Program-made: the position numbers and the translations under genes
Assembly (NCBI GenBank): GCA_036488875.1
Contig: DASXGW010000007.1
Location: 62,001 to 126,000 of the forward strand
Origin: Candidatus Baltobacteraceae bacterium
Lineage (GTDB): Bacteria > Vulcanimicrobiota > Vulcanimicrobiia > Vulcanimicrobiales > Vulcanimicrobiaceae
Direction: 5' to 3'
Length of the DNA: 64,000 nucleotides
Notes under the pieces: generated by a model
What the model saw: the letters and a program-made list of their open reading frames with translations, nothing else
Databases searched by the model: none
Told to the model about the DNA's origin: nothing
Shown here: positions 1-64,000 of the stretch, piece by piece
Layout: each line of letters begins with the position of its first letter
Position numbering within the stretch: position 1 is the stretch's first letter

Positions 1-48
1 CAACGACGCCGAAGAGGGCAGTCACTTACACTTGCACGACGACGAAGA

Positions 49-82
49 CTAGGTTCCGACGAAGGGCTAGGTTCCGACGAAG
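49..82. repeat. 18-bp tandem duplication at a stop codon
   Basis: A 16-base block at 49-64 is repeated exactly at 67-82, giving a period of 18 bases. Read on the minus strand each copy encodes Phe-Val-Gly-Thr followed by TAG, in the same frame as the lipoprotein gene that ends at 67. The second copy lies just past the first stop, so it looks like a short slippage duplication of the gene end. Confidence 0.8.
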
Positions 83-465
83 ACTGTGCCGCCCTGCCAG
101 AGGTAAAACGGCGCGCAGACCGATGAGGATTGGCTCGTCGAAAGCAGCGCCACCCAACAGTAGGTCTTTTTGGGGTTCAGATCTTTGAACGTGGCGTTGC
201 CCTTGTGGTTGGTCGTCTGCGTCGCAAAGGGCTTGCCCGGACGCGGACTCGCGCTCGATTTCGGCGTCGAAATTTCTACCGCAACCTTGGGCGCGGGCGA
301 GCCGAGAATCGTCACGTTGACGGTGGCGGTGTGATCCTTGGGATTCGGCGTGATACTCGGCACCGGTGTAGGCGTCGCCGGCGGGTTGCCCCCGTTGCCG
401 CCGCACGCGGCGAAGGTCAAAGCCAGCGCGATGGCGGCCAAAAGAATGGAAGCGCGTTTGGGCAT
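67..465 (-). CDS. small secreted lipoprotein
   Basis: The 132-residue product starts with a short basic end, a hydrophobic stretch and a lipobox (FAAC, Cys at about 21), so it should be exported and lipid-anchored. A Pro/Thr-rich linker follows (about 28-42). The rest looks like one small beta-sandwich of the carboxypeptidase-regulatory or Ig-like type, with alternating hydrophobic strands and two Cys late in the domain that could pair. I recognise no enzyme motif. It lies 21 bases downstream of the paaX-like gene on the same strand and may be cotranscribed with it, but nothing links the functions. Function unknown. Confidence 0.7.
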   Translation of the reverse strand: MPKRASILLAAIALALTFAACGGNGGNPPATPTPVPSITPNPKDHTATVNVTILGSPAPKVAVEISTPKSSASPRPGKPFATQTTNHKGNATFKDLNPKKTYCWVALLSTSQSSSVCAPFYLWQGGTVFVGT

Positions 466-486
466 GGCGGGGTCGGTTCGACGCCC

Positions 487-1320
487 CTACTCCAAGTACC
501 GCTGCGACAAGTAGCGCAGCGATTTCATTTTCAGCAACTCGTAATATTCGCGGAAAATCGCCGCGGCTGCCGTGCCGGGCCAGTGCGCCGGCACGAGCTC
601 GGACGGTAGACCCGGATCGAGATAGGTGAACCTCCGGTAGTCGTGCACGAGCCACAGACGCTCGACGAAGGCAGCGTCGTCGCTCAAACCGCGCGCGTCA
701 CGTTCCCGCTCCAGCCGGGGGGCGTAGCGATCGACGAACTCGCGATACGCGCGAGCGATCGTCTCGAGGTCCCAGCAGCGCGCGACGAGCTCGCGGTCGC
801 CGAGCGGCCCGCGGTATTCGCCAAGAAACAGATGAACGTCGGCGCCTGCGCCGGCCGATTCGGCTGCCGATCGGGCGGCAGCGAGCGAATCGCCCGGCGA
901 AATCCAGATCGACGCGGACAGCGGTGCCCATCCTAGAACGGCAAGCTCTTTGCGCAGGCGGTCGCGGCGTTCGCGGCGCGCTTCCTCTACTGTATAGGTC
1001 AGTATTCGCCAGCGGCCGTCCCACTCGATGACGGGTCCGTAGATCCGCGGGTTGAGCTCTTCGATCCGCCGGCGGCCGCGTTCGGTCACTGCATAAAAGG
1101 CCCGATTTCCCCGGCGCTCGGCGACCAGCCAACCTTGGCGCGCCATTCGCGAGACGGCCTGACGCACGGCTGCTTCGGAAACGCCGAAGGAGCCCATGAG
1201 CCGGATCAGATCGCCGAGTGCTAGGGAATGGTCGCCCCCTCCGCGCTCGACGACGTCCCCGAAAAGCGTGAAGATAAAGGAATTCGGGCGAGTGACAGGC
1301 CGCTTGACTTCGAGAGCCAT
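487..1320 (-). CDS. paaX: PaaX family transcriptional repressor
   Basis: A 277-residue regulator of the PaaX family, which represses phenylacetate-type catabolic genes and releases DNA on binding an aryl-CoA. The N-terminal half is the winged helix (about 15-85, with the segment FGVSEAAVRQAVSRMARQGW). The C-terminal half is the PaaX C domain, with the conserved aromatic run near WDLETIARAYREFVDRY. I chose ATG at 1320 over an upstream start at 1356 because a GAGGG box lies just before 1320 and the protein then begins at the usual family position. It is divergent from the boxB-like gene at 1386 and shares its control region, the normal arrangement for a repressor of its neighbour. Its own promoter lies inside the inverted repeat, so autorepression is likely. 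Confidence 0.88.
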   Translation of the reverse strand: MALEVKRPVTRPNSFIFTLFGDVVERGGGDHSLALGDLIRLMGSFGVSEAAVRQAVSRMARQGWLVAERRGNRAFYAVTERGRRRIEELNPRIYGPVIEWDGRWRILTYTVEEARRERRDRLRKELAVLGWAPLSASIWISPGDSLAAARSAAESAGAGADVHLFLGEYRGPLGDRELVARCWDLETIARAYREFVDRYAPRLERERDARGLSDDAAFVERLWLVHDYRRFTYLDPGLPSELVPAHWPGTAAAAIFREYYELLKMKSLRYLSQRYLE

Positions 1321-1327
1321 CCCCTCT

Positions 1328-1356
1328 AATATGACACTATTCCCACGAATCGTCAA
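1328..1356 (-). promoter_or_regulatory. probable paaX promoter
   Basis: On the minus strand, TTGACG (1356-1351) and CATATT (1333-1328) are 17 bases apart, a good match to sigma-70 spacing with five of six and four of six consensus bases. The -10 element lies 7 bases upstream of the chosen ATG at 1320, so the leader would be very short or absent. Alternatively the start at 1356 is used and this is coincidence. Confidence 0.45.
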
Positions 1357-1369
1357 AAATCTGTCATAT
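1329..1369. promoter_or_regulatory. inverted repeat, candidate PaaX operator
   Basis: ATATGACA at 1329-1336 and TGTCATAT at 1362-1369 form a perfect 8-bp inverted repeat with centres about 33 bp (three helical turns) apart. The repeat sits in the divergent region between the repressor and the boxB-like gene and overlaps the predicted repressor promoter. A dimeric repressor binding both arms on one DNA face would control both directions. That the protein is PaaX is inference from position. Confidence 0.6.
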
Positions 1370-1385
1370 CGCTAGGGAGACACCC

Positions 1386-2507
1386 ATGGCCCGCATTTCC
1401 ACTTTCGACGACTGGATCGACATGCTCAAGGAGTGGCAGCACGATATCGGGCTCGACCGCGACCTGATCGAGCGCTTCATGCCCGGCTACGAGTTCGAAG
1501 CCAAATACGGCGACCTGCCGATCTCTGAGATCTACTTCGGCGACTTCAAGGGCGATCGTCGCTGGGAGAAAGTACGCGAGATACCGGATCAGCGCATGCG
1601 CGACGCGGTGCTCAACATGGTCGTTTTTCAGGGCGACACCGAGTTCGCCTCGAACGAGCAGCAGCGCTTTTTGGTCAACAACGCGCCGAGCGAATACGAT
1701 CTCGCGTCGCTCGTTCGCATCATGGTGGAAGAGACGCGTCACGGCTATCAGATGTGCCATCTGCTGGTGAATCATTTCGGAAGCGAAGGCAAGATCGAAG
1801 CGCAGAAGATGCTCGAGCGCCGCGCGTTCGGCAAGAAGAACCGGCTGCTCAACGCATTCAACGACGACGTCACGCACTGGCTCGATTTTTTTGCCTACAC
1901 GAACTTCATGGATCGCGACGGAAAGTTCCAGCTGACGATGCTCCAGCATTCGAGCTTCGCGCCGCTGGCACAGTCGATGGGCCCGATGCTCAAGGAAGAG
2001 TCGTTTCACATGGGTACCGGCATCACGGGTTTGCGCCGTATCGCCAAGGCCGCAGTCATTCCGGTCGACCTGCAGCAGAAGTACTACAACAAATGGATCT
2101 CCGGATCGCTCGACCTGTTCGGCACCGATCACTCCGGATCGGCGCAGTGGGCGTATACGTGGGGCATCAAGGGACGCGTCGACGAGGACAAGACCGGCGA
2201 CACCGTCGACAAGGAGCACCTCAACGAGCGGGCTCGCAGACAGTTCTACGAGGAGGTCAGCGGCACGGTCGCGCGTGTGAACGAGGTCAATCCGAGCGAG
2301 ACGAAGCTCTACGTTCCCGACATGAAGTTCAACCGTAAGATCGGCGACTACGCCGGCGAGCGGTACGCGGTCGATGGCCGCAAGCTCACCGAGGACGAGT
2401 GGAACGCGTACGCGCCCAGCGTGCTGCCGACGCCGGCCGACGACGACGTCCTCAAAGCGTTTTTCAAGAACCCCAACTGGATCGCATCGAAAGGGAATCT
2501 CAACTAA
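1386..2507 (+). CDS. boxB: BoxB/PaaA-type diiron aryl-CoA epoxidase
   Basis: A 373-residue ferritin-like diiron oxygenase that most resembles BoxB, the benzoyl-CoA 2,3-epoxidase oxygenase subunit. Aligned with BoxB from memory, the iron ligands are all present: E86 (in QGDTE), E116 and H119 (in VEETRH), D176 (in MDRDGK), and E205 and H208 (in KEESFH). The E86-E116 spacing of 30 equals that in BoxB. It is about 100 residues shorter than classical BoxB (about 475), lacking part of the N terminus and loops, so the true substrate may be another aryl-CoA. An AGGGAG ribosome site lies six bases before the ATG. The enoyl-CoA hydratase gene follows after one base. No reductase partner (BoxA or PaaE type) is in the window. 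Confidence 0.8.
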   Translation: MARISTFDDWIDMLKEWQHDIGLDRDLIERFMPGYEFEAKYGDLPISEIYFGDFKGDRRWEKVREIPDQRMRDAVLNMVVFQGDTEFASNEQQRFLVNNAPSEYDLASLVRIMVEETRHGYQMCHLLVNHFGSEGKIEAQKMLERRAFGKKNRLLNAFNDDVTHWLDFFAYTNFMDRDGKFQLTMLQHSSFAPLAQSMGPMLKEESFHMGTGITGLRRIAKAAVIPVDLQQKYYNKWISGSLDLFGTDHSGSAQWAYTWGIKGRVDEDKTGDTVDKEHLNERARRQFYEEVSGTVARVNEVNPSETKLYVPDMKFNRKIGDYAGERYAVDGRKLTEDEWNAYAPSVLPTPADDDVLKAFFKNPNWIASKGNLN

Positions 2508-2508
2508 C

Positions 2509-3363
2509 ATGAGCTCAGCAGTGAACGGCGCAACGCAGACCCCGTTCGGACGCGAGGCGCGTTCGTTCGACGGCAAGCGCGTCATCAACTATTCGAAGGA
2601 CGGTCACGTCGCCATCATCGAGATGGACGATCCGCCGGCCAACACGTACACGCACGAGATGATGCGTCAGCTCGACGACGCGATTCTCGACGCTCGCTTC
2701 GACGGCGACGTCGAGGTGATTTTACTCGCGGGCAAAGGCGAGAAATTCTTCTCGGCCGGAGCGAACATCGGCATGCTCAACTCCGTCACGCCCGAGTTCA
2801 AGTATATGTTCTGCCTTCACGCCAACGAGACGCTGTTGCGCTTGGAGCAGACGCCGAAGCTCGTCATCGCCGCGCTCAACGGACATACCGTCGGCGGCGG
2901 TCTCGAGATCGCAATGGCGGCCGACATCCGCATCGCGCGTCAGGATGCGGGCAAAATCGGTCTGCCGGAGGTCGCGCTCGGCGTACTTCCCGGAACCGGC
3001 GGCACACAGCGCCTCGCGCGGTTGGTCGGCAAGTCGCGCTCGATCGAGCTCATGGTGACCGGCAAGACCGTAAGCTTCGAGCAGGCCTTGGATTGGGGCA
3101 TCATCAACGACATCTACGAAGGCAGCGCGCAAGAGTTCCGCGAGCAAATGCTGGACTACGCCAGGCAGTTCTGCACGCCCAATAAGGCGCCGATGGCGGT
3201 CGGACACATCAAGCGCAGCGTGCAAACCGGTGCCGAGCTTCCGTTGCAGGATGCGCTCGCGCTCGAGCGCGAGCTGCAATCATTGCTCTTCAAGAGCGAA
3301 GACGCTAAAGAAGGCATCGCGGCGTACAACGAAAAGCGCGTCGCCAAGTTCAAAAACAAATAA
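2509..3363 (+). CDS. enoyl-CoA hydratase/isomerase (crotonase family)
   Basis: A 284-residue crotonase-fold enzyme. The oxyanion-hole and active-site segments are intact: GHTVGGGLEIAMAADIR carries the first catalytic Glu, and GLPEVALGVLPGTGGTQRL carries the second, so true syn-hydratase activity is expected rather than a one-Glu variant. The start at 2509 lies one base after the boxB-like stop, so the two are translationally coupled. In this setting it probably hydrates the ring-opened or dehydro-acyl-CoA product of the epoxidase branch (PaaF or BoxC-like role), although general beta-oxidation is also possible. An in-frame extension into the upstream gene is not needed. Confidence 0.87.
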   Translation: MSSAVNGATQTPFGREARSFDGKRVINYSKDGHVAIIEMDDPPANTYTHEMMRQLDDAILDARFDGDVEVILLAGKGEKFFSAGANIGMLNSVTPEFKYMFCLHANETLLRLEQTPKLVIAALNGHTVGGGLEIAMAADIRIARQDAGKIGLPEVALGVLPGTGGTQRLARLVGKSRSIELMVTGKTVSFEQALDWGIINDIYEGSAQEFREQMLDYARQFCTPNKAPMAVGHIKRSVQTGAELPLQDALALERELQSLLFKSEDAKEGIAAYNEKRVAKFKNK

Positions 3364-4101
3364 TTGACCTGGTTCGACCGGGCGCCGACGTGGCTCGCTT
3401 TCATCGTCATGATTGCCGTCGCAAACGCCGTGGCGTTGTCGGCGATGTACGTCGCGCGCCGCTGGTCGCACCGGATGGGCGTGACCAGCGGTCCTCCGGT
3501 CGTCAGTGCCTGGGCGACGTGCGCCGGCGGACTCACCGCGCTGCTCTTTGCTTTTACGATCGTGACGGTCTGGAATAGCGCGGCGCGCGCGAAATCCGAC
3601 GTTGACGACGAAGCCGCGGCGATTCGGCTCGTCGCGCGCGACATCGCTCCCGCGCAACGGGTGCTGCTGCGCGAGTACGTCAACGAAACGATCGCCGAGT
3701 GGCCGGCGTTGTGCGGCGGCGAGCAAGATCCGAAGGTCGACGCGACCTTGGTCGCGTTGCAGCAAGCCGCCAAGCCGCGCTCACCGTCGTACGCCGACGA
3801 CCTGTATCGCCAGCTCGGCACGATGGAAGACCTGCGCAACCGCCGTTGGCAGACGTCCACCTCGTCGATCCCCGACGAAATCTGGGTCGCGCTCCTGGTG
3901 CTGTCGTGCTCCGTGCTGATCGTACTGAGTTTGGCGTTAACCGAGCGGCCCGAACCCCAGACCGTGCTGACGGCCGCCGTTGCGACCGCACTCGGCACGC
4001 TCTTCTGGGTTGCCGGCGTCCTCGAGTATCCATTCTGCGGGCGTACCGGCATAGGCCCAGGAGAACTTCTCGACATCGTCCGGGCCCATTTGTTGTCATG
4101 A
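3364..4101 (+). CDS. DUF4239-like membrane protein
   Basis: A 245-residue integral membrane protein beginning with TTG directly after the hydratase stop. There are two N-terminal membrane helices (about 8-30 and 50-70), a soluble helical middle part of about 100 residues, and two more helices near 170-190 and 200-220. The pattern of a hydrophobic helix followed by DVDDEAAAIRLVARD resembles the DUF4239 (bestrophin-like) family. Function is unknown; a channel role is only an analogy. It overlaps the next gene by ATGA. Confidence 0.6.
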   Translation: MTWFDRAPTWLAFIVMIAVANAVALSAMYVARRWSHRMGVTSGPPVVSAWATCAGGLTALLFAFTIVTVWNSAARAKSDVDDEAAAIRLVARDIAPAQRVLLREYVNETIAEWPALCGGEQDPKVDATLVALQQAAKPRSPSYADDLYRQLGTMEDLRNRRWQTSTSSIPDEIWVALLVLSCSVLIVLSLALTERPEPQTVLTAAVATALGTLFWVAGVLEYPFCGRTGIGPGELLDIVRAHLLS

Positions 4102-4334
4102 GCCGAATCCAAACGCTGCTCGCTCTGGCAGCCGTCATTTCCGCCAGCATCGCGGCCTTGCAAGTGCCCGGCCGATTGATTTTTGCGGCAATCGCCGTTG
4201 CGCTGCTGATCGCGGTCGCCGGTGCGCGTCTGCGAGCGGCGCTGGTCGAGAAACGCGAGCCGCCAAGCGGCTTCGACGCCGCCGAACGCGCGCGGCAAAT
4301 TCGCGAGGACCGGCGACGGCGCTTGGGCGGATAA
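4098..4334 (+). CDS. small two-helix membrane protein
   Basis: A 78-residue protein with two predicted membrane helices (about 5-22 and 27-46) and a strongly basic, Arg-rich tail ending in REDRRRRLGG. The ATG overlaps the stop of the preceding membrane protein as ATGA, which is good evidence that it is translated with it. I recognise no family. The tail would lie in the cytoplasm by the positive-inside rule. Confidence 0.6.
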   Translation: MSRIQTLLALAAVISASIAALQVPGRLIFAAIAVALLIAVAGARLRAALVEKREPPSGFDAAERARQIREDRRRRLGG

Positions 4335-4343
4335 CGAAGCGTC

Positions 4344-4679
4344 TTACCCCGAGACGTACTGCATCACGACGACTTCGCCGGCGCGCGGTTGGTATGCCCT
4401 CGTCACGTTGAAGATTCTCGCCAGTCCGCATAGATCGACGACGCGCTTGATCGTACTTTCGCCCGGCGGTACGACGATCGTTTCGCGGGAGAACCCTTGA
4501 CGCCGGCGCTCTTTGCGCAAGGCCAGCAGCTCGCCGATACACGACGAATCGAAATACTCGGCTGCCGAAAGATCGAAAACGACGTTTGGTTCTGACTCAA
4601 TACGCCGGAACTCGCGCCTCAATGCGTCCTTACAGGCGACGTCATATTCGCCCGTAAAGACCACTACCAAAGTGGACAT
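4344..4679 (-). CDS. STAS domain protein (anti-sigma antagonist type)
   Basis: A single STAS domain of 111 residues. The phosphorylatable serine region is recognisable as YFDSSCIGELLALRK (about 42-56), matching the DSSGLG-type loop of SpoIIAA/RsbV proteins. Such proteins bind and release a kinase/anti-sigma factor depending on the serine phosphate. No kinase or sigma factor is adjacent; the nearest possible partner in the window is the SpoIIE-type phosphatase at 21744. It is convergent with the membrane gene pair, with a nine-base gap. Confidence 0.8.
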   Translation of the reverse strand: MSTLVVVFTGEYDVACKDALRREFRRIESEPNVVFDLSAAEYFDSSCIGELLALRKERRRQGFSRETIVVPPGESTIKRVVDLCGLARIFNVTRAYQPRAGEVVVMQYVSG

Positions 4680-4720
4680 AGAAAACTCCGCGTGGGTGAA
4701 AAGTACCTAAGCGCCCGTTC

Positions 4721-4750
4721 ATAATAGCCGGTAGGGAAGCGGGGCGTCCA
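4721..4750 (-). promoter_or_regulatory. possible promoter of the STAS gene
   Basis: On the minus strand TGGACG (4750-4745) and TATTAT (4726-4721) are 18 bases apart, about 42 bases upstream of the start at 4679. The -10 element is good and the -35 is weak. Confidence 0.3.
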
Positions 4751-4804
4751 TTATCGTGCGCTCGCTCACCCGCAGGGCGGCCTACAGTGTGATCGGCGAG
4801 TCCG

Positions 4805-5218
4805 ATGGCGGGTGTCGTACGGGAGGATCCCCAATCCTTCACGGCAGTGGAAGGCTTTAAGCAGGGCCGGCTGCTGCGAATCTTCATCGACGAGAACGAC
4901 CGGCACGGGGTCCAGCCGGCGTACACGGCAATCGTCGAGTTCCTGCGCGCCAAAAACGTGGCAGGCGCAACGGTATTTCGCGCAATCGAGGGGTACGGCA
5001 GCCATCAGCAGATCCATATCGCGAAAGTCTTTTCGTGGATTCCGAACCTCCCGATCCTCATCGAGGTCGTCGATGACGCGGAGAAGATCGATGCCATTCT
5101 GCCCGAGCTCGAAGCGCTGATCGGCGAAGGCCTCGTGACGCTCGAAGCCGCCGAATACTTACGGCTCGGGAAGCACCGGCCTCAGGACGACCCCTCGCGT
5201 TCGAGCATTTCGCGGTAG
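4805..5218 (+). CDS. DUF190 (PII-like) protein
   Basis: A 137-residue protein of the DUF190 family, small trimeric PII-like proteins. The core reads LLRIFIDENDRHGVQPAYTA, then VAGATVFRAIEGYGSH, then the strand LPILIEVVD; these are the family landmarks. Members often sit beside fluoride channels or other transporters, but none is next to it here. The last 37 bases overlap the 3' end of the DNA ligase gene on the other strand (5182-5218), so the short C-terminal tail after RLGKH is probably not part of the fold. Confidence 0.85.
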   Translation: MAGVVREDPQSFTAVEGFKQGRLLRIFIDENDRHGVQPAYTAIVEFLRAKNVAGATVFRAIEGYGSHQQIHIAKVFSWIPNLPILIEVVDDAEKIDAILPELEALIGEGLVTLEAAEYLRLGKHRPQDDPSRSSISR

Positions 5219-6837
5219 ACTTCCCGTACCGTTTCCAGCGTATCGATCTCTTGGGGCGGTTTGTCGTCGCGGATGCGTACGATGCGAGGAAAGCGCAGCG
5301 CAAAACCGCTTTCGTGTAAATCGCTCTTCTGAACGACGTCGAAGGCGACTTCGAGCACGATCTGCGGTTCGACGGGAATTTCGTAGGCACGCGCTTTTTC
5401 GCGTTGCCGGCCGTCGGGGAGCCGATGCGCCAGGAACCACTCGGTCAGTTCGGCGATCTCTGCGTCCGTGAGTCCCGAATAGGCCTTGCCGATGGCGACC
5501 AGCGTGCCGTCGTCGCCGCGCACGGCAAACGTGTAATCGGAAAGCACGTTCGATCGCTTGCCATGGCCCCACTCCACTGCAACGATGACCACGTCGAGCG
5601 TCGTCAGCTCGCGCTTGAGCTTGAGCCACCACTTGCCGCGCCGTCCCGGCGCGTAGGGCGAGTCGGCGCGCTTGAGCATGAGCCCTTCGTTGCCGCGCTT
5701 GCGTGCCGCTTCGAAACGCTCGTTGACGTCGATCGCGGCGATTTCTGCGGCCGGATCGAACGGGGCGATCGACAGCGTCTCGTTCGGCACGACCGCGCCC
5801 GCGAGCAGCTCGCGCCGCCGCACCAGGGGCTCGTCGACGAGAAGCACCTCGTCGAGTGCCAGCAGGTCGAAGATAACGTATACCACCGGCACGTCGGTCT
5901 GCATTCGCATTTGCAGCTCGCGAAACGGCAGCACGCGGCCGTCGCGCATTCCGACGATCTCGCCGTCCAGAATGACGTCGTTCTCGATGGCACGCAGCGC
6001 CGACGCAACCTTCGGATACGACGCCGTCACGTCGTTGAGCCGCCGCGAAAAGAGGCGCACCGTACCGTCGCGCACGTGCGCTTGCGCGCGGATGCCGTCG
6101 TACTTGTCTTCCAACAGCCACGTTGCGCCGGCGAGCTCCCGGTAGGCGTCGCCGTACGCGATCGGCGACGCGAGCATGAAGCCGATGGGCGTTCCGTAAA
6201 GCACGCGCAGCTGCTCGAGCGTTTGCTGCTTTGCCGAAAGGGCGACCTCGCCGACGTCGCCGCACGCCATCAATCCGCGCCGAACCGCGGCCGTGTCGGC
6301 ATCGAATGCGCGCGCGATCGCGTCGAGTACCAATCCTTCACGTAATCCGATGCGCAGATCGCCGGTGACGATCTTCACGACGTACGTGGCAACGAGCGGA
6401 GCGTCGCAGGCGCGGAGAATTCGCTCCAACACCACCTCGCGACGTTTGCCCGCGTTCTTGCCGCTCGCACCGGCGATCTCGCCGAAGAGCGAGTCCAACG
6501 AGGCGGGCGTCAAACGATCCGTAAAGAGCGTAGCATCGCGCGGCGGGCGGACGAGACGGCCGAGCGCGACGCCTAAATCGCCCGTATCCCTGTACGCCGC
6601 ACCAAGCTGCGCGTCGTCGAACTCCCAGACACGCCGCGCCGCGGCGACGATCGAGCGGCCGCCGACCGAGAGCGTACGGTGGTCGCGCGCGGCGAAAGGA
6701 CTGCCCGTAAAAAAGCGCGCCGCCGCGACCAGATCGGCCGCGTCGAGCTCGCGCAGATATTCGGCAATAAGCGCGATCTTGTCCAGCTTACGCGGACGGG
6801 CGGCGACGGCTTCGGCTACGCGCGCAAAGGCTTCCAC
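5182..6837 (-). CDS. lig: ATP-dependent DNA ligase (archaeal/LigB type)
   Basis: A 551-residue ATP-dependent DNA ligase. Residues about 1-190 are the alpha-helical DNA-binding N domain. The adenylation domain starts with motif I EDKYDGIR, in which K245 would carry AMP, and continues with LDGEIVG (motif III), VIFDLL and EGLMLKR (motif IV). Motif V follows as KWWLKLK. The OB-fold fills the last 130 residues. This three-domain layout is that of archaeal and mycobacterial LigB-type ligases, not of the NHEJ protein LigD. Bacteria have a separate NAD-dependent replicative ligase, so this one is probably for repair. GTG start; the 3' end overlaps the DUF190 gene by 37 bases. Confidence 0.93.
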   Translation of the reverse strand: MEAFARVAEAVAARPRKLDKIALIAEYLRELDAADLVAAARFFTGSPFAARDHRTLSVGGRSIVAAARRVWEFDDAQLGAAYRDTGDLGVALGRLVRPPRDATLFTDRLTPASLDSLFGEIAGASGKNAGKRREVVLERILRACDAPLVATYVVKIVTGDLRIGLREGLVLDAIARAFDADTAAVRRGLMACGDVGEVALSAKQQTLEQLRVLYGTPIGFMLASPIAYGDAYRELAGATWLLEDKYDGIRAQAHVRDGTVRLFSRRLNDVTASYPKVASALRAIENDVILDGEIVGMRDGRVLPFRELQMRMQTDVPVVYVIFDLLALDEVLLVDEPLVRRRELLAGAVVPNETLSIAPFDPAAEIAAIDVNERFEAARKRGNEGLMLKRADSPYAPGRRGKWWLKLKRELTTLDVVIVAVEWGHGKRSNVLSDYTFAVRGDDGTLVAIGKAYSGLTDAEIAELTEWFLAHRLPDGRQREKARAYEIPVEPQIVLEVAFDVVQKSDLHESGFALRFPRIVRIRDDKPPQEIDTLETVREVYREMLEREGSS

Positions 6838-6860
6838 CCAGCTATGATTAAGAGAGACGC

Positions 6861-7139
6861 ATGGTGACTGCCTTCATTCTCATGAACGTCGAGCGCCTGC
6901 GTTTGCGGTCAATTGCCGACGATCTGCTGGCAATCGACGGAATCGCCGAGGTTTACTCGGTCGCGGGCCCGTTCGACCTCGTCGCCATCGCGCGCGTGAA
7001 GGAGCACGAACAGCTCAACGACTTGGTGACCGAACACGTCGGCGCTCTCGACGGCATCATCGGCACCGAAACGCTCATCGCGTTTCGCTCGTTCGCCAAA
7101 AAAGATCTCGGCTTGCTCTGGGACATCGGCGTCGACTGA
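6861..7139 (+). CDS. stand-alone Lrp/AsnC ligand-binding (RAM) domain
   Basis: A 92-residue protein consisting only of the effector-binding domain of Lrp/AsnC regulators, with the signature GIAEVYSVAGPFDLVAIARV and no helix-turn-helix. Stand-alone RAM domains form ring oligomers that bind amino acids; some act as sensors for partner proteins. It is divergent from the DNA ligase with 23 bases between starts. On the opposite strand the reading frame of the beta-propeller lipoprotein continues through its last 187 bases (6953-7139). Confidence 0.85.
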   Translation: MVTAFILMNVERLRLRSIADDLLAIDGIAEVYSVAGPFDLVAIARVKEHEQLNDLVTEHVGALDGIIGTETLIAFRSFAKKDLGLLWDIGVD

Positions 7140-8311
7140 CACGCGGCCGCGGCGTTTCCGGTAGCGCTCGAATACGGGGCGAGGGCGGGTGAGTTGGCGT
7201 TGGGCCATACGGTAATCAGTTGAAGCTGACGATTTCGCATCAAGCGCATTTCGCGCGTACCCGATACCGAAAAGCGCAAAATCGAATCGAACGGTGATGT
7301 CGGCGAAGCGAGCTCGGTATAGAGGTTGCCGTTTGCGTCGAATACGGGAGCCGTAAAGATGTGCAGGTGCGGTGCGGTGATGGTAACGACCGGTTTCTTG
7401 CGCCCTCGCCTAAAGCCGTAGATGTATCCGGCGCAACGCCACGGACCGCCGTTGAGCTGCGTGCAGATGCCAAATGTCGCGTAGAGCCGGCCGGTGACCT
7501 CATCGACGACCGGACCGCTGCCGCCGCTGCCTTGCTTGGGCGTTGGACCGAAGTCGAACGACATCGACGGTGCCGTCGCCCCAGGTGCGTACTCCGAGAG
7601 GCCTAGCCGAAAGCCGTTTTGCGAATCGAAATACGTGACGTAAAGCGTGCGGGTCTTATCGACGGTCAAGCCGATCGGCAGTTGCGATGCCGGCATCGCG
7701 ATCGTGCGCGCGATGCGCGGCAGCCCACCGTCATATTCTCGTATGAACGTGCCATTGCGGCAGGACGAAAGAACGTAGAGCGTATCGTCTGGGTCGACCG
7801 TGACGCCGGCCACCGGCGCGGCGCTTCCGGGACGGCAGGTGCCGCGATACGTCGCGTATGCGGGCGTTGAAGCACCCGCATCGTACTTCACCAACGGGCC
7901 GCCCAAATTGAGCACGTAGAGCTCGCCTTTCGGGCCCGTGGCGATGGCGGTGGGATACCCGATACCGGTCGTCACGGTGCGCGCGGGGGAGGCGGTGCCC
8001 GATGGATACTCGAGTATCTGATATTGCGCGCCGGTAAAGTTGATGACGTAGAGCGTGCCGCTCTTATCGATGATCGCCGTGCCGGCGGCGGTTAGCCCGT
8101 TACGGATCCGTGCGACCGGCGGACCGCCCGCGATCGGTACTTCGTCAATCGCAACCGGCGGAACGTGCGCGTCGAACACGTAGAGCAGCGGCGTTGCCGC
8201 ATTCGCCCGCAGTACGCCGGGCGCGCGTGGCGTTACCGCTTGTGTCGTCGCGCCGCACGCGGCCAGCAAGCCGCACAGCAGCCCGCCGGCGACGGCGCGC
8301 AACGGGTTCAT
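6953..8311 (-). CDS. beta-propeller lipoprotein (NHL-like)
   Basis: A 452-residue exported protein. The lipoprotein signal is clear: MNPLRAVAGG, a hydrophobic core and lipobox LAAC with Cys at 19. The mature part has repeated strands of the form GTLYVINF, GELYVLNL, DTLYVLSS, TRTLYVTYF and GNLYTELAS at about 45-residue spacing, typical of a six-bladed NHL/SMP-30-like propeller. The propeller ends near residue 385. The last 60 or so residues (SQSKPRSFLANERNAMS onward) are the antisense of the RAM-domain gene and look like read-through after loss of an earlier stop. It is coupled to the serine hydrolase upstream by ATGA. Binding partner unknown. Confidence 0.75.
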   Translation of the reverse strand: MNPLRAVAGGLLCGLLAACGATTQAVTPRAPGVLRANAATPLLYVFDAHVPPVAIDEVPIAGGPPVARIRNGLTAAGTAIIDKSGTLYVINFTGAQYQILEYPSGTASPARTVTTGIGYPTAIATGPKGELYVLNLGGPLVKYDAGASTPAYATYRGTCRPGSAAPVAGVTVDPDDTLYVLSSCRNGTFIREYDGGLPRIARTIAMPASQLPIGLTVDKTRTLYVTYFDSQNGFRLGLSEYAPGATAPSMSFDFGPTPKQGSGGSGPVVDEVTGRLYATFGICTQLNGGPWRCAGYIYGFRRGRKKPVVTITAPHLHIFTAPVFDANGNLYTELASPTSPFDSILRFSVSGTREMRLMRNRQLQLITVWPNANSPALAPYSSATGNAAAACQSTPMSQSKPRSFLANERNAMSVSVPMMPSRAPTCSVTKSLSCSCSFTRAMATRSNGPATE

Positions 8312-10044
8312 TGCAAGTCGAGACGATAGAGCCGGCTGTCGTCGATGACCATGCGCTGCGCTCGGCCGCCGGCGTACGTATCGAACCGCACCGTCGACGA
8401 GCCCATCGCAAAGGTTCCGTCGTGCAGCGGCCGCAGCGGCGCGACGCCGTCGAGCGTCAGTTGATTCTTGACGATAATCGCGCGCGTGATATACGGCTGG
8501 CCGAGGAAGACGTTTTCATACCGGCCCACGTAAGCGTCCCACGCTTTGGGATGCGGAAAATTGCGCGGCCCCCCGTACGCGGCATTGGGAAACCACTGGG
8601 ACCCGTACGTCAACTCGACGACACGCTTGTGCGCGTCCCGCCCGAACGCGAGCAGGAACGTTGCGTAGCGCGGGTCGTCGCTCCAAAACTGATCCGTGTC
8701 GCGCGGATAGAGTGTGGACGTCGTCGCGCCGTCGACGAGCGACAAGCGGTCGCCTTGCGCGGTGATGCGAAGAACCGACTCCCCCGAGCGATAGCTTCCG
8801 GCGTAATCGGAGGCGTGCTCGACGTGCGCGGGATCCGGCGTCGGCTTGGGCGTCGGAAGCGGTTGACCGGCAGCCTGCGCGCGCAGCACGTGCATCGCGT
8901 AAAGCACGATCGCACACGGGTGCAGCGGCGCCTCGACGTGGTTGGCAAACGCAATAACGCCGAATCCGCGCGTCAGATTCATTTGCATGCAGGCTGTGTA
9001 CCCCGATACGCCGCCCGTATGGCCGATCAAGTGATCGCCGTTTACGTCGAAAACCGATAAGCCGAAACCGTACTTCCGGTAGAAGAGGGGCGCTTCGGCG
9101 AGCACCGGCGTCGACGAGCCCGCCGGCTTACCGTCGTTGAGCCGGTCCGGGGTCGTCATTCGATCGAACGACTGCGCGGAAATCAGGCGGCTGCCGTTCG
9201 GAAGCTTTCCGCCGTCGAGATACAAGCGCATGTATCGCGCCATGTCCTCCGGCGTCGAAAGCACCGAGCCCGCGGGATCCACGAAGTCGAGCGGGGGCGA
9301 CGCAACCAGCACCGGATCGAGCGTCGGCGGGCGGTCGTTGTCGCGCCATTGATAACCCAACGCGGCCGTCGCCAAGGTCTGCGGCGTGAACACCGCGGCG
9401 CTATCGCTCATTCCCAGCGGACCGAATACGCGGCGTTCCACGACGTCGCTCCACGGCCGTCGATCGACGCCGGCGGCAACCGCACCGAGCGTCGCGAATC
9501 CGTCGTTCGAGTACGACCAATCCGTCCCGGGCTTGAACAGCACTTTGGAATCGCGCAGCATCGCGACGTCGTAAAGCGACGAGTTTTCCTGCGAGTAGTC
9601 GTCGGGAATGCCGGCCGTATGCGAAAGAAGTTGATGAATCAAAATCGGGCTGCCGCCGGCGTCGATGGAAAACCACGGTAAATAGCGCTTGACGCGCGCA
9701 TCGAGATCGATGCGCCCCTCGTCGTGCAGCTGCATGATCGAGAGTGTCGTCATCGATTTGGTGATCGAGCCGATCGCAAAGCGCGTCTGGGGCGAAACCG
9801 GCGTGCGCGCGTCGACGTTAGCGTAGCCGAGCGTAATGATCCGCAACGTCTTGGTTCGGTCGGTGATCGCGACCGATAGGCCCGGAGTTTGCTGGTTCGC
9901 CATCGCGACGGGCGCGTAGCGTTCGATCGCCGCGAGCGCGTCGTCGATCGACGACGCCGGCGGATGCGAGGGCGTTCCGGTGGCGGCGACGGCCGTTAAT
10001 CCGGCCGCGGCAACGAGCGCCCGAAGAAGACGTGAGGCGTGCAT
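8308..10044 (-). CDS. serine beta-lactamase-like hydrolase
   Basis: A 578-residue secreted serine hydrolase of the class C beta-lactamase/penicillin-binding fold. The SxxK motif is SITK (S93, K96), the YxN motif is YSN (about 178-180) and HTGG replaces the KTG box, as in the esterase/DD-peptidase group of this family. A signal peptide opens the protein (MHASRLLRALVAAAGL). About 170 residues after the catalytic domain form a separate beta-rich C domain. I used ATG 10044 because a longer frame would run into cysK at 10106 and lacks a signal peptide. Whether it acts on peptides, esters or beta-lactams cannot be read from the sequence. Confidence 0.85.
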   Translation of the reverse strand: MHASRLLRALVAAAGLTAVAATGTPSHPPASSIDDALAAIERYAPVAMANQQTPGLSVAITDRTKTLRIITLGYANVDARTPVSPQTRFAIGSITKSMTTLSIMQLHDEGRIDLDARVKRYLPWFSIDAGGSPILIHQLLSHTAGIPDDYSQENSSLYDVAMLRDSKVLFKPGTDWSYSNDGFATLGAVAAGVDRRPWSDVVERRVFGPLGMSDSAAVFTPQTLATAALGYQWRDNDRPPTLDPVLVASPPLDFVDPAGSVLSTPEDMARYMRLYLDGGKLPNGSRLISAQSFDRMTTPDRLNDGKPAGSSTPVLAEAPLFYRKYGFGLSVFDVNGDHLIGHTGGVSGYTACMQMNLTRGFGVIAFANHVEAPLHPCAIVLYAMHVLRAQAAGQPLPTPKPTPDPAHVEHASDYAGSYRSGESVLRITAQGDRLSLVDGATTSTLYPRDTDQFWSDDPRYATFLLAFGRDAHKRVVELTYGSQWFPNAAYGGPRNFPHPKAWDAYVGRYENVFLGQPYITRAIIVKNQLTLDGVAPLRPLHDGTFAMGSSTVRFDTYAGGRAQRMVIDDSRLYRLDLQ

Positions 10045-10048
10045 AGAT

Positions 10049-10064
10049 GCGAACGAGCGTTCGC
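10049..10064. promoter_or_regulatory. 16-bp palindrome in a divergent promoter
   Basis: GCGAACG-AG-CGTTCGC is a perfect inverted repeat with 7-bp arms. It lies 5 bp upstream of the serine hydrolase start (minus) and 42 bp upstream of cysK (plus), the right place for a dimeric regulator. No regulator gene is adjacent, so the protein is unknown. Confidence 0.45.
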
Positions 10065-10105
10065 GGTGAAACACTTGGCACCTTGCCGCGGTTAAGCTCA
10101 CTACT

Positions 10106-11071
10106 ATGGCACGCATTTACGAGAATCTTGCCGATACGTTCGGCAACACGCCGTTGGTCAAAATCCCGCGGCTCAACAGCGGTCTGGGCGCCACCGTTCT
10201 GGTGAAGATGGAGTCCTTCAATCCGGCCGGATCGGTCAAGGATCGCATCGGCGTCGCCATGATCGAAGACGCCGAGCGCAACGGGCGGCTTCGCCCCGGC
10301 ATGACGATCCTGGAACCGACCAGCGGAAACACCGGCATCGCGCTCGCGTTCGTCGCGGCCGCCAAAGGCTATCCGGTGATTCTCGTGATGCCCGATACGA
10401 TGACGATCGAGCGGCGCAATCTCCTCAAAGCGTACGGCGCTCAGGTCGTGCTGACGCCGGGAACGCAAGGCATGCCCGGCGCGATCGATCGCGCCAACGA
10501 CATTGCGGCCGGCGAGCCATCGAAGTATTTCATGCCGCAGCAGTTCGAGAATCCGGCCAACCCCGACGTTCACCGGCGCACGACCGCCGAAGAGATTTGG
10601 CGCGACACCGACGGCACCGTCGACGCCTTCGTTTCGGCGATCGGCACGGGTGGAACGATCACCGGCGTCGGTGAAGTGCTCAAAGCCCGCAAGCCCGTGG
10701 TGAGAATCGTTGCCGTCGAGCCCGACGGCTCGCCGGTGCTTTCGGGAGGCAAGCCCGGCCCGCACAAAATTCAAGGGACGGGCGGCGGTTTCGTACCGAA
10801 GATCCTCAATACGAAGATCTACGACGAAGTGATTCGCATTACGGATGCCGGCGCCATTGCGATGACGCAGCGTCTGGCGCGCGAAGAGGGTATGCTCGTC
10901 GGCATTTCCAGCGGCGCCAACGTGGCGGCGGCACTGGACGTCGCAGCGCGTCCGGACATGAAAGGAAAGACGATCGTTACGATTGGGTGCGATACCGGCG
11001 AGCGCTACCTGAGCAACCCAGTCTTTGCCGAGCAGGAAGCCGTAGTCGTCGAGCGCGCGCTCGTTGGCTGA
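10106..11071 (+). CDS. cysK: cysteine synthase A (O-acetylserine sulfhydrylase)
   Basis: A 321-residue fold-type II PLP enzyme that makes L-cysteine from O-acetylserine and sulfide. The PLP lysine is K45 in NPAGSVKDR, the substrate loop is TSGNTG, and the phosphate-binding loop is GTGGTITG. Length and the C-terminal ISSGAN segment fit CysK/CysM. The end overlaps the asparaginase start by eight bases, so cysK, the asparaginase and metH form one run on the plus strand. CysK plus MetH suggest a sulfur amino acid operon. Confidence 0.95.
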
Positions 11072-12065
11072 ACTTCGCGTCGAAGTCACGAGGGGCGACC
11101 TCGTCGAGTCGATTCATCGCGTCGCGGCGTGTGCGGTTGACCCCAGCGGCGACGTGCTGTTCGCCTGCGGCGACGTCGAGTCGCCGGTGTACTTGCGTTC
11201 GTCGGCCAAGCCGTTCATCGCAGCAGCCGGCGTGAAGGCAGGCGTCGTCGAGCGCTTCGGACTCGACTCGCGCGAAATCGCGGTGATGGCCGCGTCGCAT
11301 TTCGGCGAGCCGTTTCACGTTGCGGCCGTGGCGTCGATTCTCGAGAAGATCGGTCTCGACGAATCCGCGCTGCAGTGCGGCGTGCACGCGCCCTACGACG
11401 AATCGTCCGCGCGGGCGCTGGAACGCGACGGGATCGCGCCGACGGCGATCTACAACAACTGCTCGGGAAAGCACGCCGGCATCTTGGCGCTGTGTCTGAC
11501 GATCGGTGCCGATCCGGCGACGTACTTGGAAGCCTCGAATCCGGCGCAGCGCGCGATTCTCGAGTTCTGCGCGCGCGTCTGCGACGACGACGCCGCAACC
11601 TGGCCTTTAGGGATCGACGGCTGCGGCATTCCCGTGTACGGCACGCCGTTGCGCAACGCCGCGCTCTCATTCGCGCGTTTGGCGACGCTCGAAGGCGTCG
11701 ATGCGGCCGACGCGCGCGCATTGCGCGTGGTGCGCGATGCGATGGCGGCGCATCCCGAATACATTGCCGGTACCGGGCGGCTGGACACCGTCCTGATGCA
11801 GTGCCTCGGCGGAAAGCTCGTCTGCAAGGGCGGGGCCGAGGGCGTACACGGGGTGGGCGCAATCGGGCGTAGGCTTGGGTTTGTCTCCAAGGTGTGCGAC
11901 GGCGCCGGCCGCGCGCGAGGCCCGTCGACGCTCGCAGCGCTCCGCGCGCTCGACGTCATCGACCAGGCCGAAACGACCGAACTCGCCCGGTTCGGGCACC
12001 CCATCGTGTATAATCGGGCCGGACGCCCCGTCGGGGGAATCCGTGGCGTCATCCTAGCGGAGTGA
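11064..12065 (+). CDS. asparaginase, Rhizobium etli (ReAV/AnsA II) type
   Basis: A 333-residue member of the asparaginase II family (PF06089 type), which is unrelated to the E. coli enzymes and related to serine beta-lactamases. Compared from memory with the R. etli inducible enzyme, all proposed active-site and zinc residues fit with a constant offset of two: S46 and K49 (RSSAK), S78 (ASHF), C133 and K136 (NCSGK) and C187 (DGCG). It hydrolyses L-asparagine to aspartate and ammonia. It overlaps cysK by eight bases and is followed at once by the metH-like gene. Aspartate feeds methionine synthesis, which could explain the grouping. Confidence 0.85.
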
Positions 12066-12068
12066 ATC

Positions 12069-15000
12069 ATTAGCGAGTATCTTCGCCTGCTTCAAGAGCG
12101 GGTTTTACTGTTCGATGGCGCCATGGGCACGCAGCTCATGGCGCTCGAACTAACCGATGCCGACTTCGGCGGCGCGCGGTACCATGGCTGTAACGAAGCT
12201 TTGGTGCTGTCGCGTCCCGACGCCATTGGTTCGATTCACGAGGCGTATCTGGAGGCGGGCGCCGACGTCGTCGAGACGGATTCGTTCATGGGCTCGCGGC
12301 TCAAGCTCGAAGAGTACGGGCTCGGCGAGCGCACGCACGAGGTCAACTTCCGTGCCGCGCAACTCGCGCGGGAAGCCTGCGACAAGTTCTCTACGCCGGG
12401 ACGACCGCGGTTCGTAGCCGGTTCGATGGGCCCCACCGGCATGCTGATCTCGTCGTCGGATCCGGTCCTTTCCAACATCACGTACGAGCGGCTGCGCGGC
12501 GTGTACGGCGAGCAAGCGCGCGCGCTAGTCGAAGGCGGCGCGGATCTTTTGCTGCTCGAAACGATGCAAGATCTGCTCGAGCTCAAAGCCGCAATTGCGG
12601 GCATCGAGCGCGAGTTCCGCGCGGGCCTGCGGCGCGTTCCCATTCAGGCGCAGCCGACCTTGATCACCGAGGGCCGCATGCTGCTCGGTACCGACGTGCG
12701 CGCGATCTGCGCGACGCTCGATGCGCTGCCCATCGACGTCATCGGATTGAACTGCTCGACCGGGCCGGCGCAAATGCGCGACACGATTCGCTACCTGTGC
12801 GAAAACTCGCGCTGTTTCGTGAGCGTCATTCCCAATGCGGGACTTCCGCTGATGGGGCCCAACGGCGAGACGATCTATCCCGAGACGCCCGACGAGCTCG
12901 CGAACGAGCTCGCGGCGTTCGTGCGCGATTTCGGCGTCAATGCGATCGGCGGCTGCTGCGGCTCGACACCCGCGCACATTACCGCACTGCGCGATGCGCT
13001 CGCGAAGACCCAGAGCGCGACGCGCCCCGTGCCGGGTGCGGTGCAGTTCGTCGCTTCGGCGATGACCGCGACCTCGCTCGAGCAGCAGCCGCGCCCGTTG
13101 ATCGTGGGCGAGCGCATCAACACGCAGGGGTCGCGGAAGATCAAACGCTTGCTGCTCGAGGACAAGTACGACGACGTCGTGTTGGTCGCGCGCGAACAGG
13201 TGGAAGGCGGCGCGCACGTGCTCGACATCTGCTGCGCGTTGACCGAGCGGCCCGACGAAGACGTGCAGATGCGCGAAATCGTTCGCCGCCTGGCGCAATC
13301 GATCGAAGCGCCGTTGATGATCGATTCGACCGAGCCCAAAGTGCTCGAAGTCGCCCTTCAAAACTATCCCGGGCGCGCAATTCTCAACTCGGTGCATCTC
13401 GAGTCGGGGCGCGCGAAGGTCGATGCCGTGCTGCCGATGGCCGTCGAGCACGGCGCCGCCGTGGTAGCGCTGACCATCGACGAAACCGGTATGGCCAAGA
13501 CGGCGCAGCGCAAGCTCGAGGTCGCGCAGCGCATTTACGATATGGTCGTCGGCGAGTACGGATTGCCGGCGGGTGCGCTCATCTTCGACGACTTGACGTT
13601 TACGCTGGCGACGGGCGAAGCGGAGTTTCTCGACTCGGCGGTCGAGACGATCGAAGGCATTCGTCTCATCAAGCGCGAGCTGCCGGGCGTGCTCACGTCG
13701 CTCGGCGTTTCCAACGTCTCGTTCGGTCTCAAGCCCGCGGCCCGCGCGGCGCTCAACTCCGTCTTCCTGCATCACTGCGTCGAAGCGGGACTCGACTGCG
13801 CGCTCGTGCATCCCAAAGACATCACGCCGTATTTCGAGCTCGACGCCGAGGTGCGGGCGCTCTGCGACGATCTCGTTTTCAACAAACGCCCCGACGCGCT
13901 GCAGCGGCTGATCGAACGATTTGAAAACGTCACCTTGAGCTCGTCAAGTGGCGAATCGCAGGACGATCTCGATTCCGGTCCGATCGAGCAGCGTATCCAT
14001 CAGTCGATTCTGCGCCGGCGCAAGGACGGTATCGAAGCGAAAATCGATGAGGCGCTGCTGGAGCGTTCGCCGGTTGAGGTGCTCAACGAAGTGCTGTTGC
14101 CCGCCATGAAGGACGTCGGCGATCGGTTCGGCCGCGGCGAGCTCATTCTGCCGTTCGTGCTGCAGTCCGCGGAAGTCATGAAGAAAGCCGTCGCGCACTT
14201 GGAGCAGTTCTTGGAGAAGAAGGAAGGCTCGACCAAAGGGAAGGTCGTGCTGGCCACGGTGTTCGGCGACGTGCACGACATCGGTAAGAACCTCGTCAAC
14301 ACGATCCTGAGCAACAACGGCTACACCGTCTTCGATCTCGGCAAACAAGTGCCGATGAATACGATTCTCGAGAAGGCCGTCGAGGTCGGCGCCGACGCGA
14401 TCGGGCTCTCCGCGCTGCTCGTGTCGACCAGCAAACAGATGCCCGTGTGCGTGCAAGAACAAGACGCGCGCGGACTGAGCTATCCGGTGATCGTCGGCGG
14501 CGCCGCGATCAACCGCGACTTCGGCCGGCGCATCGCGCTGCTCGACGAGGGCGAGCGATTCTTCGATCCCGGACTCTTCTATGCAAAAGACGCGTTCGAG
14601 GGGTTGGAGCTCATGGACGCGCTTACCGGCGATCCGGGACGGCGCAGCGATCTGGTCGAACGAGCGCGGAGCGAAGCGTTCGCGCAGCGAGATCGCTCGC
14701 GCAACGCCGCTGCGGTACCGTCCGCCGGCGCGACGCGTTCGGCCGTCAAAGACGATGTCGCCGACGTGCCTGCGCCCCCGTTCTGGGGCGTGCGCACGCT
14801 CGAAGACATCGATCTGCGCGACGTGTGGCCGTGTTTCGATCTGCGCAGCCTTTTCCGGCTGTCGTGGGGCGCCGCCAACACTAAGGGCGAGGCGTTCGAA
14901 CGGCTGTTGCGCGAGGACTTCGAGCCGCGGTTGGAACGGTATCGCGAAGAAGCGTTGCGCGACGGTTTTCTCGTACCACGCGTGGTTTACGGTTACTTCC

Positions 15001-15551
15001 CCGCCGCGGGTTTGGGCAACGATGCGATCCTGTACGATCCGCTCGATCCGGCACGCGAGATCGCGCGCATGACGTTTCCGCGTCAACTCGGCGGCGAGCA
15101 TCTCTGCCTTGCCGATTATCTGCGCGAGCCCGATAACGGCGCCGCGTCGGACGTCGTTGCGCTGCAGGTCGTCACGGTGGGAACGCGCGCTTCCGAACGT
15201 ACCGAAGCGCTGCAGGCCGCCGGCGATTATAGCGAGTCGTACTTTTTGCACGGGTTCTCGGTGCAATCGGCCGAGGCGCTCGCCGAATACGCGCACCGGC
15301 GCATTCGTCGCGACCTCGGACTGCCGGAGGACCGCGGTAAGCGATACTCGTGGGGCTACGGCGCGTGTCCCGACCTCGAGCAGCACGAGATCGCGTTTCA
15401 TCTTCTGGAAGCGACGACGCGCATCGGGGTTACGCTTACGCCGGCGTATCAAATCGTCCCCGAGCAATCGACCGCGGCCATCGTGATGCACCATCCGCGC
15501 GCGACCTATTTCAACGCGGCCGCCGTACGGGAGCTCAGCTCTTCGGCCTAG
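12069..15551 (+). CDS. metH: cobalamin-dependent methionine synthase
   Basis: A 1160-residue multi-domain enzyme. In order: homocysteine domain (about 1-310) with zinc ligands in NCSTGP and GGCCGS; pterin-binding domain for methyltetrahydrofolate (about 335-590); B12 cap and B12 domain with the cobalt-ligand His at 736 in GDVHDIGKN; and the reactivation domain with the AdoMet motif GYGACPDL (about 1095). All four modules are present. The usual N terminus SEYLRLLQERVLLFDGAMG begins before the first ATG (12123). Reading upstream in frame, the only start that keeps it is ATT at 12069, which has GGAG six bases before it. Use of ATT is inferred; the first ATG would cut 18 conserved residues including FDGA. 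The enzyme depends on the corrinoid taken up by the btu locus. Confidence 0.92.
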   Translation: MSEYLRLLQERVLLFDGAMGTQLMALELTDADFGGARYHGCNEALVLSRPDAIGSIHEAYLEAGADVVETDSFMGSRLKLEEYGLGERTHEVNFRAAQLAREACDKFSTPGRPRFVAGSMGPTGMLISSSDPVLSNITYERLRGVYGEQARALVEGGADLLLLETMQDLLELKAAIAGIEREFRAGLRRVPIQAQPTLITEGRMLLGTDVRAICATLDALPIDVIGLNCSTGPAQMRDTIRYLCENSRCFVSVIPNAGLPLMGPNGETIYPETPDELANELAAFVRDFGVNAIGGCCGSTPAHITALRDALAKTQSATRPVPGAVQFVASAMTATSLEQQPRPLIVGERINTQGSRKIKRLLLEDKYDDVVLVAREQVEGGAHVLDICCALTERPDEDVQMREIVRRLAQSIEAPLMIDSTEPKVLEVALQNYPGRAILNSVHLESGRAKVDAVLPMAVEHGAAVVALTIDETGMAKTAQRKLEVAQRIYDMVVGEYGLPAGALIFDDLTFTLATGEAEFLDSAVETIEGIRLIKRELPGVLTSLGVSNVSFGLKPAARAALNSVFLHHCVEAGLDCALVHPKDITPYFELDAEVRALCDDLVFNKRPDALQRLIERFENVTLSSSSGESQDDLDSGPIEQRIHQSILRRRKDGIEAKIDEALLERSPVEVLNEVLLPAMKDVGDRFGRGELILPFVLQSAEVMKKAVAHLEQFLEKKEGSTKGKVVLATVFGDVHDIGKNLVNTILSNNGYTVFDLGKQVPMNTILEKAVEVGADAIGLSALLVSTSKQMPVCVQEQDARGLSYPVIVGGAAINRDFGRRIALLDEGERFFDPGLFYAKDAFEGLELMDALTGDPGRRSDLVERARSEAFAQRDRSRNAAAVPSAGATRSAVKDDVADVPAPPFWGVRTLEDIDLRDVWPCFDLRSLFRLSWGAANTKGEAFERLLREDFEPRLERYREEALRDGFLVPRVVYGYFPAAGLGNDAILYDPLDPAREIARMTFPRQLGGEHLCLADYLREPDNGAASDVVALQVVTVGTRASERTEALQAAGDYSESYFLHGFSVQSAEALAEYAHRRIRRDLGLPEDRGKRYSWGYGACPDLEQHEIAFHLLEATTRIGVTLTPAYQIVPEQSTAAIVMHHPRATYFNAAAVRELSSSA

Positions 15552-15567
15552 TCTAGAGCCTCTTCGC

Positions 15568-16539
15568 ATGAGCCTAGGCGGCGAAGTCGAAGGGACCCGC
15601 GATATGGTCGTCCGGAACTTTCTCTGGGCTGGGCTTGTCGTTATGGCAGTCGTGATCGCGATGGCTTATCGGCGGTCGAAACAGCCGCTCGCGTGGCCCA
15701 AGCCGATCGAAACCGCCATCGGGTTCGTCACGAACTTCTTCGATACGCTCGGTATCGGCTCGTTTGCGCCGACCACATCGCTTTTTAAGTTCTTCAAGCT
15801 CGTGCCCGACGAAAAAATACCGGGTACGCTCAACATCGGCCATACGTTCCCGACCATTGTGGAAGCGTTCGTCTTCATCGCGATCGTCGGCGTCGATCCG
15901 CTGACGCTCATCACGCTGATCGTTTCGGCGATCGCCGGAGCGTGGCTCGGCGCGGGCGTCGTCTCGCGTTGGCCGCGGCGTTACGTTCAAATCGGCATGG
16001 GAACGGCGCTGTTGGTTGCAGCGGCCATTTTTCTCATGCAGGACCTCAACAAGATGCCGGGCGGCGGTGAAGCTGCGGGGCTGACGGGCACGCTGCTGAT
16101 CGCGGGTATCGTCATCAACTTCTGCCTCGGTGCGCTGATGACCATCGGTATCGGCCTGTACGCTCCGGCAATGATCATGGTCTCGCTGTTGGGCATGACG
16201 CCCAAGGCCGCGTTCCCAATCATGATGGGATCCTGCGCGTTCCTCATGCCGATCGCGAGCCTTCGGTTTGCCAAGTTCGAGGCGTTCTCGATGCGCGCGG
16301 CCATCGGACTGGCCATCGGCGGCGTACCGGCGGTACTTTTAGCGGCGTTTATCGTGAAATCGTTACCACTCTATTGGGTGCGCTGGCTGGTCGTCATCGT
16401 GGTCGTCTACGCTTCGGTCGCGATGCTGCGCTCCGCGATCGTGGAGCACAAGGCTCGCGAGGATTACTCAGTAACCCCTAACGACGAACCTCCTGACGAC
16501 GAACCTCCTGACGACGAACCTCCGCAAAGCAACGCCTAA
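15568..16539 (+). CDS. TauE/SafE family permease
   Basis: A 323-residue membrane protein with about eight helices and the two half-repeats of the TauE/SafE (sulfite exporter) family; the half-repeat landmarks are ETAIGFVTNFFDTLGIGSF and IVINFCLGALMTIGIGLY. Such proteins move small anions such as sulfite, sulfonates or organic acids; the substrate here is not readable. A start at 15604 (after a GAAGGGA box) would remove 12 non-hydrophobic residues and is equally possible. The cytoplasmic tail carries three copies of an acidic DEPP repeat. Its stop overlaps that of NagA (CTAA). Confidence 0.8.
   Translation: MSLGGEVEGTRDMVVRNFLWAGLVVMAVVIAMAYRRSKQPLAWPKPIETAIGFVTNFFDTLGIGSFAPTTSLFKFFKLVPDEKIPGTLNIGHTFPTIVEAFVFIAIVGVDPLTLITLIVSAIAGAWLGAGVVSRWPRRYVQIGMGTALLVAAAIFLMQDLNKMPGGGEAAGLTGTLLIAGIVINFCLGALMTIGIGLYAPAMIMVSLLGMTPKAAFPIMMGSCAFLMPIASLRFAKFEAFSMRAAIGLAIGGVPAVLLAAFIVKSLPLYWVRWLVVIVVVYASVAMLRSAIVEHKAREDYSVTPNDEPPDDEPPDDEPPQSNA
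16480..16524 (+). repeat. three 15-bp tandem repeats in a coding tail
   Basis: Three consecutive units of GACGACGAACCTCCT (first unit begins AAC, last ends CCG) encode NDEPP-DDEPP-DDEPP at the C terminus of the TauE-like permease. Near-identical DNA indicates recent slippage. Confidence 0.85.
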
Positions 16540-17669
16540 GCCGCTACTTCGGCGCGATGATACACGAAGCGGCCGCCGACCATCGTGCCGATGATCGAGT
16601 AATCCTTATCCCACAGCGAGAGGTCGGCGCGCATGCCGCGCGCGATGCGTCCCATCTCGCCGTCGTGCTTGATCAGCTTGGCCGGCGCTCCGGTAGCGGC
16701 GACGATCGCCTGCGCGAACGGAATCTGGGCGTAGGACATATAGTTGCGCAGCGCCTCGTCGATCTTGAGCGCGCTGCCGGCGATGGTGCCGTCGGACGCG
16801 CGCATCAAGCCGCCTTCGATGTGATAGCCGGGGTCGGCCGGCGGCATATTGTCGGTCGCGAGCACGATCCGGTCGCCGAGCGTGCGGTGCAAAATGTCGA
16901 TCATGACCGGCGAGACGTGCAGACCGTCACAAATCACTTGCACTAACGTGCGGCGGTCCTGAATGAAAGCCGCCAAAATCGAGGGATCGCGGTGATCGAG
17001 CGGCGGCATACCGTTGAACGCGTGCGTCAGCGAGCGGAATCCCAGGCCGACTGCCAGCATGCCTTCGCGATAGCGCGCGCTCGTGTGTCCGGCCGAGCAG
17101 ACGACGCCGTTTTCCAAGAAAACGCGCATTGCTTCGCCGGCGCCTTCGATCTCCGGCGCCATCGTCACGAGCAGGCACGCGCCCTTGCAGGCGTCGACCA
17201 TCTCTTGCGCGCGCTGCGCGCTCGCGTCGATCAGCCACTCGTTACGGTGGACGCGGCGAAACTTCGGATTGAGAAACGGTCCTTCGAAGTGGATGCCCAA
17301 ACAGCGCGCGCCGACGGGCGTGTCTTCTTCGAGCTGATTGGCCGCCTCGACGATCTCGGACGCGGCGTGGAGCATCGATTCCCAGGGCGCCGTCATGACG
17401 CTCGCCACGAATCCCGTCGCGCCGACGCGCGCGTATTCCGATGCCGCCGCCGTCACGGCATTGCCTTGATCGCGGTTGAACAGAAAATCCGCCGCGCCGT
17501 TGGTATGGACGTCGATCATTCCGGGTGCGATGCTGCTGCCGCCGGGTAGTGGATGGTCGGTCGGGCCGTCGGCCGGAAGGACCGCTGCGATGCGTCCTTC
17601 CTCAACGGCGATGCGCCCATAGGTCGACGTTCCGTCGCCGACCGCAATGAACGCGGGGCCGAGGATCAT
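16536..17669 (-). CDS. nagA: N-acetylglucosamine-6-phosphate deacetylase
   Basis: A 377-residue amidohydrolase that removes acetate from GlcNAc-6-phosphate, a step in amino sugar and cell-wall recycling. Landmarks: PGMIDVHTNG (first metal site), GIHFEGPF (metal Glu), SAGHTS, THAFNGMPPL and LATDNMPP, with the catalytic Asp in the last. I placed the start at ATG 17669 with a GAGGG box before it; the longer open frame to 17987 is a low-complexity antisense of the GTPase gene. It follows the dynamin-like gene by 13 bases. No nagB is nearby. Confidence 0.9.
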   Translation of the reverse strand: MILGPAFIAVGDGTSTYGRIAVEEGRIAAVLPADGPTDHPLPGGSSIAPGMIDVHTNGAADFLFNRDQGNAVTAAASEYARVGATGFVASVMTAPWESMLHAASEIVEAANQLEEDTPVGARCLGIHFEGPFLNPKFRRVHRNEWLIDASAQRAQEMVDACKGACLLVTMAPEIEGAGEAMRVFLENGVVCSAGHTSARYREGMLAVGLGFRSLTHAFNGMPPLDHRDPSILAAFIQDRRTLVQVICDGLHVSPVMIDILHRTLGDRIVLATDNMPPADPGYHIEGGLMRASDGTIAGSALKIDEALRNYMSYAQIPFAQAIVAATGAPAKLIKHDGEMGRIARGMRADLSLWDKDYSIIGTMVGGRFVYHRAEVAA

Positions 17670-17682
17670 ATCGCCCTCTTCG

Positions 17683-20346
17683 TCACCCCCCACTCCGTCG
17701 CCCCTTGCCGAAGAGGCGCGCGAGCAGGCTCGGCTCCTGCGAGCGCGCAGCCGGCTCGGGTGTATCGTGCGTGGGAGCGGGCGCCGCGCCCGCGCGCGCC
17801 CTCGCCAGGCGCTCGAGTCGCGCCATGTGTGCTTCGGCGTGCGATTCCAACGTCGAACGAAGCGCTTCGGTTTCATTCCACGGCGATGCGGCGCGCCGCG
17901 CTTCGCGCGCTGCAACGTAGTCGTTAGCGGAGATCGTAAAGACGCGTTCGGCCGGTATCGCTCGCGCTTTAAGGTACTCGGCCGCAAGCTCGACGACGTG
18001 GCGACGTTCCTTCGGCGATTCGTTGTCGGCGATCGTGTGTGCGAATAGCATCGGTTTTCCGAACGCAGCGACGCGATCGTACAGATCGAGCTCGCGGTCG
18101 GAGAGCTGGCGTGAGAAGAGACAAAGCACTTCGCTCGCGTGACCGGCTACCGCAACGTTCACGTCGTCGGCGTCGGGGTCGCCCGAGTCGAAGGCCGGCG
18201 CGTGTACGAGCACGAGCTGGCGCGGCAGATTCCACGGAACGAGAACCAGGACGGCGGTTTCCGCGGCGGCGGCAGATGCGTCTTCAAACGCAATTTCGCG
18301 CCACGTGCCGTCAGGATCGAGGCAATACGCCTGCTCGCGCTCTCCATAGCGAACGTGGATTGGAAAGCGAACGCTGCCGGCTTGGTCGTCGGTGAGCACG
18401 CGACGATTCGCAAACGCGTTGATGAGACTGCTCTTGCCGCGCCGCAGGCCGCCGAGCACGGCCACGCGCCAGCGTTCGGGCCGAAGGCCGCGATCGTACG
18501 AGGTGAGATCAAACGAGGGCTCGACGTGAGCGGCGCGCACCGTCTGCGAGCCCGGATCGGCGGGGGCGATCTCCGCTTCGCGCGCCATGAACGACCCCAC
18601 GACGCGCTCGGACTGTTCGAGCGCGGAGGCGATGGCGGTGCGACGGGCGCGCAGCTCGGCGTTTACGCGGTCGTGCTGCTGCGCTTCGCGGGCGCGCAGT
18701 GCGCGCTCGATACTGCCCAGGTCGGCGTCGCGTTTTTGGAGCGCGGCCCTGCCGATTGCGGCGGCCAGGTCCTCGTAGACGTGTCCCAGCCGCGCGCCGA
18801 CCGCGCCGGCGAACGCCTCGACTTCCGCCGCTAGCCGCGGAAAAATTTCGCTGCGTAAGTCGGCGGCGAGCTCGCGCTTCATGTAGCCGCCCGGCGGCCG
18901 CGAAGCAAATCGCGCCGCGACGCTTTGCACCAGCGCGATCGCAGGGCCGCCGATTGCTTCGAGCACGATCGTCGCGGCGACGGCATTGGCGACGTCGCCG
19001 CTCCACAAACTCGTGCCGCCCTGCGCGCCGAACGCGTGTGCCGCCGAATCCGGCAGCGACCACCGCAGCGGAAGAAGCTCCCGGGCGCGTGCGAGCGCTT
19101 CGGAAGCGTCGTCGGTTACCGCTGCCGCGGTTCGCTCGGCGAACTCGCCGGCGACGTCCGCGACGACCCGGTCGACGATGAGATGCAGCCGTTCGCGATC
19201 CCGCAGCTTAGCGACGTCCGTAACGTCGAAAACTTGCGCGAGCGCGCGCTCGAGCTCTTCGGCCAGCGCGCGCCCGCGCTCGACGAGCGCTTGGCGTTCG
19301 CGTGCGCCGCAGGACAACAGTTCTTCGCGAAACGAGCGCGCTTGCGCGTCGGCTCGCTGCAGCTGCGGTACGATCGCTTCGCGCCGCCCGGCCAAAGCCG
19401 CTGCGTCGAGGTCCAGCATCGTCAAATCGCGATCGATCGCGTCGGTTTCGTCGCTTGCCGCCGCCGTCGCGGCGTCGCCGGCCCGGCGCAGGCGCGCGCG
19501 TCCCGTACGCTTGATCAGCGAAGCGTCGAGCGCGTGGAGAAACCTGGGAAAGCGGCTGCGTTCGACGACGGCCTCGTCGGATGCCAGCGTTCCGTCGACG
19601 TAATCGCGTGCGGACAGCGCGTAGACGTAGGTGCCGGGAGCGTGCAGCGCCGCCAGGCGCGCGATGCGCTCGGACGCGTGCTCCCAAGCCGCGCCTCCGT
19701 CGGATTGCGCCTGCCTCCACAAATCGATCTTCGTCTGCACGATGAAGATCGTGTCGATATGCTGGCGGATGATGCCCAGAAACGAGGCGTCCCCTTCGCT
19801 AAACGGCTGCTGCGTGTCGATGAGATAGAGCACGGCGTCGGCCCCGGGCAAGAACTGCAAGGTCGCGCGGCGGTGCGCGGGGTTGATCGATGCCAGCCCC
19901 GGCGTATCGGCGACCACGAATCCGCGCTGGAGAAACGGCGATGCCGCTCTGACGAGCACGCGAACCGGCGCGTCGGTTTCGTTGGTCGTCACGAACTTGC
20001 CGAGCGAATCGATCGGAACGCGCTCGCTGCGGCCGTCTTCGTAAAACGCCGTCGCTTCGTCGGCGCCGCCGTACTCGAGCTCGGTAATCGTTGCGGTCGA
20101 CGGGTTGATGTCGGTCGCGAGGAGGCCGAACTTTCCAAGCAGCGCGTTGAGGAGAAACGATTTGCCGCTCGAGAACTCGCCGACGACGGCGAGAACGAAT
20201 TTTCCGCGCGCGAGTCGCGTACGGGCCGCCTGCAGCGAGGCCTTACGATCCTCGGAGAGGAGACCCTCTAATTCGAGCAAACGCGCGACGAGTTCGTCGC
20301 GCGTTTGCTCGTAACGCTGCATCGCATCTTCGTCAACTCTAGTCAC
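17683..20346 (-). CDS. tandem (two-headed) dynamin-like GTPase
   Basis: An 887-residue bacterial dynamin-like protein with two GTPase heads in one chain. Head 1 is complete: P-loop GEFSSGKS (56-63), DTPG (147-150) and TKID (205-208), followed by a long helical stalk (about 300-600) with a hydrophobic patch near 450-480 that could be the membrane paddle. Head 2 has a P-loop GGLRRGKS (632-639), but the switch II motif reads HAPAF instead of DxxG and the specificity motif TIAD instead of TKxD. So head 2 probably binds nucleotide poorly or not at all. Bacillus DynA has the same two-head plan. Likely role: membrane fusion or protection. GTG start, overlapping the phosphomutase end by eight bases. 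Confidence 0.87.
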   Translation of the reverse strand: MTRVDEDAMQRYEQTRDELVARLLELEGLLSEDRKASLQAARTRLARGKFVLAVVGEFSSGKSFLLNALLGKFGLLATDINPSTATITELEYGGADEATAFYEDGRSERVPIDSLGKFVTTNETDAPVRVLVRAASPFLQRGFVVADTPGLASINPAHRRATLQFLPGADAVLYLIDTQQPFSEGDASFLGIIRQHIDTIFIVQTKIDLWRQAQSDGGAAWEHASERIARLAALHAPGTYVYALSARDYVDGTLASDEAVVERSRFPRFLHALDASLIKRTGRARLRRAGDAATAAASDETDAIDRDLTMLDLDAAALAGRREAIVPQLQRADAQARSFREELLSCGARERQALVERGRALAEELERALAQVFDVTDVAKLRDRERLHLIVDRVVADVAGEFAERTAAAVTDDASEALARARELLPLRWSLPDSAAHAFGAQGGTSLWSGDVANAVAATIVLEAIGGPAIALVQSVAARFASRPPGGYMKRELAADLRSEIFPRLAAEVEAFAGAVGARLGHVYEDLAAAIGRAALQKRDADLGSIERALRAREAQQHDRVNAELRARRTAIASALEQSERVVGSFMAREAEIAPADPGSQTVRAAHVEPSFDLTSYDRGLRPERWRVAVLGGLRRGKSSLINAFANRRVLTDDQAGSVRFPIHVRYGEREQAYCLDPDGTWREIAFEDASAAAAETAVLVLVPWNLPRQLVLVHAPAFDSGDPDADDVNVAVAGHASEVLCLFSRQLSDRELDLYDRVAAFGKPMLFAHTIADNESPKERRHVVELAAEYLKARAIPAERVFTISANDYVAAREARRAASPWNETEALRSTLESHAEAHMARLERLARARAGAAPAPTHDTPEPAARSQEPSLLARLFGKGRRSGG

Positions 20347-21703
20347 GGATTAGGGCGAGTACTTCGTCGCGGTGTTTCTCCATGAGCGGTTTCGTATCGC
20401 CTTCGACGTTGAGGCGCAACAGCGGCTCGGTGTTCGACGGACGAATGTTCATCCACCAGTCGGGGTACCCGACGGTGATGCCGTCGAGGTGATCGATCTG
20501 CGCGTCCTTGTAGCGCTCCTCGATCTCGTGCAGCTTCGACGGGATGTCGCGAACCTTGCTATTGATCTCCCCCGACCGGAACCGGGTGTCGATCGGCGCG
20601 ATCACTTCGCTGACCGGCTTGTTCGCTTCGCTGAACAGCTCGAGGCACTGAAGCATCGCGATCATTCCCGAGTCGGCGTACCAATTGTCGCGGAAATAGA
20701 AATGGCCGCTGTGCTCGCCGCCAAAAATGATATCTTGCTCGCGCATGATCGCTTTGATGATCGAATGACCGACTTTCGAGCGGATAGGCTTTCCGCCGGC
20801 TCCTGCGATGAGCTCGGGAACGCTGCGGCTGCAGATGAGATTGTAGAGAATCTTTGCGCCGGGATGCTTCTTGAGGGTGTTGAGCGCCACGAGCGCGGTG
20901 ACGGTGCTGCCGTCGACCAGTTCCCCTTTCTCGTCGACGAGGAACATACGATCGGCGTCGCCGTCGAACGCCACGCCCAGATCGCAGCCGTGCCGCTTGA
21001 CGGCGGCTTGCAGGTCGACCATGTTCTCGGGTTCGATCGGACTGGCCGGATGGTTCGGAAAGCTTCCGTCGAGTTCGAAATAGAGTGGAATTACTTCGCA
21101 CGGCAGGCGCTTGAACACGTACGGAACCGTTTCGCCCGCCATGCCGTTGCCCGCGTCGATAGCGATCTTGAGCGGCTTGATTTTCGCGCGATCCACGAAC
21201 GACAGGCAGTGCTCCGCGAAATCTTCCAAAATGTTGCGGTGCGAGATCGTTCCGGGAGTCGCGGCTTTGGGCGGAAGGTTTCCGTCCACGAGCCGATCGC
21301 GAATTTCGGAAAGCCCGCTTTCGAGCGAAATCGCTTGCGCTTGCGAACGCGTGAACTTCATGCCGTTGTATTGCGCGGGATTGTGGGATGCCGTGATCAT
21401 GACGCCGCCGGCGAACGCGTGCTTTCCGACGGCGAAGTAGAGCGCGTCGGTCGATACCATGCCGATGTCGACGACGTCGGCCCCGGCTTCGGTCGCTCCG
21501 CGCGCAAACGCTTCGAACAAATTCTCACCGCTGGGACGCATGTCGCGTCCCACCGCGATCGTGGGCTTCGACGCGTTGGATGCGTTTACGAGCGGGACGA
21601 AACAGCGGCCGATACCGTACGCGACGTCGTCGTCGAATTCGGCCGGATAAATCCCGCGAACGTCGTAGGACTTGAAGATACCCGGGTCTACGTGCGCCTG
21701 CAT
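20339..21703 (-). CDS. manB: phosphomannomutase/phosphoglucomutase
   Basis: A 454-residue alpha-D-phosphohexomutase of the AlgC/ManB group. The phosphoserine loop is TASHNP, the metal loop DGDADR, the sugar-binding loop GGEHSGH and the phosphate-binding loop RPSNTEPLLRL; all four domains are present. It interconverts mannose-6-P/mannose-1-P and probably the glucose analogues, feeding nucleotide sugars for envelope polymers. ATG 21703 gives the usual N terminus just before FKSYDVRG. It is divergent from the phosphatase at 21744. Confidence 0.92.
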   Translation of the reverse strand: MQAHVDPGIFKSYDVRGIYPAEFDDDVAYGIGRCFVPLVNASNASKPTIAVGRDMRPSGENLFEAFARGATEAGADVVDIGMVSTDALYFAVGKHAFAGGVMITASHNPAQYNGMKFTRSQAQAISLESGLSEIRDRLVDGNLPPKAATPGTISHRNILEDFAEHCLSFVDRAKIKPLKIAIDAGNGMAGETVPYVFKRLPCEVIPLYFELDGSFPNHPASPIEPENMVDLQAAVKRHGCDLGVAFDGDADRMFLVDEKGELVDGSTVTALVALNTLKKHPGAKILYNLICSRSVPELIAGAGGKPIRSKVGHSIIKAIMREQDIIFGGEHSGHFYFRDNWYADSGMIAMLQCLELFSEANKPVSEVIAPIDTRFRSGEINSKVRDIPSKLHEIEERYKDAQIDHLDGITVGYPDWWMNIRPSNTEPLLRLNVEGDTKPLMEKHRDEVLALIRD

Positions 21704-21743
21704 AGCACGAGCCTGTTCGGAGGACCGTATCGTAAGACCTAGC

Positions 21744-23102
21744 GTGCCGCTAGCTCGCGTCACGGGTACGCTGCTGCTGACGGCGTTTCTGCTGCTCGCG
21801 CTGGCCTTCGCGGTCTTGGGCGCTTTTCAAACGCGCGAGTCTATGGTGCGAACCTTCGCGCGCCAGTCACAAATGCAGGCCGGCCAAACCGAGCTGGAAG
21901 AGATGCTGCGGCTGCAAGTCGACGAGGAGAATTCGCTGCGCGGCTACTCGCTCACGCACGATCCGTTCTACGTCGATCAATACACAGCCGCAGCCGGTGA
22001 GTTCGATAGCCGCGAAAGCCACCTACGGCAGACGTTTTCGTCGCAGGGTTTGATCACCGCGCAGCGTCTGGTCGATCAATACGCTCGGCTTCAGAAGCGG
22101 TGGCGCGACGCCGTCGCCAAACCCGTGCTCGCAAATCCCACCCGGCAACTCGCGGAGATCGACAAGCGCAATAAGTTTTTCAGCGATCAGGAAGCCGGCG
22201 TAGTACGCACGATTCGCGCCGAGCTGGCCGCCCAGAACGACGTTCTGGGACGCAGCACGCAAACCGAGCTGGACCGCAGCTCGTACGTTCGCGCCTTCTG
22301 GCTGCTGCTTTTTGGCCTGCTCGCCATTCTTTTTAACGCGTTTCGCTCGCGGCTCTATCGCGAACTGGAAGAAGAGCGCACGACGACCGAGATTCTCCAG
22401 CGCGCGTTTCGCAGCGAGACGCTTCCGATTCCGCATTGCGAGGTCGGCGGGGCGTACGTTTCGGCCAGCAGCCATTTGGCGGTCGGCGGCGACGTGTACG
22501 ACGTCTATCGCTTATCGAGCAATCTCGCGCTTCTCCTGATTGCCGACGTCAGCGGTAAGGGCATCGACGCCGCGGTGCTGACCGCGTTCATCAAGTTTAC
22601 GATTCGCGCGATCGCCCTTCGCCGCCGCGATCCGGCCGCGATCCTGAGCGAGTTCAACACGTCGTTTTCGCAGGCGGTCGAGAACCCGTATCTGTTCGTC
22701 TCGATGTGGCTCGGGATACTCGATACCGAAACGTTCGTGCTGCGTTACGCCAGCGCCGGGCACGATTCGGCGTTTATTCGTCGTTCCGGTAACGTGCAGC
22801 AGCTTGCGGTCACCGGTCCGATCCTCGGCGTCATGGAGGAGCCGTTCGAGTCGCGCCAGACCAACTTGGAACACGGCGATCTGCTCGTGCTGGCGACCGA
22901 CGGCTTGACCGAAGCGCGCACGCGCTCGGGCCAGCAGCTGCTCGACGCCGGCGCGATGGAGCTCATCGCAAAAGGAAGCGAGCACGCGCAAGAGCTGGCC
23001 GACGGGCTGATCGCAAGCGTCCGAGCGCTTAGTCGCAACCGGCTGCGCGACGATCTCGCGATCTTGGTCGTGCGTGCGCTGCGGGGAGAGCCCGATGCGT
23101 AA
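21744..23102 (+). CDS. CHASE3-SpoIIE membrane phosphatase
   Basis: A 452-residue PP2C-type serine phosphatase (RsbU/SpoIIE class). The N-terminal helix (about 5-27) and a second helix (about 180-200) frame an outward four-helix CHASE3-like sensor with the signature EENSLRGYSLTHDP. After a short coiled coil the SpoIIE domain has the metal motifs GGDVYDVY, ADVSGKG and ATDGLTEA and the last Asp in RLRDDLAIL. Its usual targets are phosphorylated STAS proteins, so the orphan STAS protein at 4344 is a possible but unproven partner. I used GTG 21744, which begins the protein right before the first membrane helix. Confidence 0.85.
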   Translation: MPLARVTGTLLLTAFLLLALAFAVLGAFQTRESMVRTFARQSQMQAGQTELEEMLRLQVDEENSLRGYSLTHDPFYVDQYTAAAGEFDSRESHLRQTFSSQGLITAQRLVDQYARLQKRWRDAVAKPVLANPTRQLAEIDKRNKFFSDQEAGVVRTIRAELAAQNDVLGRSTQTELDRSSYVRAFWLLLFGLLAILFNAFRSRLYRELEEERTTTEILQRAFRSETLPIPHCEVGGAYVSASSHLAVGGDVYDVYRLSSNLALLLIADVSGKGIDAAVLTAFIKFTIRAIALRRRDPAAILSEFNTSFSQAVENPYLFVSMWLGILDTETFVLRYASAGHDSAFIRRSGNVQQLAVTGPILGVMEEPFESRQTNLEHGDLLVLATDGLTEARTRSGQQLLDAGAMELIAKGSEHAQELADGLIASVRALSRNRLRDDLAILVVRALRGEPDA

Positions 23103-23505
23103 GCTCGCCCCGGCGCTGCTGACGTCGCTGCTCGCGTTTGCGTTCACCGGCGCGACGCACCAAACGCCCGTTCCGAACCCGCCTCCACCATGTACGCTGC
23201 ACCAGGGGGACCGGGTCGTTCTCTACGGATCGGGCGACGATCCCGACGTGCTCGCGTGGGATTCGCGCTTCCGCTTGCGCGCGTATCACGCGGCATCGTT
23301 CGACGAAGCCGAGCAGTTGCTACCGCACGCAGTCCTCGTCGCCGCGGGTACTCGCGCGCAGGTCGTAGCGTGCGTTGCGGGATTCGTTCCGTCTCACGCG
23401 TCGGAGACGCCCGAGGACGCCATCGGCATCATGATCTTGAACGGACCGCAAAAGGGAATCGGCAAGTGGGTGACCGATTCGGATACGCGCCTGCAGCGCC
23501 GTTAG
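23095..23505 (+). CDS. small exported protein of unknown function
   Basis: A 136-residue protein with a signal peptide (MRKLAPALLTSLLAFAF) and two Cys in the mature part. ATG 23095 has GGGGAGAG before it and overlaps the phosphatase gene by eight bases, so it is coupled to it and may work with the same sensor. The strand-like segments DRVVLYGSGDDPDVLAW and AVLVAAG do not match a family I know. Its stop shares TTAG with the btuD stop on the other strand. Confidence 0.6.
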   Translation: MRKLAPALLTSLLAFAFTGATHQTPVPNPPPPCTLHQGDRVVLYGSGDDPDVLAWDSRFRLRAYHAASFDEAEQLLPHAVLVAAGTRAQVVACVAGFVPSHASETPEDAIGIMILNGPQKGIGKWVTDSDTRLQRR

Positions 23506-24266
23506 CGCGCGAAGACGCGAAGGCTTCCGCCGGCGAGTCGCACCCGCTCCATCGTCACGCGATACGTCGCTTCGAGAACGTCGCTGCCCAGGACGCGATC
23601 CGGCGTGTCGAGCGCGGCGAGGCGTCCGTCGCCCAGCAGGGCGATGCGATCGGCGTACGCCGCCGCGTCGTTGACGTCGTGAATCGCGCAGACGATGGTC
23701 TTTCCCCCGCGCGCGAGCTCGCCGAGCAACGCGAGGATCTGATGCGAAACGCGCAGGTCGAGATGGCTCGTCGGTTCGTCGAGCAGCAGTACCGGCGTCG
23801 CTTGCGCTAAGCCCATTGCGATCCACACGCGTTGTCGCTCGCCGCTGCTCAACGTCGAGAAGAGCCGTTGCGCAAACGCGTCCATCGCAACCGCCGCGAG
23901 CGCTTCCCCTACGGCCGCGTCGTCGTCGGGCCGCTCGCGCCACTCCCACCAGCGGTGATGCGCGAAACGCCCGATGGCGATGACGTCGCGCACGCGCAGC
24001 GCGTCGAGCATTACGTCGTCGCTGGTGACGAATCCAACTCGCAGCGCGCGCTGTGCCGGCGTCAGCGTCCCGATCTCGCGGCCGTCGATAGCAATGCTTC
24101 CGGCCGACGCGAGGTGGAGTCCGGCGATCGCGCGCAGCAGCGTGGTTTTGCCGACGCCGTTGGGGCCGACCACCGCGAGCAGCTCGCCGGACGCGACATG
24201 AGCGTCGATGCCGTCGAGCAGTCTTCGTCCGCCGATGTCCAACGCGACGCCGTCGAGTGCGATCAT
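23502..24266 (-). CDS. btuD: corrinoid ABC transporter ATPase
   Basis: A 254-residue ABC ATPase of the FecE/BtuD class. Walker A is GPNGVGKTT, the signature is LSSGERQR, Walker B is VLLLDEPTSHLD and the switch His is in AIHD. The ATG at 24266 overlaps the permease stop (ATGA). Behind a cobalamin riboswitch and with btuB and btuC, vitamin B12 or another corrinoid is the likely cargo rather than iron-siderophore. Confidence 0.9.
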   Translation of the reverse strand: MIALDGVALDIGGRRLLDGIDAHVASGELLAVVGPNGVGKTTLLRAIAGLHLASAGSIAIDGREIGTLTPAQRALRVGFVTSDDVMLDALRVRDVIAIGRFAHHRWWEWRERPDDDAAVGEALAAVAMDAFAQRLFSTLSSGERQRVWIAMGLAQATPVLLLDEPTSHLDLRVSHQILALLGELARGGKTIVCAIHDVNDAAAYADRIALLGDGRLAALDTPDRVLGSDVLEATYRVTMERVRLAGGSLRVFAR

Positions 24267-25237
24267 TGCGCGCGTCCGCCGCGCAGATAGAGATAGAGAA
24301 ATGCGGGCACGCCGATGAATGCCAGCAGCACGCCGATGGGAAGCTCCGCCGGTGCGACGATCGAGCGGCAGACGGCATCGGCTATCATACACAGCGCCGC
24401 GCCGGCCAACGCGCACGCCGGTATCAAGACGCGCGCGTCGGAACCGACGAGGCGGCGCGCGACGTGCGGCACGAGCAGTCCAAGGAAACCCACCATGCCC
24501 GCGAGCACGACGCTGCTTGCCGCCAGCAGCGACGATCCAGCGAGGATCCCCCATTGCGCGCGATCGACGTCGACGCCGACGGTGCGCGCGCGCACGTCGC
24601 CGATGCGCAGCGCGTTGAGCGCCGGAATCGACCATATTGCGATCGCCGCACCGGCGGCAACGTACGGTCCCGTCGTCGCTAAATCGTGCCAGCCGCGTCC
24701 GGCCATCGTTCCCGCTAGCCACGCGACGATCGAAGCGGCGTAGTCGGTGGCTTGCGCGCGGACGATCGCCAAGGTAACGATCGCCGCGAAGAACATCGAG
24801 AGTGAAACGCCGCCTAGAATCAACCGGTTCGGATCGATGCCGCCGCCGCGACGTGCGAGCGCGGCGACCAGCAGCGCCGCGCCCAAGCCGGCGATGAAGC
24901 CAATCGCCGGTGTAAACGCGGGCGAAACGCCGGCAAGGATGGCGATTGCGACGGCCGCCGCCGCGCCCGCGCTGACGCCGGTAAGGTAAGGATCGACGAG
25001 GGGATTGCGCAGCATGCCTTGCAGCATCGCGCCGCACAGCGCCAGTGCCGCACCCACCACCGCCGCGATGCAGACGCGCGGCAGCCGGAGCTGCCAGACG
25101 ATCGTCGTCAAGGCGTCGTTCTCGTGCGGGTGCAGCAGCGCGCTGCCGATGTCATGCGGTGAGAGCGCCGTCCCGCCCACGAGCAAACTCGCCGCCGCCG
25201 CAACCACGGCGAGTACCGCAAGCAGTACGACGCGCAT
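24263..25237 (-). CDS. btuC: corrinoid ABC transporter permease
   Basis: A 324-residue permease of the FecCD/BtuC family with about ten membrane helices. Family landmarks are RLPRVCIAAVVGAALALCGA near the start, NPLVDPYLTGVSAGA, and the coupling segment GFLGLLVPHVARRLVG. It lies eight bases downstream of btuB and overlaps btuD by four bases. Two copies should pair with two BtuD and with the BtuF-like protein encoded at 29052. Confidence 0.9.
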   Translation of the reverse strand: MRVVLLAVLAVVAAAASLLVGGTALSPHDIGSALLHPHENDALTTIVWQLRLPRVCIAAVVGAALALCGAMLQGMLRNPLVDPYLTGVSAGAAAAVAIAILAGVSPAFTPAIGFIAGLGAALLVAALARRGGGIDPNRLILGGVSLSMFFAAIVTLAIVRAQATDYAASIVAWLAGTMAGRGWHDLATTGPYVAAGAAIAIWSIPALNALRIGDVRARTVGVDVDRAQWGILAGSSLLAASSVVLAGMVGFLGLLVPHVARRLVGSDARVLIPACALAGAALCMIADAVCRSIVAPAELPIGVLLAFIGVPAFLYLYLRGGRAQ

Positions 25238-25245
25238 TGGCAGCG

Positions 25246-27204
25246 CTACTTCGAACGCAGCTCGACCGCGAAGCTTGGGCCGGGCATCGGAAAACCGTTC
25301 CAGACCGCGTACCGGTCGTCGAGCAGATTATAACCGCGCAAGGTCAATACCATCGACGGTGCGACGCGAAAGCCGGCGTACGCGTCGACGGTCGCATACG
25401 CTTGCGATTGCGCGTAGTACGGTTCGTACGATGCGGCAGCCTGAAAGCGGCCGTTCGCGGTGATCGTCACGCCCGCTCCGTCGAAGCGGCTCGAGGGTGA
25501 CGTAACGTAGCGAAATCCCAAAACGGACGCAAACACGGGAGCGCGATTGGGAAGACGCGATTGCGTGTCGAGGTCTTGCGCGCGATACACGTTGGTCACG
25601 TCGAGTGTCGTAGCAAAGTGCCGGTCCGGCCGCGTGTGGAGACCGACGGTGAAGCCTTGAATCGACGCGCGCCCCACGTTGACGGGTTTGTAGTCGAACA
25701 GCGCCGGATTCTCGTCGACGATGAGGTTCGAGCCCGACGTCGTGAACCAACCCAACGAGACGTCGCCGAACGCGGCGCGATCGACGAGCGTGGCGTCGCC
25801 GACGCGCGTTCGTTCGGGCACGAGGCTGGAGTTCGAATACACTCCCTGCGGAGGATAGAAGAGCTCCTCGGCGGTCGGCGCGCGAAATGCCGTCGCCGCG
25901 TTGAGCTTGAGTTGTAAGCCGTTAGCGAGCGGCAGTATCGCGCCGATGGACGGCGAGAGCGCGCCGCCTTGCGCGGTCGACACCGAGTTGAGATCGCGCT
26001 CGCCGCGCAGCCCCGCCGAGTAAACGGCGCCGTTCCGGCCGAACCATTGCGCTTGCACGAACGCCGCCGATTGCGCGTAGCTGCTGGGCGTGACGCCCGC
26101 TTCGTACGCGAGAATGCCGCAGCTGCCATAGCCGTAGTAGCTTACCGAAGGAGGGCACGCGCTGCCCGTACCTCCGTCGACGCGGCTATTCCCGCCGGAC
26201 ACGTCGATTCCGTAGACGAGGCGCCGGCGCTCGTCGCCCACGGCGTTGGTCACTTCCACCATTGCGCGCTCGTCGTTCAAGAGCTCGGCGTATGGCGGCG
26301 GCGTTTGCTTGGGCGTGGGTAGATCGACCCAGTTCGGGCAGCCGAAGTCGTTGGGCGAGTCGCACGTGATGCTGAAATCTTGTGACGACCCGCCCATGGC
26401 GAGCGTAAAGTCCGCATGCGGCGAGTGGTGCGTTAGGCGCAAACGGACGTCGCGTACGATCGTGTCTTGACGCTCCGTGGTCGAAGTGAAGCCCACGGGG
26501 CCGGGATCGCCCAGACGCGCGTTGCTGAAATCGGCCAAGAACTGCAAATCCATTCCGCCGATCGGGTGTGAGTACGTCAATGCGCCGCTCGTCAGACCGG
26601 CGTCGGCGTTGACGCGCGAACCGCCGCCGGGCAAACCGTAGTTGTTGGCGGCGTACGTCCGCTGGAACGAAAAATACGGCGTCTGCAGCTGATACGTTTG
26701 CTGCCCGAACGATCCGGTCGAAACCGTCGCCGTCGTCGGTGCGGCGCCGGTCGTGATGACGTTGATCACGCCGCCGATCGACCCCGATCCGTACAAGGTC
26801 GAACCGCCGCCCTCGACGACCTCGATCCGATCGATGCCGGTCGCTGGCATTTGCTCCAGATTGACGTTTTCGATCTGCGAACCCGCAACGGGAAGTCCGT
26901 CGAGCAGCACGAGCGTCTGCAGCGCGTTGCTGCCGCGCATGCTGATCTCGGCGAACTGCCCGAACGGTCCGTAGCGCGCGACGTATAGGCCCGGCACTTG
27001 CGACAACGCATCGGCGACGGTGCGATAGCCGTTGCGAGCGATGTCGGCGGCGGTCACCACGTACGTCGTGCGCGTCGCACGCGACGCGGCTTCTTGTCCG
27101 CGATCGCTCGTGACGACGTGGACGATTTCAGGTGGAGACGACGGTGACGGTGATGGCTTTGGTGAGACGACGGCAACTGCCGTCGCAAAGACGAAAGCAA
27201 GCAT
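25246..27204 (-). CDS. btuB: TonB-dependent outer membrane corrinoid receptor
   Basis: A 652-residue TonB-dependent receptor. After the signal peptide and a Pro/Ser-rich linker comes the plug domain (about 45-160), recognisable by TVADALSQVPGLYV, RGSNALQTLVLLDG and GGGSTLYGSGSIGGVINV. The rest is the 22-strand barrel, ending in the required aromatic-rich strand (FAVELRSK is the last segment, with Phe followed by charged end residues). ATG 27204 has AAAGGA six bases before it. Position directly behind a cobalamin riboswitch identifies the cargo as a corrinoid. Confidence 0.9.
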   Translation of the reverse strand: MLAFVFATAVAVVSPKPSPSPSSPPEIVHVVTSDRGQEAASRATRTTYVVTAADIARNGYRTVADALSQVPGLYVARYGPFGQFAEISMRGSNALQTLVLLDGLPVAGSQIENVNLEQMPATGIDRIEVVEGGGSTLYGSGSIGGVINVITTGAAPTTATVSTGSFGQQTYQLQTPYFSFQRTYAANNYGLPGGGSRVNADAGLTSGALTYSHPIGGMDLQFLADFSNARLGDPGPVGFTSTTERQDTIVRDVRLRLTHHSPHADFTLAMGGSSQDFSITCDSPNDFGCPNWVDLPTPKQTPPPYAELLNDERAMVEVTNAVGDERRRLVYGIDVSGGNSRVDGGTGSACPPSVSYYGYGSCGILAYEAGVTPSSYAQSAAFVQAQWFGRNGAVYSAGLRGERDLNSVSTAQGGALSPSIGAILPLANGLQLKLNAATAFRAPTAEELFYPPQGVYSNSSLVPERTRVGDATLVDRAAFGDVSLGWFTTSGSNLIVDENPALFDYKPVNVGRASIQGFTVGLHTRPDRHFATTLDVTNVYRAQDLDTQSRLPNRAPVFASVLGFRYVTSPSSRFDGAGVTITANGRFQAAASYEPYYAQSQAYATVDAYAGFRVAPSMVLTLRGYNLLDDRYAVWNGFPMPGPSFAVELRSK

Positions 27205-27239
27205 CGCAATCCTTTCCCTGACGCGAGGCGGATTATGAA

Positions 27240-27412
27240 CGGCTTGCAGCGGTATCCTGACTCGCGGGTACGAACGCCGTCGTTGCCCTCGCCTTCCAAT
27301 CTCTCGATCGTGGCTTCGGGCGGCTCCCCGCTTACAGTGGCGCGACCGTGCCGGCATCGAACCGGCTTCCCGCGCGCAAACCTAGGCCGGTAGCCTTGGC
27401 AGCGGGAGACGG
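27240..27412 (-). promoter_or_regulatory. cobalamin riboswitch
   Basis: On the minus strand the leader of btuB contains the AdoCbl riboswitch core: GGAAGCCGGT (P3/P4 region), a GATGCCGGCACGG arm, the near-invariant GCCACTGTAAGCGGGGAGC (around 27324-27341) and the 3' side AGTCAGGATACCGCTGC. About 35 bases separate it from the btuB ATG. When cobalamin binds, btuBCD expression should fall. The order of elements and their conservation leave little doubt; exact ends are approximate. Confidence 0.95.
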
Positions 27413-27441
27413 AGCTTCCTGTGCGCGAAGGGCTCGCGTCC

Positions 27442-29055
27442 ATGAATCGGGCGTCCGCTGCTGCCCTCGCCTCGCTGCTGCTCGTCGCTGCGGCTTGTTC
27501 CCAACGGCCGCACGAGGGTACGCCGCAAACGCACTGGCTGCGCGTCGCCGACGGCAACGGTGACGTCCCGACGCTCAATCCGCATCTGTTCAACGGAACG
27601 ACCGTGCACACGATCGGCATCTTGACGATGGCGTATTTGTTTCGGTACGACGCGCAAGGGCGTCCGCAGCCCGAGCTCGCGACCGAGCTGCCGACGGAAC
27701 GCAACGGCGGTATCAGCGCCGATGGGCGCACGATCGTCTTTCATCTGCGTCACGGCGTGCGCTGGTCGGACGGTGCACCGTTTACCGCCGACGACGTCGT
27801 GTTCTCGACGCGCGTCGTCCTCAACCCCGCCAACGACGAGCTGACGCGCGAAGGCTGGGATCTGATCGACCGGATCTCCGAGCCCGATCCCTACACGGTG
27901 GCCTACCATCTCAAGCGCCCGTACGCGCTCTTCGAGCCGACGTTCTTCGGCACGGGCGTGGCATCGCCGTGCGTTCTGCCTCAGCATCTGCTCGCGCGCG
28001 AGCCGAACATCAATCACGTCGCGTACAACGAAAAACCCGTCGGCATCGGACCCTTTCGCGTGGTCGCGTTCAAACACGATGAAGCCGTCGAGCTCGAGGC
28101 CAATCCGTTCTATTTTCGCGGACCCCCGAAACTGCAGCGCCTGACGTTTCGAATCTATCCCAATCGCGACAAGTTGCTCGAAGCCATGCAAACCGAGGAG
28201 GTCGATCTGTGGCCCGCGATGCCGCCGCAATACATCGCGAGCGTGCAGGCGATTCGCCCGCTTCGAACGATCGTGGGACCGTCGAGCTTTTGGAGCGCGC
28301 TGTTTTTCAACGTCGAGAAACCTCCCGCGAACGACCGGCGCGTGCGTCAGGCGGTCCGTTACGCCATCGACCGGTCGCACATCGTGGAGCAGGCCGTCGA
28401 CGGCAACGGCGTGCTGCAAGAAGCGCCGGTCGCACCGTCCGTACCGGTTGCTCCGGCGGCCCTGCCGATGACGCCGTTCGATCCGGCGCGCGCGCGACAA
28501 CTGCTCGACGACGCCGGCTGGCGCACGTCCCCCGACGGCGTGCGCCGAAAGGACGGCCGGTCATTGGTGCTGGCGCTCGCGGTGGGCCCGGGAAGTCAAT
28601 CCGACTCCCTCGGCACGATCTTGCGCGGCGAGCTGCGAAGCGTCGGAATCGCGCTGCAGATACGCCGCTATCCCCCGTCGCTGTTATTCGCATCGTACGG
28701 TCTGCACGGCGTCATCATGCGCGGCGACTGGAACGCGACCAGCTTCGCCGAGCAAAGCGACACGAATGGATCCCTCGCGAACATCTTTTCGTGCTCGCGA
28801 ATTCCGCCGCACGGTCAGAACATCGATCGCTACTGCAATCCCGATCTCGACGTGAAGCTGTGGCGTTACACCATGACATACGAGGAATCCGAGCGTCGCC
28901 GCGAACTGGAGGACATCGTCAGGGAGATCGTCGCCGACGCACCGGTCGTGACGCTGTGGGCGTGGAAGAACGGGTACGCTTTTACTCCGCGCTTGGAAGG
29001 ATATCAACCGGGCCCCATGGCACCGTTGGGCGATCCGATGAAGCTGGACATTTGA
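27442..29055 (+). CDS. family 5 (oligopeptide-type) solute-binding lipoprotein
   Basis: A 537-residue extracellular binding protein of the DppA/OppA family (SBP_bac_5). The lipoprotein signal ends in AAAC with Cys at about 19. Conserved segments include DGRTIVFHLRHGVRWSDGAP and FTADDVVFS near the front and the later VRQAVRYAIDRS. No Dpp/Opp permease or ATPase gene is adjacent. Instead it is divergent from riboswitch-controlled btuB and overlaps a btuF-like gene by four bases. It may bind a peptide, nickel or an unusual corrinoid-related ligand; the sequence does not say. ATG 27442 was chosen because it begins the signal peptide. Confidence 0.85.
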   Translation: MNRASAAALASLLLVAAACSQRPHEGTPQTHWLRVADGNGDVPTLNPHLFNGTTVHTIGILTMAYLFRYDAQGRPQPELATELPTERNGGISADGRTIVFHLRHGVRWSDGAPFTADDVVFSTRVVLNPANDELTREGWDLIDRISEPDPYTVAYHLKRPYALFEPTFFGTGVASPCVLPQHLLAREPNINHVAYNEKPVGIGPFRVVAFKHDEAVELEANPFYFRGPPKLQRLTFRIYPNRDKLLEAMQTEEVDLWPAMPPQYIASVQAIRPLRTIVGPSSFWSALFFNVEKPPANDRRVRQAVRYAIDRSHIVEQAVDGNGVLQEAPVAPSVPVAPAALPMTPFDPARARQLLDDAGWRTSPDGVRRKDGRSLVLALAVGPGSQSDSLGTILRGELRSVGIALQIRRYPPSLLFASYGLHGVIMRGDWNATSFAEQSDTNGSLANIFSCSRIPPHGQNIDRYCNPDLDVKLWRYTMTYEESERRRELEDIVREIVADAPVVTLWAWKNGYAFTPRLEGYQPGPMAPLGDPMKLDI

Positions 29056-29864
29056 AAAACACCCTTCCGGCGCTGCTGTTGCTTGCGCTGACCGCGGTGG
29101 CTCCTGCGCCGCATCCGCGCATCGTCGCGTTGATGCCGTCGCTGGTGGAAGATTTCTTTTCCGTCGGTGCTGGAGCGCAAGTCGTCGGGGTTTCGGTCTA
29201 CAGCGACGTTCCCAATGCGAAGGGTTTGCCGGTCGTGGCCGATTTTTCGAGCGTCGATGCCGAAAGGATCGTCGCGCTCCATCCCAACGTCGTCGTCGGC
29301 ATTCCGGCGCAGGCGCGACTCGTCGATCCGCTCAAACGCGCGGGGATGCACGTCGTGCTTCTACCGGACGACAGCTACGACAGTATCTTCACGAACATCA
29401 AGGCGGCGGGCGATCTCAGCGGTCACGCGCGCGAAGCTGCGACGCTGGCATCGCGTCTGATGCGCGTAACAAACGAACTGCGCGCGCATACCGCGGCGTT
29501 TAAGCGCAAACCGTCGGTGTTCGTCGTGCTGGGCACCGGTCCGATCTGGACCGCGGGCAAGAAGTCGTACATCGCGACGCTTATTGCGATGGCGGGTGGG
29601 CGCAACGCGGGCGACGATCTCGACGCTGCGTACGGTCAATACAGCTCCGAGGCGCTGCTGCGCGATCAGCCCGACGCGATCGTCACCGATCCGTCGGTGC
29701 ACCTCGGCGCGGTGCTGCAAAACGAGCCGTGGCGCAGCTTGAACGCCGTGCGCGCAAGGCGTATTTTTGTGGTCGATCCCGCCGCGATGCTCGAACGGCC
29801 GGGACCAAACTATAACGAGGGACTCCGCTGGCTCGTCGAACGCTTGACGCCGCTCGGGACGTAA
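29052..29864 (+). CDS. btuF: periplasmic corrinoid-binding protein
   Basis: A 270-residue class III binding protein (two lobes joined by a rigid helix), family PF01497. TTG 29052 overlaps the upstream stop; a signal peptide follows (LPALLLLALTAVAPA). The fold landmarks are PRIVALMPSLVEDFFSVGA, the SSVDAERIVALHPNVVV lobe and the segment GTGPIWTAGKKSYIATLI. With btuB, btuC and btuD across the riboswitch it completes the B12 uptake set. Its last 37 bases would overlap hflX if hflX starts at 29828. Confidence 0.87.
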   Translation: MKNTLPALLLLALTAVAPAPHPRIVALMPSLVEDFFSVGAGAQVVGVSVYSDVPNAKGLPVVADFSSVDAERIVALHPNVVVGIPAQARLVDPLKRAGMHVVLLPDDSYDSIFTNIKAAGDLSGHAREAATLASRLMRVTNELRAHTAAFKRKPSVFVVLGTGPIWTAGKKSYIATLIAMAGGRNAGDDLDAAYGQYSSEALLRDQPDAIVTDPSVHLGAVLQNEPWRSLNAVRARRIFVVDPAAMLERPGPNYNEGLRWLVERLTPLGT

Positions 29865-30916
29865 ACTCGTCGCGCGCGATCGTCGTCGCCGTCGACACCG
29901 GCGACGCGCGCCGTCCGCTCGAACCGGAGCTGCTCGAGTTCGAGGCGCTCGCCGAAGCGGCCGGTGCGCGTATTGCCGATCGCATCGTGCAGCGGCGCGA
30001 CGCCGTTGACCCGGCGACCCTGGTAGGCAGCGGCAAAGCGCGCGAGATCGCCGAGCGCTCTCGCGAGCTCGACGCGGGTCTGCTGCTCGTGCTCAACGAC
30101 TTGCGCCCGCGTCAGCGCAAGAATCTCGAGCGCATCGTGCCGTTGCCGATCGTCGATCGAACGATGCTCATTCTCGACGTGTTCGCGCGTCACGCGCGCA
30201 GCCGTGAAGGCCAGCTGCAAGTCGAGCTGGCGCAGCTGCGATACCGGCAATCGAATCTCATCGGCGTCGGCGCGGATCTGTCGCGGCTGGGCGGCGGCAT
30301 CGGCACGCGCGGTCCCGGTGAAACCAAACTCGAGGTCGATCGCCGCCGGATCGGCGCGCGTATCTCCGTGCTGCGGCGTCAGCTCGAGGACGTACGCCGG
30401 CAACGCGCCGTGCGCCGCGCGGCGCCGCATCGCGAGCCGCTCGTCGCGCTCGTAGGATATACGAACGTCGGAAAGTCGTCGCTGCTCAACGCGCTCGCGC
30501 ACAGCGATGCGTTCGTTGCCGACCAGCCGTTCGCGACGCTCGATCCGACGATTCGCCGCGTCTACCTTGCGCCCAACCGCTACGTCCGTCTAGCCGATAC
30601 GGTCGGCTTTATCACCGATCTGCCGAAGGATCTCGTCAATGCGTTTCGCGCGACGCTCGAGGAGCTGCGCGAAGCCGACTTGCTGCTCGAGGTTCTCGAC
30701 GCGGCGAATCCAGACTGGCCGCGCCAGCGCGTTGCGGTCGAAGGTCTGCTGCACGAGCTCGAGCTCGATCAAACGCCGCGCTTGGTCGTGTTCAACAAGT
30801 GCGATCTGTCGGTCGAATCTAGCCTCCCCGAAGAGCCGGGCGCGCTCTGTCTGAGTGCTCGTACCGGCGCGGGCCTTCCGGAGCTTCGCGCGGCCATCGC
30901 GAATCGCGTGCGGTGA
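29828..30916 (+). CDS. hflX: GTPase HflX
   Basis: A ribosome-associated GTPase that rescues or splits stalled ribosomes. The HflX N domain ends in GGGIGTRGPGETKLEVDRR; then G1 GYTNVGKS (210-217), G3 ADTVGF and G4 NKCD. The C-terminal domain of E. coli HflX is absent. Homology to the N domain begins at SSRAIVVAVDTGD (from 29867), but in that frame, between the stop at 29813 and GTG 29987, there is no ATG, GTG or TTG. CTG 29828 has GAGGGA five bases before it and is my choice, giving 362 residues; GTG 29987 would remove about 45 conserved residues. Start remains uncertain, identity does not. Confidence 0.88.
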   Translation: MARRTLDAARDVNSSRAIVVAVDTGDARRPLEPELLEFEALAEAAGARIADRIVQRRDAVDPATLVGSGKAREIAERSRELDAGLLLVLNDLRPRQRKNLERIVPLPIVDRTMLILDVFARHARSREGQLQVELAQLRYRQSNLIGVGADLSRLGGGIGTRGPGETKLEVDRRRIGARISVLRRQLEDVRRQRAVRRAAPHREPLVALVGYTNVGKSSLLNALAHSDAFVADQPFATLDPTIRRVYLAPNRYVRLADTVGFITDLPKDLVNAFRATLEELREADLLLEVLDAANPDWPRQRVAVEGLLHELELDQTPRLVVFNKCDLSVESSLPEEPGALCLSARTGAGLPELRAAIANRVR

Positions 30917-31605
30917 TGCGGCCGGTATACGTGCTTGCGGTTTTTGCCGTTCTCGTTGCGTGTACGCGCAACGCCGACGACGCGTTCGTCGCTTCGGCGC
31001 GCCGCGTGCGTCCGGCCGTCGTGCTGCTGAAGATGAAGGTCCCGCCGGAACATCGCAAAGACGCCTACGACGAGGCGTACGCCACCGGATTCGTCATCGC
31101 ATCGGGAGCGTGGGGCAGCGACGTGCTGACCGTGCAGCACGCGATCGACGATGCGTGGGACCTTTCGATCACCATCGGCGACAAGCAGCGAGTGCCGGCG
31201 CGCGTCGTGGCCGCAGATAGCCGTCTCGACGTCGCCCTCATTCGCACGCCGCGCAAAAACTTACCGGTGGTCGCGCTCGGTTCGTCGGCGCATCTCAGCG
31301 ACGAGCTCGGCCGGCAAGTCGGCTTAGTCGGATATCCGATCCCCGACGAGTTCGACGACGAAGGGCTCGGGTTAACGTCGTCGACGTTCGACGGACGTTT
31401 GTCGTCGGTGCGTCCCGACGCGCTCGAAGTAACGTTGGCGATCGTTCCCGGGGAAAGCGGGGGCCCGGTCTTTATCGCCGACACCGGCGAAGTCGTCGGC
31501 ATTGCCGAGTCGCGCTTCGACGAAGAGCGCAGCATCGGTTTCGCTTTGCCGATCGACGAAGCGAAAAAGTTTCTGCACCGCGTCGACGCCGCGCACGGTT
31601 TTTAG
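30913..31605 (+). CDS. trypsin-like serine protease lipoprotein, no PDZ
   Basis: A 230-residue exported protein with lipobox LVAC (Cys 17). It has the chymotrypsin-fold triad of the DegP/HtrA group: H76 in TVQHAI, D106 in SRLDVALI and S182 in PGESGGPVF. The catalytic loop has Glu where HtrA proteins usually have Asn (GNSGGP). There is no PDZ domain, so it differs from DegP. It likely cleaves or senses envelope proteins. GTG 30913 or ATG 30916 may start it; both overlap the hflX stop. Confidence 0.8.
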   Translation: MMRPVYVLAVFAVLVACTRNADDAFVASARRVRPAVVLLKMKVPPEHRKDAYDEAYATGFVIASGAWGSDVLTVQHAIDDAWDLSITIGDKQRVPARVVAADSRLDVALIRTPRKNLPVVALGSSAHLSDELGRQVGLVGYPIPDEFDDEGLGLTSSTFDGRLSSVRPDALEVTLAIVPGESGGPVFIADTGEVVGIAESRFDEERSIGFALPIDEAKKFLHRVDAAHGF

Positions 31606-31609
31606 GGCT

Positions 31610-32254
31610 TTATCGCGCCGGTTTGAACCAGAGGCCGGCGACTTTGCCGCCGGTGTCGAGCGTGAGTTCTTCGTACATGCCCGCACCGGCGAATGCAACG
31701 CGGTAGTAGTAGGTCGTTCCCGTCGTATCTTTGCTGCGGCTTTGGAGCGTGAACGACGTCGGGCTTCCTAGCGGCGCGAGCTGCTCTTTCATCCGGGCCG
31801 TGGCGTCGGACGTAAACGACGCGGCGGCCTGCGACGTAAGCCGACCGCGGTCGAGGCTCCCGGCCTGGGCTTGGCGCAGCAGCGATTTCGCGAGCGCGAG
31901 TGCGGACGCGTCTCCGGGCGCCTCCGCAACGGGCGCGGGCGTGAACCAGAGACCGGCAACTTTGCCCGACGCGTCGAGTACGATCTGTTCGTCGACGGTT
32001 GCGTCGGCAAACGAAACTCGGTACGTGTATTTCGTGTACGAGCCTTTCGCGGTTTTGCTTTCGAGAACGAACGTCGACGGCTTTCCTAGTCGTCCCACGG
32101 TGCTCACGAAATGCGCGGCCTGTTCTTGCGTGAGTTGGCTGCTCATCGACGACGTCAATTCGGTGCGGTCGAACCGGCCGCTCTGTGCTTGCGTCAGCAT
32201 GGATTGAGCGAGCGCCAAAATCGTCGAGAGTACGACCGTTGCAAATGTCATCAA
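31610..32254 (-). CDS. exported protein with two copies of one domain
   Basis: A 214-residue protein with a weak N-terminal signal helix and two tandem copies of a roughly 90-residue domain. Copy 1 (about 14-108) and copy 2 (about 120-214) align from end to end: both start LAxSxLxQAQxGxxDRxxLTS, share LGxPTSFxLxS and YYYRVxFA-like strands, and end GKVAGLWFxPA. The fold resembles NTF2/DUF3887-type domains. Function unknown. Its ATG overlaps the stop of the K+ channel gene (ATGA), so it is coupled to it. Confidence 0.75.
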   Translation of the reverse strand: MMTFATVVLSTILALAQSMLTQAQSGRFDRTELTSSMSSQLTQEQAAHFVSTVGRLGKPSTFVLESKTAKGSYTKYTYRVSFADATVDEQIVLDASGKVAGLWFTPAPVAEAPGDASALALAKSLLRQAQAGSLDRGRLTSQAAASFTSDATARMKEQLAPLGSPTSFTLQSRSKDTTGTTYYYRVAFAGAGMYEELTLDTGGKVAGLWFKPAR

Positions 32255-33324
32255 TGCGGTGCTTTCTTAATCGTTCCGCGATCGCCGACCCACTGCAGCG
32301 GCGGAATTTCGAAGAATGCCGCCATGGCGTTGAGATGTCCTGCATACGTCGAGCGCAGCTCGGCGAAGCGTTTCCACGCCTCGTCGCGATCGCGCAACGC
32401 GTACCCGGCGGATTCGAGCCGGTCGCACGCGCGGTCGAACTCCGGACGCTCGATACCCGCGCCGTGCGAATCGCCGTCGAGTTGAAAGTAGCGCGCCAAA
32501 TCGCCGGTTGCGTGACGTCCGAGGTTGAAGAAGAGACGCGATTGCCCGTGCGACCCGTCGACCGTCGTCATGAGCAGGGTAGCCGCATCGAGCATCGTTC
32601 CCAACGTTCCGACCCACGATTCGTAATCGTGGCTCGAGCGAAAGAAAGCCAGCACCGGATAGGCGAGATGGCTTTCCATCAGTTGCGCGACCCAATGTTG
32701 ACCGTCGATCATCAATCGCCCGAAGTCGTCACGCGTCTCGGAGTATCCGGCGATGCACAGTAAGTTGACGCCGCTGGGCGGCGTTCCGGCACGCGCGCCG
32801 AGCGTTACGACGAACTGTTCGCGCGATTGGAACGAAGCGAACAGCAAGAACAAGTACGCGGTGACGATCGAGAACGTCGAGAAGCCCGACACCGCGGCGA
32901 GGACCGAGAAGAAACGCGCCCCCGCGCTTCTGCCGACCACGTCGCCGAATCCGATCGTCAGCGTCGACGTTCCGGAAAAATAAAGCGCTTCGCCGAACGA
33001 ATGAATCGGCGGCGCGATCCCCGCGCGCAATCCCCAGAAGATCAAACCGTATCCGAAGACGACGCCGGCTGCCCAGACGAACAGCAAGAAGACGAGCATG
33101 AAGGGCGCAAAAACGGCGAGGAGATTCTCGCGCCGGTCGTCGTCGGCGGCGTAGAGCTTCCAAGCCGCTCCCGGCCACAGGCGCCAGGAGACGCGCCAAA
33201 CGAAGAAGCTGATCCGCCAACGGCGGCCGACCGCGCGCGGGACGACGACGGACTGAAAGACGTCGTTGAGCACGAGCAGGATAACGGCCAATCCGGCCAA
33301 GACGCTGAGGATGTCGCCGACCAC
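32251..33324 (-). CDS. two-helix potassium channel with cytosolic domain
   Basis: A 357-residue ion channel of the Ion_trans_2 type. After an N-terminal helix and an amphipathic segment, two helices (about 70-92 and 138-160) flank a pore loop with selectivity filter TIGFGD (123-128), the K+ filter TxGYGD with Phe for Tyr. The C-terminal 190 residues are a helical soluble domain, not an RCK/TrkA-N domain: I see no GxGxxG. It probably conducts K+ under control of an unknown signal. GTG or ATG at 33324; divergent from cobU. Confidence 0.82.
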   Translation of the reverse strand: MVGDILSVLAGLAVILLVLNDVFQSVVVPRAVGRRWRISFFVWRVSWRLWPGAAWKLYAADDDRRENLLAVFAPFMLVFLLFVWAAGVVFGYGLIFWGLRAGIAPPIHSFGEALYFSGTSTLTIGFGDVVGRSAGARFFSVLAAVSGFSTFSIVTAYLFLLFASFQSREQFVVTLGARAGTPPSGVNLLCIAGYSETRDDFGRLMIDGQHWVAQLMESHLAYPVLAFFRSSHDYESWVGTLGTMLDAATLLMTTVDGSHGQSRLFFNLGRHATGDLARYFQLDGDSHGAGIERPEFDRACDRLESAGYALRDRDEAWKRFAELRSTYAGHLNAMAAFFEIPPLQWVGDRGTIKKAPH

Positions 33325-33344
33325 GGTCCGAAGGTTCGCCGATC

Positions 33345-33941
33345 ATGGGAGTGATCTTCGTGACCGGGCCGGCGCGGTCGGGAAAGAGCGCCTTCGGGGT
33401 GCGGCTGGCGGGCGAGTGCGGGCTCGAGGTAATCTACGTCGCAACCGCCGCGCACGAACCCGAAGACGCCGAGTGGAACGCGCGGCTTTCGCGGCACCTG
33501 CGGCACCGGCCGTCACAGTGGGCGACCGTGGAGACGGCGCCGATGAACCACGACGCGCAGCTCGCGCTTTTTTCGGCAGCGCAGGCCTCGCAATGTCTGC
33601 TCGTCGACGCGCTCGGTACGTACATGTGGGCGCGGATTCGCGCACGCATCGAGCTGCTCGAAGTCAACTACGCCGTGCTCGAAGCCCGGATCGATCGCGA
33701 GGCCGCCGAGCTGGTCGACGCGATGCTTGCTTCTCCGGCGCGCGTTATCGCGGTGTGCGAGCAGATCGGATGGGACGTCGCGCCGTCGAACGCCGCCGCC
33801 CGGCTCTTTCGCGACGGTCTGGGCCGCATGTCGCAGCGATTAGCGCGATCGGCCGAAAGCGCGTATCTCGTCGTTGCCGGCTACGCAATCGATTTGCGCG
33901 CCGCGGGCATTTGGATCGGCGGAGAAGACGACCCCGCGTGA
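33345..33941 (+). CDS. cobU: adenosylcobinamide kinase/guanylyltransferase
   Basis: A 198-residue CobU/CobP enzyme that phosphorylates adenosylcobinamide and attaches GMP, an intermediate step in B12 nucleotide-loop assembly. The P-loop is GPARSGKS (8-15), followed by EVIYVATA, the Walker B-like LLVDALGTYMW and the C-terminal segment PSNAAARLFRDGLG. No other cob genes are here, so it may serve salvage of imported cobinamide, which fits the btu locus 4 kb away. GTGA overlap with the antiporter gene. Confidence 0.88.
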   Translation: MGVIFVTGPARSGKSAFGVRLAGECGLEVIYVATAAHEPEDAEWNARLSRHLRHRPSQWATVETAPMNHDAQLALFSAAQASQCLLVDALGTYMWARIRARIELLEVNYAVLEARIDREAAELVDAMLASPARVIAVCEQIGWDVAPSNAAARLFRDGLGRMSQRLARSAESAYLVVAGYAIDLRAAGIWIGGEDDPA

Positions 33942-35521
33942 CGCAGGCCCTCGTCCTCATTACGTTCCTCGTCGCCGTCGTGATCTTGACCTTGATCGCG
34001 CGGCGCCTGCGTATTCCGTATCCGATCGCGTTCGTCGTCGGCGGCATCGCTCTAGCGTTCAGCCGCAATCTGCCGCGGCCGCACATCGAGCCCGACCTGA
34101 TCCTCTTGCTGATCCTGCCGCCGCTGCTTTACAGTGCCGCGTGGAGCACCGATGCGTGGGACCTGCGACGGAACATCCGTCCGATTGCGTTGTTGGCGAT
34201 AGGATTAGTGCTCTTTACGACTGTCGCGGTCGCTGCGTTCGCGCACTTTTTCGTCGGCTTCGGGTGGCCACTCGCGTTCACGCTCGGAGCAATCGTTTCG
34301 CCCCCGGACGCGGTCGCCGCGGAGGCGATCTTTTCCGAACTCGCGATCCCGCGGCGGATCGCTGCGATCATTACCGGCGAATGCCTGTTCAACGACGCAA
34401 CCGCGCTGGTTCTCTATCGCTTTGCGCTGGCCGCCGCGGTAACCGGAGCGTTTTCGCTGACGCAAGCGACGCTGACGTTCGTTCTCGTTGCGGCCGGCGG
34501 CGTGGCGATCGGGATCGTGACGGCGTTCGGGGTCGAAGGCATCATGCGTTATCTCGCGCGCCGCGGAGCCAACGATCCGACCGTTGCCAGCGTCCTCTTT
34601 CTGCTCGCTCCGTTCATCTCGTACGTTCCGGCTGAGGCCCTCCACGTTTCCGGCGTGTTGGCGGCGGTATGCGCGGGATTGATCAGCGGCCGCCGCTCGA
34701 GTGAGTTCATCGATTCGGAGACGCGGCTGCTGGGTTCGGGGGTCTGGCAGCTCCTCACGTTTATCCTCAACGCTTTCGCGTTTCTGCTCATCGGATTGGA
34801 GCTGCCGGAGATTCTCGCCAAGCTCGTGCCGCACGTCCGCGACTACATTCTTTACGGCTTGGCGCTGGCGGCGCTCGTGATCGTCGTACGGCTGATATGG
34901 GTCTTCCCGGCAACCTATCTTCCGCGCCTGATTCCGCGCCTACGCAAACTCGATCCAAGTCCGCCGGCGAACGCGGTCTTCGTCATCGGTTGGTCCGGGA
35001 TGCGCGGCATCGTGTCGTTGGCCGCGGCGCTCGCGCTGCCGTACTCGCTGGGCCATACCGGCTTCCCCGAGCGCGCCGTGACGATTTTCTTCACCTTCTG
35101 CGTCGTTTTCGTGACGTTGGCTTTCCAGGGGCTAACGCTCGGGCCGATCATCGAGCGGCTCGGCATCACCGAGACGAGCAAAGGCGCGCAGCGCGAAGCG
35201 CATTTGCGCGTCCGCGCGCTCGAAGCGGGCTTGGAGCGTCTGCGCGACTACGAACGGCGACACCACGGTGCCCTCGAGACCGAAGTCGTAGGGCGAGTGA
35301 TGGAGGAGTATCAGCAGCGCATCGACCTGCTGCGTGGACGCGGCGCGCCGGCCGACACCGACGAGAGCCGAGCGAGCGTGCTCGATCGCGAACTAGAAAA
35401 GGAAGCGCTCGCGGCCGAGCGCCGCACGATCACGACGATGCGCACCGCCGGTGAGATCCCCGACGACATCTTCCGGTCGATCGAGTACGACCTCGACCTG
35501 GCCGCACTTCGGCTGGCTTAG
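33938..35521 (+). CDS. CPA1 family Na+/H+ antiporter
   Basis: A 527-residue antiporter with about twelve membrane helices. The ion site motifs are SPPDAVAAEAI (D124) and GECLFNDATALVLYR (N152-D153, the ND pair of electroneutral CPA1 members); GWSGMRGIVSLAAALALP is the third landmark. The last 110 residues are a charged helical cytosolic tail. It exchanges Na+ (or K+/Li+) for protons and sits directly upstream of the complex I cluster, both touching ion gradients. GTG 33938 overlaps the cobU stop. Confidence 0.9.
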   Translation: MTQALVLITFLVAVVILTLIARRLRIPYPIAFVVGGIALAFSRNLPRPHIEPDLILLLILPPLLYSAAWSTDAWDLRRNIRPIALLAIGLVLFTTVAVAAFAHFFVGFGWPLAFTLGAIVSPPDAVAAEAIFSELAIPRRIAAIITGECLFNDATALVLYRFALAAAVTGAFSLTQATLTFVLVAAGGVAIGIVTAFGVEGIMRYLARRGANDPTVASVLFLLAPFISYVPAEALHVSGVLAAVCAGLISGRRSSEFIDSETRLLGSGVWQLLTFILNAFAFLLIGLELPEILAKLVPHVRDYILYGLALAALVIVVRLIWVFPATYLPRLIPRLRKLDPSPPANAVFVIGWSGMRGIVSLAAALALPYSLGHTGFPERAVTIFFTFCVVFVTLAFQGLTLGPIIERLGITETSKGAQREAHLRVRALEAGLERLRDYERRHHGALETEVVGRVMEEYQQRIDLLRGRGAPADTDESRASVLDRELEKEALAAERRTITTMRTAGEIPDDIFRSIEYDLDLAALRLA

Positions 35522-36000
35522 GGCGACGCGGTCGCGGCCGGGCTCGGGTTGGGTGACGGGCTGCCCGAGGAGGCAGGCGATGTGCTCGCGGCCGCGCTTG
35601 GCGTCGCGGTCGGAGCCGGCGACGGGGTCGCCGGTGGGGGAAGCGTCGGCTGGCCGGCCGGATGCACCGACGGAACGAGCCGCACGTAACCGATGGAAAC
35701 CGCTTGCTCCTTCAGCACGGTCGTGTCGGCGGTCGAGTAGTCGTAGCCCGGCGCTCGAGCCGTGACCGTCTGGTCGCCGACGGGCACTTTGGTCAACGTA
35801 AACGCGCCGTTGGGGTCGGCCGTCGTCGTGTACAGCGACCCGACCGAAACCAATGCGCTCGGAATCGGCCGGTTGGTCATCGCATCGAGGACGCGTCCGG
35901 TGACTTGCCCGTAATCTTGCACGCCAACGACATTTGGCGTAGGCGAGCACCCGTCACCCAAGGCGAATAAGAATATCATTCCGAGTACCACGTACCGCAT
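35518..36000 (-). CDS. lipoprotein-like protein with carboxypeptidase-regulatory domain
   Basis: A 160-residue exported protein. The N-terminal helix ends near GDGC, which is a poor lipobox, so lipidation is uncertain. Residues about 30-110 form one carboxypeptidase-regulatory-like beta-sandwich (GQVTGRVLDAMTNRPIPSAL and the strand GAFTLTKVPVGDQTVTA). The last 40 residues are a Pro/Ser/Thr/Ala low-complexity tail. A longer frame to 36099 exists but adds no signal. Its start is 44 bases from that of nuoA, divergent; its stop shares TTAG with the antiporter stop. Confidence 0.7.
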   Translation of the reverse strand: MRYVVLGMIFLFALGDGCSPTPNVVGVQDYGQVTGRVLDAMTNRPIPSALVSVGSLYTTTADPNGAFTLTKVPVGDQTVTARAPGYDYSTADTTVLKEQAVSIGYVRLVPSVHPAGQPTLPPPATPSPAPTATPSAAASTSPASSGSPSPNPSPAATASP

Positions 36001-36044
36001 ACCGCCAGGTATAGCGGAGCGGAGGCCAAAACCCTGTCTCCTGC

Positions 36045-36398
36045 ATGAGCCCGTATATTCCGGTCGCGATTTACCTCTGCGTCGCGCTAGCGGCGGCACT
36101 GTTGTTTTCGGTACTGCCCGGGCTCGTCGCGCGCCGTAAACCGAATCCGCAAAAACTCGAAGCGTACGAGTGCGGCGTCGAGCCGACGTCGGCCGTGGCG
36201 GGTCGCTTCCCGGTGCGTTTTTATCTCATCGCGATGCTGTTCGTGATCTTCGACGTCGAAGCGGCGTCGTTTTATCCGTGGGCCGTGCAGATGCACGCGC
36301 TGCGCGTCTTCGGTTTGCTCGAAATGATCGTCTTCATCATCGTGCTCGCCATCGGTTACGCCTACGTCTGGAAAAAGGGTGGTTTCGTTTGGAGGTAG
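36045..36398 (+). CDS. nuoA: NADH-quinone oxidoreductase subunit A
   Basis: A 117-residue membrane subunit of complex I with three helices. The loop between helices 1 and 2 has the conserved EAYECGVEP, and helix 2 begins with [12 protein letters not shown], both diagnostic for NuoA. First gene of a complete 14-gene cluster read in one direction to 50055; the promoter must lie in the 44 bases before it or inside the divergent lipoprotein gene. Confidence 0.96.
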
Positions 36399-36868
36399 GA
36401 CCCGGACAATTTCTTCTCGCGCGTCTCGACGACGTCGCGCGTTGGGCGCAAAGCTCGTCGGTGTGGCCTCTGACTATGGGTCTTGCGTGCTGTGCGATCG
36501 AGATGATGACCGTTACTTCGTCGGAGTACGACATCGCGCGGCTGGGCTCCGAAGTCTTTCGCAGCTCGCCGCGGCAAGCCGACCTCATGATCGTCTCGGG
36601 GCGAGTCGCGTGGAAGATGGCGCCGGTCGTGAAGCGCCTCTTCGATCAGATGGCCGATCCGAAATGGGTTATCTCGATGGGCGCGTGCGCGAGTTCGGGC
36701 GGTATTTTCGATAACTATGCCGTGGTTCAAGGCATCGATACCATCGTGCCGGTCGACGTCTACGTTCCCGGTTGTCCGCCCACGCCCGACGGTCTGCTCT
36801 ATGCCGTGAACTTGATTCAGCAGCAGATCCGCGAAGGCGGTCGCGGCGGAATCCTCGCCAGGTCTTAA
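36389..36868 (+). CDS. nuoB: NADH-quinone oxidoreductase subunit B
   Basis: A 159-residue subunit that holds cluster N2, the last iron-sulfur centre before quinone. The four ligands are C34 and C35 (GLACCAIEM), C100 (MGACASSGG) and C129 (VPGCPP). I used TTG 36389, which has AGGGTGG before it and overlaps nuoA by ten bases; no ATG or GTG is available in the right place. Confidence 0.95.
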
Positions 36869-36882
36869 GGTCGAATCCAGTC

Positions 36883-37488
36883 ATGCCAAGCACGCAAACG
36901 CCACCGCTCGCCGGCGCCGCAATCGATCCTCCAAGCCTACGGCCGCCGATCGATGACGCCGTCATCGAGCGTATCGAGCCGTCGGCACTGCGCGATCGCC
37001 TGACCGCGCTCAAGGCCGAAGGCTATACGATGCTGCTCGATCTCGGCGCCGTCGATTATCCCGAGCGTACGCCGCGCTTCGACGTCGTCTATCACTTGCT
37101 CAAGATGCCGGCGCGTGCCGCGAGCGTGTCGGACGTCGGTACGCCGGCGCGCGTGCGCTTGCTGTGCGGGGTAGACGGCGCGAACCCGCGGCTCCCCAGC
37201 GTCATGGATCTGTGGAAGTCGGCCGATTGGGCCGAACGCGAAGTCTTCGATCTGTTCGGCATCGTTTTCGAAGGACACCCCGACTTGCGCCGCATTCAGT
37301 TGCCGTACGACTGGGAAGGTCATCCGCTGCGCAAAGATTATCCGACGCGCGGTCCCGCCAAGGAGCGTTCGCCGCGTCCGGCGTTTGCCAATAAGTTGAA
37401 CGTACAGGCGGGGACGCCGCCGTCGGGCCGCACGCTGGAGGCGCTGCAAGAACAAATCAAACGCGCGCGCGAGGCCGATTCAAAGTGA
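36883..37488 (+). CDS. nuoC: NADH-quinone oxidoreductase subunit C
   Basis: A 201-residue peripheral-arm subunit of complex I (30 kDa subunit family). The signature ADWAEREVFDLFGIVFEGHP is followed by LRRIQLPYDWEGHPLRKDYP. It carries no cofactor and supports NuoD and NuoB at the quinone site. It ends with a 30-residue charged tail that overlaps nuoD by four bases. Confidence 0.95.
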   Translation: MPSTQTPPLAGAAIDPPSLRPPIDDAVIERIEPSALRDRLTALKAEGYTMLLDLGAVDYPERTPRFDVVYHLLKMPARAASVSDVGTPARVRLLCGVDGANPRLPSVMDLWKSADWAEREVFDLFGIVFEGHPDLRRIQLPYDWEGHPLRKDYPTRGPAKERSPRPAFANKLNVQAGTPPSGRTLEALQEQIKRAREADSK

Positions 37489-38705
37489 GTATGTCGACGC
37501 AGCCGCTGACGCCCGAAATCGTCAGCCAAGAAGGCAACGCGATGGTGCTTTCGATGGGGCCGCAACACCCGTCGACGCACGGCGTGCTTCAGATCATGCT
37601 CGAGATCGAGGGTGAGAGCGTCGTCAAAGCGGAGCCCGAGATCGGCTATCTGCACACGGGCATCGAGAAGACCGCCGAAAGCCTTTTCTGGTCGCAAGCG
37701 CAGACGGTGATCGAGCGCATGGACTATCTCGCTCCGTCGTCCAACGCGCTCTGCTATGCGCTTGCCGTCGAGAAGCTGCTCGGCGTCACCGATCGCATAC
37801 CCGAACGCGCGCAAGTCGTTCGCGTGCTGCTGATGGAACTCACGCGTATCGCGTCGCACTGCGTGTGGCTGGGCACGCACGGAATCGATCTCGGCGCCAT
37901 CTCGGTCTTTTTCTACTGCTTCGATCTGCGCGAGAACGTGCTGGACATGCAAGAGTCCGCCGGCGGCGCGCGGATGCATCCGAACTACGTGCGCGTCGGC
38001 GGCCTCAACGGCGACCTTCCCGACGGCTACGCGGACCGGCTCGACGCGTTCATCGAGAAGTTTCCGGGCCGCATGCGCGAGCTGCGCGGCTTGCTTCAGG
38101 CCAACCCGATCTTCCAAGACCGCACCATCGACGTCGGCATGCTTGCGATCGAAGAAGCGCTGGCGTGGAACGTTACGGGGCCGAGCCTGCGCGGGAGCGG
38201 CATCGCATACGACGTACGCAAGGCGTTTCCGTACTGCGGTTACGAGACCTACGAGTTCGACGTCCCGACCCGCACCGAAGGCGACGCGTACGCGCGCTTC
38301 CTGGTGCGGCTCGACGAGATGGAACAATCGCACCGCATCATCTGTCAGGCGCGCAAACGGTTGGAAAAACCGGGCGCGGTACTGCTCGACGATCCCAAGA
38401 TCGTCGCTCCGCCCAAAGAGACGATCGCGCTCTCGATGGAAGCGCTGATCCATCATTTCAAGATCATCAGCGAGGGCTTCCGCGTCCCGCCGGGCGACGT
38501 CTATCAGCCGGTGGAGAGCCCGCGCGGGGAGCTGGGATACTACATCGTGAGCAACGGCGAGAACCGTCCGTATCGCGTACGCACGCGGCCGCCGAGCATG
38601 TACAATCTGCAGGCGCTCAAGGGCATCGCTCCGGGAAATCTGATCGCCGACCTCGTCGTCATGATCGGCAGTTTGGATCCGGTCTTCGGGGAGGTCGACC
38701 GATGA
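37485..38705 (+). CDS. nuoD: NADH-quinone oxidoreductase subunit D
   Basis: A 406-residue 49 kDa-type subunit that forms much of the quinone-binding pocket. Landmarks: GPQHPSTHGVL, EIGYLHTGIEK, GARMHPNYVRVGG and ESPRGELGYY. The usual quinone-site His and Tyr regions are intact. GTG 37485 overlaps nuoC; ATG 37491 is an alternative two codons in. Stop overlaps the nuoE start. Confidence 0.96.
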   Translation: MSMSTQPLTPEIVSQEGNAMVLSMGPQHPSTHGVLQIMLEIEGESVVKAEPEIGYLHTGIEKTAESLFWSQAQTVIERMDYLAPSSNALCYALAVEKLLGVTDRIPERAQVVRVLLMELTRIASHCVWLGTHGIDLGAISVFFYCFDLRENVLDMQESAGGARMHPNYVRVGGLNGDLPDGYADRLDAFIEKFPGRMRELRGLLQANPIFQDRTIDVGMLAIEEALAWNVTGPSLRGSGIAYDVRKAFPYCGYETYEFDVPTRTEGDAYARFLVRLDEMEQSHRIICQARKRLEKPGAVLLDDPKIVAPPKETIALSMEALIHHFKIISEGFRVPPGDVYQPVESPRGELGYYIVSNGENRPYRVRTRPPSMYNLQALKGIAPGNLIADLVVMIGSLDPVFGEVDR

Positions 38706-39499
38706 TCGACGCTGTGGCGAACGAACGCGAAGCCGCATTTCCGGCGTTGCTGCAGCGGTTGCGGCCGGAGTGCGAGCGGATCGTCGCGCAGTACGAGCAG
38801 AAGCGTTCGGCGTTGCTTCCGTTGATGCACTTGTTTCAGCAGCACGAAGGGTTCGTTAGTCCGCAGGCGATGCGCGCGGGTGCCGCGATGCTCGATCTCA
38901 CGCTTGCCGAAGTCGAGGGGACGATCTCGTTTTACACGCTGTTCTACCGCAAACCGGTCGGTAAGTACGTGCTGCAGGTTTGTCGCGGGTTAGCGTGTTC
39001 GATCAACGGCGCGCAAGAGATCATGGCGTACTTTCGCGAGAAGCTCGGCGTCGGCCATCTGCAGACGACCAACGACGGAACGTTTTCGTACGAAGAGGTC
39101 GAGTGCCTAGCGGCGTGCGACAAGCCGACGTGCATGCAGGTGAACCTAGAGTTCGTCTATAGCCTGACGCCGCAGAAGATCGACGACATGCTCGCCGCGA
39201 TTCGCGCGGGCACCTACGACGTCGCCCCGATGCCGCAGACGCAAACGCCGGCGGCGACGTGGACCTTTACGCAGGACGCGGAGGTCGCGACCGGTCGCAA
39301 ATCGGCGGGCGCCGTCGGCGTGCCCAATCCGAATAATGCCGGGGGGGTGGGCGACGCGGCCGGTATCATCATGCTCGATCGCATCGTCAACAACGACATC
39401 TCGTTTTACGAGCGTACCCGCGAACGGGCCGTGCGCGATTCACGCGCCGTCACCGAAGTCGTCGAATCGAACGGGAGCAACGGTCATGCCGGTCACTAA
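38702..39499 (+). CDS. nuoE: NADH-quinone oxidoreductase subunit E, long form
   Basis: A 265-residue thioredoxin-fold subunit with the binuclear N1a cluster; ligands C94 and C99 (CRGLAC) and C135 and C139 (CLAAC). Typical NuoE ends near residue 170. Here about 90 further residues follow, starting with a Pro/Thr-rich stretch and then AGIIMLDRIVNNDISFYER and a polar end. The extension has no cysteines and no obvious domain; it could clasp a neighbouring subunit. Overlaps nuoF by 14 bases. Confidence 0.93.
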   Translation: MIDAVANEREAAFPALLQRLRPECERIVAQYEQKRSALLPLMHLFQQHEGFVSPQAMRAGAAMLDLTLAEVEGTISFYTLFYRKPVGKYVLQVCRGLACSINGAQEIMAYFREKLGVGHLQTTNDGTFSYEEVECLAACDKPTCMQVNLEFVYSLTPQKIDDMLAAIRAGTYDVAPMPQTQTPAATWTFTQDAEVATGRKSAGAVGVPNPNNAGGVGDAAGIIMLDRIVNNDISFYERTRERAVRDSRAVTEVVESNGSNGHAGH

Positions 39500-40748
39500 G
39501 GTATTGACCGCGGGAATCGGCGAAGCGAACCTGCGCGATTTCGGTGTCTATCGCGATCGCGGCGGCTATAAACAGTGGGAACGCGCCGTTCGAACCATGT
39601 CGCCGGCCGAGGTCATGGATCTCGCGGATAAATCGGGACTTCGCGGGCGTGGCGGCGCCGGATTTCCGACCGGTCGCAAGTGGCAGTTTCTTCCGAAGGA
39701 TAAGCCGCTGCGTTATCTCGTCTGCAACTGCGACGAAGCCGAGCCCGGCACGTTCAAAGATCACATGCTGCTCGAAGAAGCGCCGCACTTGGTGCTCGAG
39801 GGCATTTTGCTCGGCGCGTACGGTATCGGATGCCACCACGCGTTTATCTACATTCGCGGCGAGTTCAAGCGCGGGTATCAGATTTTCTGCGCCGCGCTGG
39901 AAGAGGCGCGCAAGGCCGGGTACGTCGGAAGGAATCTCTTCGGCGGCGGATACGACCTGGAAGTGACGGTGCATCGCGGCGCCGGCGCGTACATCTGCGG
40001 CGAAGAGACGGGATTGCTCAACTCGCTCGAGGGCAAACGCGGCGAGCCGCGCCTCAAGCCGCCGTTCCCGGCGGTCGAAGGACTTTACGGCGCGCCGACC
40101 GTCGTCAACAACGTCGAGACGCTCGCGTATCTCGTGCCGATCTTGGAAAAGGGTGCGCAGTGGTTTGCCGCGGTCGGCACCGAGCGCAGCAAGGGCTACA
40201 AGATCGTTTCGATCTCGGGGCACGTGCAAAATCCCGGCAACTACGAAGTTCCGCTCGGAACGACGGTGCGCGAGCTCATCGACATCGCCGGCGGCTTACG
40301 TCCCGGCCGCAAGCTCATGGCGGTGCAGCCCGGCGGCGGTTCGTCGGCGTGCATCTTCGAAGAGCATCTCGATCTGCCGTACGACTACGAGAGTATGGCT
40401 AAAGCCGGCTCCATGCTCGGCTCGGGTGCGTTCGTGGTTTTCGACGACACGACCGATTTCGTGAAAGCGGCGCACAATCTCGTGCGCTTCTTCGCGCACG
40501 AGTCGTGCGGCCAGTGCACGCCTTGCCGCGAGGGCGGTCATTGGATGGAGCGCGTTCTCGAGCGATTGGTTCACAACAAAGGCGTGCCCGGCGACCTCGA
40601 CATGCTCGATCGCGTCTCCGCAACGATTACGGGACTGAATCTGTGCGCGCTCGGCGATTCGATCGAACCGTTCCTGAAGTCGGTGCTGCGCCGCTTCCGC
40701 GACAAGTTTGAAGAACGCGTTCTGCGTGAGGAGACGATGAACGTTTAA
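39486..40748 (+). CDS. nuoF: NADH-quinone oxidoreductase subunit F
   Basis: A 420-residue subunit that binds NADH and FMN. The glycine-rich NADH site is RGRGGAGFPTGRKW, the FMN region includes YICGEETGLLNSLEG, and the N3 [4Fe-4S] ligands are in ESCGQCTPCREG plus a late Cys in LNLCALGD. Starts inside the end of nuoE; nuoG begins right at the next base after its stop. Confidence 0.96.
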   Translation: MPVTKVLTAGIGEANLRDFGVYRDRGGYKQWERAVRTMSPAEVMDLADKSGLRGRGGAGFPTGRKWQFLPKDKPLRYLVCNCDEAEPGTFKDHMLLEEAPHLVLEGILLGAYGIGCHHAFIYIRGEFKRGYQIFCAALEEARKAGYVGRNLFGGGYDLEVTVHRGAGAYICGEETGLLNSLEGKRGEPRLKPPFPAVEGLYGAPTVVNNVETLAYLVPILEKGAQWFAAVGTERSKGYKIVSISGHVQNPGNYEVPLGTTVRELIDIAGGLRPGRKLMAVQPGGGSSACIFEEHLDLPYDYESMAKAGSMLGSGAFVVFDDTTDFVKAAHNLVRFFAHESCGQCTPCREGGHWMERVLERLVHNKGVPGDLDMLDRVSATITGLNLCALGDSIEPFLKSVLRRFRDKFEERVLREETMNV

Positions 40749-42722
40749 ATGCCAGATTTAGTCAATCTGACCGTAGATGGCGTTCCCGTCAGCGTTCCGA
40801 AAGGGACGCTGCTGGTCGAGGCCGCCAAAACGGTCAAGCAAGAGATCCCGGTCTACTGCTATCACACCAAGCTCGGACCGGCCGGACTCTGCCGCGTCTG
40901 CCTGGTGGAAATCGAAGGCATGCCCAAGCTGCAGATCGCGTGTAATACGGTGGTCAGCGAGGGCATGGTCGTGCGCACGCAGACGGAGAAGGCCGACGCC
41001 GGCCGCGCGATGGTGATCGAGCTGCTGCTGGTCAACCATCCATTGGATTGTCCGATCTGCGATAAGGGCGGCGAGTGCGATCTGCAAGATTTTGCAATGG
41101 CGTACGCGCGTTCGAGCTCCGACGTCGCCGATCCGAAGGTCCCCAAGCCCAAGGCCGTCGATCTGGGGCCGACGATCGTGCTCGACGAAGAGCGCTGCAT
41201 CGTCTGTCAGCGCTGCGTGCGATTTGACGAAATCATCGCCGGTGAGAAACAGCTCGTCGTTAAGGATCGCGGCGCGCGCGACATCATCGCGACGGCGACG
41301 GGAGAACCCTACCACCACAACTTTACCGGGAACGTGACCGAGCTCTGTCCGGTCGGAGCGCTGACGTCGAAGACGTACCGCTTCAAGTCGCGTCCGTGGG
41401 ATCTCAACCGCACCCAGACGACCTGCACGCAATGCGCGGTCGGATGCCAGCAGTTTGCCGACGTGCGTTACGGCACGCTCTTGCGCACGATGTCGGTCGA
41501 GACCGACGACGACATCTCCGATACGTGGCTGTGCGATCGCGGCCGCTACAACATCGGCTTCTACTCGTCGCCGGAGCGCATCACGCAGCCGCTCTTCAAA
41601 AAAGACGGAACGTTCGTGCAAGTCGACTGGACCGACGCGATCGAGTTATGGGCCAAAGCGATTCGCGACGCGCTGCGCGATGGCGGTCCGTCGAAGGTCG
41701 GGGCGATCGGCGGCGGCCGTCTGACCAACGAAGAAGCGTACATGCTGCAGCACGTCTTCCGCGGCGCCGGCGTTGCCAATCTCGACTGGCGTGGCGGATA
41801 TCAGCGCCAAGCGACGCCGGGAGCGAAGTCCGGCCGGCTGGCGGATATCGAAAAAGCGCAGGCTGTCGTCTTCGCCGGCCAATCGCCCGAGGAACTCGCT
41901 CCGGTGATGTGGCTGCGCGTGCGCAAGGCGCTGCGCAAAGCAAAACTCGTTCGCGAACGCGACGCGGCGGCGGCGCGGCGCGCGTGCGGTGACGCGTCGA
42001 GCGTCGCGCTCATTTGGGACGGCGTCGATCTCGCCACCGGCAAGGCGTTTGCCGATGCGTTCGCCGGCGTCGCGGAACTGTCGACGTATATTGCCGGCGA
42101 ACAAGGCAACGCGCGCGGCGCCGAAGCGATGGGCATGCTCCCGGGCAGCGGCCCGGGTTTTGCGAGCGTCGGTAATCCGGGACGCGACGGCTGGGGCATG
42201 CTCGAGGACGCGCGTAACGGTACGCTCGCCGTGCTGTCGTTATTCGGGGCGAATCCGATGCGCAACTCGTCGGTCGCCGACGGTTTGAACGCCGCCCTGG
42301 GCAGCGTTCCGTTCCTGGTCGTGAGCGATCTGTTCATGACCGAGACGGCGAGTCACGCAACGTTGATTCTTCCCGCCAAGGGCGCGCTCGAGAAGAGCGG
42401 CACGACGACCAACCTCGCCGGCGATCTGCTCCCCGTCAATCAGGCGCTGCAGGCGCCCGACGGCGTACGCTCGGATTTGGAAATGCTGTTCGATTTGTGC
42501 GACGCGCTCGGCGTAGATCTGCCGGCACCCGACGCGCTCGACGCCGCGGTCATCGCCGCGGCGGCGAAGATTCCCGGCTTCGGTTTCGGCGACGATCTCT
42601 TTCGCACGACGGCGTGCGAGGAGCGCGATGCCCAGGCGCGGTCGATCCTTTCGGGCGGCGGAACGTGGCAGCACGATCCGACCATGGCGCCGCTGCGCGC
42701 GGGGAACGGAGTGCTCGTCTGA
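40749..42722 (+). CDS. nuoG: NADH-quinone oxidoreductase subunit G
   Basis: A 657-residue subunit of the electron-input arm. The N-terminal [2Fe-2S] ferredoxin domain (CYHTKLGPAGLCRVC and a later Cys in IACNT) is followed by the His-ligated cluster HPLDCPICDKGGEC and a [4Fe-4S] set CIVCQRC. A molybdopterin-like domain follows, starting with the extra cluster motif CTQCAVGC, and is shortened compared with the roughly 900-residue E. coli protein. It should not bind Mo. Stop overlaps nuoH start (TGATG). Confidence 0.95.
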   Translation: MPDLVNLTVDGVPVSVPKGTLLVEAAKTVKQEIPVYCYHTKLGPAGLCRVCLVEIEGMPKLQIACNTVVSEGMVVRTQTEKADAGRAMVIELLLVNHPLDCPICDKGGECDLQDFAMAYARSSSDVADPKVPKPKAVDLGPTIVLDEERCIVCQRCVRFDEIIAGEKQLVVKDRGARDIIATATGEPYHHNFTGNVTELCPVGALTSKTYRFKSRPWDLNRTQTTCTQCAVGCQQFADVRYGTLLRTMSVETDDDISDTWLCDRGRYNIGFYSSPERITQPLFKKDGTFVQVDWTDAIELWAKAIRDALRDGGPSKVGAIGGGRLTNEEAYMLQHVFRGAGVANLDWRGGYQRQATPGAKSGRLADIEKAQAVVFAGQSPEELAPVMWLRVRKALRKAKLVRERDAAAARRACGDASSVALIWDGVDLATGKAFADAFAGVAELSTYIAGEQGNARGAEAMGMLPGSGPGFASVGNPGRDGWGMLEDARNGTLAVLSLFGANPMRNSSVADGLNAALGSVPFLVVSDLFMTETASHATLILPAKGALEKSGTTTNLAGDLLPVNQALQAPDGVRSDLEMLFDLCDALGVDLPAPDALDAAVIAAAAKIPGFGFGDDLFRTTACEERDAQARSILSGGGTWQHDPTMAPLRAGNGVLV

Positions 42723-43708
42723 TGCCGGTCGTGCCGTTTTGGATCGTCGTCTTGATCAAATCGGCAGTGTTGCTGCTCGTCGTGGTCACGACGTTTGCGT
42801 ACGCGATGCTCGCCGAGCGCAAAGTGCTGGGCTGGATGCAGTTGCGCCCCGGACCGAACCGCGTCGGGCCGTGGGGCCTGATGCAGCCGGCGGCCGATGC
42901 CGCAAAACTGATCTTGAAAGAAGATCTTACGCCGAAGACCGCCGATCCGTTGATCTATCGCCTCGCGCCGTTCATCTCGCTGCTCACCGCGTTCTCGGTC
43001 TACGCGGTCATTCCGTTCGGCGCTTCGTCGGCGGGAACGTGGGCGATCGGCAGCCCCAACGCCGGGATCCTGTTCGTCTTGGCGATTACGTCGATCGGCG
43101 TGTACGGCATCTCGCTCGGCGGTTGGGCTTCGGGCTCGAAATACCCGCTGCTCGGCAGCGTCCGCGGCACGGCGCAGATGATCAGTTACGAACTTTCGAT
43201 GACGCTCTCGTTCGTCGGCGTGCTGATCTTAGCGGGGACCACGTCACTCGACGGCATCGTGAACGCGCAGGCCAGATGGTGGTTCGTCATCCCGCAGGCG
43301 CTTGGGTTCGTCATCTATATTATTACCGCCGTGGCTGAGACGAATCGCACGCCTTTCGACTTGGTTGAAGCCGAAACCGAGCTCGTCGCCGGATTCCACA
43401 CGGAGTACTCGGGACTGCGTTTCGGATTGTTCTTCATCGCCGAGTACGTCAACATGCTGACCGTCTCGTGCATCGCCACCTTGCTGTTCTTCGGCGGGTG
43501 GAATGCTCCGTTCGGCATACAGGGCGTGCCTGGTGTCGTGTGGTTCGTGCTCAAGGTCGGCTGCTTCTTGTTCTTCTACATGTGGCTGCGCGCGACGCTG
43601 CCGCGCCTGCGATACGATCGCCTGATGGCGTTCGGCTGGAAGGTGCTGCTGCCGCTCGCGACGCTCAATCTCGTGGTCACCGCGATCATCGTCGCGGTCA
43701 GGGGCTAG
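42722..43708 (+). CDS. nuoH: NADH-quinone oxidoreductase subunit H
   Basis: A 328-residue membrane subunit at the junction of the two arms, lining the quinone channel. Eight helices. Diagnostic segments: ERKVLGWMQLRPGPNRVGPWG, then NRTPFDLVEAETELVAGFHTEYSG split by one helix, with the acidic loop that couples quinone to proton pumping. Confidence 0.96.
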   Translation: MPVVPFWIVVLIKSAVLLLVVVTTFAYAMLAERKVLGWMQLRPGPNRVGPWGLMQPAADAAKLILKEDLTPKTADPLIYRLAPFISLLTAFSVYAVIPFGASSAGTWAIGSPNAGILFVLAITSIGVYGISLGGWASGSKYPLLGSVRGTAQMISYELSMTLSFVGVLILAGTTSLDGIVNAQARWWFVIPQALGFVIYIITAVAETNRTPFDLVEAETELVAGFHTEYSGLRFGLFFIAEYVNMLTVSCIATLLFFGGWNAPFGIQGVPGVVWFVLKVGCFLFFYMWLRATLPRLRYDRLMAFGWKVLLPLATLNLVVTAIIVAVRG

Positions 43709-43713
43709 ACTCG

Positions 43714-44340
43714 ATGCGCAAACGGCTCTACAACGTCGGAGCGATCCTCAAAGGGTTGTCGATCACTTTCGGGTTCATGTTTCGCAAGCGGCCGACGATC
43801 GAATACCCGTCGGTCAAGAAGCAGCACGCGCCCCGCTTTCACGGTTTGCACGAGTTGCGCCGATACGAAGACGGAAAGGAACGCTGCATCGGCTGCGAGC
43901 TGTGCTCCAGTGCCTGTCCGGCGAATGCGATTACGGTCATCGGCGCCGAGAACGAGCCCGACGATCGGCGCTCACCCGGCGAACGCTACGCCGCGCGCTA
44001 CGAAATCGACGAGCTGCGGTGCATTTTCTGCGGCATGTGCGAAGAGGCGTGTCCCACCGACGCGATCGTGCTCACGCCGCGTTTCGAGATGTCGGATTTC
44101 CGTCGCGGCTCGCTGATCTACGCGAAGGATCGCCTACTGGTGCCGCCCGAGGCCGGCGTCGGGCGTCCGCCCGACGAGCGGCCCGGCGGAATTCCCGGCG
44201 ACCTTGGCGCCGTTGCGGAGATGAAGTCGACGACCGATATCGATCGCGGCTACAGCGCGACCTGGCGCGGCACGATTCTCAAAACGCAGCGCCGCGGTCT
44301 GACGATGCTTCCGAAAGACAAGCAGGGGCCGCCCGCGTGA
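43714..44340 (+). CDS. nuoI: NADH-quinone oxidoreductase subunit I
   Basis: A 208-residue ferredoxin-like subunit with clusters N6a and N6b; ligand sets CIGCELCSSACP and CIFCGMCEEACP are complete. The N-terminal amphipathic helix lies on the membrane. The tail after 150 is about 50 residues longer than in E. coli and polar. GTGA overlap with nuoJ. Confidence 0.96.
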   Translation: MRKRLYNVGAILKGLSITFGFMFRKRPTIEYPSVKKQHAPRFHGLHELRRYEDGKERCIGCELCSSACPANAITVIGAENEPDDRRSPGERYAARYEIDELRCIFCGMCEEACPTDAIVLTPRFEMSDFRRGSLIYAKDRLLVPPEAGVGRPPDERPGGIPGDLGAVAEMKSTTDIDRGYSATWRGTILKTQRRGLTMLPKDKQGPPA

Positions 44341-44939
44341 TCGGATTCTGGATCTTGTCGGTGGTCTTGATTGCAAGCGCGATCTGGTGCGTGACCGCGC
44401 GCAAGGCGGTCTACAGCGTGGTCGCGCTGCTGCTCAACTTTGCGGCTTTGGCGATCACGTACGTCGGACTCAATGCCGAGTTCTTAGCGGTGATTCAGAT
44501 CATCGTCTACTCGGGCGCGATCTTGGTTCTTTTCGTCTTCGTCATCGCGCTGCTCTCGAGCGGCGTCGCGCCGTTTTCGGTCGGTCCGAACCGGTTGCCC
44601 AAGGCGGTTGCGCCTGCGATCTTCATCGTCCTGGTCGCGTTCGGCTTCCTCTACTATGCGATCAAGGATTCGAGCGTTATGGCCGGCGCAGCGAAGAGCG
44701 CTTCGCAGTTGGGACCGGTCGGCGCGCCCAACGTCTTCGGCAGCGTAGCCGATTTCGGCAAGGCGCTCTTTACCGTATGGCTGCTGCCGTTTGAAATCAC
44801 GGCGCTGATTCTCATGGTCGCGGTGATCGGTGTGGTACTCCTCGCCGGCGATCAGGCACCCTACGTCGCGACGGTCAAGCAGGCCCGCGAAGTGCAGCGC
44901 GAGATGCGCGAAGCGATTTTGAAGGGCGGCGGCGAGTGA
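44337..44939 (+). CDS. nuoJ: NADH-quinone oxidoreductase subunit J
   Basis: A 200-residue membrane subunit with five helices. Helix 3 has the pi-bulge region EFLAVIQIIVYSGAILVLFVF, typical of NuoJ. A polar loop of about 30 residues precedes the last helix. GTG 44337 overlaps the nuoI stop, and its own stop overlaps the nuoK start. Confidence 0.94.
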   Translation: MIGFWILSVVLIASAIWCVTARKAVYSVVALLLNFAALAITYVGLNAEFLAVIQIIVYSGAILVLFVFVIALLSSGVAPFSVGPNRLPKAVAPAIFIVLVAFGFLYYAIKDSSVMAGAAKSASQLGPVGAPNVFGSVADFGKALFTVWLLPFEITALILMVAVIGVVLLAGDQAPYVATVKQAREVQREMREAILKGGGE

Positions 44940-45244
44940 TGACCGTTCCCGTCGTCGACTACGTCGCGCTCGCCTCCGTGATTTTCTTCATCGGCGTCGC
45001 CGGCGTCTTGCTGCGCCGCAACCCGCTCGTGATGCTGATGAGCATCGAGCTGATGTTCAACGCCGCGAACTTGCTCTTTCTCGCGTTTGCCCGGGCGTGG
45101 CTCAACAACGCGGGACACATCTTCGCGTTTTTGGTGATCACCGTCGCCGCCGCGGAGGCCGCCATCGGCCTCGCCATCGTGGTTACGGTTTTTAGAGCCG
45201 AAAAGAACGTCGACGTCGACGAAGTGAGGGCGCTGCGCGGATGA
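44936..45244 (+). CDS. nuoK: NADH-quinone oxidoreductase subunit K
   Basis: A 102-residue, three-helix membrane subunit. The two membrane glutamates needed for proton transfer are in LMSIELMFNAANL and VAAAEAAIGLA. GTG 44936 or the adjacent ATG 44939 starts it. The stop overlaps nuoL by four bases. Confidence 0.95.
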   Translation: MMTVPVVDYVALASVIFFIGVAGVLLRRNPLVMLMSIELMFNAANLLFLAFARAWLNNAGHIFAFLVITVAAAEAAIGLAIVVTVFRAEKNVDVDEVRALRG

Positions 45245-47253
45245 TTCATCACGTCATGGGAGTCGATGGATCCTATCCGCTGCTGCTAGCGCTGTGGCTG
45301 TTGCCGCTTGCCGGTGCGATCGTGTGCTGGGCGTTCGGTCCGCAACTCAAGCAGCTGGCGGGGTGGCTTGGATCGGCCGTCGTCGGCGCGTCGTTCGTCT
45401 TGACGCTGCTGTCGTGGGGCAGCGGGACTCAGACCAGCGGCGGGGCGGACGGAGCGCATCAAACGCTGCTATCGTGGATGCCGGGCTTCGATTTCGGACT
45501 GCTGCTCGACCCGCTGTCGCTGCTGTGGACCTTTATCATCACCGGCGTCGGATTTCTGATCGTCTTCTATTCGATCGGATACATGGACGGCGATCGCGCG
45601 TTCGCGCGATTCTTCGCCTACATGAACTTCTTCGTGTTCGCGATGCTCACGCTGGTGCTCTCCGACAACTTCATCGGGTTGCTGGTGGGTTGGGGGCTCG
45701 TCGGCCTAGCGTCGTATTTCCTGATCGGTTTCTGGTTCGATCGCGCTTCGGCGGTTGCCGCGGCACGCAAAGCGTTCGTGATGAACGTGGTCGGCGACGT
45801 CGGCATGATGTTCGCGATCTTCCTGATCGTCGCCAACGTGCACTCGATCTCGTTCGGCGACGGTTTCGCCGCGGCGGGTTCCTTCGGATCGCAGACGCTG
45901 ATTTGGATTTGCGTCGGTCTCTTCATCGGCGCGGCGGCAAAATCTGCGCAAGTTCCGCTGCACACCTGGTTGCCCGACGCGATGGAAGGTCCGACGCCGG
46001 TCTCGGCGCTCATCCACGCGGCAACCATGGTGACCGCGGGTGTGTATTTGATCGCGCGCTGCGCGCCGTTGTGGAGCGCGAACGCCGACGCCCAGATGAT
46101 GGTCGGCGTCGTGGGCGGCTTGACGGCCCTGATGGGCGCGATTCTGGGTTGCGCGCAGTGGGACATCAAACGAATCCTCGCTTATTCGACGATGTCGCAG
46201 ATCGGCTACATGATCATGGGCGTCGGCGTGGGAGCCTACGAAGGCGGCGTCGCGCACTTCTTCACGCACGCGTTCTTCAAGGCGCAGCTCTTCCTGGGCT
46301 CCGGTCTCATCATTCACGCGCTGAGCGACGAGCAGGACGTGCGCCGGATGGGCGGCTTATGGAAGAAAATGCCGTTTGCGTTCATCGCCATTCTCACCGG
46401 CGTACTTTCGATCAGCGGCTTCCCGTATACGAGCGGATACTTCTCGAAGGACATGGACATCTACGGCGCGTTGGCGGAGCACCACGTGTGGCTGTTCGGC
46501 GTCGGCATCGTTACCGCCGGAATAACCGCGTACTATATGTTCCGGTTACTGTTCATCACGTTCTTCGGCGAGTATCGCGGTGCGGTCGATCCGTCGGATC
46601 TCGGTATCCGTCATCCGGAACTCGCCGGCACCACGCTTCCCAGTCAGGCCGAAGAGGGACACGTCGGGCACGAACCGGAGCATCATCACGCACCCTCATG
46701 GATCATGAACGTTCCGGTCGGCATTTTGATCGTTCCTACGCTGTTTGCCGGTTGGGTGATGTTCGGCGGTGAAAACTCGCTCTGGGCCAGGTTCTTTACG
46801 ATGGAGTTTCCCGCCGGTCCGCAAGCCGTTCGCGCGGTTTCCGGCATCACCGAAGGATCGACCAGCCTCATCGTGCTGGTCGCGGTCGTGATAGGCTTCG
46901 CGATCGCGTTCTGGCGCTACGGAACGAAAACGGCACAAGCCGATGCCGTCGCACGGCTGCGTAACGAATCGGTGCACATGTCGCCCGTGCTGACCAACTT
47001 GTTCTACTTCGACGCGTTCTACGATTTGATCGTCGTGCGGACGTCGCAGCTCTTCGGCACGATCTTCGGGCGAGCCATCGATCCGCACGTGATCGACGGC
47101 GCCGTTCGCGAGAGTGCCTTTTCGGCCCAGTGGCTGGGCGTCTTCATGCAGTCGCTGCAGACGGGCTTACTGCGCGCCTACGCGCTGATTCTCGTCTTCG
47201 GAGCGGCCTGCTTCATCATCTATTACGCGCTGGCGATCGGAGGCGTGCACTGA
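45241..47253 (+). CDS. nuoL: NADH-quinone oxidoreductase subunit L
   Basis: A 670-residue antiporter-like proton channel. The signature HTWLPDAMEGPTPVSALIHA and the following VTAGVYLIAR carry the channel lysine and proline residues expected in NuoL. The C-terminal part has a His-rich loop (HVGHEPEHHHAP, about 473-484), then the long lateral helix and a final membrane helix. Overlaps nuoK and nuoM. Confidence 0.96.
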   Translation: MIHHVMGVDGSYPLLLALWLLPLAGAIVCWAFGPQLKQLAGWLGSAVVGASFVLTLLSWGSGTQTSGGADGAHQTLLSWMPGFDFGLLLDPLSLLWTFIITGVGFLIVFYSIGYMDGDRAFARFFAYMNFFVFAMLTLVLSDNFIGLLVGWGLVGLASYFLIGFWFDRASAVAAARKAFVMNVVGDVGMMFAIFLIVANVHSISFGDGFAAAGSFGSQTLIWICVGLFIGAAAKSAQVPLHTWLPDAMEGPTPVSALIHAATMVTAGVYLIARCAPLWSANADAQMMVGVVGGLTALMGAILGCAQWDIKRILAYSTMSQIGYMIMGVGVGAYEGGVAHFFTHAFFKAQLFLGSGLIIHALSDEQDVRRMGGLWKKMPFAFIAILTGVLSISGFPYTSGYFSKDMDIYGALAEHHVWLFGVGIVTAGITAYYMFRLLFITFFGEYRGAVDPSDLGIRHPELAGTTLPSQAEEGHVGHEPEHHHAPSWIMNVPVGILIVPTLFAGWVMFGGENSLWARFFTMEFPAGPQAVRAVSGITEGSTSLIVLVAVVIGFAIAFWRYGTKTAQADAVARLRNESVHMSPVLTNLFYFDAFYDLIVVRTSQLFGTIFGRAIDPHVIDGAVRESAFSAQWLGVFMQSLQTGLLRAYALILVFGAACFIIYYALAIGGVH

Positions 47254-48647
47254 TGCTCGTGCTGATCACCATCCTGCTGCCGATCGTCGTGGGTGCGCTG
47301 CTGTGGCTGCTGCCGCGCGAGGATCGCGTGCTTTCGCGCGCGATCGGAACGCTGGTGGCCGGCGTGACGTTCGTTACGACAGTGCTTGCGAACAACCAGG
47401 GCCAAGAGTGGAGTTATCGCTGGCTCTCGCGCCCGTTCGAGTCGGCGTTCCATTTCGGCACGACGCCGGTTTCGTATTGGATCTGCCTGCTGCTCGCGTT
47501 ATGCACGATGAGCGCGATCGCCGTCACGCACGTGCCGCGCACGCGAAACTTCACGGTGCAGATGCTGTTCCTCGAGGGCGCGATGATGGGGTTGTTCCTG
47601 TCGCGCGATCTGCTGACGTTCGCGCTCTTCTGGGACTTGATGCTCCTGCCGGTGTTCTTCGGGCTGATCGGCTGGGCGTCGCATCCGGCCACGGCGTGGC
47701 GGTACTTCATCTACAACTTCGCGGGTGGTTTGACGCTGTTGCTGGCGACGGCCGCGTTCGGCGTGATCTTCGGATCCACCGACGTGATAGGACGCGCCGA
47801 CGTCCACCTCGCGGGCGCGTGGGCGCCGTGGATCTTCGCCGGTTTCTGCTTTGCGTTCTTAGTGAAGACGCCGGTGTGGCCGCTGCACACCTGGATGCCG
47901 CTGACCTATAGCGACACGCCGCCGCCGATGATCGCGGTGGTCGCGGCGGTGCAGTCGAAGGCCGGTTTGTACGGTCTCATTGCCATCGCAGTGGCGTTCA
48001 TGCCGCAATACGTGCACCAGTACGCGCCGGTGCTGATGATCCTCGGCGCGATCTCGCTGATCTACGGCGCGCTGATCGCGCTGGTCCAGCAAGACGCCAA
48101 ACGGATCGTCGCGTACTCGTCGCTCTCGCACCTCGGCTTGATCGTGATCGCGATCGCGTCGCAAAACCAACTGGCGCTCGAAGGCGCGCTGGTCTACATC
48201 ATCGCGCACGGCCTGTTCTCGGCCGCGCTCTTCCTGCTGTTGGGCTACGTCGAACAGCGCGAAGAGACGCGCTCGCTGCTGCGCCTGGGCGGTCTGGGCC
48301 GCGCGAACCCCAAACTCGCCGGCGCGCTGTGCATCGCCGCGCTGGCGGCTCTGGGTTTGCCCGGGCTCGCGGGATTCGTCGGCGAGATCGTCATTCTCAT
48401 CGGCGTCTATCAGACCGGCGCGGTCTGGGCGACCATCGTCGCGCTGGTCGCGATCGTGCTCGCCGCGGCGTATGTGCTGCGGCTCTACCAGGACATCATG
48501 AACGGACCCGAAGTCGAAGACGTTCCGGTGCGCCGCGACCTCACGTGGCTCGAAGGACTGGCGGTCGCGCCGCTGCTCGCCGCGCTCGTCGTCTTGGGCA
48601 TTCAACCTCACGCGCTCATGGAGGCCGTTCGTGTCGCCGTTCACTAA
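47253..48647 (+). CDS. nuoM: NADH-quinone oxidoreductase subunit M
   Basis: A 464-residue antiporter-like subunit with about 14 helices. Key segments are the Glu-bearing LFLEGAMMGLF, FWDLMLLPVFFGLIGW, and KTPVWPLHTWMPLTYSDTPP with the channel Lys. The TGATG junction couples it to nuoL. Its end overlaps nuoN by 17 bases. Confidence 0.95.
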   Translation: MLVLITILLPIVVGALLWLLPREDRVLSRAIGTLVAGVTFVTTVLANNQGQEWSYRWLSRPFESAFHFGTTPVSYWICLLLALCTMSAIAVTHVPRTRNFTVQMLFLEGAMMGLFLSRDLLTFALFWDLMLLPVFFGLIGWASHPATAWRYFIYNFAGGLTLLLATAAFGVIFGSTDVIGRADVHLAGAWAPWIFAGFCFAFLVKTPVWPLHTWMPLTYSDTPPPMIAVVAAVQSKAGLYGLIAIAVAFMPQYVHQYAPVLMILGAISLIYGALIALVQQDAKRIVAYSSLSHLGLIVIAIASQNQLALEGALVYIIAHGLFSAALFLLLGYVEQREETRSLLRLGGLGRANPKLAGALCIAALAALGLPGLAGFVGEIVILIGVYQTGAVWATIVALVAIVLAAAYVLRLYQDIMNGPEVEDVPVRRDLTWLEGLAVAPLLAALVVLGIQPHALMEAVRVAVH

Positions 48648-50055
48648 CGCGGATTGGAACGCGCTCGTCCCCGTCGCGGTCGTAGCGGTGGCCGCGCTGG
48701 TCGTGCTGATCGCCGATTTGATCTCGCGCACCAACGCGGATCGTTACCTCTCGATCGCAATCGGCGTCATCGGATGCGCCGTCGGCGCATTTTTGGCCGC
48801 ACAACAGTACGGCCACGACTATAATGCGTTCTTCGGCGGCTTCATGACCGGCGGCTTCACCACCGTGTTCGAAGAAATCGTGCTGCTCGCGGCGGCCGGG
48901 TCGCTGATTCTCTACGGATCGATCGGTCCAGCGCCTCGCGTCGCCGGCACCACGGCGCTGCTGCTGTGGAGCGCGTGCGGTGCAATGCTGATGGCGGGCG
49001 CCGCCAATCTGATGACGATTTTCCTTGGCCTCGAGCTGCTGTCGCTAGCGCTGTACTGCCTGTGCGGCATGGTCGACCGCAAAACCGCGCGCGAATCGGC
49101 GCTCAAGTATTTGATTCTCAGCTCGACGGCTTCGGGGTTCATGCTCTTCGGCATGGCGCTGATCTTCGGCGCGAGCGGCTCGGTGATGCTCGCCGATTTC
49201 GTCAGTCCCGCCCTGGCAAGCAATCCATTGTTTGCCATGGGTGCGGGCATGTTCTTCGTCGGAATCGCGTTTAAGCTAAGCTTGGTGCCGTTTCACACGT
49301 GGACGCCCGACGTATACGAAGGCGCTCCCCTCCCGGTAACGGCCTTTATGAGCGTTGCCACCAAAGCGGCGACGATCGCGGTGCTCGCGCGCTTCATCTA
49401 TGCCGCCCTGCCGTCGTCGATCGGCGGCGCGCTGCTGCTGCCGATTTGGATACTGGCCGGCATCTCGATGATCGCCGGCAACGTCGGCATGCTGGCGCAG
49501 CACGACCTCAAGCGTCTGATCGCGTATTCGGGTATCGCGCAGGTCGGGTACATCCTGACGGCGCTCGCCGGGGGGACGCCGCTGGGGCTTCGGTACGCGA
49601 TTTACTACCTGACGGCGTACGCCTTTATGAACTTGGGGGCGTTCGCCGTCGCAGCGGCGCTCTCGACCGAAGACGAGCAAGGATCGCGGCTGGTCAACTA
49701 TCGCGGCCTCGGACGGCGACGGCCGTTCCTCGCCGCGGCGATGACGTTCTTCCTGTTGGCGATGGCGGGGCTGCCGCCGACGGCAGGCTTCCTCGGAAAG
49801 ATTCTGATTCTGTCGACGGGGGTGAGCTCCGGGTTCGTCTGGCTGGCCGCCCTCTTGATCGCCGGTACGGCTATCTCGCTCTACGCCTACGCCAAAGTGG
49901 TGCGGGCGATGTACGAGCGCGGCGAGCACCGCACGCACGACGCCCATCCCTTCGTGCCGCTGGCTTGGGCGAGCGCGGCGATCTGCGTCGCAGTCGTGCT
50001 GGTCATGACGTTCTACCCCCTCACGCCAAGCAACATTTTGCCCTTAGTGAAGTAG
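48631..50055 (+). CDS. nuoN: NADH-quinone oxidoreductase subunit N
   Basis: A 474-residue antiporter-like subunit, last in the cluster. The signature FHTWTPDVYEGAPLPVTAF is that of NuoN, with the Lys in helix 7 (AFKLSLVP) and the second Lys in QHDLKRLIAYS. GTG 48631 starts within nuoM. No clear rho-independent terminator follows; the 50-base gap before the next gene contains only a GC-rich run. Confidence 0.95.
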   Translation: MSPFTNADWNALVPVAVVAVAALVVLIADLISRTNADRYLSIAIGVIGCAVGAFLAAQQYGHDYNAFFGGFMTGGFTTVFEEIVLLAAAGSLILYGSIGPAPRVAGTTALLLWSACGAMLMAGAANLMTIFLGLELLSLALYCLCGMVDRKTARESALKYLILSSTASGFMLFGMALIFGASGSVMLADFVSPALASNPLFAMGAGMFFVGIAFKLSLVPFHTWTPDVYEGAPLPVTAFMSVATKAATIAVLARFIYAALPSSIGGALLLPIWILAGISMIAGNVGMLAQHDLKRLIAYSGIAQVGYILTALAGGTPLGLRYAIYYLTAYAFMNLGAFAVAAALSTEDEQGSRLVNYRGLGRRRPFLAAAMTFFLLAMAGLPPTAGFLGKILILSTGVSSGFVWLAALLIAGTAISLYAYAKVVRAMYERGEHRTHDAHPFVPLAWASAAICVAVVLVMTFYPLTPSNILPLVK

Positions 50056-50105
50056 GGCCCCGGGGTCACGCCCGAGCGACTTTCGGCGTTATACTAAAGG
50101 TGAGC

Positions 50106-51305
50106 ATGCGACGCGCGCTGGGTCTCGCGCTGTTGGCCTTCGCCCTACTGGCGACGGGACGTCCCGCCGTGGCCGATCCGGTGAAGGTAGAGACCAATCC
50201 CGACGTCATTTTCGCCCCGAAGTTTGCCTCGGATCCGCAGGGCGCCATAAGGCGCGCGCGCGAGAAAATTGCGGCGGGCGATCTCAACGGCGCCGTCTCC
50301 CAACTCGAAACGTACGTCAACGCGCACCCCGAAGAAAGCCAACCGCTGCGCTTTTTGGGCGATCTCTACTACCGGCAAGGGAAGCTCGACAAGGCCGAGT
50401 TCGTCTATCAGCGTCTGCTGCATTCCAATCCGCGCGATAAAGAGACGCACAACCGGCTGGGCGTCGTGTACGCGACCGAAAACCGCATCGACGATGCGAT
50501 CGTGCAGTTCAATTCGGCGCTTCCGGGGACGGATTCGGTGAAGGATCTCGTCGCGATGCACGCGCGCAAGGGCGATCTGCCGATGTATCGCTCCGAGATG
50601 GAGGCGCTGGCGCGGTCGCAACCGACGGACGCGGCGATTCAGGCCGAAGTCGGCCAGATTTACTCGACGATTCATCAGCCGGGCGAGGCGATGATGTACT
50701 ACATGCGCGCGCTCGACTCCGATCCGACGTCGCTGACCGCAATCAACGGACTGGGTTTGTCATATCTCGACACGCACGCCTATCGCGACGCCGAAAACCA
50801 GTTCAAGCACTGCCTCCAAATCGATCCCACGAACTACACGTGCGAGAACAACCTCGGTGCGGCGTACCTGCAGATGTCGCAGTTCGACTCGGCGACGCCC
50901 GTGTTGACGCGCGCGCATCAGATGCAACCGGAGCGACCCGAGGCGCTCGTAAATTTCGGATATCTCGCCGACGCGCGCGACGATTGGAAGCGCGCCGTGA
51001 ACTTTTACGTGCAGGCGACGGTCGTGGGACCGTACTTGCCCGAGGCTTACGTCGACCTCGGGATCGACTACGAACATAACGGTCTCTATCCGCTCGCGCA
51101 GTCGGCGCTGCTCAAAGGCGCCGCGGCCGCGCCGCAAGACGGGCGCATTCGGTACCTGCTGGCGGTAGCGTACGCGGCGCAGGGCCAGAAGCCGCTGGCG
51201 ATCGCGCAGCTCAAGATCGCCGAACAGTCGCTCGATCCGGACGTTGCGCGTATCGCGCAAGAGGAGCGCACGAGGCTCTCGACGAGCTCGGTACCGCAGC
51301 TTTAG
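50106..51305 (+). CDS. exported tetratricopeptide repeat protein
   Basis: A 399-residue periplasmic protein: signal peptide (about 1-23, ending AVA), then about nine TPR units, for example NRLGVVYATENRIDDAIVQF and NGLGLSYLDTHAYRDAENQF. TPR arrays hold protein complexes together; no catalytic motif is seen. AAAGGTGAG precedes the ATG. A TATACT at 50090-50095 could be a -10 box, but it is too close to the start for that ribosome site to be used. The stop shares TTAG with ridA. Confidence 0.85.
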   Translation: MRRALGLALLAFALLATGRPAVADPVKVETNPDVIFAPKFASDPQGAIRRAREKIAAGDLNGAVSQLETYVNAHPEESQPLRFLGDLYYRQGKLDKAEFVYQRLLHSNPRDKETHNRLGVVYATENRIDDAIVQFNSALPGTDSVKDLVAMHARKGDLPMYRSEMEALARSQPTDAAIQAEVGQIYSTIHQPGEAMMYYMRALDSDPTSLTAINGLGLSYLDTHAYRDAENQFKHCLQIDPTNYTCENNLGAAYLQMSQFDSATPVLTRAHQMQPERPEALVNFGYLADARDDWKRAVNFYVQATVVGPYLPEAYVDLGIDYEHNGLYPLAQSALLKGAAAAPQDGRIRYLLAVAYAAQGQKPLAIAQLKIAEQSLDPDVARIAQEERTRLSTSSVPQL

Positions 51306-51685
51306 GCGCGAGCGATACAGTCGATCTCGATGAGCGCGCCGCGCGGTAACGCCGCGACCGCAACCGTCGAGCGTGCCGGCTTGCCCATATCGAAGTACTT
51401 TTCGTACACCTTGTTCACCGCCGCGAAGTCGTTCATGTCGACGAGAAAGAGCGTCGTCTTGACGACGTCGGCAAAGCTGTAGCCGGCGGCGCACAGCACC
51501 GCTCCGAGATTCTCGATCGCGCGCTCGGCTTGGGCGGTCACGTCGCCGTCGATGAGTTCGCCGCTGTGCGGATCGAGCGCGATCTGACCGCTGCAATAGA
51601 GCTCGTGACCGGTCATCACGGCTTGGCTGTACGGACCAATCGGCTTGGGCGCGTGATGGGTTAAGACGTGCTCGTGCTTGCTCAC
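51302..51685 (-). CDS. ridA: RidA family enamine/imine deaminase
   Basis: A 127-residue RidA/YjgF protein that hydrolyses reactive imines released by PLP enzymes. The family core is KPIGPYSQAV near the start, LYCSGQIALDP, and the C-terminal ARSTVAVAALPRGALIEID with the catalytic Arg of the RSTV segment. GTG 51685 overlaps the aldo/keto reductase stop, so both are cotranscribed. A PLP decarboxylase gene is divergent from the pair. Confidence 0.88.
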   Translation of the reverse strand: MSKHEHVLTHHAPKPIGPYSQAVMTGHELYCSGQIALDPHSGELIDGDVTAQAERAIENLGAVLCAAGYSFADVVKTTLFLVDMNDFAAVNKVYEKYFDMGKPARSTVAVAALPRGALIEIDCIARA

Positions 51686-52719
51686 GCGTGCGCCTCGTCG
51701 CGAACCATCGTGCCTTTGAACGCCATCGGCGGTTCGTCGATGCCGAAGTTCGAAGCGTAGAGTGCCGCGACGCGATCGAGCTCGTCTTTGGTGAGCGCCG
51801 GCGCGCCGGGCGCTTTTGCGAATTCGACGAGCTGCTCGCGATCGTAGATGTTCGGCAGCACCGTCATGACGCGCGGTTCGGCGAGCAGCCATTGGATGGC
51901 CGCTTGACCCAGCGTGCGATCCGGCCGCTCGAGAAAGCGCAGCTGCTCGACTTTCTTGACGCCGTTGACCAGCCACGCACGCGGACGATGACGGCGGTGG
52001 TCGTTGGCCGGGAAGACGGTGTCCTCGGTGTAGTGGCCTTCGAGCATGCCGCTGGAGTGCGGCACGCGGATCATGTAGCCGGTGTCGGCCCCCGAATCGT
52101 ACGCGGCGCGAATCTGTTCGTCGCCCGGATGCTGCTCGAGGATGTTCCAGATGATTTGCAAGCTCGCGGCGTTGCGCTTTTCGACCGCGTCGACGCCTTC
52201 GTAAAGCCAGCCGATTGCCGGTCCGAGCGCTACCCCGTACATGCGGATCTTGCCTTCGCTCTTGAGCGACTCGAGCAGTTCCCACAGGGCGTCGTCTTCG
52301 ACTTGCGCCATGCGCGCGTTGTGCATCTGATAGATGTCGACGTAATCGGTTTGCAGGCGCCGCAACGATTCTTCGAGCGCTTTGCGAACGAACGCCGGCG
52401 AGAAATCATGGGGCAGCTCGAACTGGCCGCGCCGCTGTTCGACGTTTTGCGGCGTGTAGAAATCGTACCCGAACTTCGTCGCGTACACGACCTCGTCGCG
52501 TCGTGAGGCGAACGCTTTGGCCAACTGCTCTTCGCTTCGGCCGTTTCCGTACGTGTCCGCGGCATCGAAGAACGTGATGCCGAGATCCAACGCTTCGCGC
52601 AGCATCGTCACGGCGTCGTCGTCGGTCTTTTCGCCCCACCAGCCCGTGGCGGTGGTCCACAGACCGAAGCCCACCTCGCTCACGGTCACGTCACTGTTGG
52701 GATACGTTCGGTAATTCAT
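51682..52719 (-). CDS. aldo/keto reductase
   Basis: A 345-residue NADPH-dependent aldo/keto reductase. The catalytic tetrad is present: D52 and Y57 (DAADTYG), K82 (ATKFG) and H133 (QMHN). Substrate is not readable; the family reduces aldehydes and ketones from sugars to aromatics. Coupled to ridA by GTGA. Confidence 0.88.
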   Translation of the reverse strand: MNYRTYPNSDVTVSEVGFGLWTTATGWWGEKTDDDAVTMLREALDLGITFFDAADTYGNGRSEEQLAKAFASRRDEVVYATKFGYDFYTPQNVEQRRGQFELPHDFSPAFVRKALEESLRRLQTDYVDIYQMHNARMAQVEDDALWELLESLKSEGKIRMYGVALGPAIGWLYEGVDAVEKRNAASLQIIWNILEQHPGDEQIRAAYDSGADTGYMIRVPHSSGMLEGHYTEDTVFPANDHRRHRPRAWLVNGVKKVEQLRFLERPDRTLGQAAIQWLLAEPRVMTVLPNIYDREQLVEFAKAPGAPALTKDELDRVAALYASNFGIDEPPMAFKGTMVRDEAHA

Positions 52720-52776
52720 GCATAGCCTTTCGCCGGGCGGGCTTCGGTGCCCACCCCGCCTAACGTCTCTCGCACC

Positions 52777-54168
52777 ATGGAGCGGACCGCCACTACCTTT
52801 TTAGGCGACCTGGAGCTGGTCGGGCGTTGGATCGACGAGTACTTCTCGCATCCCGAGCGCTTCCGCGTGCTTCCCGACGTTCGGCCGGGCGAGGTAGTGG
52901 CCGCCCTCCCCGCGGGCCCGCCCGAACAGCCCGAGCCGTTCGACCGCATCATGGACGACTTCGAGCGTATCATCGTCCCGGCGATAACGCACTGGAACCA
53001 TCCGCGTTTCTTCGCATACTTTGCGACGAGCGCGGCACCCGTCGCGGTGATGGCCGAAGCCTTGTCGGCCGCCTTAGACGTGAAGGCGATGCTCTGGCGC
53101 ACCTCGCCCGCCGCAACCGAACTCGAAGAAGTGACGATGCGCTGGCTCGGGCAGCTCCTCGGCCTGCCGAGTCACTGGACCGGAATTATTTACGACACGG
53201 CGTCAATCGGGGGATTTACCGCCCTGGCGGCGGCCCGCGAATCGTTGGACCTGGAAATCCGGCGGTACGGAATGACGGGGCGAAGCCTGCCGCAGCTGCG
53301 CGTTTACATTACGGAACACACGCACTCCCACATCGAAAAGGCCGCGATTGCGCTGGGCTTGGGACAAGATAACGTCGTTCGCATCGAATGCGACGGTGAG
53401 TTTCGCATGCGATCCGAGGCGCTCGACGCGGCGATCGAACGTGACGTTGCAGCGGGGATGCGTCCGATGGCCGTGGTCGCGACGGTCGGCACCACTTCGA
53501 CGACCTCGATCGATCCGGTCCCGGCGATAGCGAAGGTTACGCGCAAGCACGGCGTCTGGCTGCACGTCGATGCCGCATACGCCGGTATGGCGGCGCTGGT
53601 GCCCGAGTTTGCGGGGTTGCTCGAGGGAGTCGATGAGGCCGACTCGCTCGTCGTCAACCCTCACAAGTGGATGTTCGTTCCAATGGATCTTTCAGCGCTG
53701 TTCGTCAAGGACGAATCGATCTTGCGCCGCGCCTTTAGCCTCGTGCCCGAATATCTCACCACGCCTGAAGGCGATGCCGTCAACTATATGGATTACGGAC
53801 TGCAGCTGGGGCGCCGTTTCCGCGCGCTAAAACTGTGGTTCGTGCTGCGTTATATGGGTGCCGAAGGCATTCGCAATCGTCTGCGCGATCATATCGCGCT
53901 CGCGCAGGAGTTCGCGTCGTGGGTGCGAGCCGACGAGAGCTGGGAGATCCTTGCGCCGCACCCGCTTTCCGTCGTCTGTTTCCGCCACCGCGGCGTCGAT
54001 AACGAGCGCTTGATGCATGCCGTCAACGAGACCGGCGAAATCTTCATTTCGCATACGAAGGTCGATGGAACGTACGCGCTGAGGCTGGCAATCGGCAATC
54101 TCCGCACGCAGCGCGAGGACATCGAGTTCGCGTGGAACCTGCTGCGCCGCGAGGCTGCAAAACTGTGA
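52777..54168 (+). CDS. group II PLP decarboxylase (aromatic amino acid type)
   Basis: A 463-residue PLP-dependent decarboxylase. The PLP lysine is K297 in NPHKWMF, preceded by the cofactor Asp-His part HVDAAYAG. The overall match is to aromatic-L-amino-acid decarboxylases (HWNHPRFFAYFATS near the start is typical), not to glutamate decarboxylase. Likely substrates are Phe, Tyr, Trp or DOPA. GTG 52747 would add ten residues; ATG 52777 is preferred but its ribosome site is weak. The stop overlaps the kinase start (GTGA). Confidence 0.88.
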   Translation: MERTATTFLGDLELVGRWIDEYFSHPERFRVLPDVRPGEVVAALPAGPPEQPEPFDRIMDDFERIIVPAITHWNHPRFFAYFATSAAPVAVMAEALSAALDVKAMLWRTSPAATELEEVTMRWLGQLLGLPSHWTGIIYDTASIGGFTALAAARESLDLEIRRYGMTGRSLPQLRVYITEHTHSHIEKAAIALGLGQDNVVRIECDGEFRMRSEALDAAIERDVAAGMRPMAVVATVGTTSTTSIDPVPAIAKVTRKHGVWLHVDAAYAGMAALVPEFAGLLEGVDEADSLVVNPHKWMFVPMDLSALFVKDESILRRAFSLVPEYLTTPEGDAVNYMDYGLQLGRRFRALKLWFVLRYMGAEGIRNRLRDHIALAQEFASWVRADESWEILAPHPLSVVCFRHRGVDNERLMHAVNETGEIFISHTKVDGTYALRLAIGNLRTQREDIEFAWNLLRREAAKL

Positions 54169-55325
54169 CGAAGAAGCTGCAGGTTCTCGTCGAGGGGTCG
54201 CAAGAGGAAGCCGCGCGCGTTCGCGAGCGGCTCGATCCCAAGCAGTACGACGTCATTGCGGGACGCGAGCTTGCCCACCGGCTCGCGGCGAGCATCGACG
54301 AGCTCGAGCGGCAGCGCGCGAGCGTGCTCGAGCTCAATCAGCTCAAGAACGACCTCATCGCGGTGCTGGCGCACGATATCAAAGGACCGCTGACGTCGAT
54401 TGCGGGCTTCGCTGAGCTGCTCGAAGAGGGTTATCTCGAAGGTCCGGGCGCCGTCGATGCGGCGCACACGATTCGCAGCAACGCGCAGCGCTTGGCAACG
54501 CTTGCCAGCGACGTGCTCGAGCTGTCCCGCATCGAGCACGGCGAGCTGGAAATCGCTGACGAGCGCGTCGATCTGATCGAACTGATGCGCAACGTCGTCG
54601 AGACGCACGTTGCCGAACGCAACGTGCACGTCGAGACGAAGTTGAAGGAAGCGCTCGTTCGCGGCGACGGCGACCGGCTGCGCCAAGTCTTCGACAATCT
54701 CATTCGCAACGCGATCAAATACTCGCCCGAAGGCAATCCCGTCGAGGTGACGGTCGAGCGCGCCGGCGAGAACTTCCGCGTGGAGGTGAGCGACCACGGT
54801 ATCGGGATTCCGGCTGAGGACATCCCGCGGCTATTCGGAAGGTTCGCGCGCGCGTCGAACGCGCGGCGCGCCAAGATTGCGGGCACGGGCATCGGATTGT
54901 TCATCGTCAAGATGATCGTCGAGCGGCACGGCGGCTCCGTCGACGTGGTCAGCACGCTGGGCGAAGGCAGCAGGTTCGGCGCCGTGCTTCCGTCGTTCGA
55001 GGCGCGCGTCTCGCAAAAGCCGATGCGCGTCGCAATCGTTACCAAGGACACCGATCTTTCGCGCTTCGCCGCGTACGAGCTGCGCTCGCGGGGCTACCGC
55101 GTGCGGCAGTGTTCGGCGCTCGAAGACCTCGCGCACGTGGGCGACTTGCGCCCGGGCGACGTCGTGCTCGCCGATCCGGCGCTTGCAACCGCCGAAGAAA
55201 TCGCGAAGTTTGCAGCGCCCGGTTCGGTTCGCGTCGTCGGGATCGGCGCGAGCAGCGGCACATGGGACGCGATTCTCCCGCGCCCGTTTCTAGCAGAAGA
55301 TTTGATTCAAACCGTTTCGACGTAA
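54165..55325 (+). CDS. histidine kinase with degenerate receiver tail
   Basis: A 386-residue soluble sensor kinase. A short coiled coil leads into the dimerisation helix with phospho-acceptor H70 (LAHDIKGPLTSIAGF), then the ATPase domain with N box DNLIRNAIKYSPEG, G1 DHGIGIP and G2 GTGIGLFIV. From about 285 a receiver-like domain follows, but the acidic pair is reduced (TKDTD) and the conserved Lys-Pro reads RPF, so phosphotransfer there is doubtful. No N-terminal sensor domain is seen, and no response regulator is adjacent. Coupled to the decarboxylase gene. Confidence 0.87.
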   Translation: MTKKLQVLVEGSQEEAARVRERLDPKQYDVIAGRELAHRLAASIDELERQRASVLELNQLKNDLIAVLAHDIKGPLTSIAGFAELLEEGYLEGPGAVDAAHTIRSNAQRLATLASDVLELSRIEHGELEIADERVDLIELMRNVVETHVAERNVHVETKLKEALVRGDGDRLRQVFDNLIRNAIKYSPEGNPVEVTVERAGENFRVEVSDHGIGIPAEDIPRLFGRFARASNARRAKIAGTGIGLFIVKMIVERHGGSVDVVSTLGEGSRFGAVLPSFEARVSQKPMRVAIVTKDTDLSRFAAYELRSRGYRVRQCSALEDLAHVGDLRPGDVVLADPALATAEEIAKFAAPGSVRVVGIGASSGTWDAILPRPFLAEDLIQTVST

Positions 55326-55346
55326 GGGCAGTTTCGACCAATCGGC

Positions 55347-55874
55347 CTACAAACGGATCAGCGCGTACTCAATCTCGTCGCGCAGGACGCCCCGGATCGT
55401 GTCCGCGTCGCGATGCACCGCGATACGCCGGAACCCCAGTCTCTCCAGCAACGCGATCGAGCGGCAGTTGTCGGGATCGACCGATGCGCGGATTTCGCGC
55501 ACCTGCAACGCCGTGCTGAGAAAATCGAGTAGACCGACCACAGCTTCATGCCCGTAACCGAGGCCCCAAAACGGCGCAAACAGCACGTACGCGATCTTCG
55601 CAGGCGCATTGACAGGCACGGTGGCCTGCACGTATCCGATGCAGCGGCCGACATCGAGGCATCGGATTGCCCAGTTCAGCCAACGTTCCGAGCCATCCGG
55701 CGATGTGCGCGATTCCAGGCTGCGCAATCTACTCCTCAAGCCTTTGAGGTCGCTCGGGGCGATCGATGGAACGAACTCGTAGAGCCGCTCGTCCCGCAGC
55801 CCGTCGAAGAGTTCGTCGGCATGCTCTTCAGTCAGCGCTTCGAGCCGCAAGCGCGGCGTGCGGAGTTCGCTCAT
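55347..55874 (-). CDS. GNAT family N-acetyltransferase (RimJ/RimL type)
   Basis: A 175-residue acetyltransferase. It starts with the RimJ-like TPRLRLEALTEEHADELF, has the acetyl-CoA loop as GLGYGHEAV and the final motif NCRSIALLERLGF. It acetylates a small amine, protein N terminus or similar; substrate unknown. It follows the glutamine synthetase by nine bases and probably belongs to the same operon, so an amine or amino acid substrate is plausible. Confidence 0.87.
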   Translation of the reverse strand: MSELRTPRLRLEALTEEHADELFDGLRDERLYEFVPSIAPSDLKGLRSRLRSLESRTSPDGSERWLNWAIRCLDVGRCIGYVQATVPVNAPAKIAYVLFAPFWGLGYGHEAVVGLLDFLSTALQVREIRASVDPDNCRSIALLERLGFRRIAVHRDADTIRGVLRDEIEYALIRL

Positions 55875-55883
55875 CCCGTCGTC

Positions 55884-57173
55884 TTAGTACAGTCGCAAGT
55901 ACGCGTCGCGCTCCCACGGATGCACCGCGCGGCGGTAGCGCTCGTATTCCGCGAGCTTTGCGTCGCGAAAGGCGTGGTAAAGATGATCGCCGAGCGACGC
56001 GCGCACGATCGGATCGCCGTCGAGCTCGGTAATCGCTTGGCGTAACGATTTCGGCAACGTGCCGATGCCGCGTTCGTGCCGGTCACGTTCGCTCAAGTCG
56101 TACGTCGAACCGACCAGCGCCGGACCAGGCAGCGTCGCTTTTGCTATTCCGTCGGCGGCCGCGCCGAACAACACGGCGAGCGCCAGATAGGGATTGCACG
56201 CTGGATCGGGGCTGCGCATCTCGACGCGCGGCGGATTCTGGCCGGGCGGCACGCGCACGAGGGCGTTTGCGCTGCGCTCCGACCAGACCGTGTAAATCGG
56301 CGCGTCCCACGCGGCCACCAACCGTTTGTACGAGTTCACCGTTGGATTGCAGATCGCGGTGGTTGCCGGCGCGTGGGCGAGCAGTCCGCCGACGACGTAG
56401 AGCGTCGTATCGGAATCGGTTTCGTCCGACAGCCGGAAATCGACGTGCAGGCCGTTGCCGGCACGGTCCTCGAGCGGTTTGGGCATGAACGTCGCGTCGA
56501 GTCCGTAACCGGCCGCGACGTGCTTGGCGATCGTACGCAAGGTCAGCGCGTTGTCGGCGGCGGCCAGCGGATCGTCGTGCAAGATGTCGATCTCGTGCTG
56601 TCCGGCGCCGTGTTCGTGGTGAGCCGAATAGATTCGCACCCCCATCGACTGCAGCGCGGCCACGATCGCGTTGCGCGCTTCCTCGCCGCGATCGTTTGCC
56701 GAGAAATCGAAGTACGAGCCGACGTCCGACGTTGCGGTCGACGCCGCTTCGCCCGGCCGCTTATCGAAGAGAAAGAACTCCATCTCCAGCCCGACGCTCA
56801 CGCCGGCCAGCGGGGGAGCGCTTTCGATCGCGCGGCGCAGCGTCGTGCGGGGGCAGCCTTCGAACGGCGTGCCGTCGGGCATGGCGATATCGCAGATGAG
56901 CCGCGCTTCGAATCCGTCGGCGACGGGCCAGGGATAGACCGCGAAGGTGGACGGATCGGGGCGCAGCAGCATGTCGAGCTCTTCACCGCGCACGAAACCG
57001 TCGATCGAACCGCCGTCGAACGTAATGCGGCCGTCGAGCGCGAGCTCGAGCTGATCGACCGGAATCGAGACGTTCTTGCTCACGCCGAAGATGTCGGCGA
57101 AGACGAGCCGCACGAAACGGACGTTGCGCTCGCGCGCCAGCTTGAGAACGTTACGCGGAGTGGAGGACGACAA
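55884..57173 (-). CDS. glutamine synthetase family, type I
   Basis: A 429-residue member of the glutamine synthetase fold. Present are TFDGGSIDGF (the D50/S53 loop region), GLEMEFFLF (metal Glu), HHEHGAGQHEID (metal and ammonia-site residues), GNGLHVDF and the nucleotide motif NPTVNSYKRL. The length is like GSI-alpha, and I see no adenylylation Tyr loop. Because the gene overlaps a PucR-type regulator gene by 23 bases and is followed by an acetyltransferase, it may be a gamma-glutamyl-polyamine or -amide ligase rather than the cell's main enzyme. Confidence 0.87.
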   Translation of the reverse strand: MSSSTPRNVLKLARERNVRFVRLVFADIFGVSKNVSIPVDQLELALDGRITFDGGSIDGFVRGEELDMLLRPDPSTFAVYPWPVADGFEARLICDIAMPDGTPFEGCPRTTLRRAIESAPPLAGVSVGLEMEFFLFDKRPGEAASTATSDVGSYFDFSANDRGEEARNAIVAALQSMGVRIYSAHHEHGAGQHEIDILHDDPLAAADNALTLRTIAKHVAAGYGLDATFMPKPLEDRAGNGLHVDFRLSDETDSDTTLYVVGGLLAHAPATTAICNPTVNSYKRLVAAWDAPIYTVWSERSANALVRVPPGQNPPRVEMRSPDPACNPYLALAVLFGAAADGIAKATLPGPALVGSTYDLSERDRHERGIGTLPKSLRQAITELDGDPIVRASLGDHLYHAFRDAKLAEYERYRRAVHPWERDAYLRLY

Positions 57174-58260
57174 TCGCTACCGCCAATCGAAGTGTGAGTT
57201 GATCGTGGGGACTTTCCAGCGAGCGTCCGCAGATCTCGCCGATTTGCCGCAAACGATAGAAGACCGTGTGACGATGAACGCTCAAGCGCTCTGCGGCCGT
57301 CTTGACGTTCTGTCCGACGGCAAAGTAGAGCGCGAGCGTGCGTTCCAGCTCGGTTTGGTGTTTTTCGTCGTACGCGCGCAGCGGTGCGAGCGTCGCACGT
57401 GCGAACTCCTGCAGACGGTTCGTATCGGCGCCTTGGTAGAGCATCGGATACGCGCCCAGCTCGTCGTACGCAACGACGCGTCCCGCACCGAAGACGCGGC
57501 GTCCGATCGCAAGCGCCGCTTCTGCACTCTCCACCCCGGCGTGCAGCGACAGCAGCGCTTCGGCACGACCGATGCCGCCCGAGATGCGCACGTGCGCTTT
57601 CTTCTTGGCGACGCTCTTGGGCAGCAAGGTCGCAGCCGTACGCGCGTTGCTCGCGTCGATTTCGCGCGTTGCCGGAACGAAGATCAGCAGTGCGGGACCG
57701 CGCTCGAGATAGCCGACGTCGCAATCGCCGCCGCCAAACGATTCCAGCGCGAGCGCGCGCACGTCGGCGGGAGCCAGTGCCTCGGCGGCGTCGGGTTCGG
57801 CTTCGGCTTCGATCGCGACGGTAACGTAGGCGGGTGCAATGGCGATGCCGCGCGCGGCGGCGTCATCGCGTGCGGCCGTTGTGTCGTGATAGACCCGGCC
57901 GATCAAACGTTCCCAGAACGTTCGCCGGCGTCCACGGCCGGTTTCGCCGTTGCGCGCCAACTCGACGGCAATTGCCGAAGCGGTCAGGCGCGCGAGGTGC
58001 CCGCTTTCGGAGCTGCACGAGAGCCACCCGACTTGAGCGTTTCCGGCCACGATCGGCACGGCTCGCTCGGGAGCGCTGCGAGCGCTCGACGGCAGCGGCC
58101 CCGTGCCGGCCGATGCGAGGTGACGCCACTGCGCGTCCTCGATCAGCACGCTGCCGCCGGTCGCCTCGGCGAGGTGCGCTGCGAGCGCTTTGGGTCCGCC
58201 GCCCGACGCCGCGACGCGCGCGAGCCCTTCGGCGAACTCCACGAGCTCTTCGGGAGTCAT
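57151..58260 (-). CDS. PucR family transcriptional regulator
   Basis: A 369-residue regulator with the PucR layout: an N-terminal sensory region, a GGDEF-like middle domain (about 150-280), and the C-terminal helix-turn-helix TAAERLSVHRHTVFYRLRQI. Such proteins control purine or amine catabolism and usually activate the neighbouring operon. The last 23 bases overlap the glutamine synthetase start. It is divergent from the diguanylate cyclase gene. Confidence 0.87.
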   Translation of the reverse strand: MTPEELVEFAEGLARVAASGGGPKALAAHLAEATGGSVLIEDAQWRHLASAGTGPLPSSARSAPERAVPIVAGNAQVGWLSCSSESGHLARLTASAIAVELARNGETGRGRRRTFWERLIGRVYHDTTAARDDAAARGIAIAPAYVTVAIEAEAEPDAAEALAPADVRALALESFGGGDCDVGYLERGPALLIFVPATREIDASNARTAATLLPKSVAKKKAHVRISGGIGRAEALLSLHAGVESAEAALAIGRRVFGAGRVVAYDELGAYPMLYQGADTNRLQEFARATLAPLRAYDEKHQTELERTLALYFAVGQNVKTAAERLSVHRHTVFYRLRQIGEICGRSLESPHDQLTLRLAVAIVVLHSA

Positions 58261-58272
58261 GCCGCGTCTTTC

Positions 58273-58298
58273 GGCGAAGAAACCAAAGGCTCTTCGCC
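58273..58298. promoter_or_regulatory. inverted repeat between PucR and GGDEF genes
   Basis: GGCGAAGA (58273-58280) and TCTTCGCC (58291-58298) form a perfect 8-bp inverted repeat with a 10-bp spacer. It fills most of the 38-bp divergent gap and ends at the base before the cyclase ATG. It could be an operator or an RNA hairpin that hides the cyclase start. Confidence 0.5.
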
Positions 58299-60083
58299 AT
58301 GAACATGTCCGACGTACACGCGGTCCTTGCGGCGCTCTATGCAGAGACGCCCGATGCCGTCGTGCTCTACGACCTGCGCGGCTACGTGCTGGCCGCCAAC
58401 GACTCGGCGCTGGCGATGAGCGGCTATCGATTCGAAGAGCTGGCCGGAAAGAGCTATCGCGAGATGGTTGGCGCCGACGACGAGCGCGTCGAGGTGGCCG
58501 TCCGCACGGCGCTGGCAGGCGGCCGCGATCACTTCGAATGTGAGGCTCGGCGTAAGGACGGCCACGGCGTTCCCGTGGAGTGTTACGTCTTTCCGGCCCG
58601 CGATCGCAACGGGGCCATGGCCGGCATCTTCGTCCAAGCGCACGACATCGCCGACCTCAAGACCGCCGAAGAGTCGCTGGCCGTCAACCAACAGCGTTTT
58701 CGATCGCTCTTCGAGTTTCATCCGGACGGCATTTTGGAGCTCAAGAGCGACGGAAAGATTTCGCGCGTCAACGTTGCGTTCGAAAGCGAGACCGGATTCT
58801 ACACCGAGCAGATCGTCGGCAAGCCGTGGGTCGAGCTGCTCGCGCCCGAGAAGCGCGATCTGGCCGACCGCGCGCTCGTGGCCGCGATGCGCGGCGAAGC
58901 CGTCGAACACGATTGCCTGCTGCTCGACCGGCTCGGCAATCGCATCGACGTCCAGCTCAAGCTCGTACCCGTGCACGTCCGCGATGAGATTGCCGGCGCG
59001 CACGCCGTCTTCAAGAACATTACCGCGCAGAAGACGGCCGAGCGGACCATCGCCGAGCAGGCCGAACGGGTCGCGCGTCTCTACATGGTTGCCGCGGCGC
59101 GAAGCGAATCGATCGACGATCAAATCGACGCGACCCTGCAGCTTGGCTTGGAACTGTTTCACTTCGACGCGGCGTACATCACGATTGTTCAAGGCGAACG
59201 CGTCGCGATTCGCAACTCCGTGGGGCAAGGCTCGCCGATTCCCAAAGGTGCCGTCTATCCGAACAGCGCCACGTTCTCACGGCATCTCACCGACGACCGC
59301 GAAATGCTCGTCATTCCCGATATCGGCGAGAGCCAATACCGCGAAGATCCGGCACGCGTTACGGCCGACTGGCGCTCGTACGTGGCCCTCCGGTTGACCG
59401 CGGGAACGCGCGTCTTCGGCGGGCTGGTCTTTGCCGGACTCAAACCGCTCGCGGAGATCGGTGCGAGCGACCGCGACTTGATCGCCCTGATGGGTCTCTT
59501 CGTGTCGGCGGCACTCGAACGCGCCGAGCACAGCGAGCATATCGAACAGCTCGCGTTCAACGACGTGCTCACGGGCTTGCCCAATCGCGTCCTGTTTGCC
59601 GACCGTATCACCAATACGATCGCCACCGCCAAACGCTACAACCGCGGCTTTGCGGTGATGTACCTCGATCTCGACCATTTCAAGACGATCAACGACACCC
59701 ACGGGCACATCGTCGGCGACGAAGTGCTCAAAGCCGTCGCGGAGCGATTGCGCACGACGTTACGCGAAAGCGATACGGTGGCACGTTTCGGCGGCGACGA
59801 GTTCGTGATCCTGGAACCGGTGATCGATGGTCCAACCGACTCGGCCGACCTCGCGCGCAAGCTGCACAACGCCATGCAGCAGCCGGTCGTGGCCGGGGGT
59901 CATACGCACAACGTGCAAGTCAGCATCGGCATCGCGCTTTTCCCCAACGACGCGGCGACGATCGAGGGATTGATGGAAGCCGCCGACGGCGCGCTCTATC
60001 GTGCCAAACGCGAAGGCCGCAACCGCTGGTTCTTCGCGAACCAAGATCTCGCCCGCGAAGGCTTCAAACAAAAGAAGGCTTAG
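58299..60083 (+). CDS. PAS-PAS-GAF diguanylate cyclase
   Basis: A 594-residue cytosolic protein: PAS 1 (about 5-125), PAS 2 (about 130-250), GAF (about 265-410) and GGDEF (about 425-585). The active-site loop reads FGGDEF, so the cyclase is probably active and makes c-di-GMP. The upstream RxxD inhibitory site is not obvious. There is no membrane helix. It is divergent from the PucR gene, and its stop is two bases from that of the Nramp gene. Confidence 0.92.
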   Translation: MNMSDVHAVLAALYAETPDAVVLYDLRGYVLAANDSALAMSGYRFEELAGKSYREMVGADDERVEVAVRTALAGGRDHFECEARRKDGHGVPVECYVFPARDRNGAMAGIFVQAHDIADLKTAEESLAVNQQRFRSLFEFHPDGILELKSDGKISRVNVAFESETGFYTEQIVGKPWVELLAPEKRDLADRALVAAMRGEAVEHDCLLLDRLGNRIDVQLKLVPVHVRDEIAGAHAVFKNITAQKTAERTIAEQAERVARLYMVAAARSESIDDQIDATLQLGLELFHFDAAYITIVQGERVAIRNSVGQGSPIPKGAVYPNSATFSRHLTDDREMLVIPDIGESQYREDPARVTADWRSYVALRLTAGTRVFGGLVFAGLKPLAEIGASDRDLIALMGLFVSAALERAEHSEHIEQLAFNDVLTGLPNRVLFADRITNTIATAKRYNRGFAVMYLDLDHFKTINDTHGHIVGDEVLKAVAERLRTTLRESDTVARFGGDEFVILEPVIDGPTDSADLARKLHNAMQQPVVAGGHTHNVQVSIGIALFPNDAATIEGLMEAADGALYRAKREGRNRWFFANQDLAREGFKQKKA

Positions 60084-60085
60084 CT

Positions 60086-61363
60086 CTATCCCCCGAGGAG
60101 TTTGGGATAGAGCTGGCCGGTAACGTAGAGCACCGAGAGGCAGCCGATGACGACGACGGTCGTCCATCCGATGGCGTTGGCGAGCGGCGAGTTCGTGTGC
60201 GTACCCATGATCTGCTTGCGATTGACGATGATCAGCATGAGCACCAGCTCGGCAGGTAACAAAATACCCTGCAAATCCTGCGCGAAAAGAATCAGCTTGA
60301 GCAGATGTATGCCTGGGATCAAGACGACCGCGGCACCGAGGACGAGGCCGACCGCGAAGAGCGAGAAGAAGACCGGCGCTTCGGAAAATTTGCGGTTGAT
60401 TGCCGCTTCGAACCCAAAGGCTTCGCAGACCACGTAGGCGGTCGAGAGCGGAAGGACGGTCGCGGTGAAGATGCCCGCGTTGAGAATGCCGAACGCAAAG
60501 ATCGTCTCCGCCCATTTTCCGGCGAGCGGCCGCAGGGCTTCGGCGAAGTCCGACGCTTGCTGCGGCTGAAGGTTGGCGCCATGCTGATTGGCGATGAAGA
60601 TCGTCGCCGCGTTCGCGATGATCATGAAGGCGGCGAGCGCGATTGCCAGCACCGAGCCGTTGACGACGTCGACTCGCGCAAGCGGCAGATCTTCGGGACG
60701 CAAATCTTTCTCGACCACAGCCGACTGTAAGTAGAACTGCATGTACGGCGAGATCGTCGTACCGATCAAGCCGACGACGGCGACCAGCCAGCCCGCGGTC
60801 TGTAAGTGAAACGTCGGAATCAAACCGTGTGCAACGTCGCCCCAATGCGGGTGGGCCAGCACGGCCGACGCGATGTACGTGAGATAGACGAGCGAGAATC
60901 CCACGAAGATGCGTTCGACGGTTTTGCTCTCCAAGCGCAACACGAGCAGAAAGACGAAGACCAACGCGCCCGGTATCGCAATATATCTCGAAACGCCGAA
61001 GATTTCCGAAGCGGCCGCAACGCCGGCGAACTCGGTGGCGGCAAGCAGCGTGTTGATGAGGAAGAGCGCAGCCATCGCGAGGAACGAGATGCGAACGCCG
61101 AATGTCTCGCGCATGAGCGAGGCGAGGCCTTTGCCCGTGATGCAGCCCATGCGCATCGCCATCTCTTGTACCACGATGAGCGCGATCGCCAGCGGCACCA
61201 TGATCCAGATCAGGCTGTAGCCGAACTGCGCGCCCGCCGACGAGTACTGCGCGATGCCGCCGACGTCGTTGCCGGCCGACGCCGTGATAAAGCCCGGACC
61301 GAGAACGGCCGCAATCAGTAGCAGCGTTCGCGTGAACGAGCGCCGGCGCGGAGCCTCGACCAC
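60086..61363 (-). CDS. Nramp-fold permease, probable Mg2+ transporter (NRMT-like)
   Basis: A 425-residue membrane protein with about eleven helices of the Nramp/SLC11 family. The segment GPGFITASAGNDVGGIAQYS is helix 1 and GTTISPYMQFYLQS helix 6. Compared with Mn/Fe transporters, DPGN becomes DVGG (D33 kept, N replaced by G36) and MPH becomes SPY (S205-P206-Y207). The lost Met is the soft ligand that rejects Mg2+ and Ca2+; its loss is a feature of the NRMT magnesium branch. It begins five bases after the MgtE_N-CBS gene, behind an M-box riboswitch. Mg2+ uptake is my inference from these three facts; a different divalent metal is possible. Confidence 0.8.
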   Translation of the reverse strand: MVEAPRRRSFTRTLLLIAAVLGPGFITASAGNDVGGIAQYSSAGAQFGYSLIWIMVPLAIALIVVQEMAMRMGCITGKGLASLMRETFGVRISFLAMAALFLINTLLAATEFAGVAAASEIFGVSRYIAIPGALVFVFLLVLRLESKTVERIFVGFSLVYLTYIASAVLAHPHWGDVAHGLIPTFHLQTAGWLVAVVGLIGTTISPYMQFYLQSAVVEKDLRPEDLPLARVDVVNGSVLAIALAAFMIIANAATIFIANQHGANLQPQQASDFAEALRPLAGKWAETIFAFGILNAGIFTATVLPLSTAYVVCEAFGFEAAINRKFSEAPVFFSLFAVGLVLGAAVVLIPGIHLLKLILFAQDLQGILLPAELVLMLIIVNRKQIMGTHTNSPLANAIGWTTVVVIGCLSVLYVTGQLYPKLLGG

Positions 61364-61368
61364 CGGTG

Positions 61369-62661
61369 TCAGGCTCCGACGGCGTGATGATGGTGACGCG
61401 CCATGAAGTGCGGCAGCTTCTTGGCTACGTCAGGCGGCATGATGGCGTCGATCGCGTCGTCGACGGTCACGATGCCGAGCATCTTTCCTTTATCGTCGAC
61501 GACGGGCACCGCCAGAATGTCGTACTTGGCGATCGTCGCGGCGACGTCGACGGCGGGAGCGTCAGGGTGTACCGAAACGACGTCGGTATCCATGATGCGG
61601 TCGATAAATGCGGTCGGCAGCGCCAACAGCAACGTGCGCAGCGACAGCGTGCCGAGCAGCATGTCGTCCTTGTCGACCACATAGAGGTAGTAAATGAACT
61701 CCGACGTCGGCGCGATCTCGCGAATCTTGCGGATCGTCGCTTCGGTCGTGCGATGCGGATAGATCCACGTGTAGTCGGTGGTCATCAAGCCGCCCGCAGA
61801 GTCTTCAGCGTACTTGACGAGCTCGCGCAGCTCGTCGGCGGTGTACGCGTTCATCTCGGCCAGCAGCTCGGTCTGCTGATCCTCGGGAAGCTCGGCGAGC
61901 AGGTCGGCCGCGTCGTCGGCGTCCATCTCCTCGATGATGTCGGCGGCGCGTTCGGTACCGATGTCCTCGATGAGCGTCTTTTGCGTTTCGGCGTCGAGAT
62001 GCTCGAACGCGTCGGCGGCGGTCTCGTCGTCGAGCTGCTGCACGACCGCGACGGCTTCGCGCGCGGACAGATCGCCGATGATTTCGGCGAGCTCCGACGG
62101 ATGCAGGCGCGAGAGTTTACTCTCTTTGACGGCCAGCCGGACTTGGCTGGGATTTGGCTCGCGAATCGGCGAGACCGAATCCCACGCGATCATCGCGCGC
62201 GGTACGCGTTTGTAGATTGCCGGCGTAAAGCGCTTGCCGAACGAACGAAGGCCAAGCCGCCGCAATAGTCCCGCGACGCCGACGTCGGCCGCAACGACGC
62301 GCAGCCGGCCACCGGCATTGGCCACCTCGATATCGTTGATGCGCACGACCTTCCGGCCGTCGACGTCGACGATTTGCTTGTCGAGCAAGTCGGCGACCAG
62401 GTAGAGCTCCTCGCCCTCGGGCGGTGCCGGATCTTTGGGCGCCATGGTGAGCGCAACCGTACCGTCGCGATCGACGTCGACAACGGTCTCGATCGGGGCA
62501 AAGCGAGGCCCCTGCGCCGTCTTTACGACCAGGCCGTCGATATGTGGGAACGTGTCGTCGGGTTTTTTGACGAGAAAGTCGGTGACTTTACCGATGGGAA
62601 GGTCGTTGATCGTCGCGCGGCGCCCGACCAACTCCGAAATGAAACCCTCAGTAAACGCCAT
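61369..62661 (-). CDS. soluble PRC-MgtE_N-CBS magnesium sensor protein
   Basis: A 430-residue cytosolic protein. Domains: PRC-barrel (about 1-80) and a second PRC-like strand set (about 88-135), linker, MgtE N domain of superhelical repeats (about 185-285, for example EHLDAETQKTLIEDIG), and a CBS pair (about 300-415, with YYLYVVDKDDMLLGTLSL and DILAVPVVDDKGKMLGIVTV). MgtE channels use these N and CBS domains to bind Mg2+ and close the pore, but here the five-helix pore domain is missing. It ends in a His-rich RHHHHAVGA. GGAGG lies seven bases before ATG 62661. Gene order suggests it gates the Nramp protein. Confidence 0.85.
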   Translation of the reverse strand: MAFTEGFISELVGRRATINDLPIGKVTDFLVKKPDDTFPHIDGLVVKTAQGPRFAPIETVVDVDRDGTVALTMAPKDPAPPEGEELYLVADLLDKQIVDVDGRKVVRINDIEVANAGGRLRVVAADVGVAGLLRRLGLRSFGKRFTPAIYKRVPRAMIAWDSVSPIREPNPSQVRLAVKESKLSRLHPSELAEIIGDLSAREAVAVVQQLDDETAADAFEHLDAETQKTLIEDIGTERAADIIEEMDADDAADLLAELPEDQQTELLAEMNAYTADELRELVKYAEDSAGGLMTTDYTWIYPHRTTEATIRKIREIAPTSEFIYYLYVVDKDDMLLGTLSLRTLLLALPTAFIDRIMDTDVVSVHPDAPAVDVAATIAKYDILAVPVVDDKGKMLGIVTVDDAIDAIMPPDVAKKLPHFMARHHHHAVGA

Positions 62662-62674
62662 CTCACGCCTCCGT

Positions 62675-62830
62675 CGCAGCGAGCTTTGGCACCACGCACC
62701 GTAGACCCGAAGGTCAGCCGCGTTAGGCATCGCCTTGTCTCGGCGGAGCCTGGTGTACCCACTTGGCGTCTCTCGACGTTTCGGGGCAGCGGCCTATGTA
62801 TCGCGTGGACGCCTCACCTAGCGAGGTTGT
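62675..62830 (-). promoter_or_regulatory. M-box (ykoK) magnesium riboswitch
   Basis: The minus-strand leader of the sensor gene matches the M-box consensus in order: GCTAGGTGAGGCGTCC, then a GATACAT loop, GCTGCCCC, the highly conserved AACGTCGAGAGACGCCAAG (62762-62780), then GGGTACACCAGG, and CCAAAGCTC near the end. It ends about 15 bases before the ATG, so control may be by translation. High Mg2+ should reduce expression of both downstream genes. Confidence 0.9.
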
Positions 62831-62838
62831 CAGCTTTT

Positions 62839-62844
62839 AGTATA
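62839..62844 (-). promoter_or_regulatory. -10 box before the M-box
   Basis: TATACT on the minus strand, nine bases upstream of the riboswitch 5' end, is placed as expected for the transcript. No convincing -35 element is found at 16-18 bases. Confidence 0.4.
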
Positions 62845-62859
62845 CACCAAAGATCCAGC

Positions 62860-62894
62860 AGGGCCATCGCCGCCATCCTTGGCGGGCGGGCCCT
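62860..62894 (-). terminator. possible terminator hairpin of the flagellin gene
   Basis: AGGGCC (62860-62865) pairs with GGCCCT (62889-62894), and CCGCC (62870-62874) with GGCGG (62881-62885). The stem follows the flagellin gene on the minus strand by about 120 bases. Only a weak T-rich run follows, so termination is uncertain. Confidence 0.35.
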
Positions 62895-62906
62895 AGCCGC
62901 ACCCAT

Positions 62907-62950
62907 TGTCATCCTGAGCGTAGCGTCCAAAAGGACGCGAAGTCGAAGGG
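62907..62950. repeat. REP-like intergenic palindromic element
   Basis: The element starts TGTCATCCTGAGCG and ends GAAGTCGAAGGG, enclosing a perfect stem GCGTCC-AAAA-GGACGC (62923-62938). Sequences of this type, with CATCCTGAGC and GTCGAAGG ends, recur between genes in many soil and aquatic bacteria. One copy only is seen here. Confidence 0.55.
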
Positions 62951-63015
62951 CATGGTGGCGCGGCGTAAATCTTTCGGCGAAAGTATTAATCGCGGGTCAT
63001 CTATCCACTAAAAAC

Positions 63016-64000
63016 CTATCCTCCACCCGATATCGTCGCCGCCGGTGCACCTTGCGCGGCTCCTAATCCAGAGAACGAGTTCAAAAGAAGTGCGGTGAGC
63101 TGGGTCGCGCTCACTTCCGTTTGAGCTAGTACGCTGTTTCCGACGCCGACGAGGATTTGTTGTTTCGTGAAATCGGTGACCGTCGCTCCGATATTGGCAT
63201 CGCGGATGTTTGACGATGACGCGGTAAGATTGACGATCGTGACGTTGGCGTTGTCTGCATCCTGCTCCAACGCTACCGTCTGCGCACCGATCTGCGCACT
63301 GGCCGTAGTGATTTGCTCCAGAGCGTCATCGACTTTGAGTTCCCAGTAGCTCGCGTTGAGGTTGTTGCTGGAAACCACTCCGGATGTCTGCGTGTTCAGG
63401 GTACCCTCTTGTAGGGTCGTCAGCTGTTGCTGCGTGACGTCGATGCCTGAAATGTTGAGTGCGGTCGTGTTGATTTCCGGCAGACTGATGGAAACGGTCT
63501 GCCCTTCATCACCTCCATCGTTAACGGTGAGTGCGTTGCCTCCGGCCGCAGCCGTTTGCACTTCTTCGGTGAGAAATGCGACTTGAGCGCCGACGTCGGC
63601 GGCGGTGACGTTGCCGACTTTAATGTTCGGGAACAGCACGTTACCGCTGAATCCCGGTCCATATCCGGAGGGTGCGGGAACGCTTACGACTTGCGTTCCG
63701 GCATTCGTGTTGTATGCGAACGTATCCGAGAATATCGGCGTCGGCCCGAACGAGTTTCCTTGGACGCTGTACACGTCTTCTTTGATGAGCACTCCCGGAC
63801 CGATATCCGCTTGCGTGTCCGGATCGATCATATTGGTGCTGGCCGAAATGATCGAGAACACCGCGTACGCTGGTACGAATGCGGCACCGATGAGATTGAG
63901 CGGCGTCAAGAACGCTGACGGATGTCCCGTTCCGGTGCCGTCGACTAGCGTATTGGTTCCAACGGCGCCGGTAGCCGGGTTCGGCGCGGGCGGCGTTTCG
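63016..64000 (-). CDS. flagellin (partial, N terminus beyond window)
   Basis: The reading frame is open from the stop at 63016 to the window end, so the 5' end is missing. The last 95 residues match the flagellin C-terminal D0/D1 region: LEQITTASAQIGAQTVALEQ, then SSSNIRDANIGATVTDFTKQQ and SVLAQTEVSATQLTALLL, the helix that packs in the filament core. Before it lies a Thr/Asn/Val-rich region with no known domain, probably the surface-exposed part. The C-terminal extension after the helix (SGLGAAQGAPAATISGGG) is unusual. The gene appears less GC-rich than its neighbours. A TTG at 63909 is not the real start, since the frame continues upstream. Confidence 0.8.
   Translation of the reverse strand, partial: ETPPAPNPATGAVGTNTLVDGTGTGHPSAFLTPLNLIGAAFVPAYAVFSIISASTNMIDPDTQADIGPGVLIKEDVYSVQGNSFGPTPIFSDTFAYNTNAGTQVVSVPAPSGYGPGFSGNVLFPNIKVGNVTAADVGAQVAFLTEEVQTAAAGGNALTVNDGGDEGQTVSISLPEINTTALNISGIDVTQQQLTTLQEGTLNTQTSGVVSSNNLNASYWELKVDDALEQITTASAQIGAQTVALEQDADNANVTIVNLTASSSNIRDANIGATVTDFTKQQILVGVGNSVLAQTEVSATQLTALLLNSFSGLGAAQGAPAATISGGG

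Follow-up and report, generated by a model that had tools for sequence, protein, structure and literature searches.

Can a bacterial dynamin carry two G domains in one chain and leave hydrolysis to one of them, and what would the other then be for? The question is raised by a gene in the window, by which we mean the whole stretch of 64,000 nucleotides analysed here. A first-pass annotation had described the product as a two-headed dynamin with all the GTPase motifs in head 1 and the P-loop alone in head 2, and had set it beside DynA, as though it were a DynA with one dead unit. The position, strand and motif letters given there are correct:

17683 to 20346, minus strand: gene for the tandem-head dynamin (887 residues, GTG start), with orthologues in 53 of 99 family genomes

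A search with the protein returned a match of any kind in 63 of the 99 genomes of the family (Vulcanimicrobiaceae) and in 70 of 149 genomes of the phylum. Genomes were counted as having an orthologue if their best match reached at least 204 bits, the top match among the remaining genomes being 89 bits. By this measure orthologues occur in 53 of the 99 family genomes, spread over 27 of 38 genera, while the search of 149 phylum genomes with the full protein revealed no orthologue beyond the family. With so many genomes carrying an orthologue, an assembly or one-off error is excluded. Relatives on viral contigs were not found, and none of 15 plasmid records with dynamin matches reaches 80 percent query coverage. 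Within the window's own genome two other frames pass the Pfam Dynamin cut-off, one resembling MnmE by its sequence and one a Der-type double GTPase; no other dynamin was found there above the cut-off. For comparison within the family we assembled 44 rows, namely the window protein and 43 further frames, after removing hits that scored below 500 bits, copies of the window, and sequences identical to one another. Our main alignment contains 40 of these 44 rows, L025, L053, L058 and L059 being omitted as cut or frame-broken.

The N-terminal two-thirds of the chain presents the familiar parts of a dynamin:

19477 to 20211, minus strand: head 1 G domain, residues 46-290 (Pfam Dynamin_N, E 3.9e-19)
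20158 to 20181, minus strand: head 1 G1 P-loop GEFSSGKS, residues 56-63 (main alignment)
19897 to 19908, minus strand: head 1 G3 DTPG, residues 147-150 (main alignment)
19723 to 19734, minus strand: head 1 G4 TKID, residues 205-208 (main alignment)
18547 to 19476, minus strand: single stalk of long helices, residues 291-600 (DSSP of a low-confidence model; LeoA and LeoBC profiles)
18895 to 18993, minus strand: hydrophobic helix-GGP-helix hairpin, paddle-like, residues 452-484 (top hydropathy peak of the protein)

Head 1 scores 69.7 bits against Dynamin_N, for which the cut-off is 27, and it also has the G2 Thr. Every motif position of this head that we tabulated is canonical and invariant in 40 of 40 rows, so the full motif set ascribed to it earlier stands. 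The profiles of two one-headed dynamins run through head 1 and the helices that follow: LeoA matches residues 141-583 (profile positions 103-502 of 559) and LeoBC residues 30-578 (59-593 of 601), and residues 1-590 therefore look like a whole single-stalk dynamin. Judged from these boundaries, head 2, which starts near residue 621, comes without a separate stalk. The hairpin is a constant feature, with a Kyte-Doolittle peak of 1.3-2.15 in all 40 orthologues. The Pfam helical domain PF21808 scores 22.2 bits, below its cut-off of 28.3, and the helices are otherwise taken from a low-confidence model. Structure models were built for the full chain and for head 2 from four sequences (the window's and L039-L041), and both are of low confidence. 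The full-chain model (pLDDT 57.1, pTM 0.42) finds its best matches in BDLP1 and IniA; neither it nor the head 2 model is confident enough to place the heads relative to each other. IniA, BDLP1 and LeoA share the architecture of residues 1 to about 590 and give the best sequence and fold matches, but they are one-headed, whereas the present protein adds a second G domain and a tail past the stalk.

That second G domain comprises the following features:

17842 to 18486, minus strand: head 2, a degenerate dynamin-type G domain, residues 621-835 (Dynamin_N, and a Foldseek/VIA match to IniA)
18430 to 18453, minus strand: head 2 P-loop GGLRRGKS, residues 632-639 (K638 invariant in the alignments)
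18370 to 18372, minus strand: position of the G2 Thr in head 2, here V659 (hydrophobic in 40 of 40)
18181 to 18204, minus strand: replacement of G3 in head 2, HAPAFDSG, residues 715-722 (H715, P717, F719, D720 and G722 invariant)
18025 to 18036, minus strand: G4 variant of head 2, TIAD, residues 771-774 (T771 and D774 invariant)

Taken alone, head 2 passes the Dynamin_N cut-off with 29 bits against 27, so that both heads (69.7 and 29 bits) lie above the curated threshold for a dynamin-type G domain, as expected of a member of the dynamin superfamily. The head 2 model (pLDDT 54.5, pTM 0.52) has IniA as its top match (Foldseek E 3.1e-11; VIA Z 15.1, rmsd 3.4 over 192 residues), and, for this same low-confidence model, the Campylobacter pair Cj-DLP, BDLP1 and the mitofusins also lead the Foldseek and VIA lists. 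A G-domain fold is thus indicated by consistent matches of a low-confidence model.

Conservation in the main alignment separates what head 2 has kept from what it has lost. In the P-loop, G632, G637 and K638 are present in 40 of 40 rows, and residue 639 is Ser or Thr in all of them. The G2 position holds A in 17, V in 10, M in 6, I in 5 and L in 2. At G3 the Asp is replaced by His throughout (40/40) and the Gly by Ala (38) or Pro (2), with F719, D720 and G722 following unchanged in all 40. At G4, where the Asp confers guanine specificity, Thr771 and Asp774 are invariant in 40 of 40, and the Lys gives way to I (23), M (14), L (2) or F (1); the flanking H770 and E776 are likewise invariant. The larger set of 44 rows agrees: G3 reads H-x-P-x in all 44, and G4 reads T-[IMLF]-[AG]-D in 43, the exception (L053) being frame-broken at that point. 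This motif pattern is uniform across the family, and chance is therefore excluded. We also looked for G3 or G4 at a shifted position. Aligned with hhalign, head 2 and head 1 are in register over the domain (probability 95.8 percent in the local and 97.5 percent in the global mode), and no head 2 motif is therefore concealed elsewhere. The one candidate, D720-S-G722, reads D-x-G rather than D-x-x-G.

Whether the missing Lys at G4 counts as a loss can be judged from other dynamins. The Bacillus velezensis DynA (WP_032873299.1, 1192 aa) has D-T-P-G in both heads and reads NQID and NAAD at G4, with no Lys in either; these positions rest on a MAFFT alignment, because hhalign of head 2 covers only the region past G3 with a single DynA D2 sequence and puts the G4 region out of register with DynA D1. 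Since this DynA does without the Lys in both heads, its absence from head 2 is weak evidence of loss. More broadly, we compared 26 other dynamin heads, 22 belonging to the phylum and the other 4 to Bacillus or Lysinibacillus. Of the 25 heads whose G4 could be aligned, 6 have no Lys there, and 2 more have the Lys but no Asp. D-x-P-G at G3, however, is retained in 26 of 26, and the loss of G3 is therefore special to head 2 of the present family, which alone among the heads compared lacks it. By sequence, then, the real losses of head 2 are G2 and G3, and its G4 is better read as a variant. The first-pass statement that head 2 keeps only the P-loop is accordingly right for G2 and G3, which are gone in 40 of 40, and wrong for G4, where none of the 40 rows has lost the Thr or the Asp; TIAD is no sign of lost function.

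Given that G2 and G3 are what it has lost, head 2 has the look of a pseudoGTPase that holds a nucleotide without hydrolysing it: the conserved loss of catalytic motifs expected of such a domain is found in every one of the 40 rows. That head 2 is instead a pure protein-interaction scaffold, free of nucleotide and keeping its P-loop for the fold alone as in those p190RhoGAP domains that are nucleotide-free, we regard as unlikely, if not strikingly so. The loss of G2 and G3 would suit it, and nucleotide-free pseudoGTPase domains exist (PMC10211241), but the P-loop Lys and the G4 Thr and Asp, which would hold the phosphate and the base, are invariant in 40 of 40. The opposite reading, an active though divergent NTPase working through other residues such as H715 and D720, seems to us decidedly unlikely. 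It draws on the invariance of H715, P717, F719, D720, G722, H770 and E776 in all 40 rows, and the unchanging His and Asp of the G3 segment could point to a different chemistry rather than none. Against it, the residues that bind Mg and detect the gamma-phosphate, the Thr of G2 together with the Asp and Gly of G3, are gone, and we know of no dynamin that works without them.

A third reading, that of a DynA-type fusion with one unit decaying under relaxed selection, is contradicted by the present data and has, in our estimate, next to no chance of being right. It would account for the two heads per chain and for a long stem branch, of 3.8 changes per site, leading to head 2 in a tree of heads. 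This tree contains 10 of the 40 orthologues and all but one of the 26 other heads, L085:65-2350 being omitted; its long branches, against which the tree program cautions, make the stem length a rough figure. Within the clade, the branches of head 2 are about the size of those of head 1. The consensus residue has a mean frequency of 0.80 in head 1, 0.74 in head 2 and 0.71 in the hairpin region, as against 0.51-0.54 in the other helical parts, and fully conserved positions number 52 in head 2 versus 84 in head 1. Mean pairwise divergence is 0.27 for head 1, 0.35 for head 2 and 0.57 for the stalk, the fastest evolving part, and the slope of head 2 divergence on that of head 1 is 1.24. Head 2 is hence nearly as slow as head 1 within the family, and identical substitutions are fixed in 40 of 40, both of which speak against decay. 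We interpret the history of head 2 as a single early burst of change that gave way to constraint, and on this comparison of sequences its motif loss is not decay. The earlier claim of a second head without catalytic motifs is thereby upheld for G2 and G3, with strong constraint added to it. As to origin, head 2 might have arisen by duplication within the gene or been acquired by fusion with a different dynamin, its very long stem being compatible with both.

Nor does the architecture agree with DynA. Both heads share one stalk, and the protein is for that reason not DynA-like; a second stalk is absent, and the chain has 887 residues against 1192. The premise of a DynA with one dead unit hence falls away, head 2 having no stalk to form a unit with. 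The protein scores 85.5 bits against the NCBIfam DynA equivalog NF052648, whose cut-off is 1600, and the two whole units with G1-G3 intact in each that define the DynA type are not found in it. Membership of that type was rejected on the NF052648 score, the single stalk and the missing G2 and G3 of the second head. The two proteins do have in common two dynamin G domains per chain and a G4 without Lys, but Bacillus DynA consists of two complete units with D-T-P-G in both heads, whereas the present protein has one stalk, a head 2 without G2 and G3, and an anchor-like motif at the C-terminus.

This last feature follows head 2 after a helix and a variable Ala/Pro-rich linker:

17686 to 17730, minus strand: basic, MinD-anchor-like motif SLLARLFGKGRRSGG, residues 873-887 (motif in 34 of 40 orthologues)

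In 34 of the 40 rows the motif, for instance FLRRLFGG or FFARIFGKGR, lies within the last 30 residues, and 6 are without its strict form. The expectation from shuffling is 0.036, a figure that is no probability because the rows are related. MinD of E. coli K-12 ends in GFLKRLFGG, and several orthologues end in FLRRLFGG. The likeness to the MinD membrane-targeting sequence concerns the short C-terminal motif alone, the remainder being unrelated. The hydrophobic moment of the motif falls anywhere from percentile 0.16 to 0.99 within the protein, and MinD itself is low by the same measure. The resemblance suggests that the motif probably anchors the protein in the membrane. The MinD helix is described as binding membranes weakly and as needing at least two copies (PMC6803595). 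On contig C8 of the window's genome, positions 125168-126787 hold two adjoining MinD-type genes (L110 and L111) with different C-terminal tails.

Taken together, the anatomy is well supported, and the role that we infer from it is the most likely one. The explanation as a whole, a single-stalk dynamin with a pseudoGTPase head 2 as silent partner and a membrane-anchored arm, we hold to stand at about an even chance. Residues 1 to about 590 would be a complete dynamin, to which a stalkless second G domain, a flexible linker and the MinD-like motif were added. Head 2 would keep a guanine nucleotide bound, as a permanent cofactor or as a sensor, and would not hydrolyse it. In dynamins of the IniA/BDLP type the termini lie close together (PMC6715688), and because a stalk of this type returns the C-terminus to the head, the expected position of head 2 is next to head 1. 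There it may act as the silent G-domain partner of head 1, in cis or in trans. GTP-driven pairing of head 1 would then cluster at least two of the weak C-terminal anchors, switching on a second membrane site, and a chain gripping the membrane at both the hairpin and the head 2 tail could tether or remodel the inner membrane. Most bacterial dynamins are reported to be encoded as pairs (PMC6104087, PMC4159319), and the simplest reading of the present chain is that it contains its own partner, which has given up the catalytic residues and kept the nucleotide grip. The built-in asymmetric dimer proposed in the first-pass annotation, in which head 2 would regulate or tether, is compatible with this anatomy. 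To the more specific proposal, that a pseudoGTPase head with a held nucleotide is an obligatory internal partner and, together with the MinD-like anchor, couples pairing to membrane grip, we give somewhat less than an even chance.

Parts of this arrangement have counterparts elsewhere. Campylobacter Cj-DLP1 and Cj-DLP2 likewise show heterotypic coupling of two dynamins, for which a tethering model has been proposed, but they are two genes with two stalks, activated together (PMC6104087). The pseudoGTPases p190RhoGAP, CENP-M and Rnd similarly employ a G fold as a binding module once hydrolysis has been lost (PMC10211241), but are eukaryotic and not dynamins. The tandem IRG protein Irgb2-b1 also has two GTPase units with divided roles in one chain, but these are two full units, and the setting is mouse immunity (PMC6420625). 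A description of a single-stalk two-headed protein was not found in the literature searched, most subscription journals lying outside the reach of the search. Bacterial dynamins as a rule work in pairs. With a canonical and a motif-less head on a single stalk, binding, pairing and hydrolysis would be separable by point mutation in one protein, and the arrangement could show why membrane-shaping dynamins need two heads. In B. subtilis DynA, GTP is bound by both heads and hydrolysis requires both to be loaded (PMC8844932); the present protein, if correctly understood, would be an asymmetric dynamin in which one hydrolysing head is enough, against that rule. The protein also hints that a dynamin can bear an anchor of the MinD kind, and it links a dynamin with a sugar-phosphate enzyme operon, in a phylum that has received little study.

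The enzymes in question flank the dynamin gene on both sides:

20339 to 21763, minus strand: phosphomannomutase/phosphoglucomutase (PMM/PGM)-type gene, upstream (8-base overlap with the dynamin start)
16536 to 17669, minus strand: NagA-type gene (N-acetylglucosamine-6-phosphate deacetylase), downstream (13 bases past the dynamin stop)

NagA adjoins the dynamin in 45 of 46 orthologue loci, the exception (L060) ending at a contig end, and PMM does so in 43 of 46, where L025 and L061 begin at a contig end and L052 has other sequence. This constancy could be taken to mean that the operon sets the function, which would then lie in the supply of envelope polysaccharide or amino sugars, for example as a switch of the enzymes, rather than in membrane remodelling. 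We think this very unlikely, as the dynamin anatomy and the hairpin point to the membrane, and as PMM and NagA also occur together without the dynamin. When genomes lacking an orthologue were searched with both enzymes, the two genes were found adjacent in 19 of 23, which means that they do not need the dynamin; the gap between them is 14-199 bases in 18 genomes and 863 bases, with another small frame, in one. In the remaining 4 of the 23 no PMM was found above the threshold. Five empty sites compared directly held no dynamin remnant. On a NagA tree of 62 rows, covering 42 of the 45 dynamin loci (3 with NagA matches below 250 residues were dropped) and 20 loci without dynamin, the pattern of presence and absence needs at least 9 changes, 5 of them forced by well-supported branches. 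Over 39 rows, the distances of head 1 and those of NagA show a correlation of 0.88. We would read this as a dynamin anciently present and repeatedly lost in a clean manner, although the change count alone fits gain as well as loss.

In the family the pairing of the PMM/PGM-type gene with NagA is conserved, whether or not the dynamin lies between them. At one locus (L062, genome G052) the gap between them carries, instead of the dynamin, a frame of about 170 aa that is Dps/ferritin-like by eye. Among the other dynamins collected, positions 1708-6694 of L072 (genome G096) contain three overlapping single-headed dynamin frames in tandem, two of which read NKLN and NKIN at G4 and so lack the usual Asp, and a Lysinibacillus plasmid (L088, positions 1-5632) carries three consecutive dynamin genes.

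Follow-up and report, generated by a model that had tools for sequence, protein, structure and literature searches.

The 64,000-nucleotide stretch of DNA analysed here (the window) belongs to a bacterium of the Vulcanimicrobium family within the Eremiobacterota/Vulcanimicrobiota, of which Vulcanimicrobium alpinum WC8-2 was the first cultured member (PMC9758169). On its minus strand, an M-box Mg2+ riboswitch is followed by a gene for a soluble sensor protein and then by a gene for an Nramp-fold permease, with the aptamer touching the ATG of the sensor gene (Table 1). The three-part anatomy of M-box RNA, soluble MgtE-type sensor and Nramp-type permease is genuine. The initial annotation, which had described an M-box, a soluble PRC-MgtE_N-CBS protein, an NRMT-like permease and a five-base gap between the two genes, was borne out on each of these points, except that the upstream end of the M-box lies at 62832 and not at 62830. 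The element TATACT upstream of the aptamer is graded as weak because a consensus scan returned no sigma-70-type promoter.

Table 1. Features of the M-box/sensor/permease locus (window coordinates)
Feature	Position	Strand	Basis
M-box Mg2+ riboswitch aptamer	62662..62832	-	RF00380 covariance-model match
Soluble sensor gene, 430 aa, no pore or plug helix	61369..62661	-	Pfam, PDB sequence match, AlphaFold, Foldseek
NRMT-type Nramp-fold permease gene, 425 aa, GTG start	60086..61363	-	PF01566, EleNRMT match, tree
Five-base gap from sensor stop to permease start	61364..61368		sequence
Possible -10 element TATACT, directly upstream of aptamer	62833..62850	-	by eye; no good -35; weak

Beyond the permease gene, positions 60083-55884 hold genes for a PAS-GGDEF protein, a PucR-type regulator and glutamine synthetase. 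This arrangement is syntenic with that of relatives (L188, L193, L194), and the synteny persists in relatives whose permease has left the sensor. Elsewhere the window contains a cobalamin riboswitch (27250-27372, minus strand; RF00174, 66 bits).

The M-box matches its covariance model over the full length (model positions 1-169) with 122.3 bits and an E-value of 7e-27, the gathering score of RF00380 being 44 bits, and it is the only copy in the genome. The 3' strand of its P1 helix (approximately 62668-62674) contains GGAGG, the Shine-Dalgarno sequence of the sensor gene, which lies six bases before the ATG and pairs with CCUC of the P1 5' strand in the covariance-model alignment. The longest sensor open reading frame opens at 62730, inside the aptamer; the likely start is the ATG at 62661, directly after the M-box. 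The spacing between aptamer and start codon is thus zero bases, a feature common to the window, its genus neighbour G111, G055 and G115 among 33 leaders compared, with nine bases in G061. In 28 of these leaders the spacing is 56-201 bases, and nearly all of the 28 show a terminator-like hairpin and U run. Since the ribosome-binding site is part of the P1 helix, the window M-box would have no separate expression platform. With GGAGG paired in this helix so close to the ATG, the aptamer, once folded at high Mg, should directly hide the ribosome site. Judged from the leader sequence, this is probably a platform-less M-box that acts on translation, a minimal form of the riboswitch. The folding energy of the leader was dropped as evidence, as it is not exceptional (z -0.2). 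RNA-level control of the permease operon by the M-box is well supported; the position of the element fits control of a Mg transporter gene, and from that position a response to Mg is predicted. The first translational M-box, that of Mycobacterium tuberculosis pe20, was described only recently (PMC12810186). Both elements would target translation rather than an intrinsic terminator, but the pe20 M-box employs an anti-SD/anti-anti-SD platform together with Rho termination and controls a uORF, whereas in the window the Shine-Dalgarno sequence resides in the P1 helix of the aptamer and the ATG follows directly.

The sensor protein comprises a PRC-barrel-like beta region (residues ~1-180), an MgtE_N domain (186-287) and a pair of CBS domains (~290-408). 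Pfam detects MgtE_N with 93 bits, two CBS domains, and PRC with 22 bits, barely above the cut-off of 21.2 bits. No membrane helix is present in the sensor, and AlphaFold predicts a soluble protein, all-beta and then alpha/beta, with a mean pLDDT of 87. A PDB sequence search matches it to the cytosolic domain of Thermus thermophilus MgtE (TtMgtE) with an E-value of 8e-38, and in Foldseek its C-terminal part superposes on the cytosolic domain of Mg-bound MgtE at 2.3 A, with a TM-score of 0.83 normalised by the target and 36% identity. The sensor thus resembles TtMgtE (2zy9, 2yvy) in its N domain and in a CBS pair with Mg-site carboxylates, but differs from it in having an additional N-terminal PRC-barrel region and neither pore nor plug helix. 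The alignment ends at MgtE residue 252, short of the plug helix, and the pore domain (PF01769) is absent both from the sensor and from the entire window genome, which is 97.6% complete.

Mutation of MgtE residues E59, D91, D95, D226, D247 and D250 disturbs Mg-dependent closure (PMC5882242). The corresponding residues of the window sensor are D217, D249, D253, D381, D402 and D405, so that all six Mg-site positions are acidic, whereas of all 49 acidic MgtE positions covered by the alignment 28 are acidic in the window sensor (hypergeometric P 0.027). Of 39 sensors from the phylum, 37 have acidic residues at all six positions. At locus L181, which is probably Acp2976/Acp2977 of Acidobacterium capsulatum, the sensor reads E-S-D-N-H-A and has lost four of the six. 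Loci from other phyla show a weak difference in intact Mg-site count with M-box linkage (P 0.025), based on six loci with kinship ignored. The Mg-site carboxylates of the window sensor resemble those of the MgtE cytosolic sensor domain and predict Mg binding. The ATP site has fared differently: of the MgtE ATP-contact residues Y170, R187, D188, N203 and F227 (PMC5529423), the window sensor keeps Y and R, whereas D188, N203 and F227 are T, D and I. With three of the five residues replaced, regulation of the sensor by ATP is unlikely.

Many of the positions that are near-invariant across 55 sensors from several phyla fall in the N-terminal PRC-barrel region, which MgtE lacks; these include L93, D94, Q96, D99, R107, V108, N109, D110, R134 and R135. 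This region is the best-conserved portion of the sensor, and a PRC domain was detected in 51 of the 55. PRC-barrels serve as docking regions elsewhere, and by analogy this region may dock the sensor.

The permease belongs to PF01566 (288 bits). The DVGG and SPY motifs reported by the initial annotation are found in TM1 (AGNDVGG) and TM6 (GTTISPYM), in place of the MntH-type DPGN of helix 1 and MPH of helix 6, neither of which is present. Its nearest solved relative is EleNRMT of Eggerthella lenta (7qia; E 2.6e-97, 330 bits), the Mn/Fe Nramps reaching at most 90 bits, which places the permease in the NRMT branch as had been proposed. The NRMT binding-site motif pairs DxxG of helix 1 with TxxA/T of helix 6 (PMC8806188). 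At this site (NDVGG and TTIS) the permease keeps D, G and T and lacks the Met, while the fourth residue is Ser rather than Ala or Thr; Ser is typical of its group in the phylum, Ala or Thr of relatives from other phyla. EleNRMT likewise combines the Nramp fold with DxxG in helix 1 and a Thr without Met in helix 6, but its helix 6 reads IAPWM where the window has ISPYM, and the paper describing it discusses neither a sensor nor a riboswitch (PMC8806188). In two acidobacterial permeases (L182, L184) helix 6 carries ATVAPW instead of TTIAPW, possibly with a shift of ion preference.

No CorA was found in the 97.6% complete window genome. Since this genome has neither CorA nor an MgtE pore, the permease is probably the main Mg importer of the cell; from this, from the M-box control and from its closeness to EleNRMT we infer that Mg2+ is its substrate. 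The pattern extends to the family: 98 sampled genomes included 86 with NRMT, 15 with CorA, none with MgtE and 72 with NRMT but without CorA or MgtE, in a survey limited to CorA, the MgtE pore and NRMT.

That the permease instead imports mainly Mn or a mixture of divalent ions, the M-box being a secondary control, is improbable, although it has precedents. EleNRMT carries Mn besides Mg (PMC8806188), and the A. capsulatum NrmT moves Mn despite its MgtE-like fragment (Shin et al. 2014, PMC4072509). In our tree the permease groups with M-box-linked permeases of other phyla, far from DraNramp, but the large clade of 67 rows that contains the window permease also includes the probable Acp2977 (L181), and EleNRMT lies outside it, with long branches. 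The tree was for this reason rejected as arbiter of Mg versus Mn: because a Mn-transporting relative shares the clade of the window, the tree alone leaves the substrate unsettled. Against Mn as the main substrate stand the M-box control, the lack of CorA and MgtE in the window genome, and the Mg sites that the window sensor has kept and the probable A. capsulatum sensor has mostly lost. Moreover, the NRMTs with a linked M-box that Shin et al. tested imported Mg and could not import Mn (PMC4072509).

The initial annotation further held that, to its knowledge, no system with all three parts had been described. This novelty claim does not stand, as exactly that set was reported in 2014. Genes related to Nramp were then noted to have M-boxes upstream, chiefly in Clostridia and Deltaproteobacteria, and Mg import was demonstrated for two Clostridium acetobutylicum proteins, named NrmT (Shin et al. 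2014, PMC4072509). Most members of the NrmT group adjoin a gene for a homologue of the N-terminal cytoplasmic domain of MgtE, and cytoplasmic feedback gating was already proposed for this MgtE-like fragment and NrmT (PMC4072509). Among the closest described systems is the C. acetobutylicum Ca_c0685 operon (CabNRMT), which, like the window, unites an M-box, MgtE N-terminal-type coding sequence and NrmT in one operon; its fragment, however, is split into two genes, its Mg import is shown by rescue, and M-boxes of its type are described as acting through a transcription terminator (PMC4072509). The window has a single sensor gene, which includes a PRC-barrel, and its M-box lacks a terminator platform. 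The A. capsulatum locus Acp2976/Acp2977 (probably L181) also has a PRC-like/MgtE_N/CBS gene directly before a permease of the NrmT clade, but differs from the window in lacking an M-box, in having lost four of six Mg-site carboxylates where the window has lost none, and in demonstrated Mn transport (PMC4072509). New here are the acidity pattern of the Mg sites, the PRC-barrel region and the apparently platform-less M-box of the window.

The association of these genes was examined in 148 genomes of the phylum containing 120 permease genes of this group, with counts that ignore shared ancestry. Sixty-two of the 120 permease genes lie directly downstream of a sensor gene on the same strand, and an M-box just precedes the sensor in 39 of these 62 pairs. 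For a further 30 permeases the M-box stands directly before the permease gene, three of them with a convergent sensor gene, and for ten another gene intervenes between M-box and permease. By genome, 110 encode both proteins, 4 only the permease, 7 only the sensor and 27 neither. In G054 and G136 sensor and permease occupy different loci, each with a strong M-box of its own. A scan of contigs from outside the phylum revealed sensor-permease pairs in Bacillota, Thermodesulfobacteriota, Nitrospirota, Acidobacteriota, Omnitrophota, Spirochaetota and Armatimonadota, with complete M-box/sensor/permease sets at L073, L074, L075, L078, L089 and L091. A further set resides on the Alicyclobacillus fastidiosus plasmid NZ_CP104068 (L195; M-box 1446-1614, sensor 1737-2981, permease 2992-4233), where its position between recombinase and transposase genes suggests transfer as a cassette. 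The neighbourhood is therefore conserved, as the initial annotation expected, and conservation of the unit over several phyla, together with its complete presence on a plasmid, refutes chance adjacency without a functional link, an explanation to which we give almost no weight. The three outcomes named beforehand as fatal to the annotation (no M-box match, grouping of the permease with Mn/Fe transporters, unconserved neighbours) were none of them found, Mn being compatible with the tree alone. No natural fusion of sensor and permease was seen among the compared loci; long open frames such as those at L098 and L059 were rejected as fusions, since they are overlapping frames. The nearest relative of the window (L058; G111:C28) has M-box, sensor and permease followed in tandem by another M-box and another NRMT, this one of the SPW type.

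We interpret the locus as a Mg-uptake operon of the kind described by Shin et al., under M-box control, in which the Mg-bound sensor most likely lowers transport by the permease, and assign this reading a probability of about 60%. The permease would import Mg2+. At high cytosolic Mg2+ the M-box would fold and its P1 helix bury the Shine-Dalgarno sequence, lowering synthesis of the sensor and presumably, given the narrow gap between the genes, that of the permease as well. The sensor would bind cytosolic Mg2+ at the inter-domain carboxylate sites that close MgtE, and would dock on the permease through its PRC-barrel region to lower transport.

Such gating in trans is plausible and consistent with the retained Mg sites, but the plug helix, through which the sensor of MgtE acts, is absent from the window protein. 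The operon could also import Mg without any gating by the soluble protein, which might instead buffer Mg, serve as a chaperone or assembly factor, or regulate some other target. This second explanation, which we regard as unlikely but deserving of weight, would accommodate the missing plug helix, the several genomes in which the sensor lies away from any permease gene, and the structure prediction for a related pair joined into one chain (L075, with Gln at the stop codon), which gave a pTM of 0.62 and no confident docking. It would also fit the observations that the C. acetobutylicum transporters needed no fragment to rescue growth and that co-expression of the fragment with the A. capsulatum transporter, which gave Mn rescue but poor Mg rescue, brought no gain (PMC4072509). 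At low Mg, however, no gain in rescue would be expected from a negative regulator, and the near one-to-one co-occurrence of sensor and NRMT, the five-base spacing within the operon and the retention of the gate-closing Mg sites all speak for regulation of the permease by the sensor. A more specific proposal, which we offer tentatively and with less confidence than the gating reading itself, is that the MgtE sensor, detached from its channel, has acquired a PRC-barrel docking domain and now serves as an exchangeable inhibitory subunit that responds to Mg and acts on a carrier of the unrelated LeuT fold, coupled in this lineage to an M-box reduced to aptamer and start codon in which P1 acts as the ribosome-site switch.

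The question whether the sensor module of a channel could control, in trans, a carrier with a different fold dates back to 2014, and the complete M-box/sensor/permease sets provide clear test material. The Mg-site residues, kept in the Mg-type pair and mostly lost in the Mn-type pair, afford a testable contrast; the PRC-barrel region is a docking candidate, and V. alpinum is a cultured relative. The locus also draws attention to a bacterial family that seems to depend on NRMT in place of CorA and MgtE, and to a minimal M-box that probably acts on translation.

Two further M-box arrangements were observed in the compared loci. In V. alpinum (L166, 3562-5214) an M-box at 739684 precedes a 550-aa Nramp protein of another branch, with NDAGA/TTIAPW motifs and a C-terminal extension. 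At L161 (778-2628) a 616-aa open reading frame lies between the M-box and the NRMT gene, and the corresponding M-box-to-NRMT spacing of ~2.2 kb recurs in G081, G107, G071, G129, G042 and G146. The encoded protein matches no Pfam family but has the appearance of an outer-membrane beta-barrel, and is possibly an outer-membrane route for Mg.
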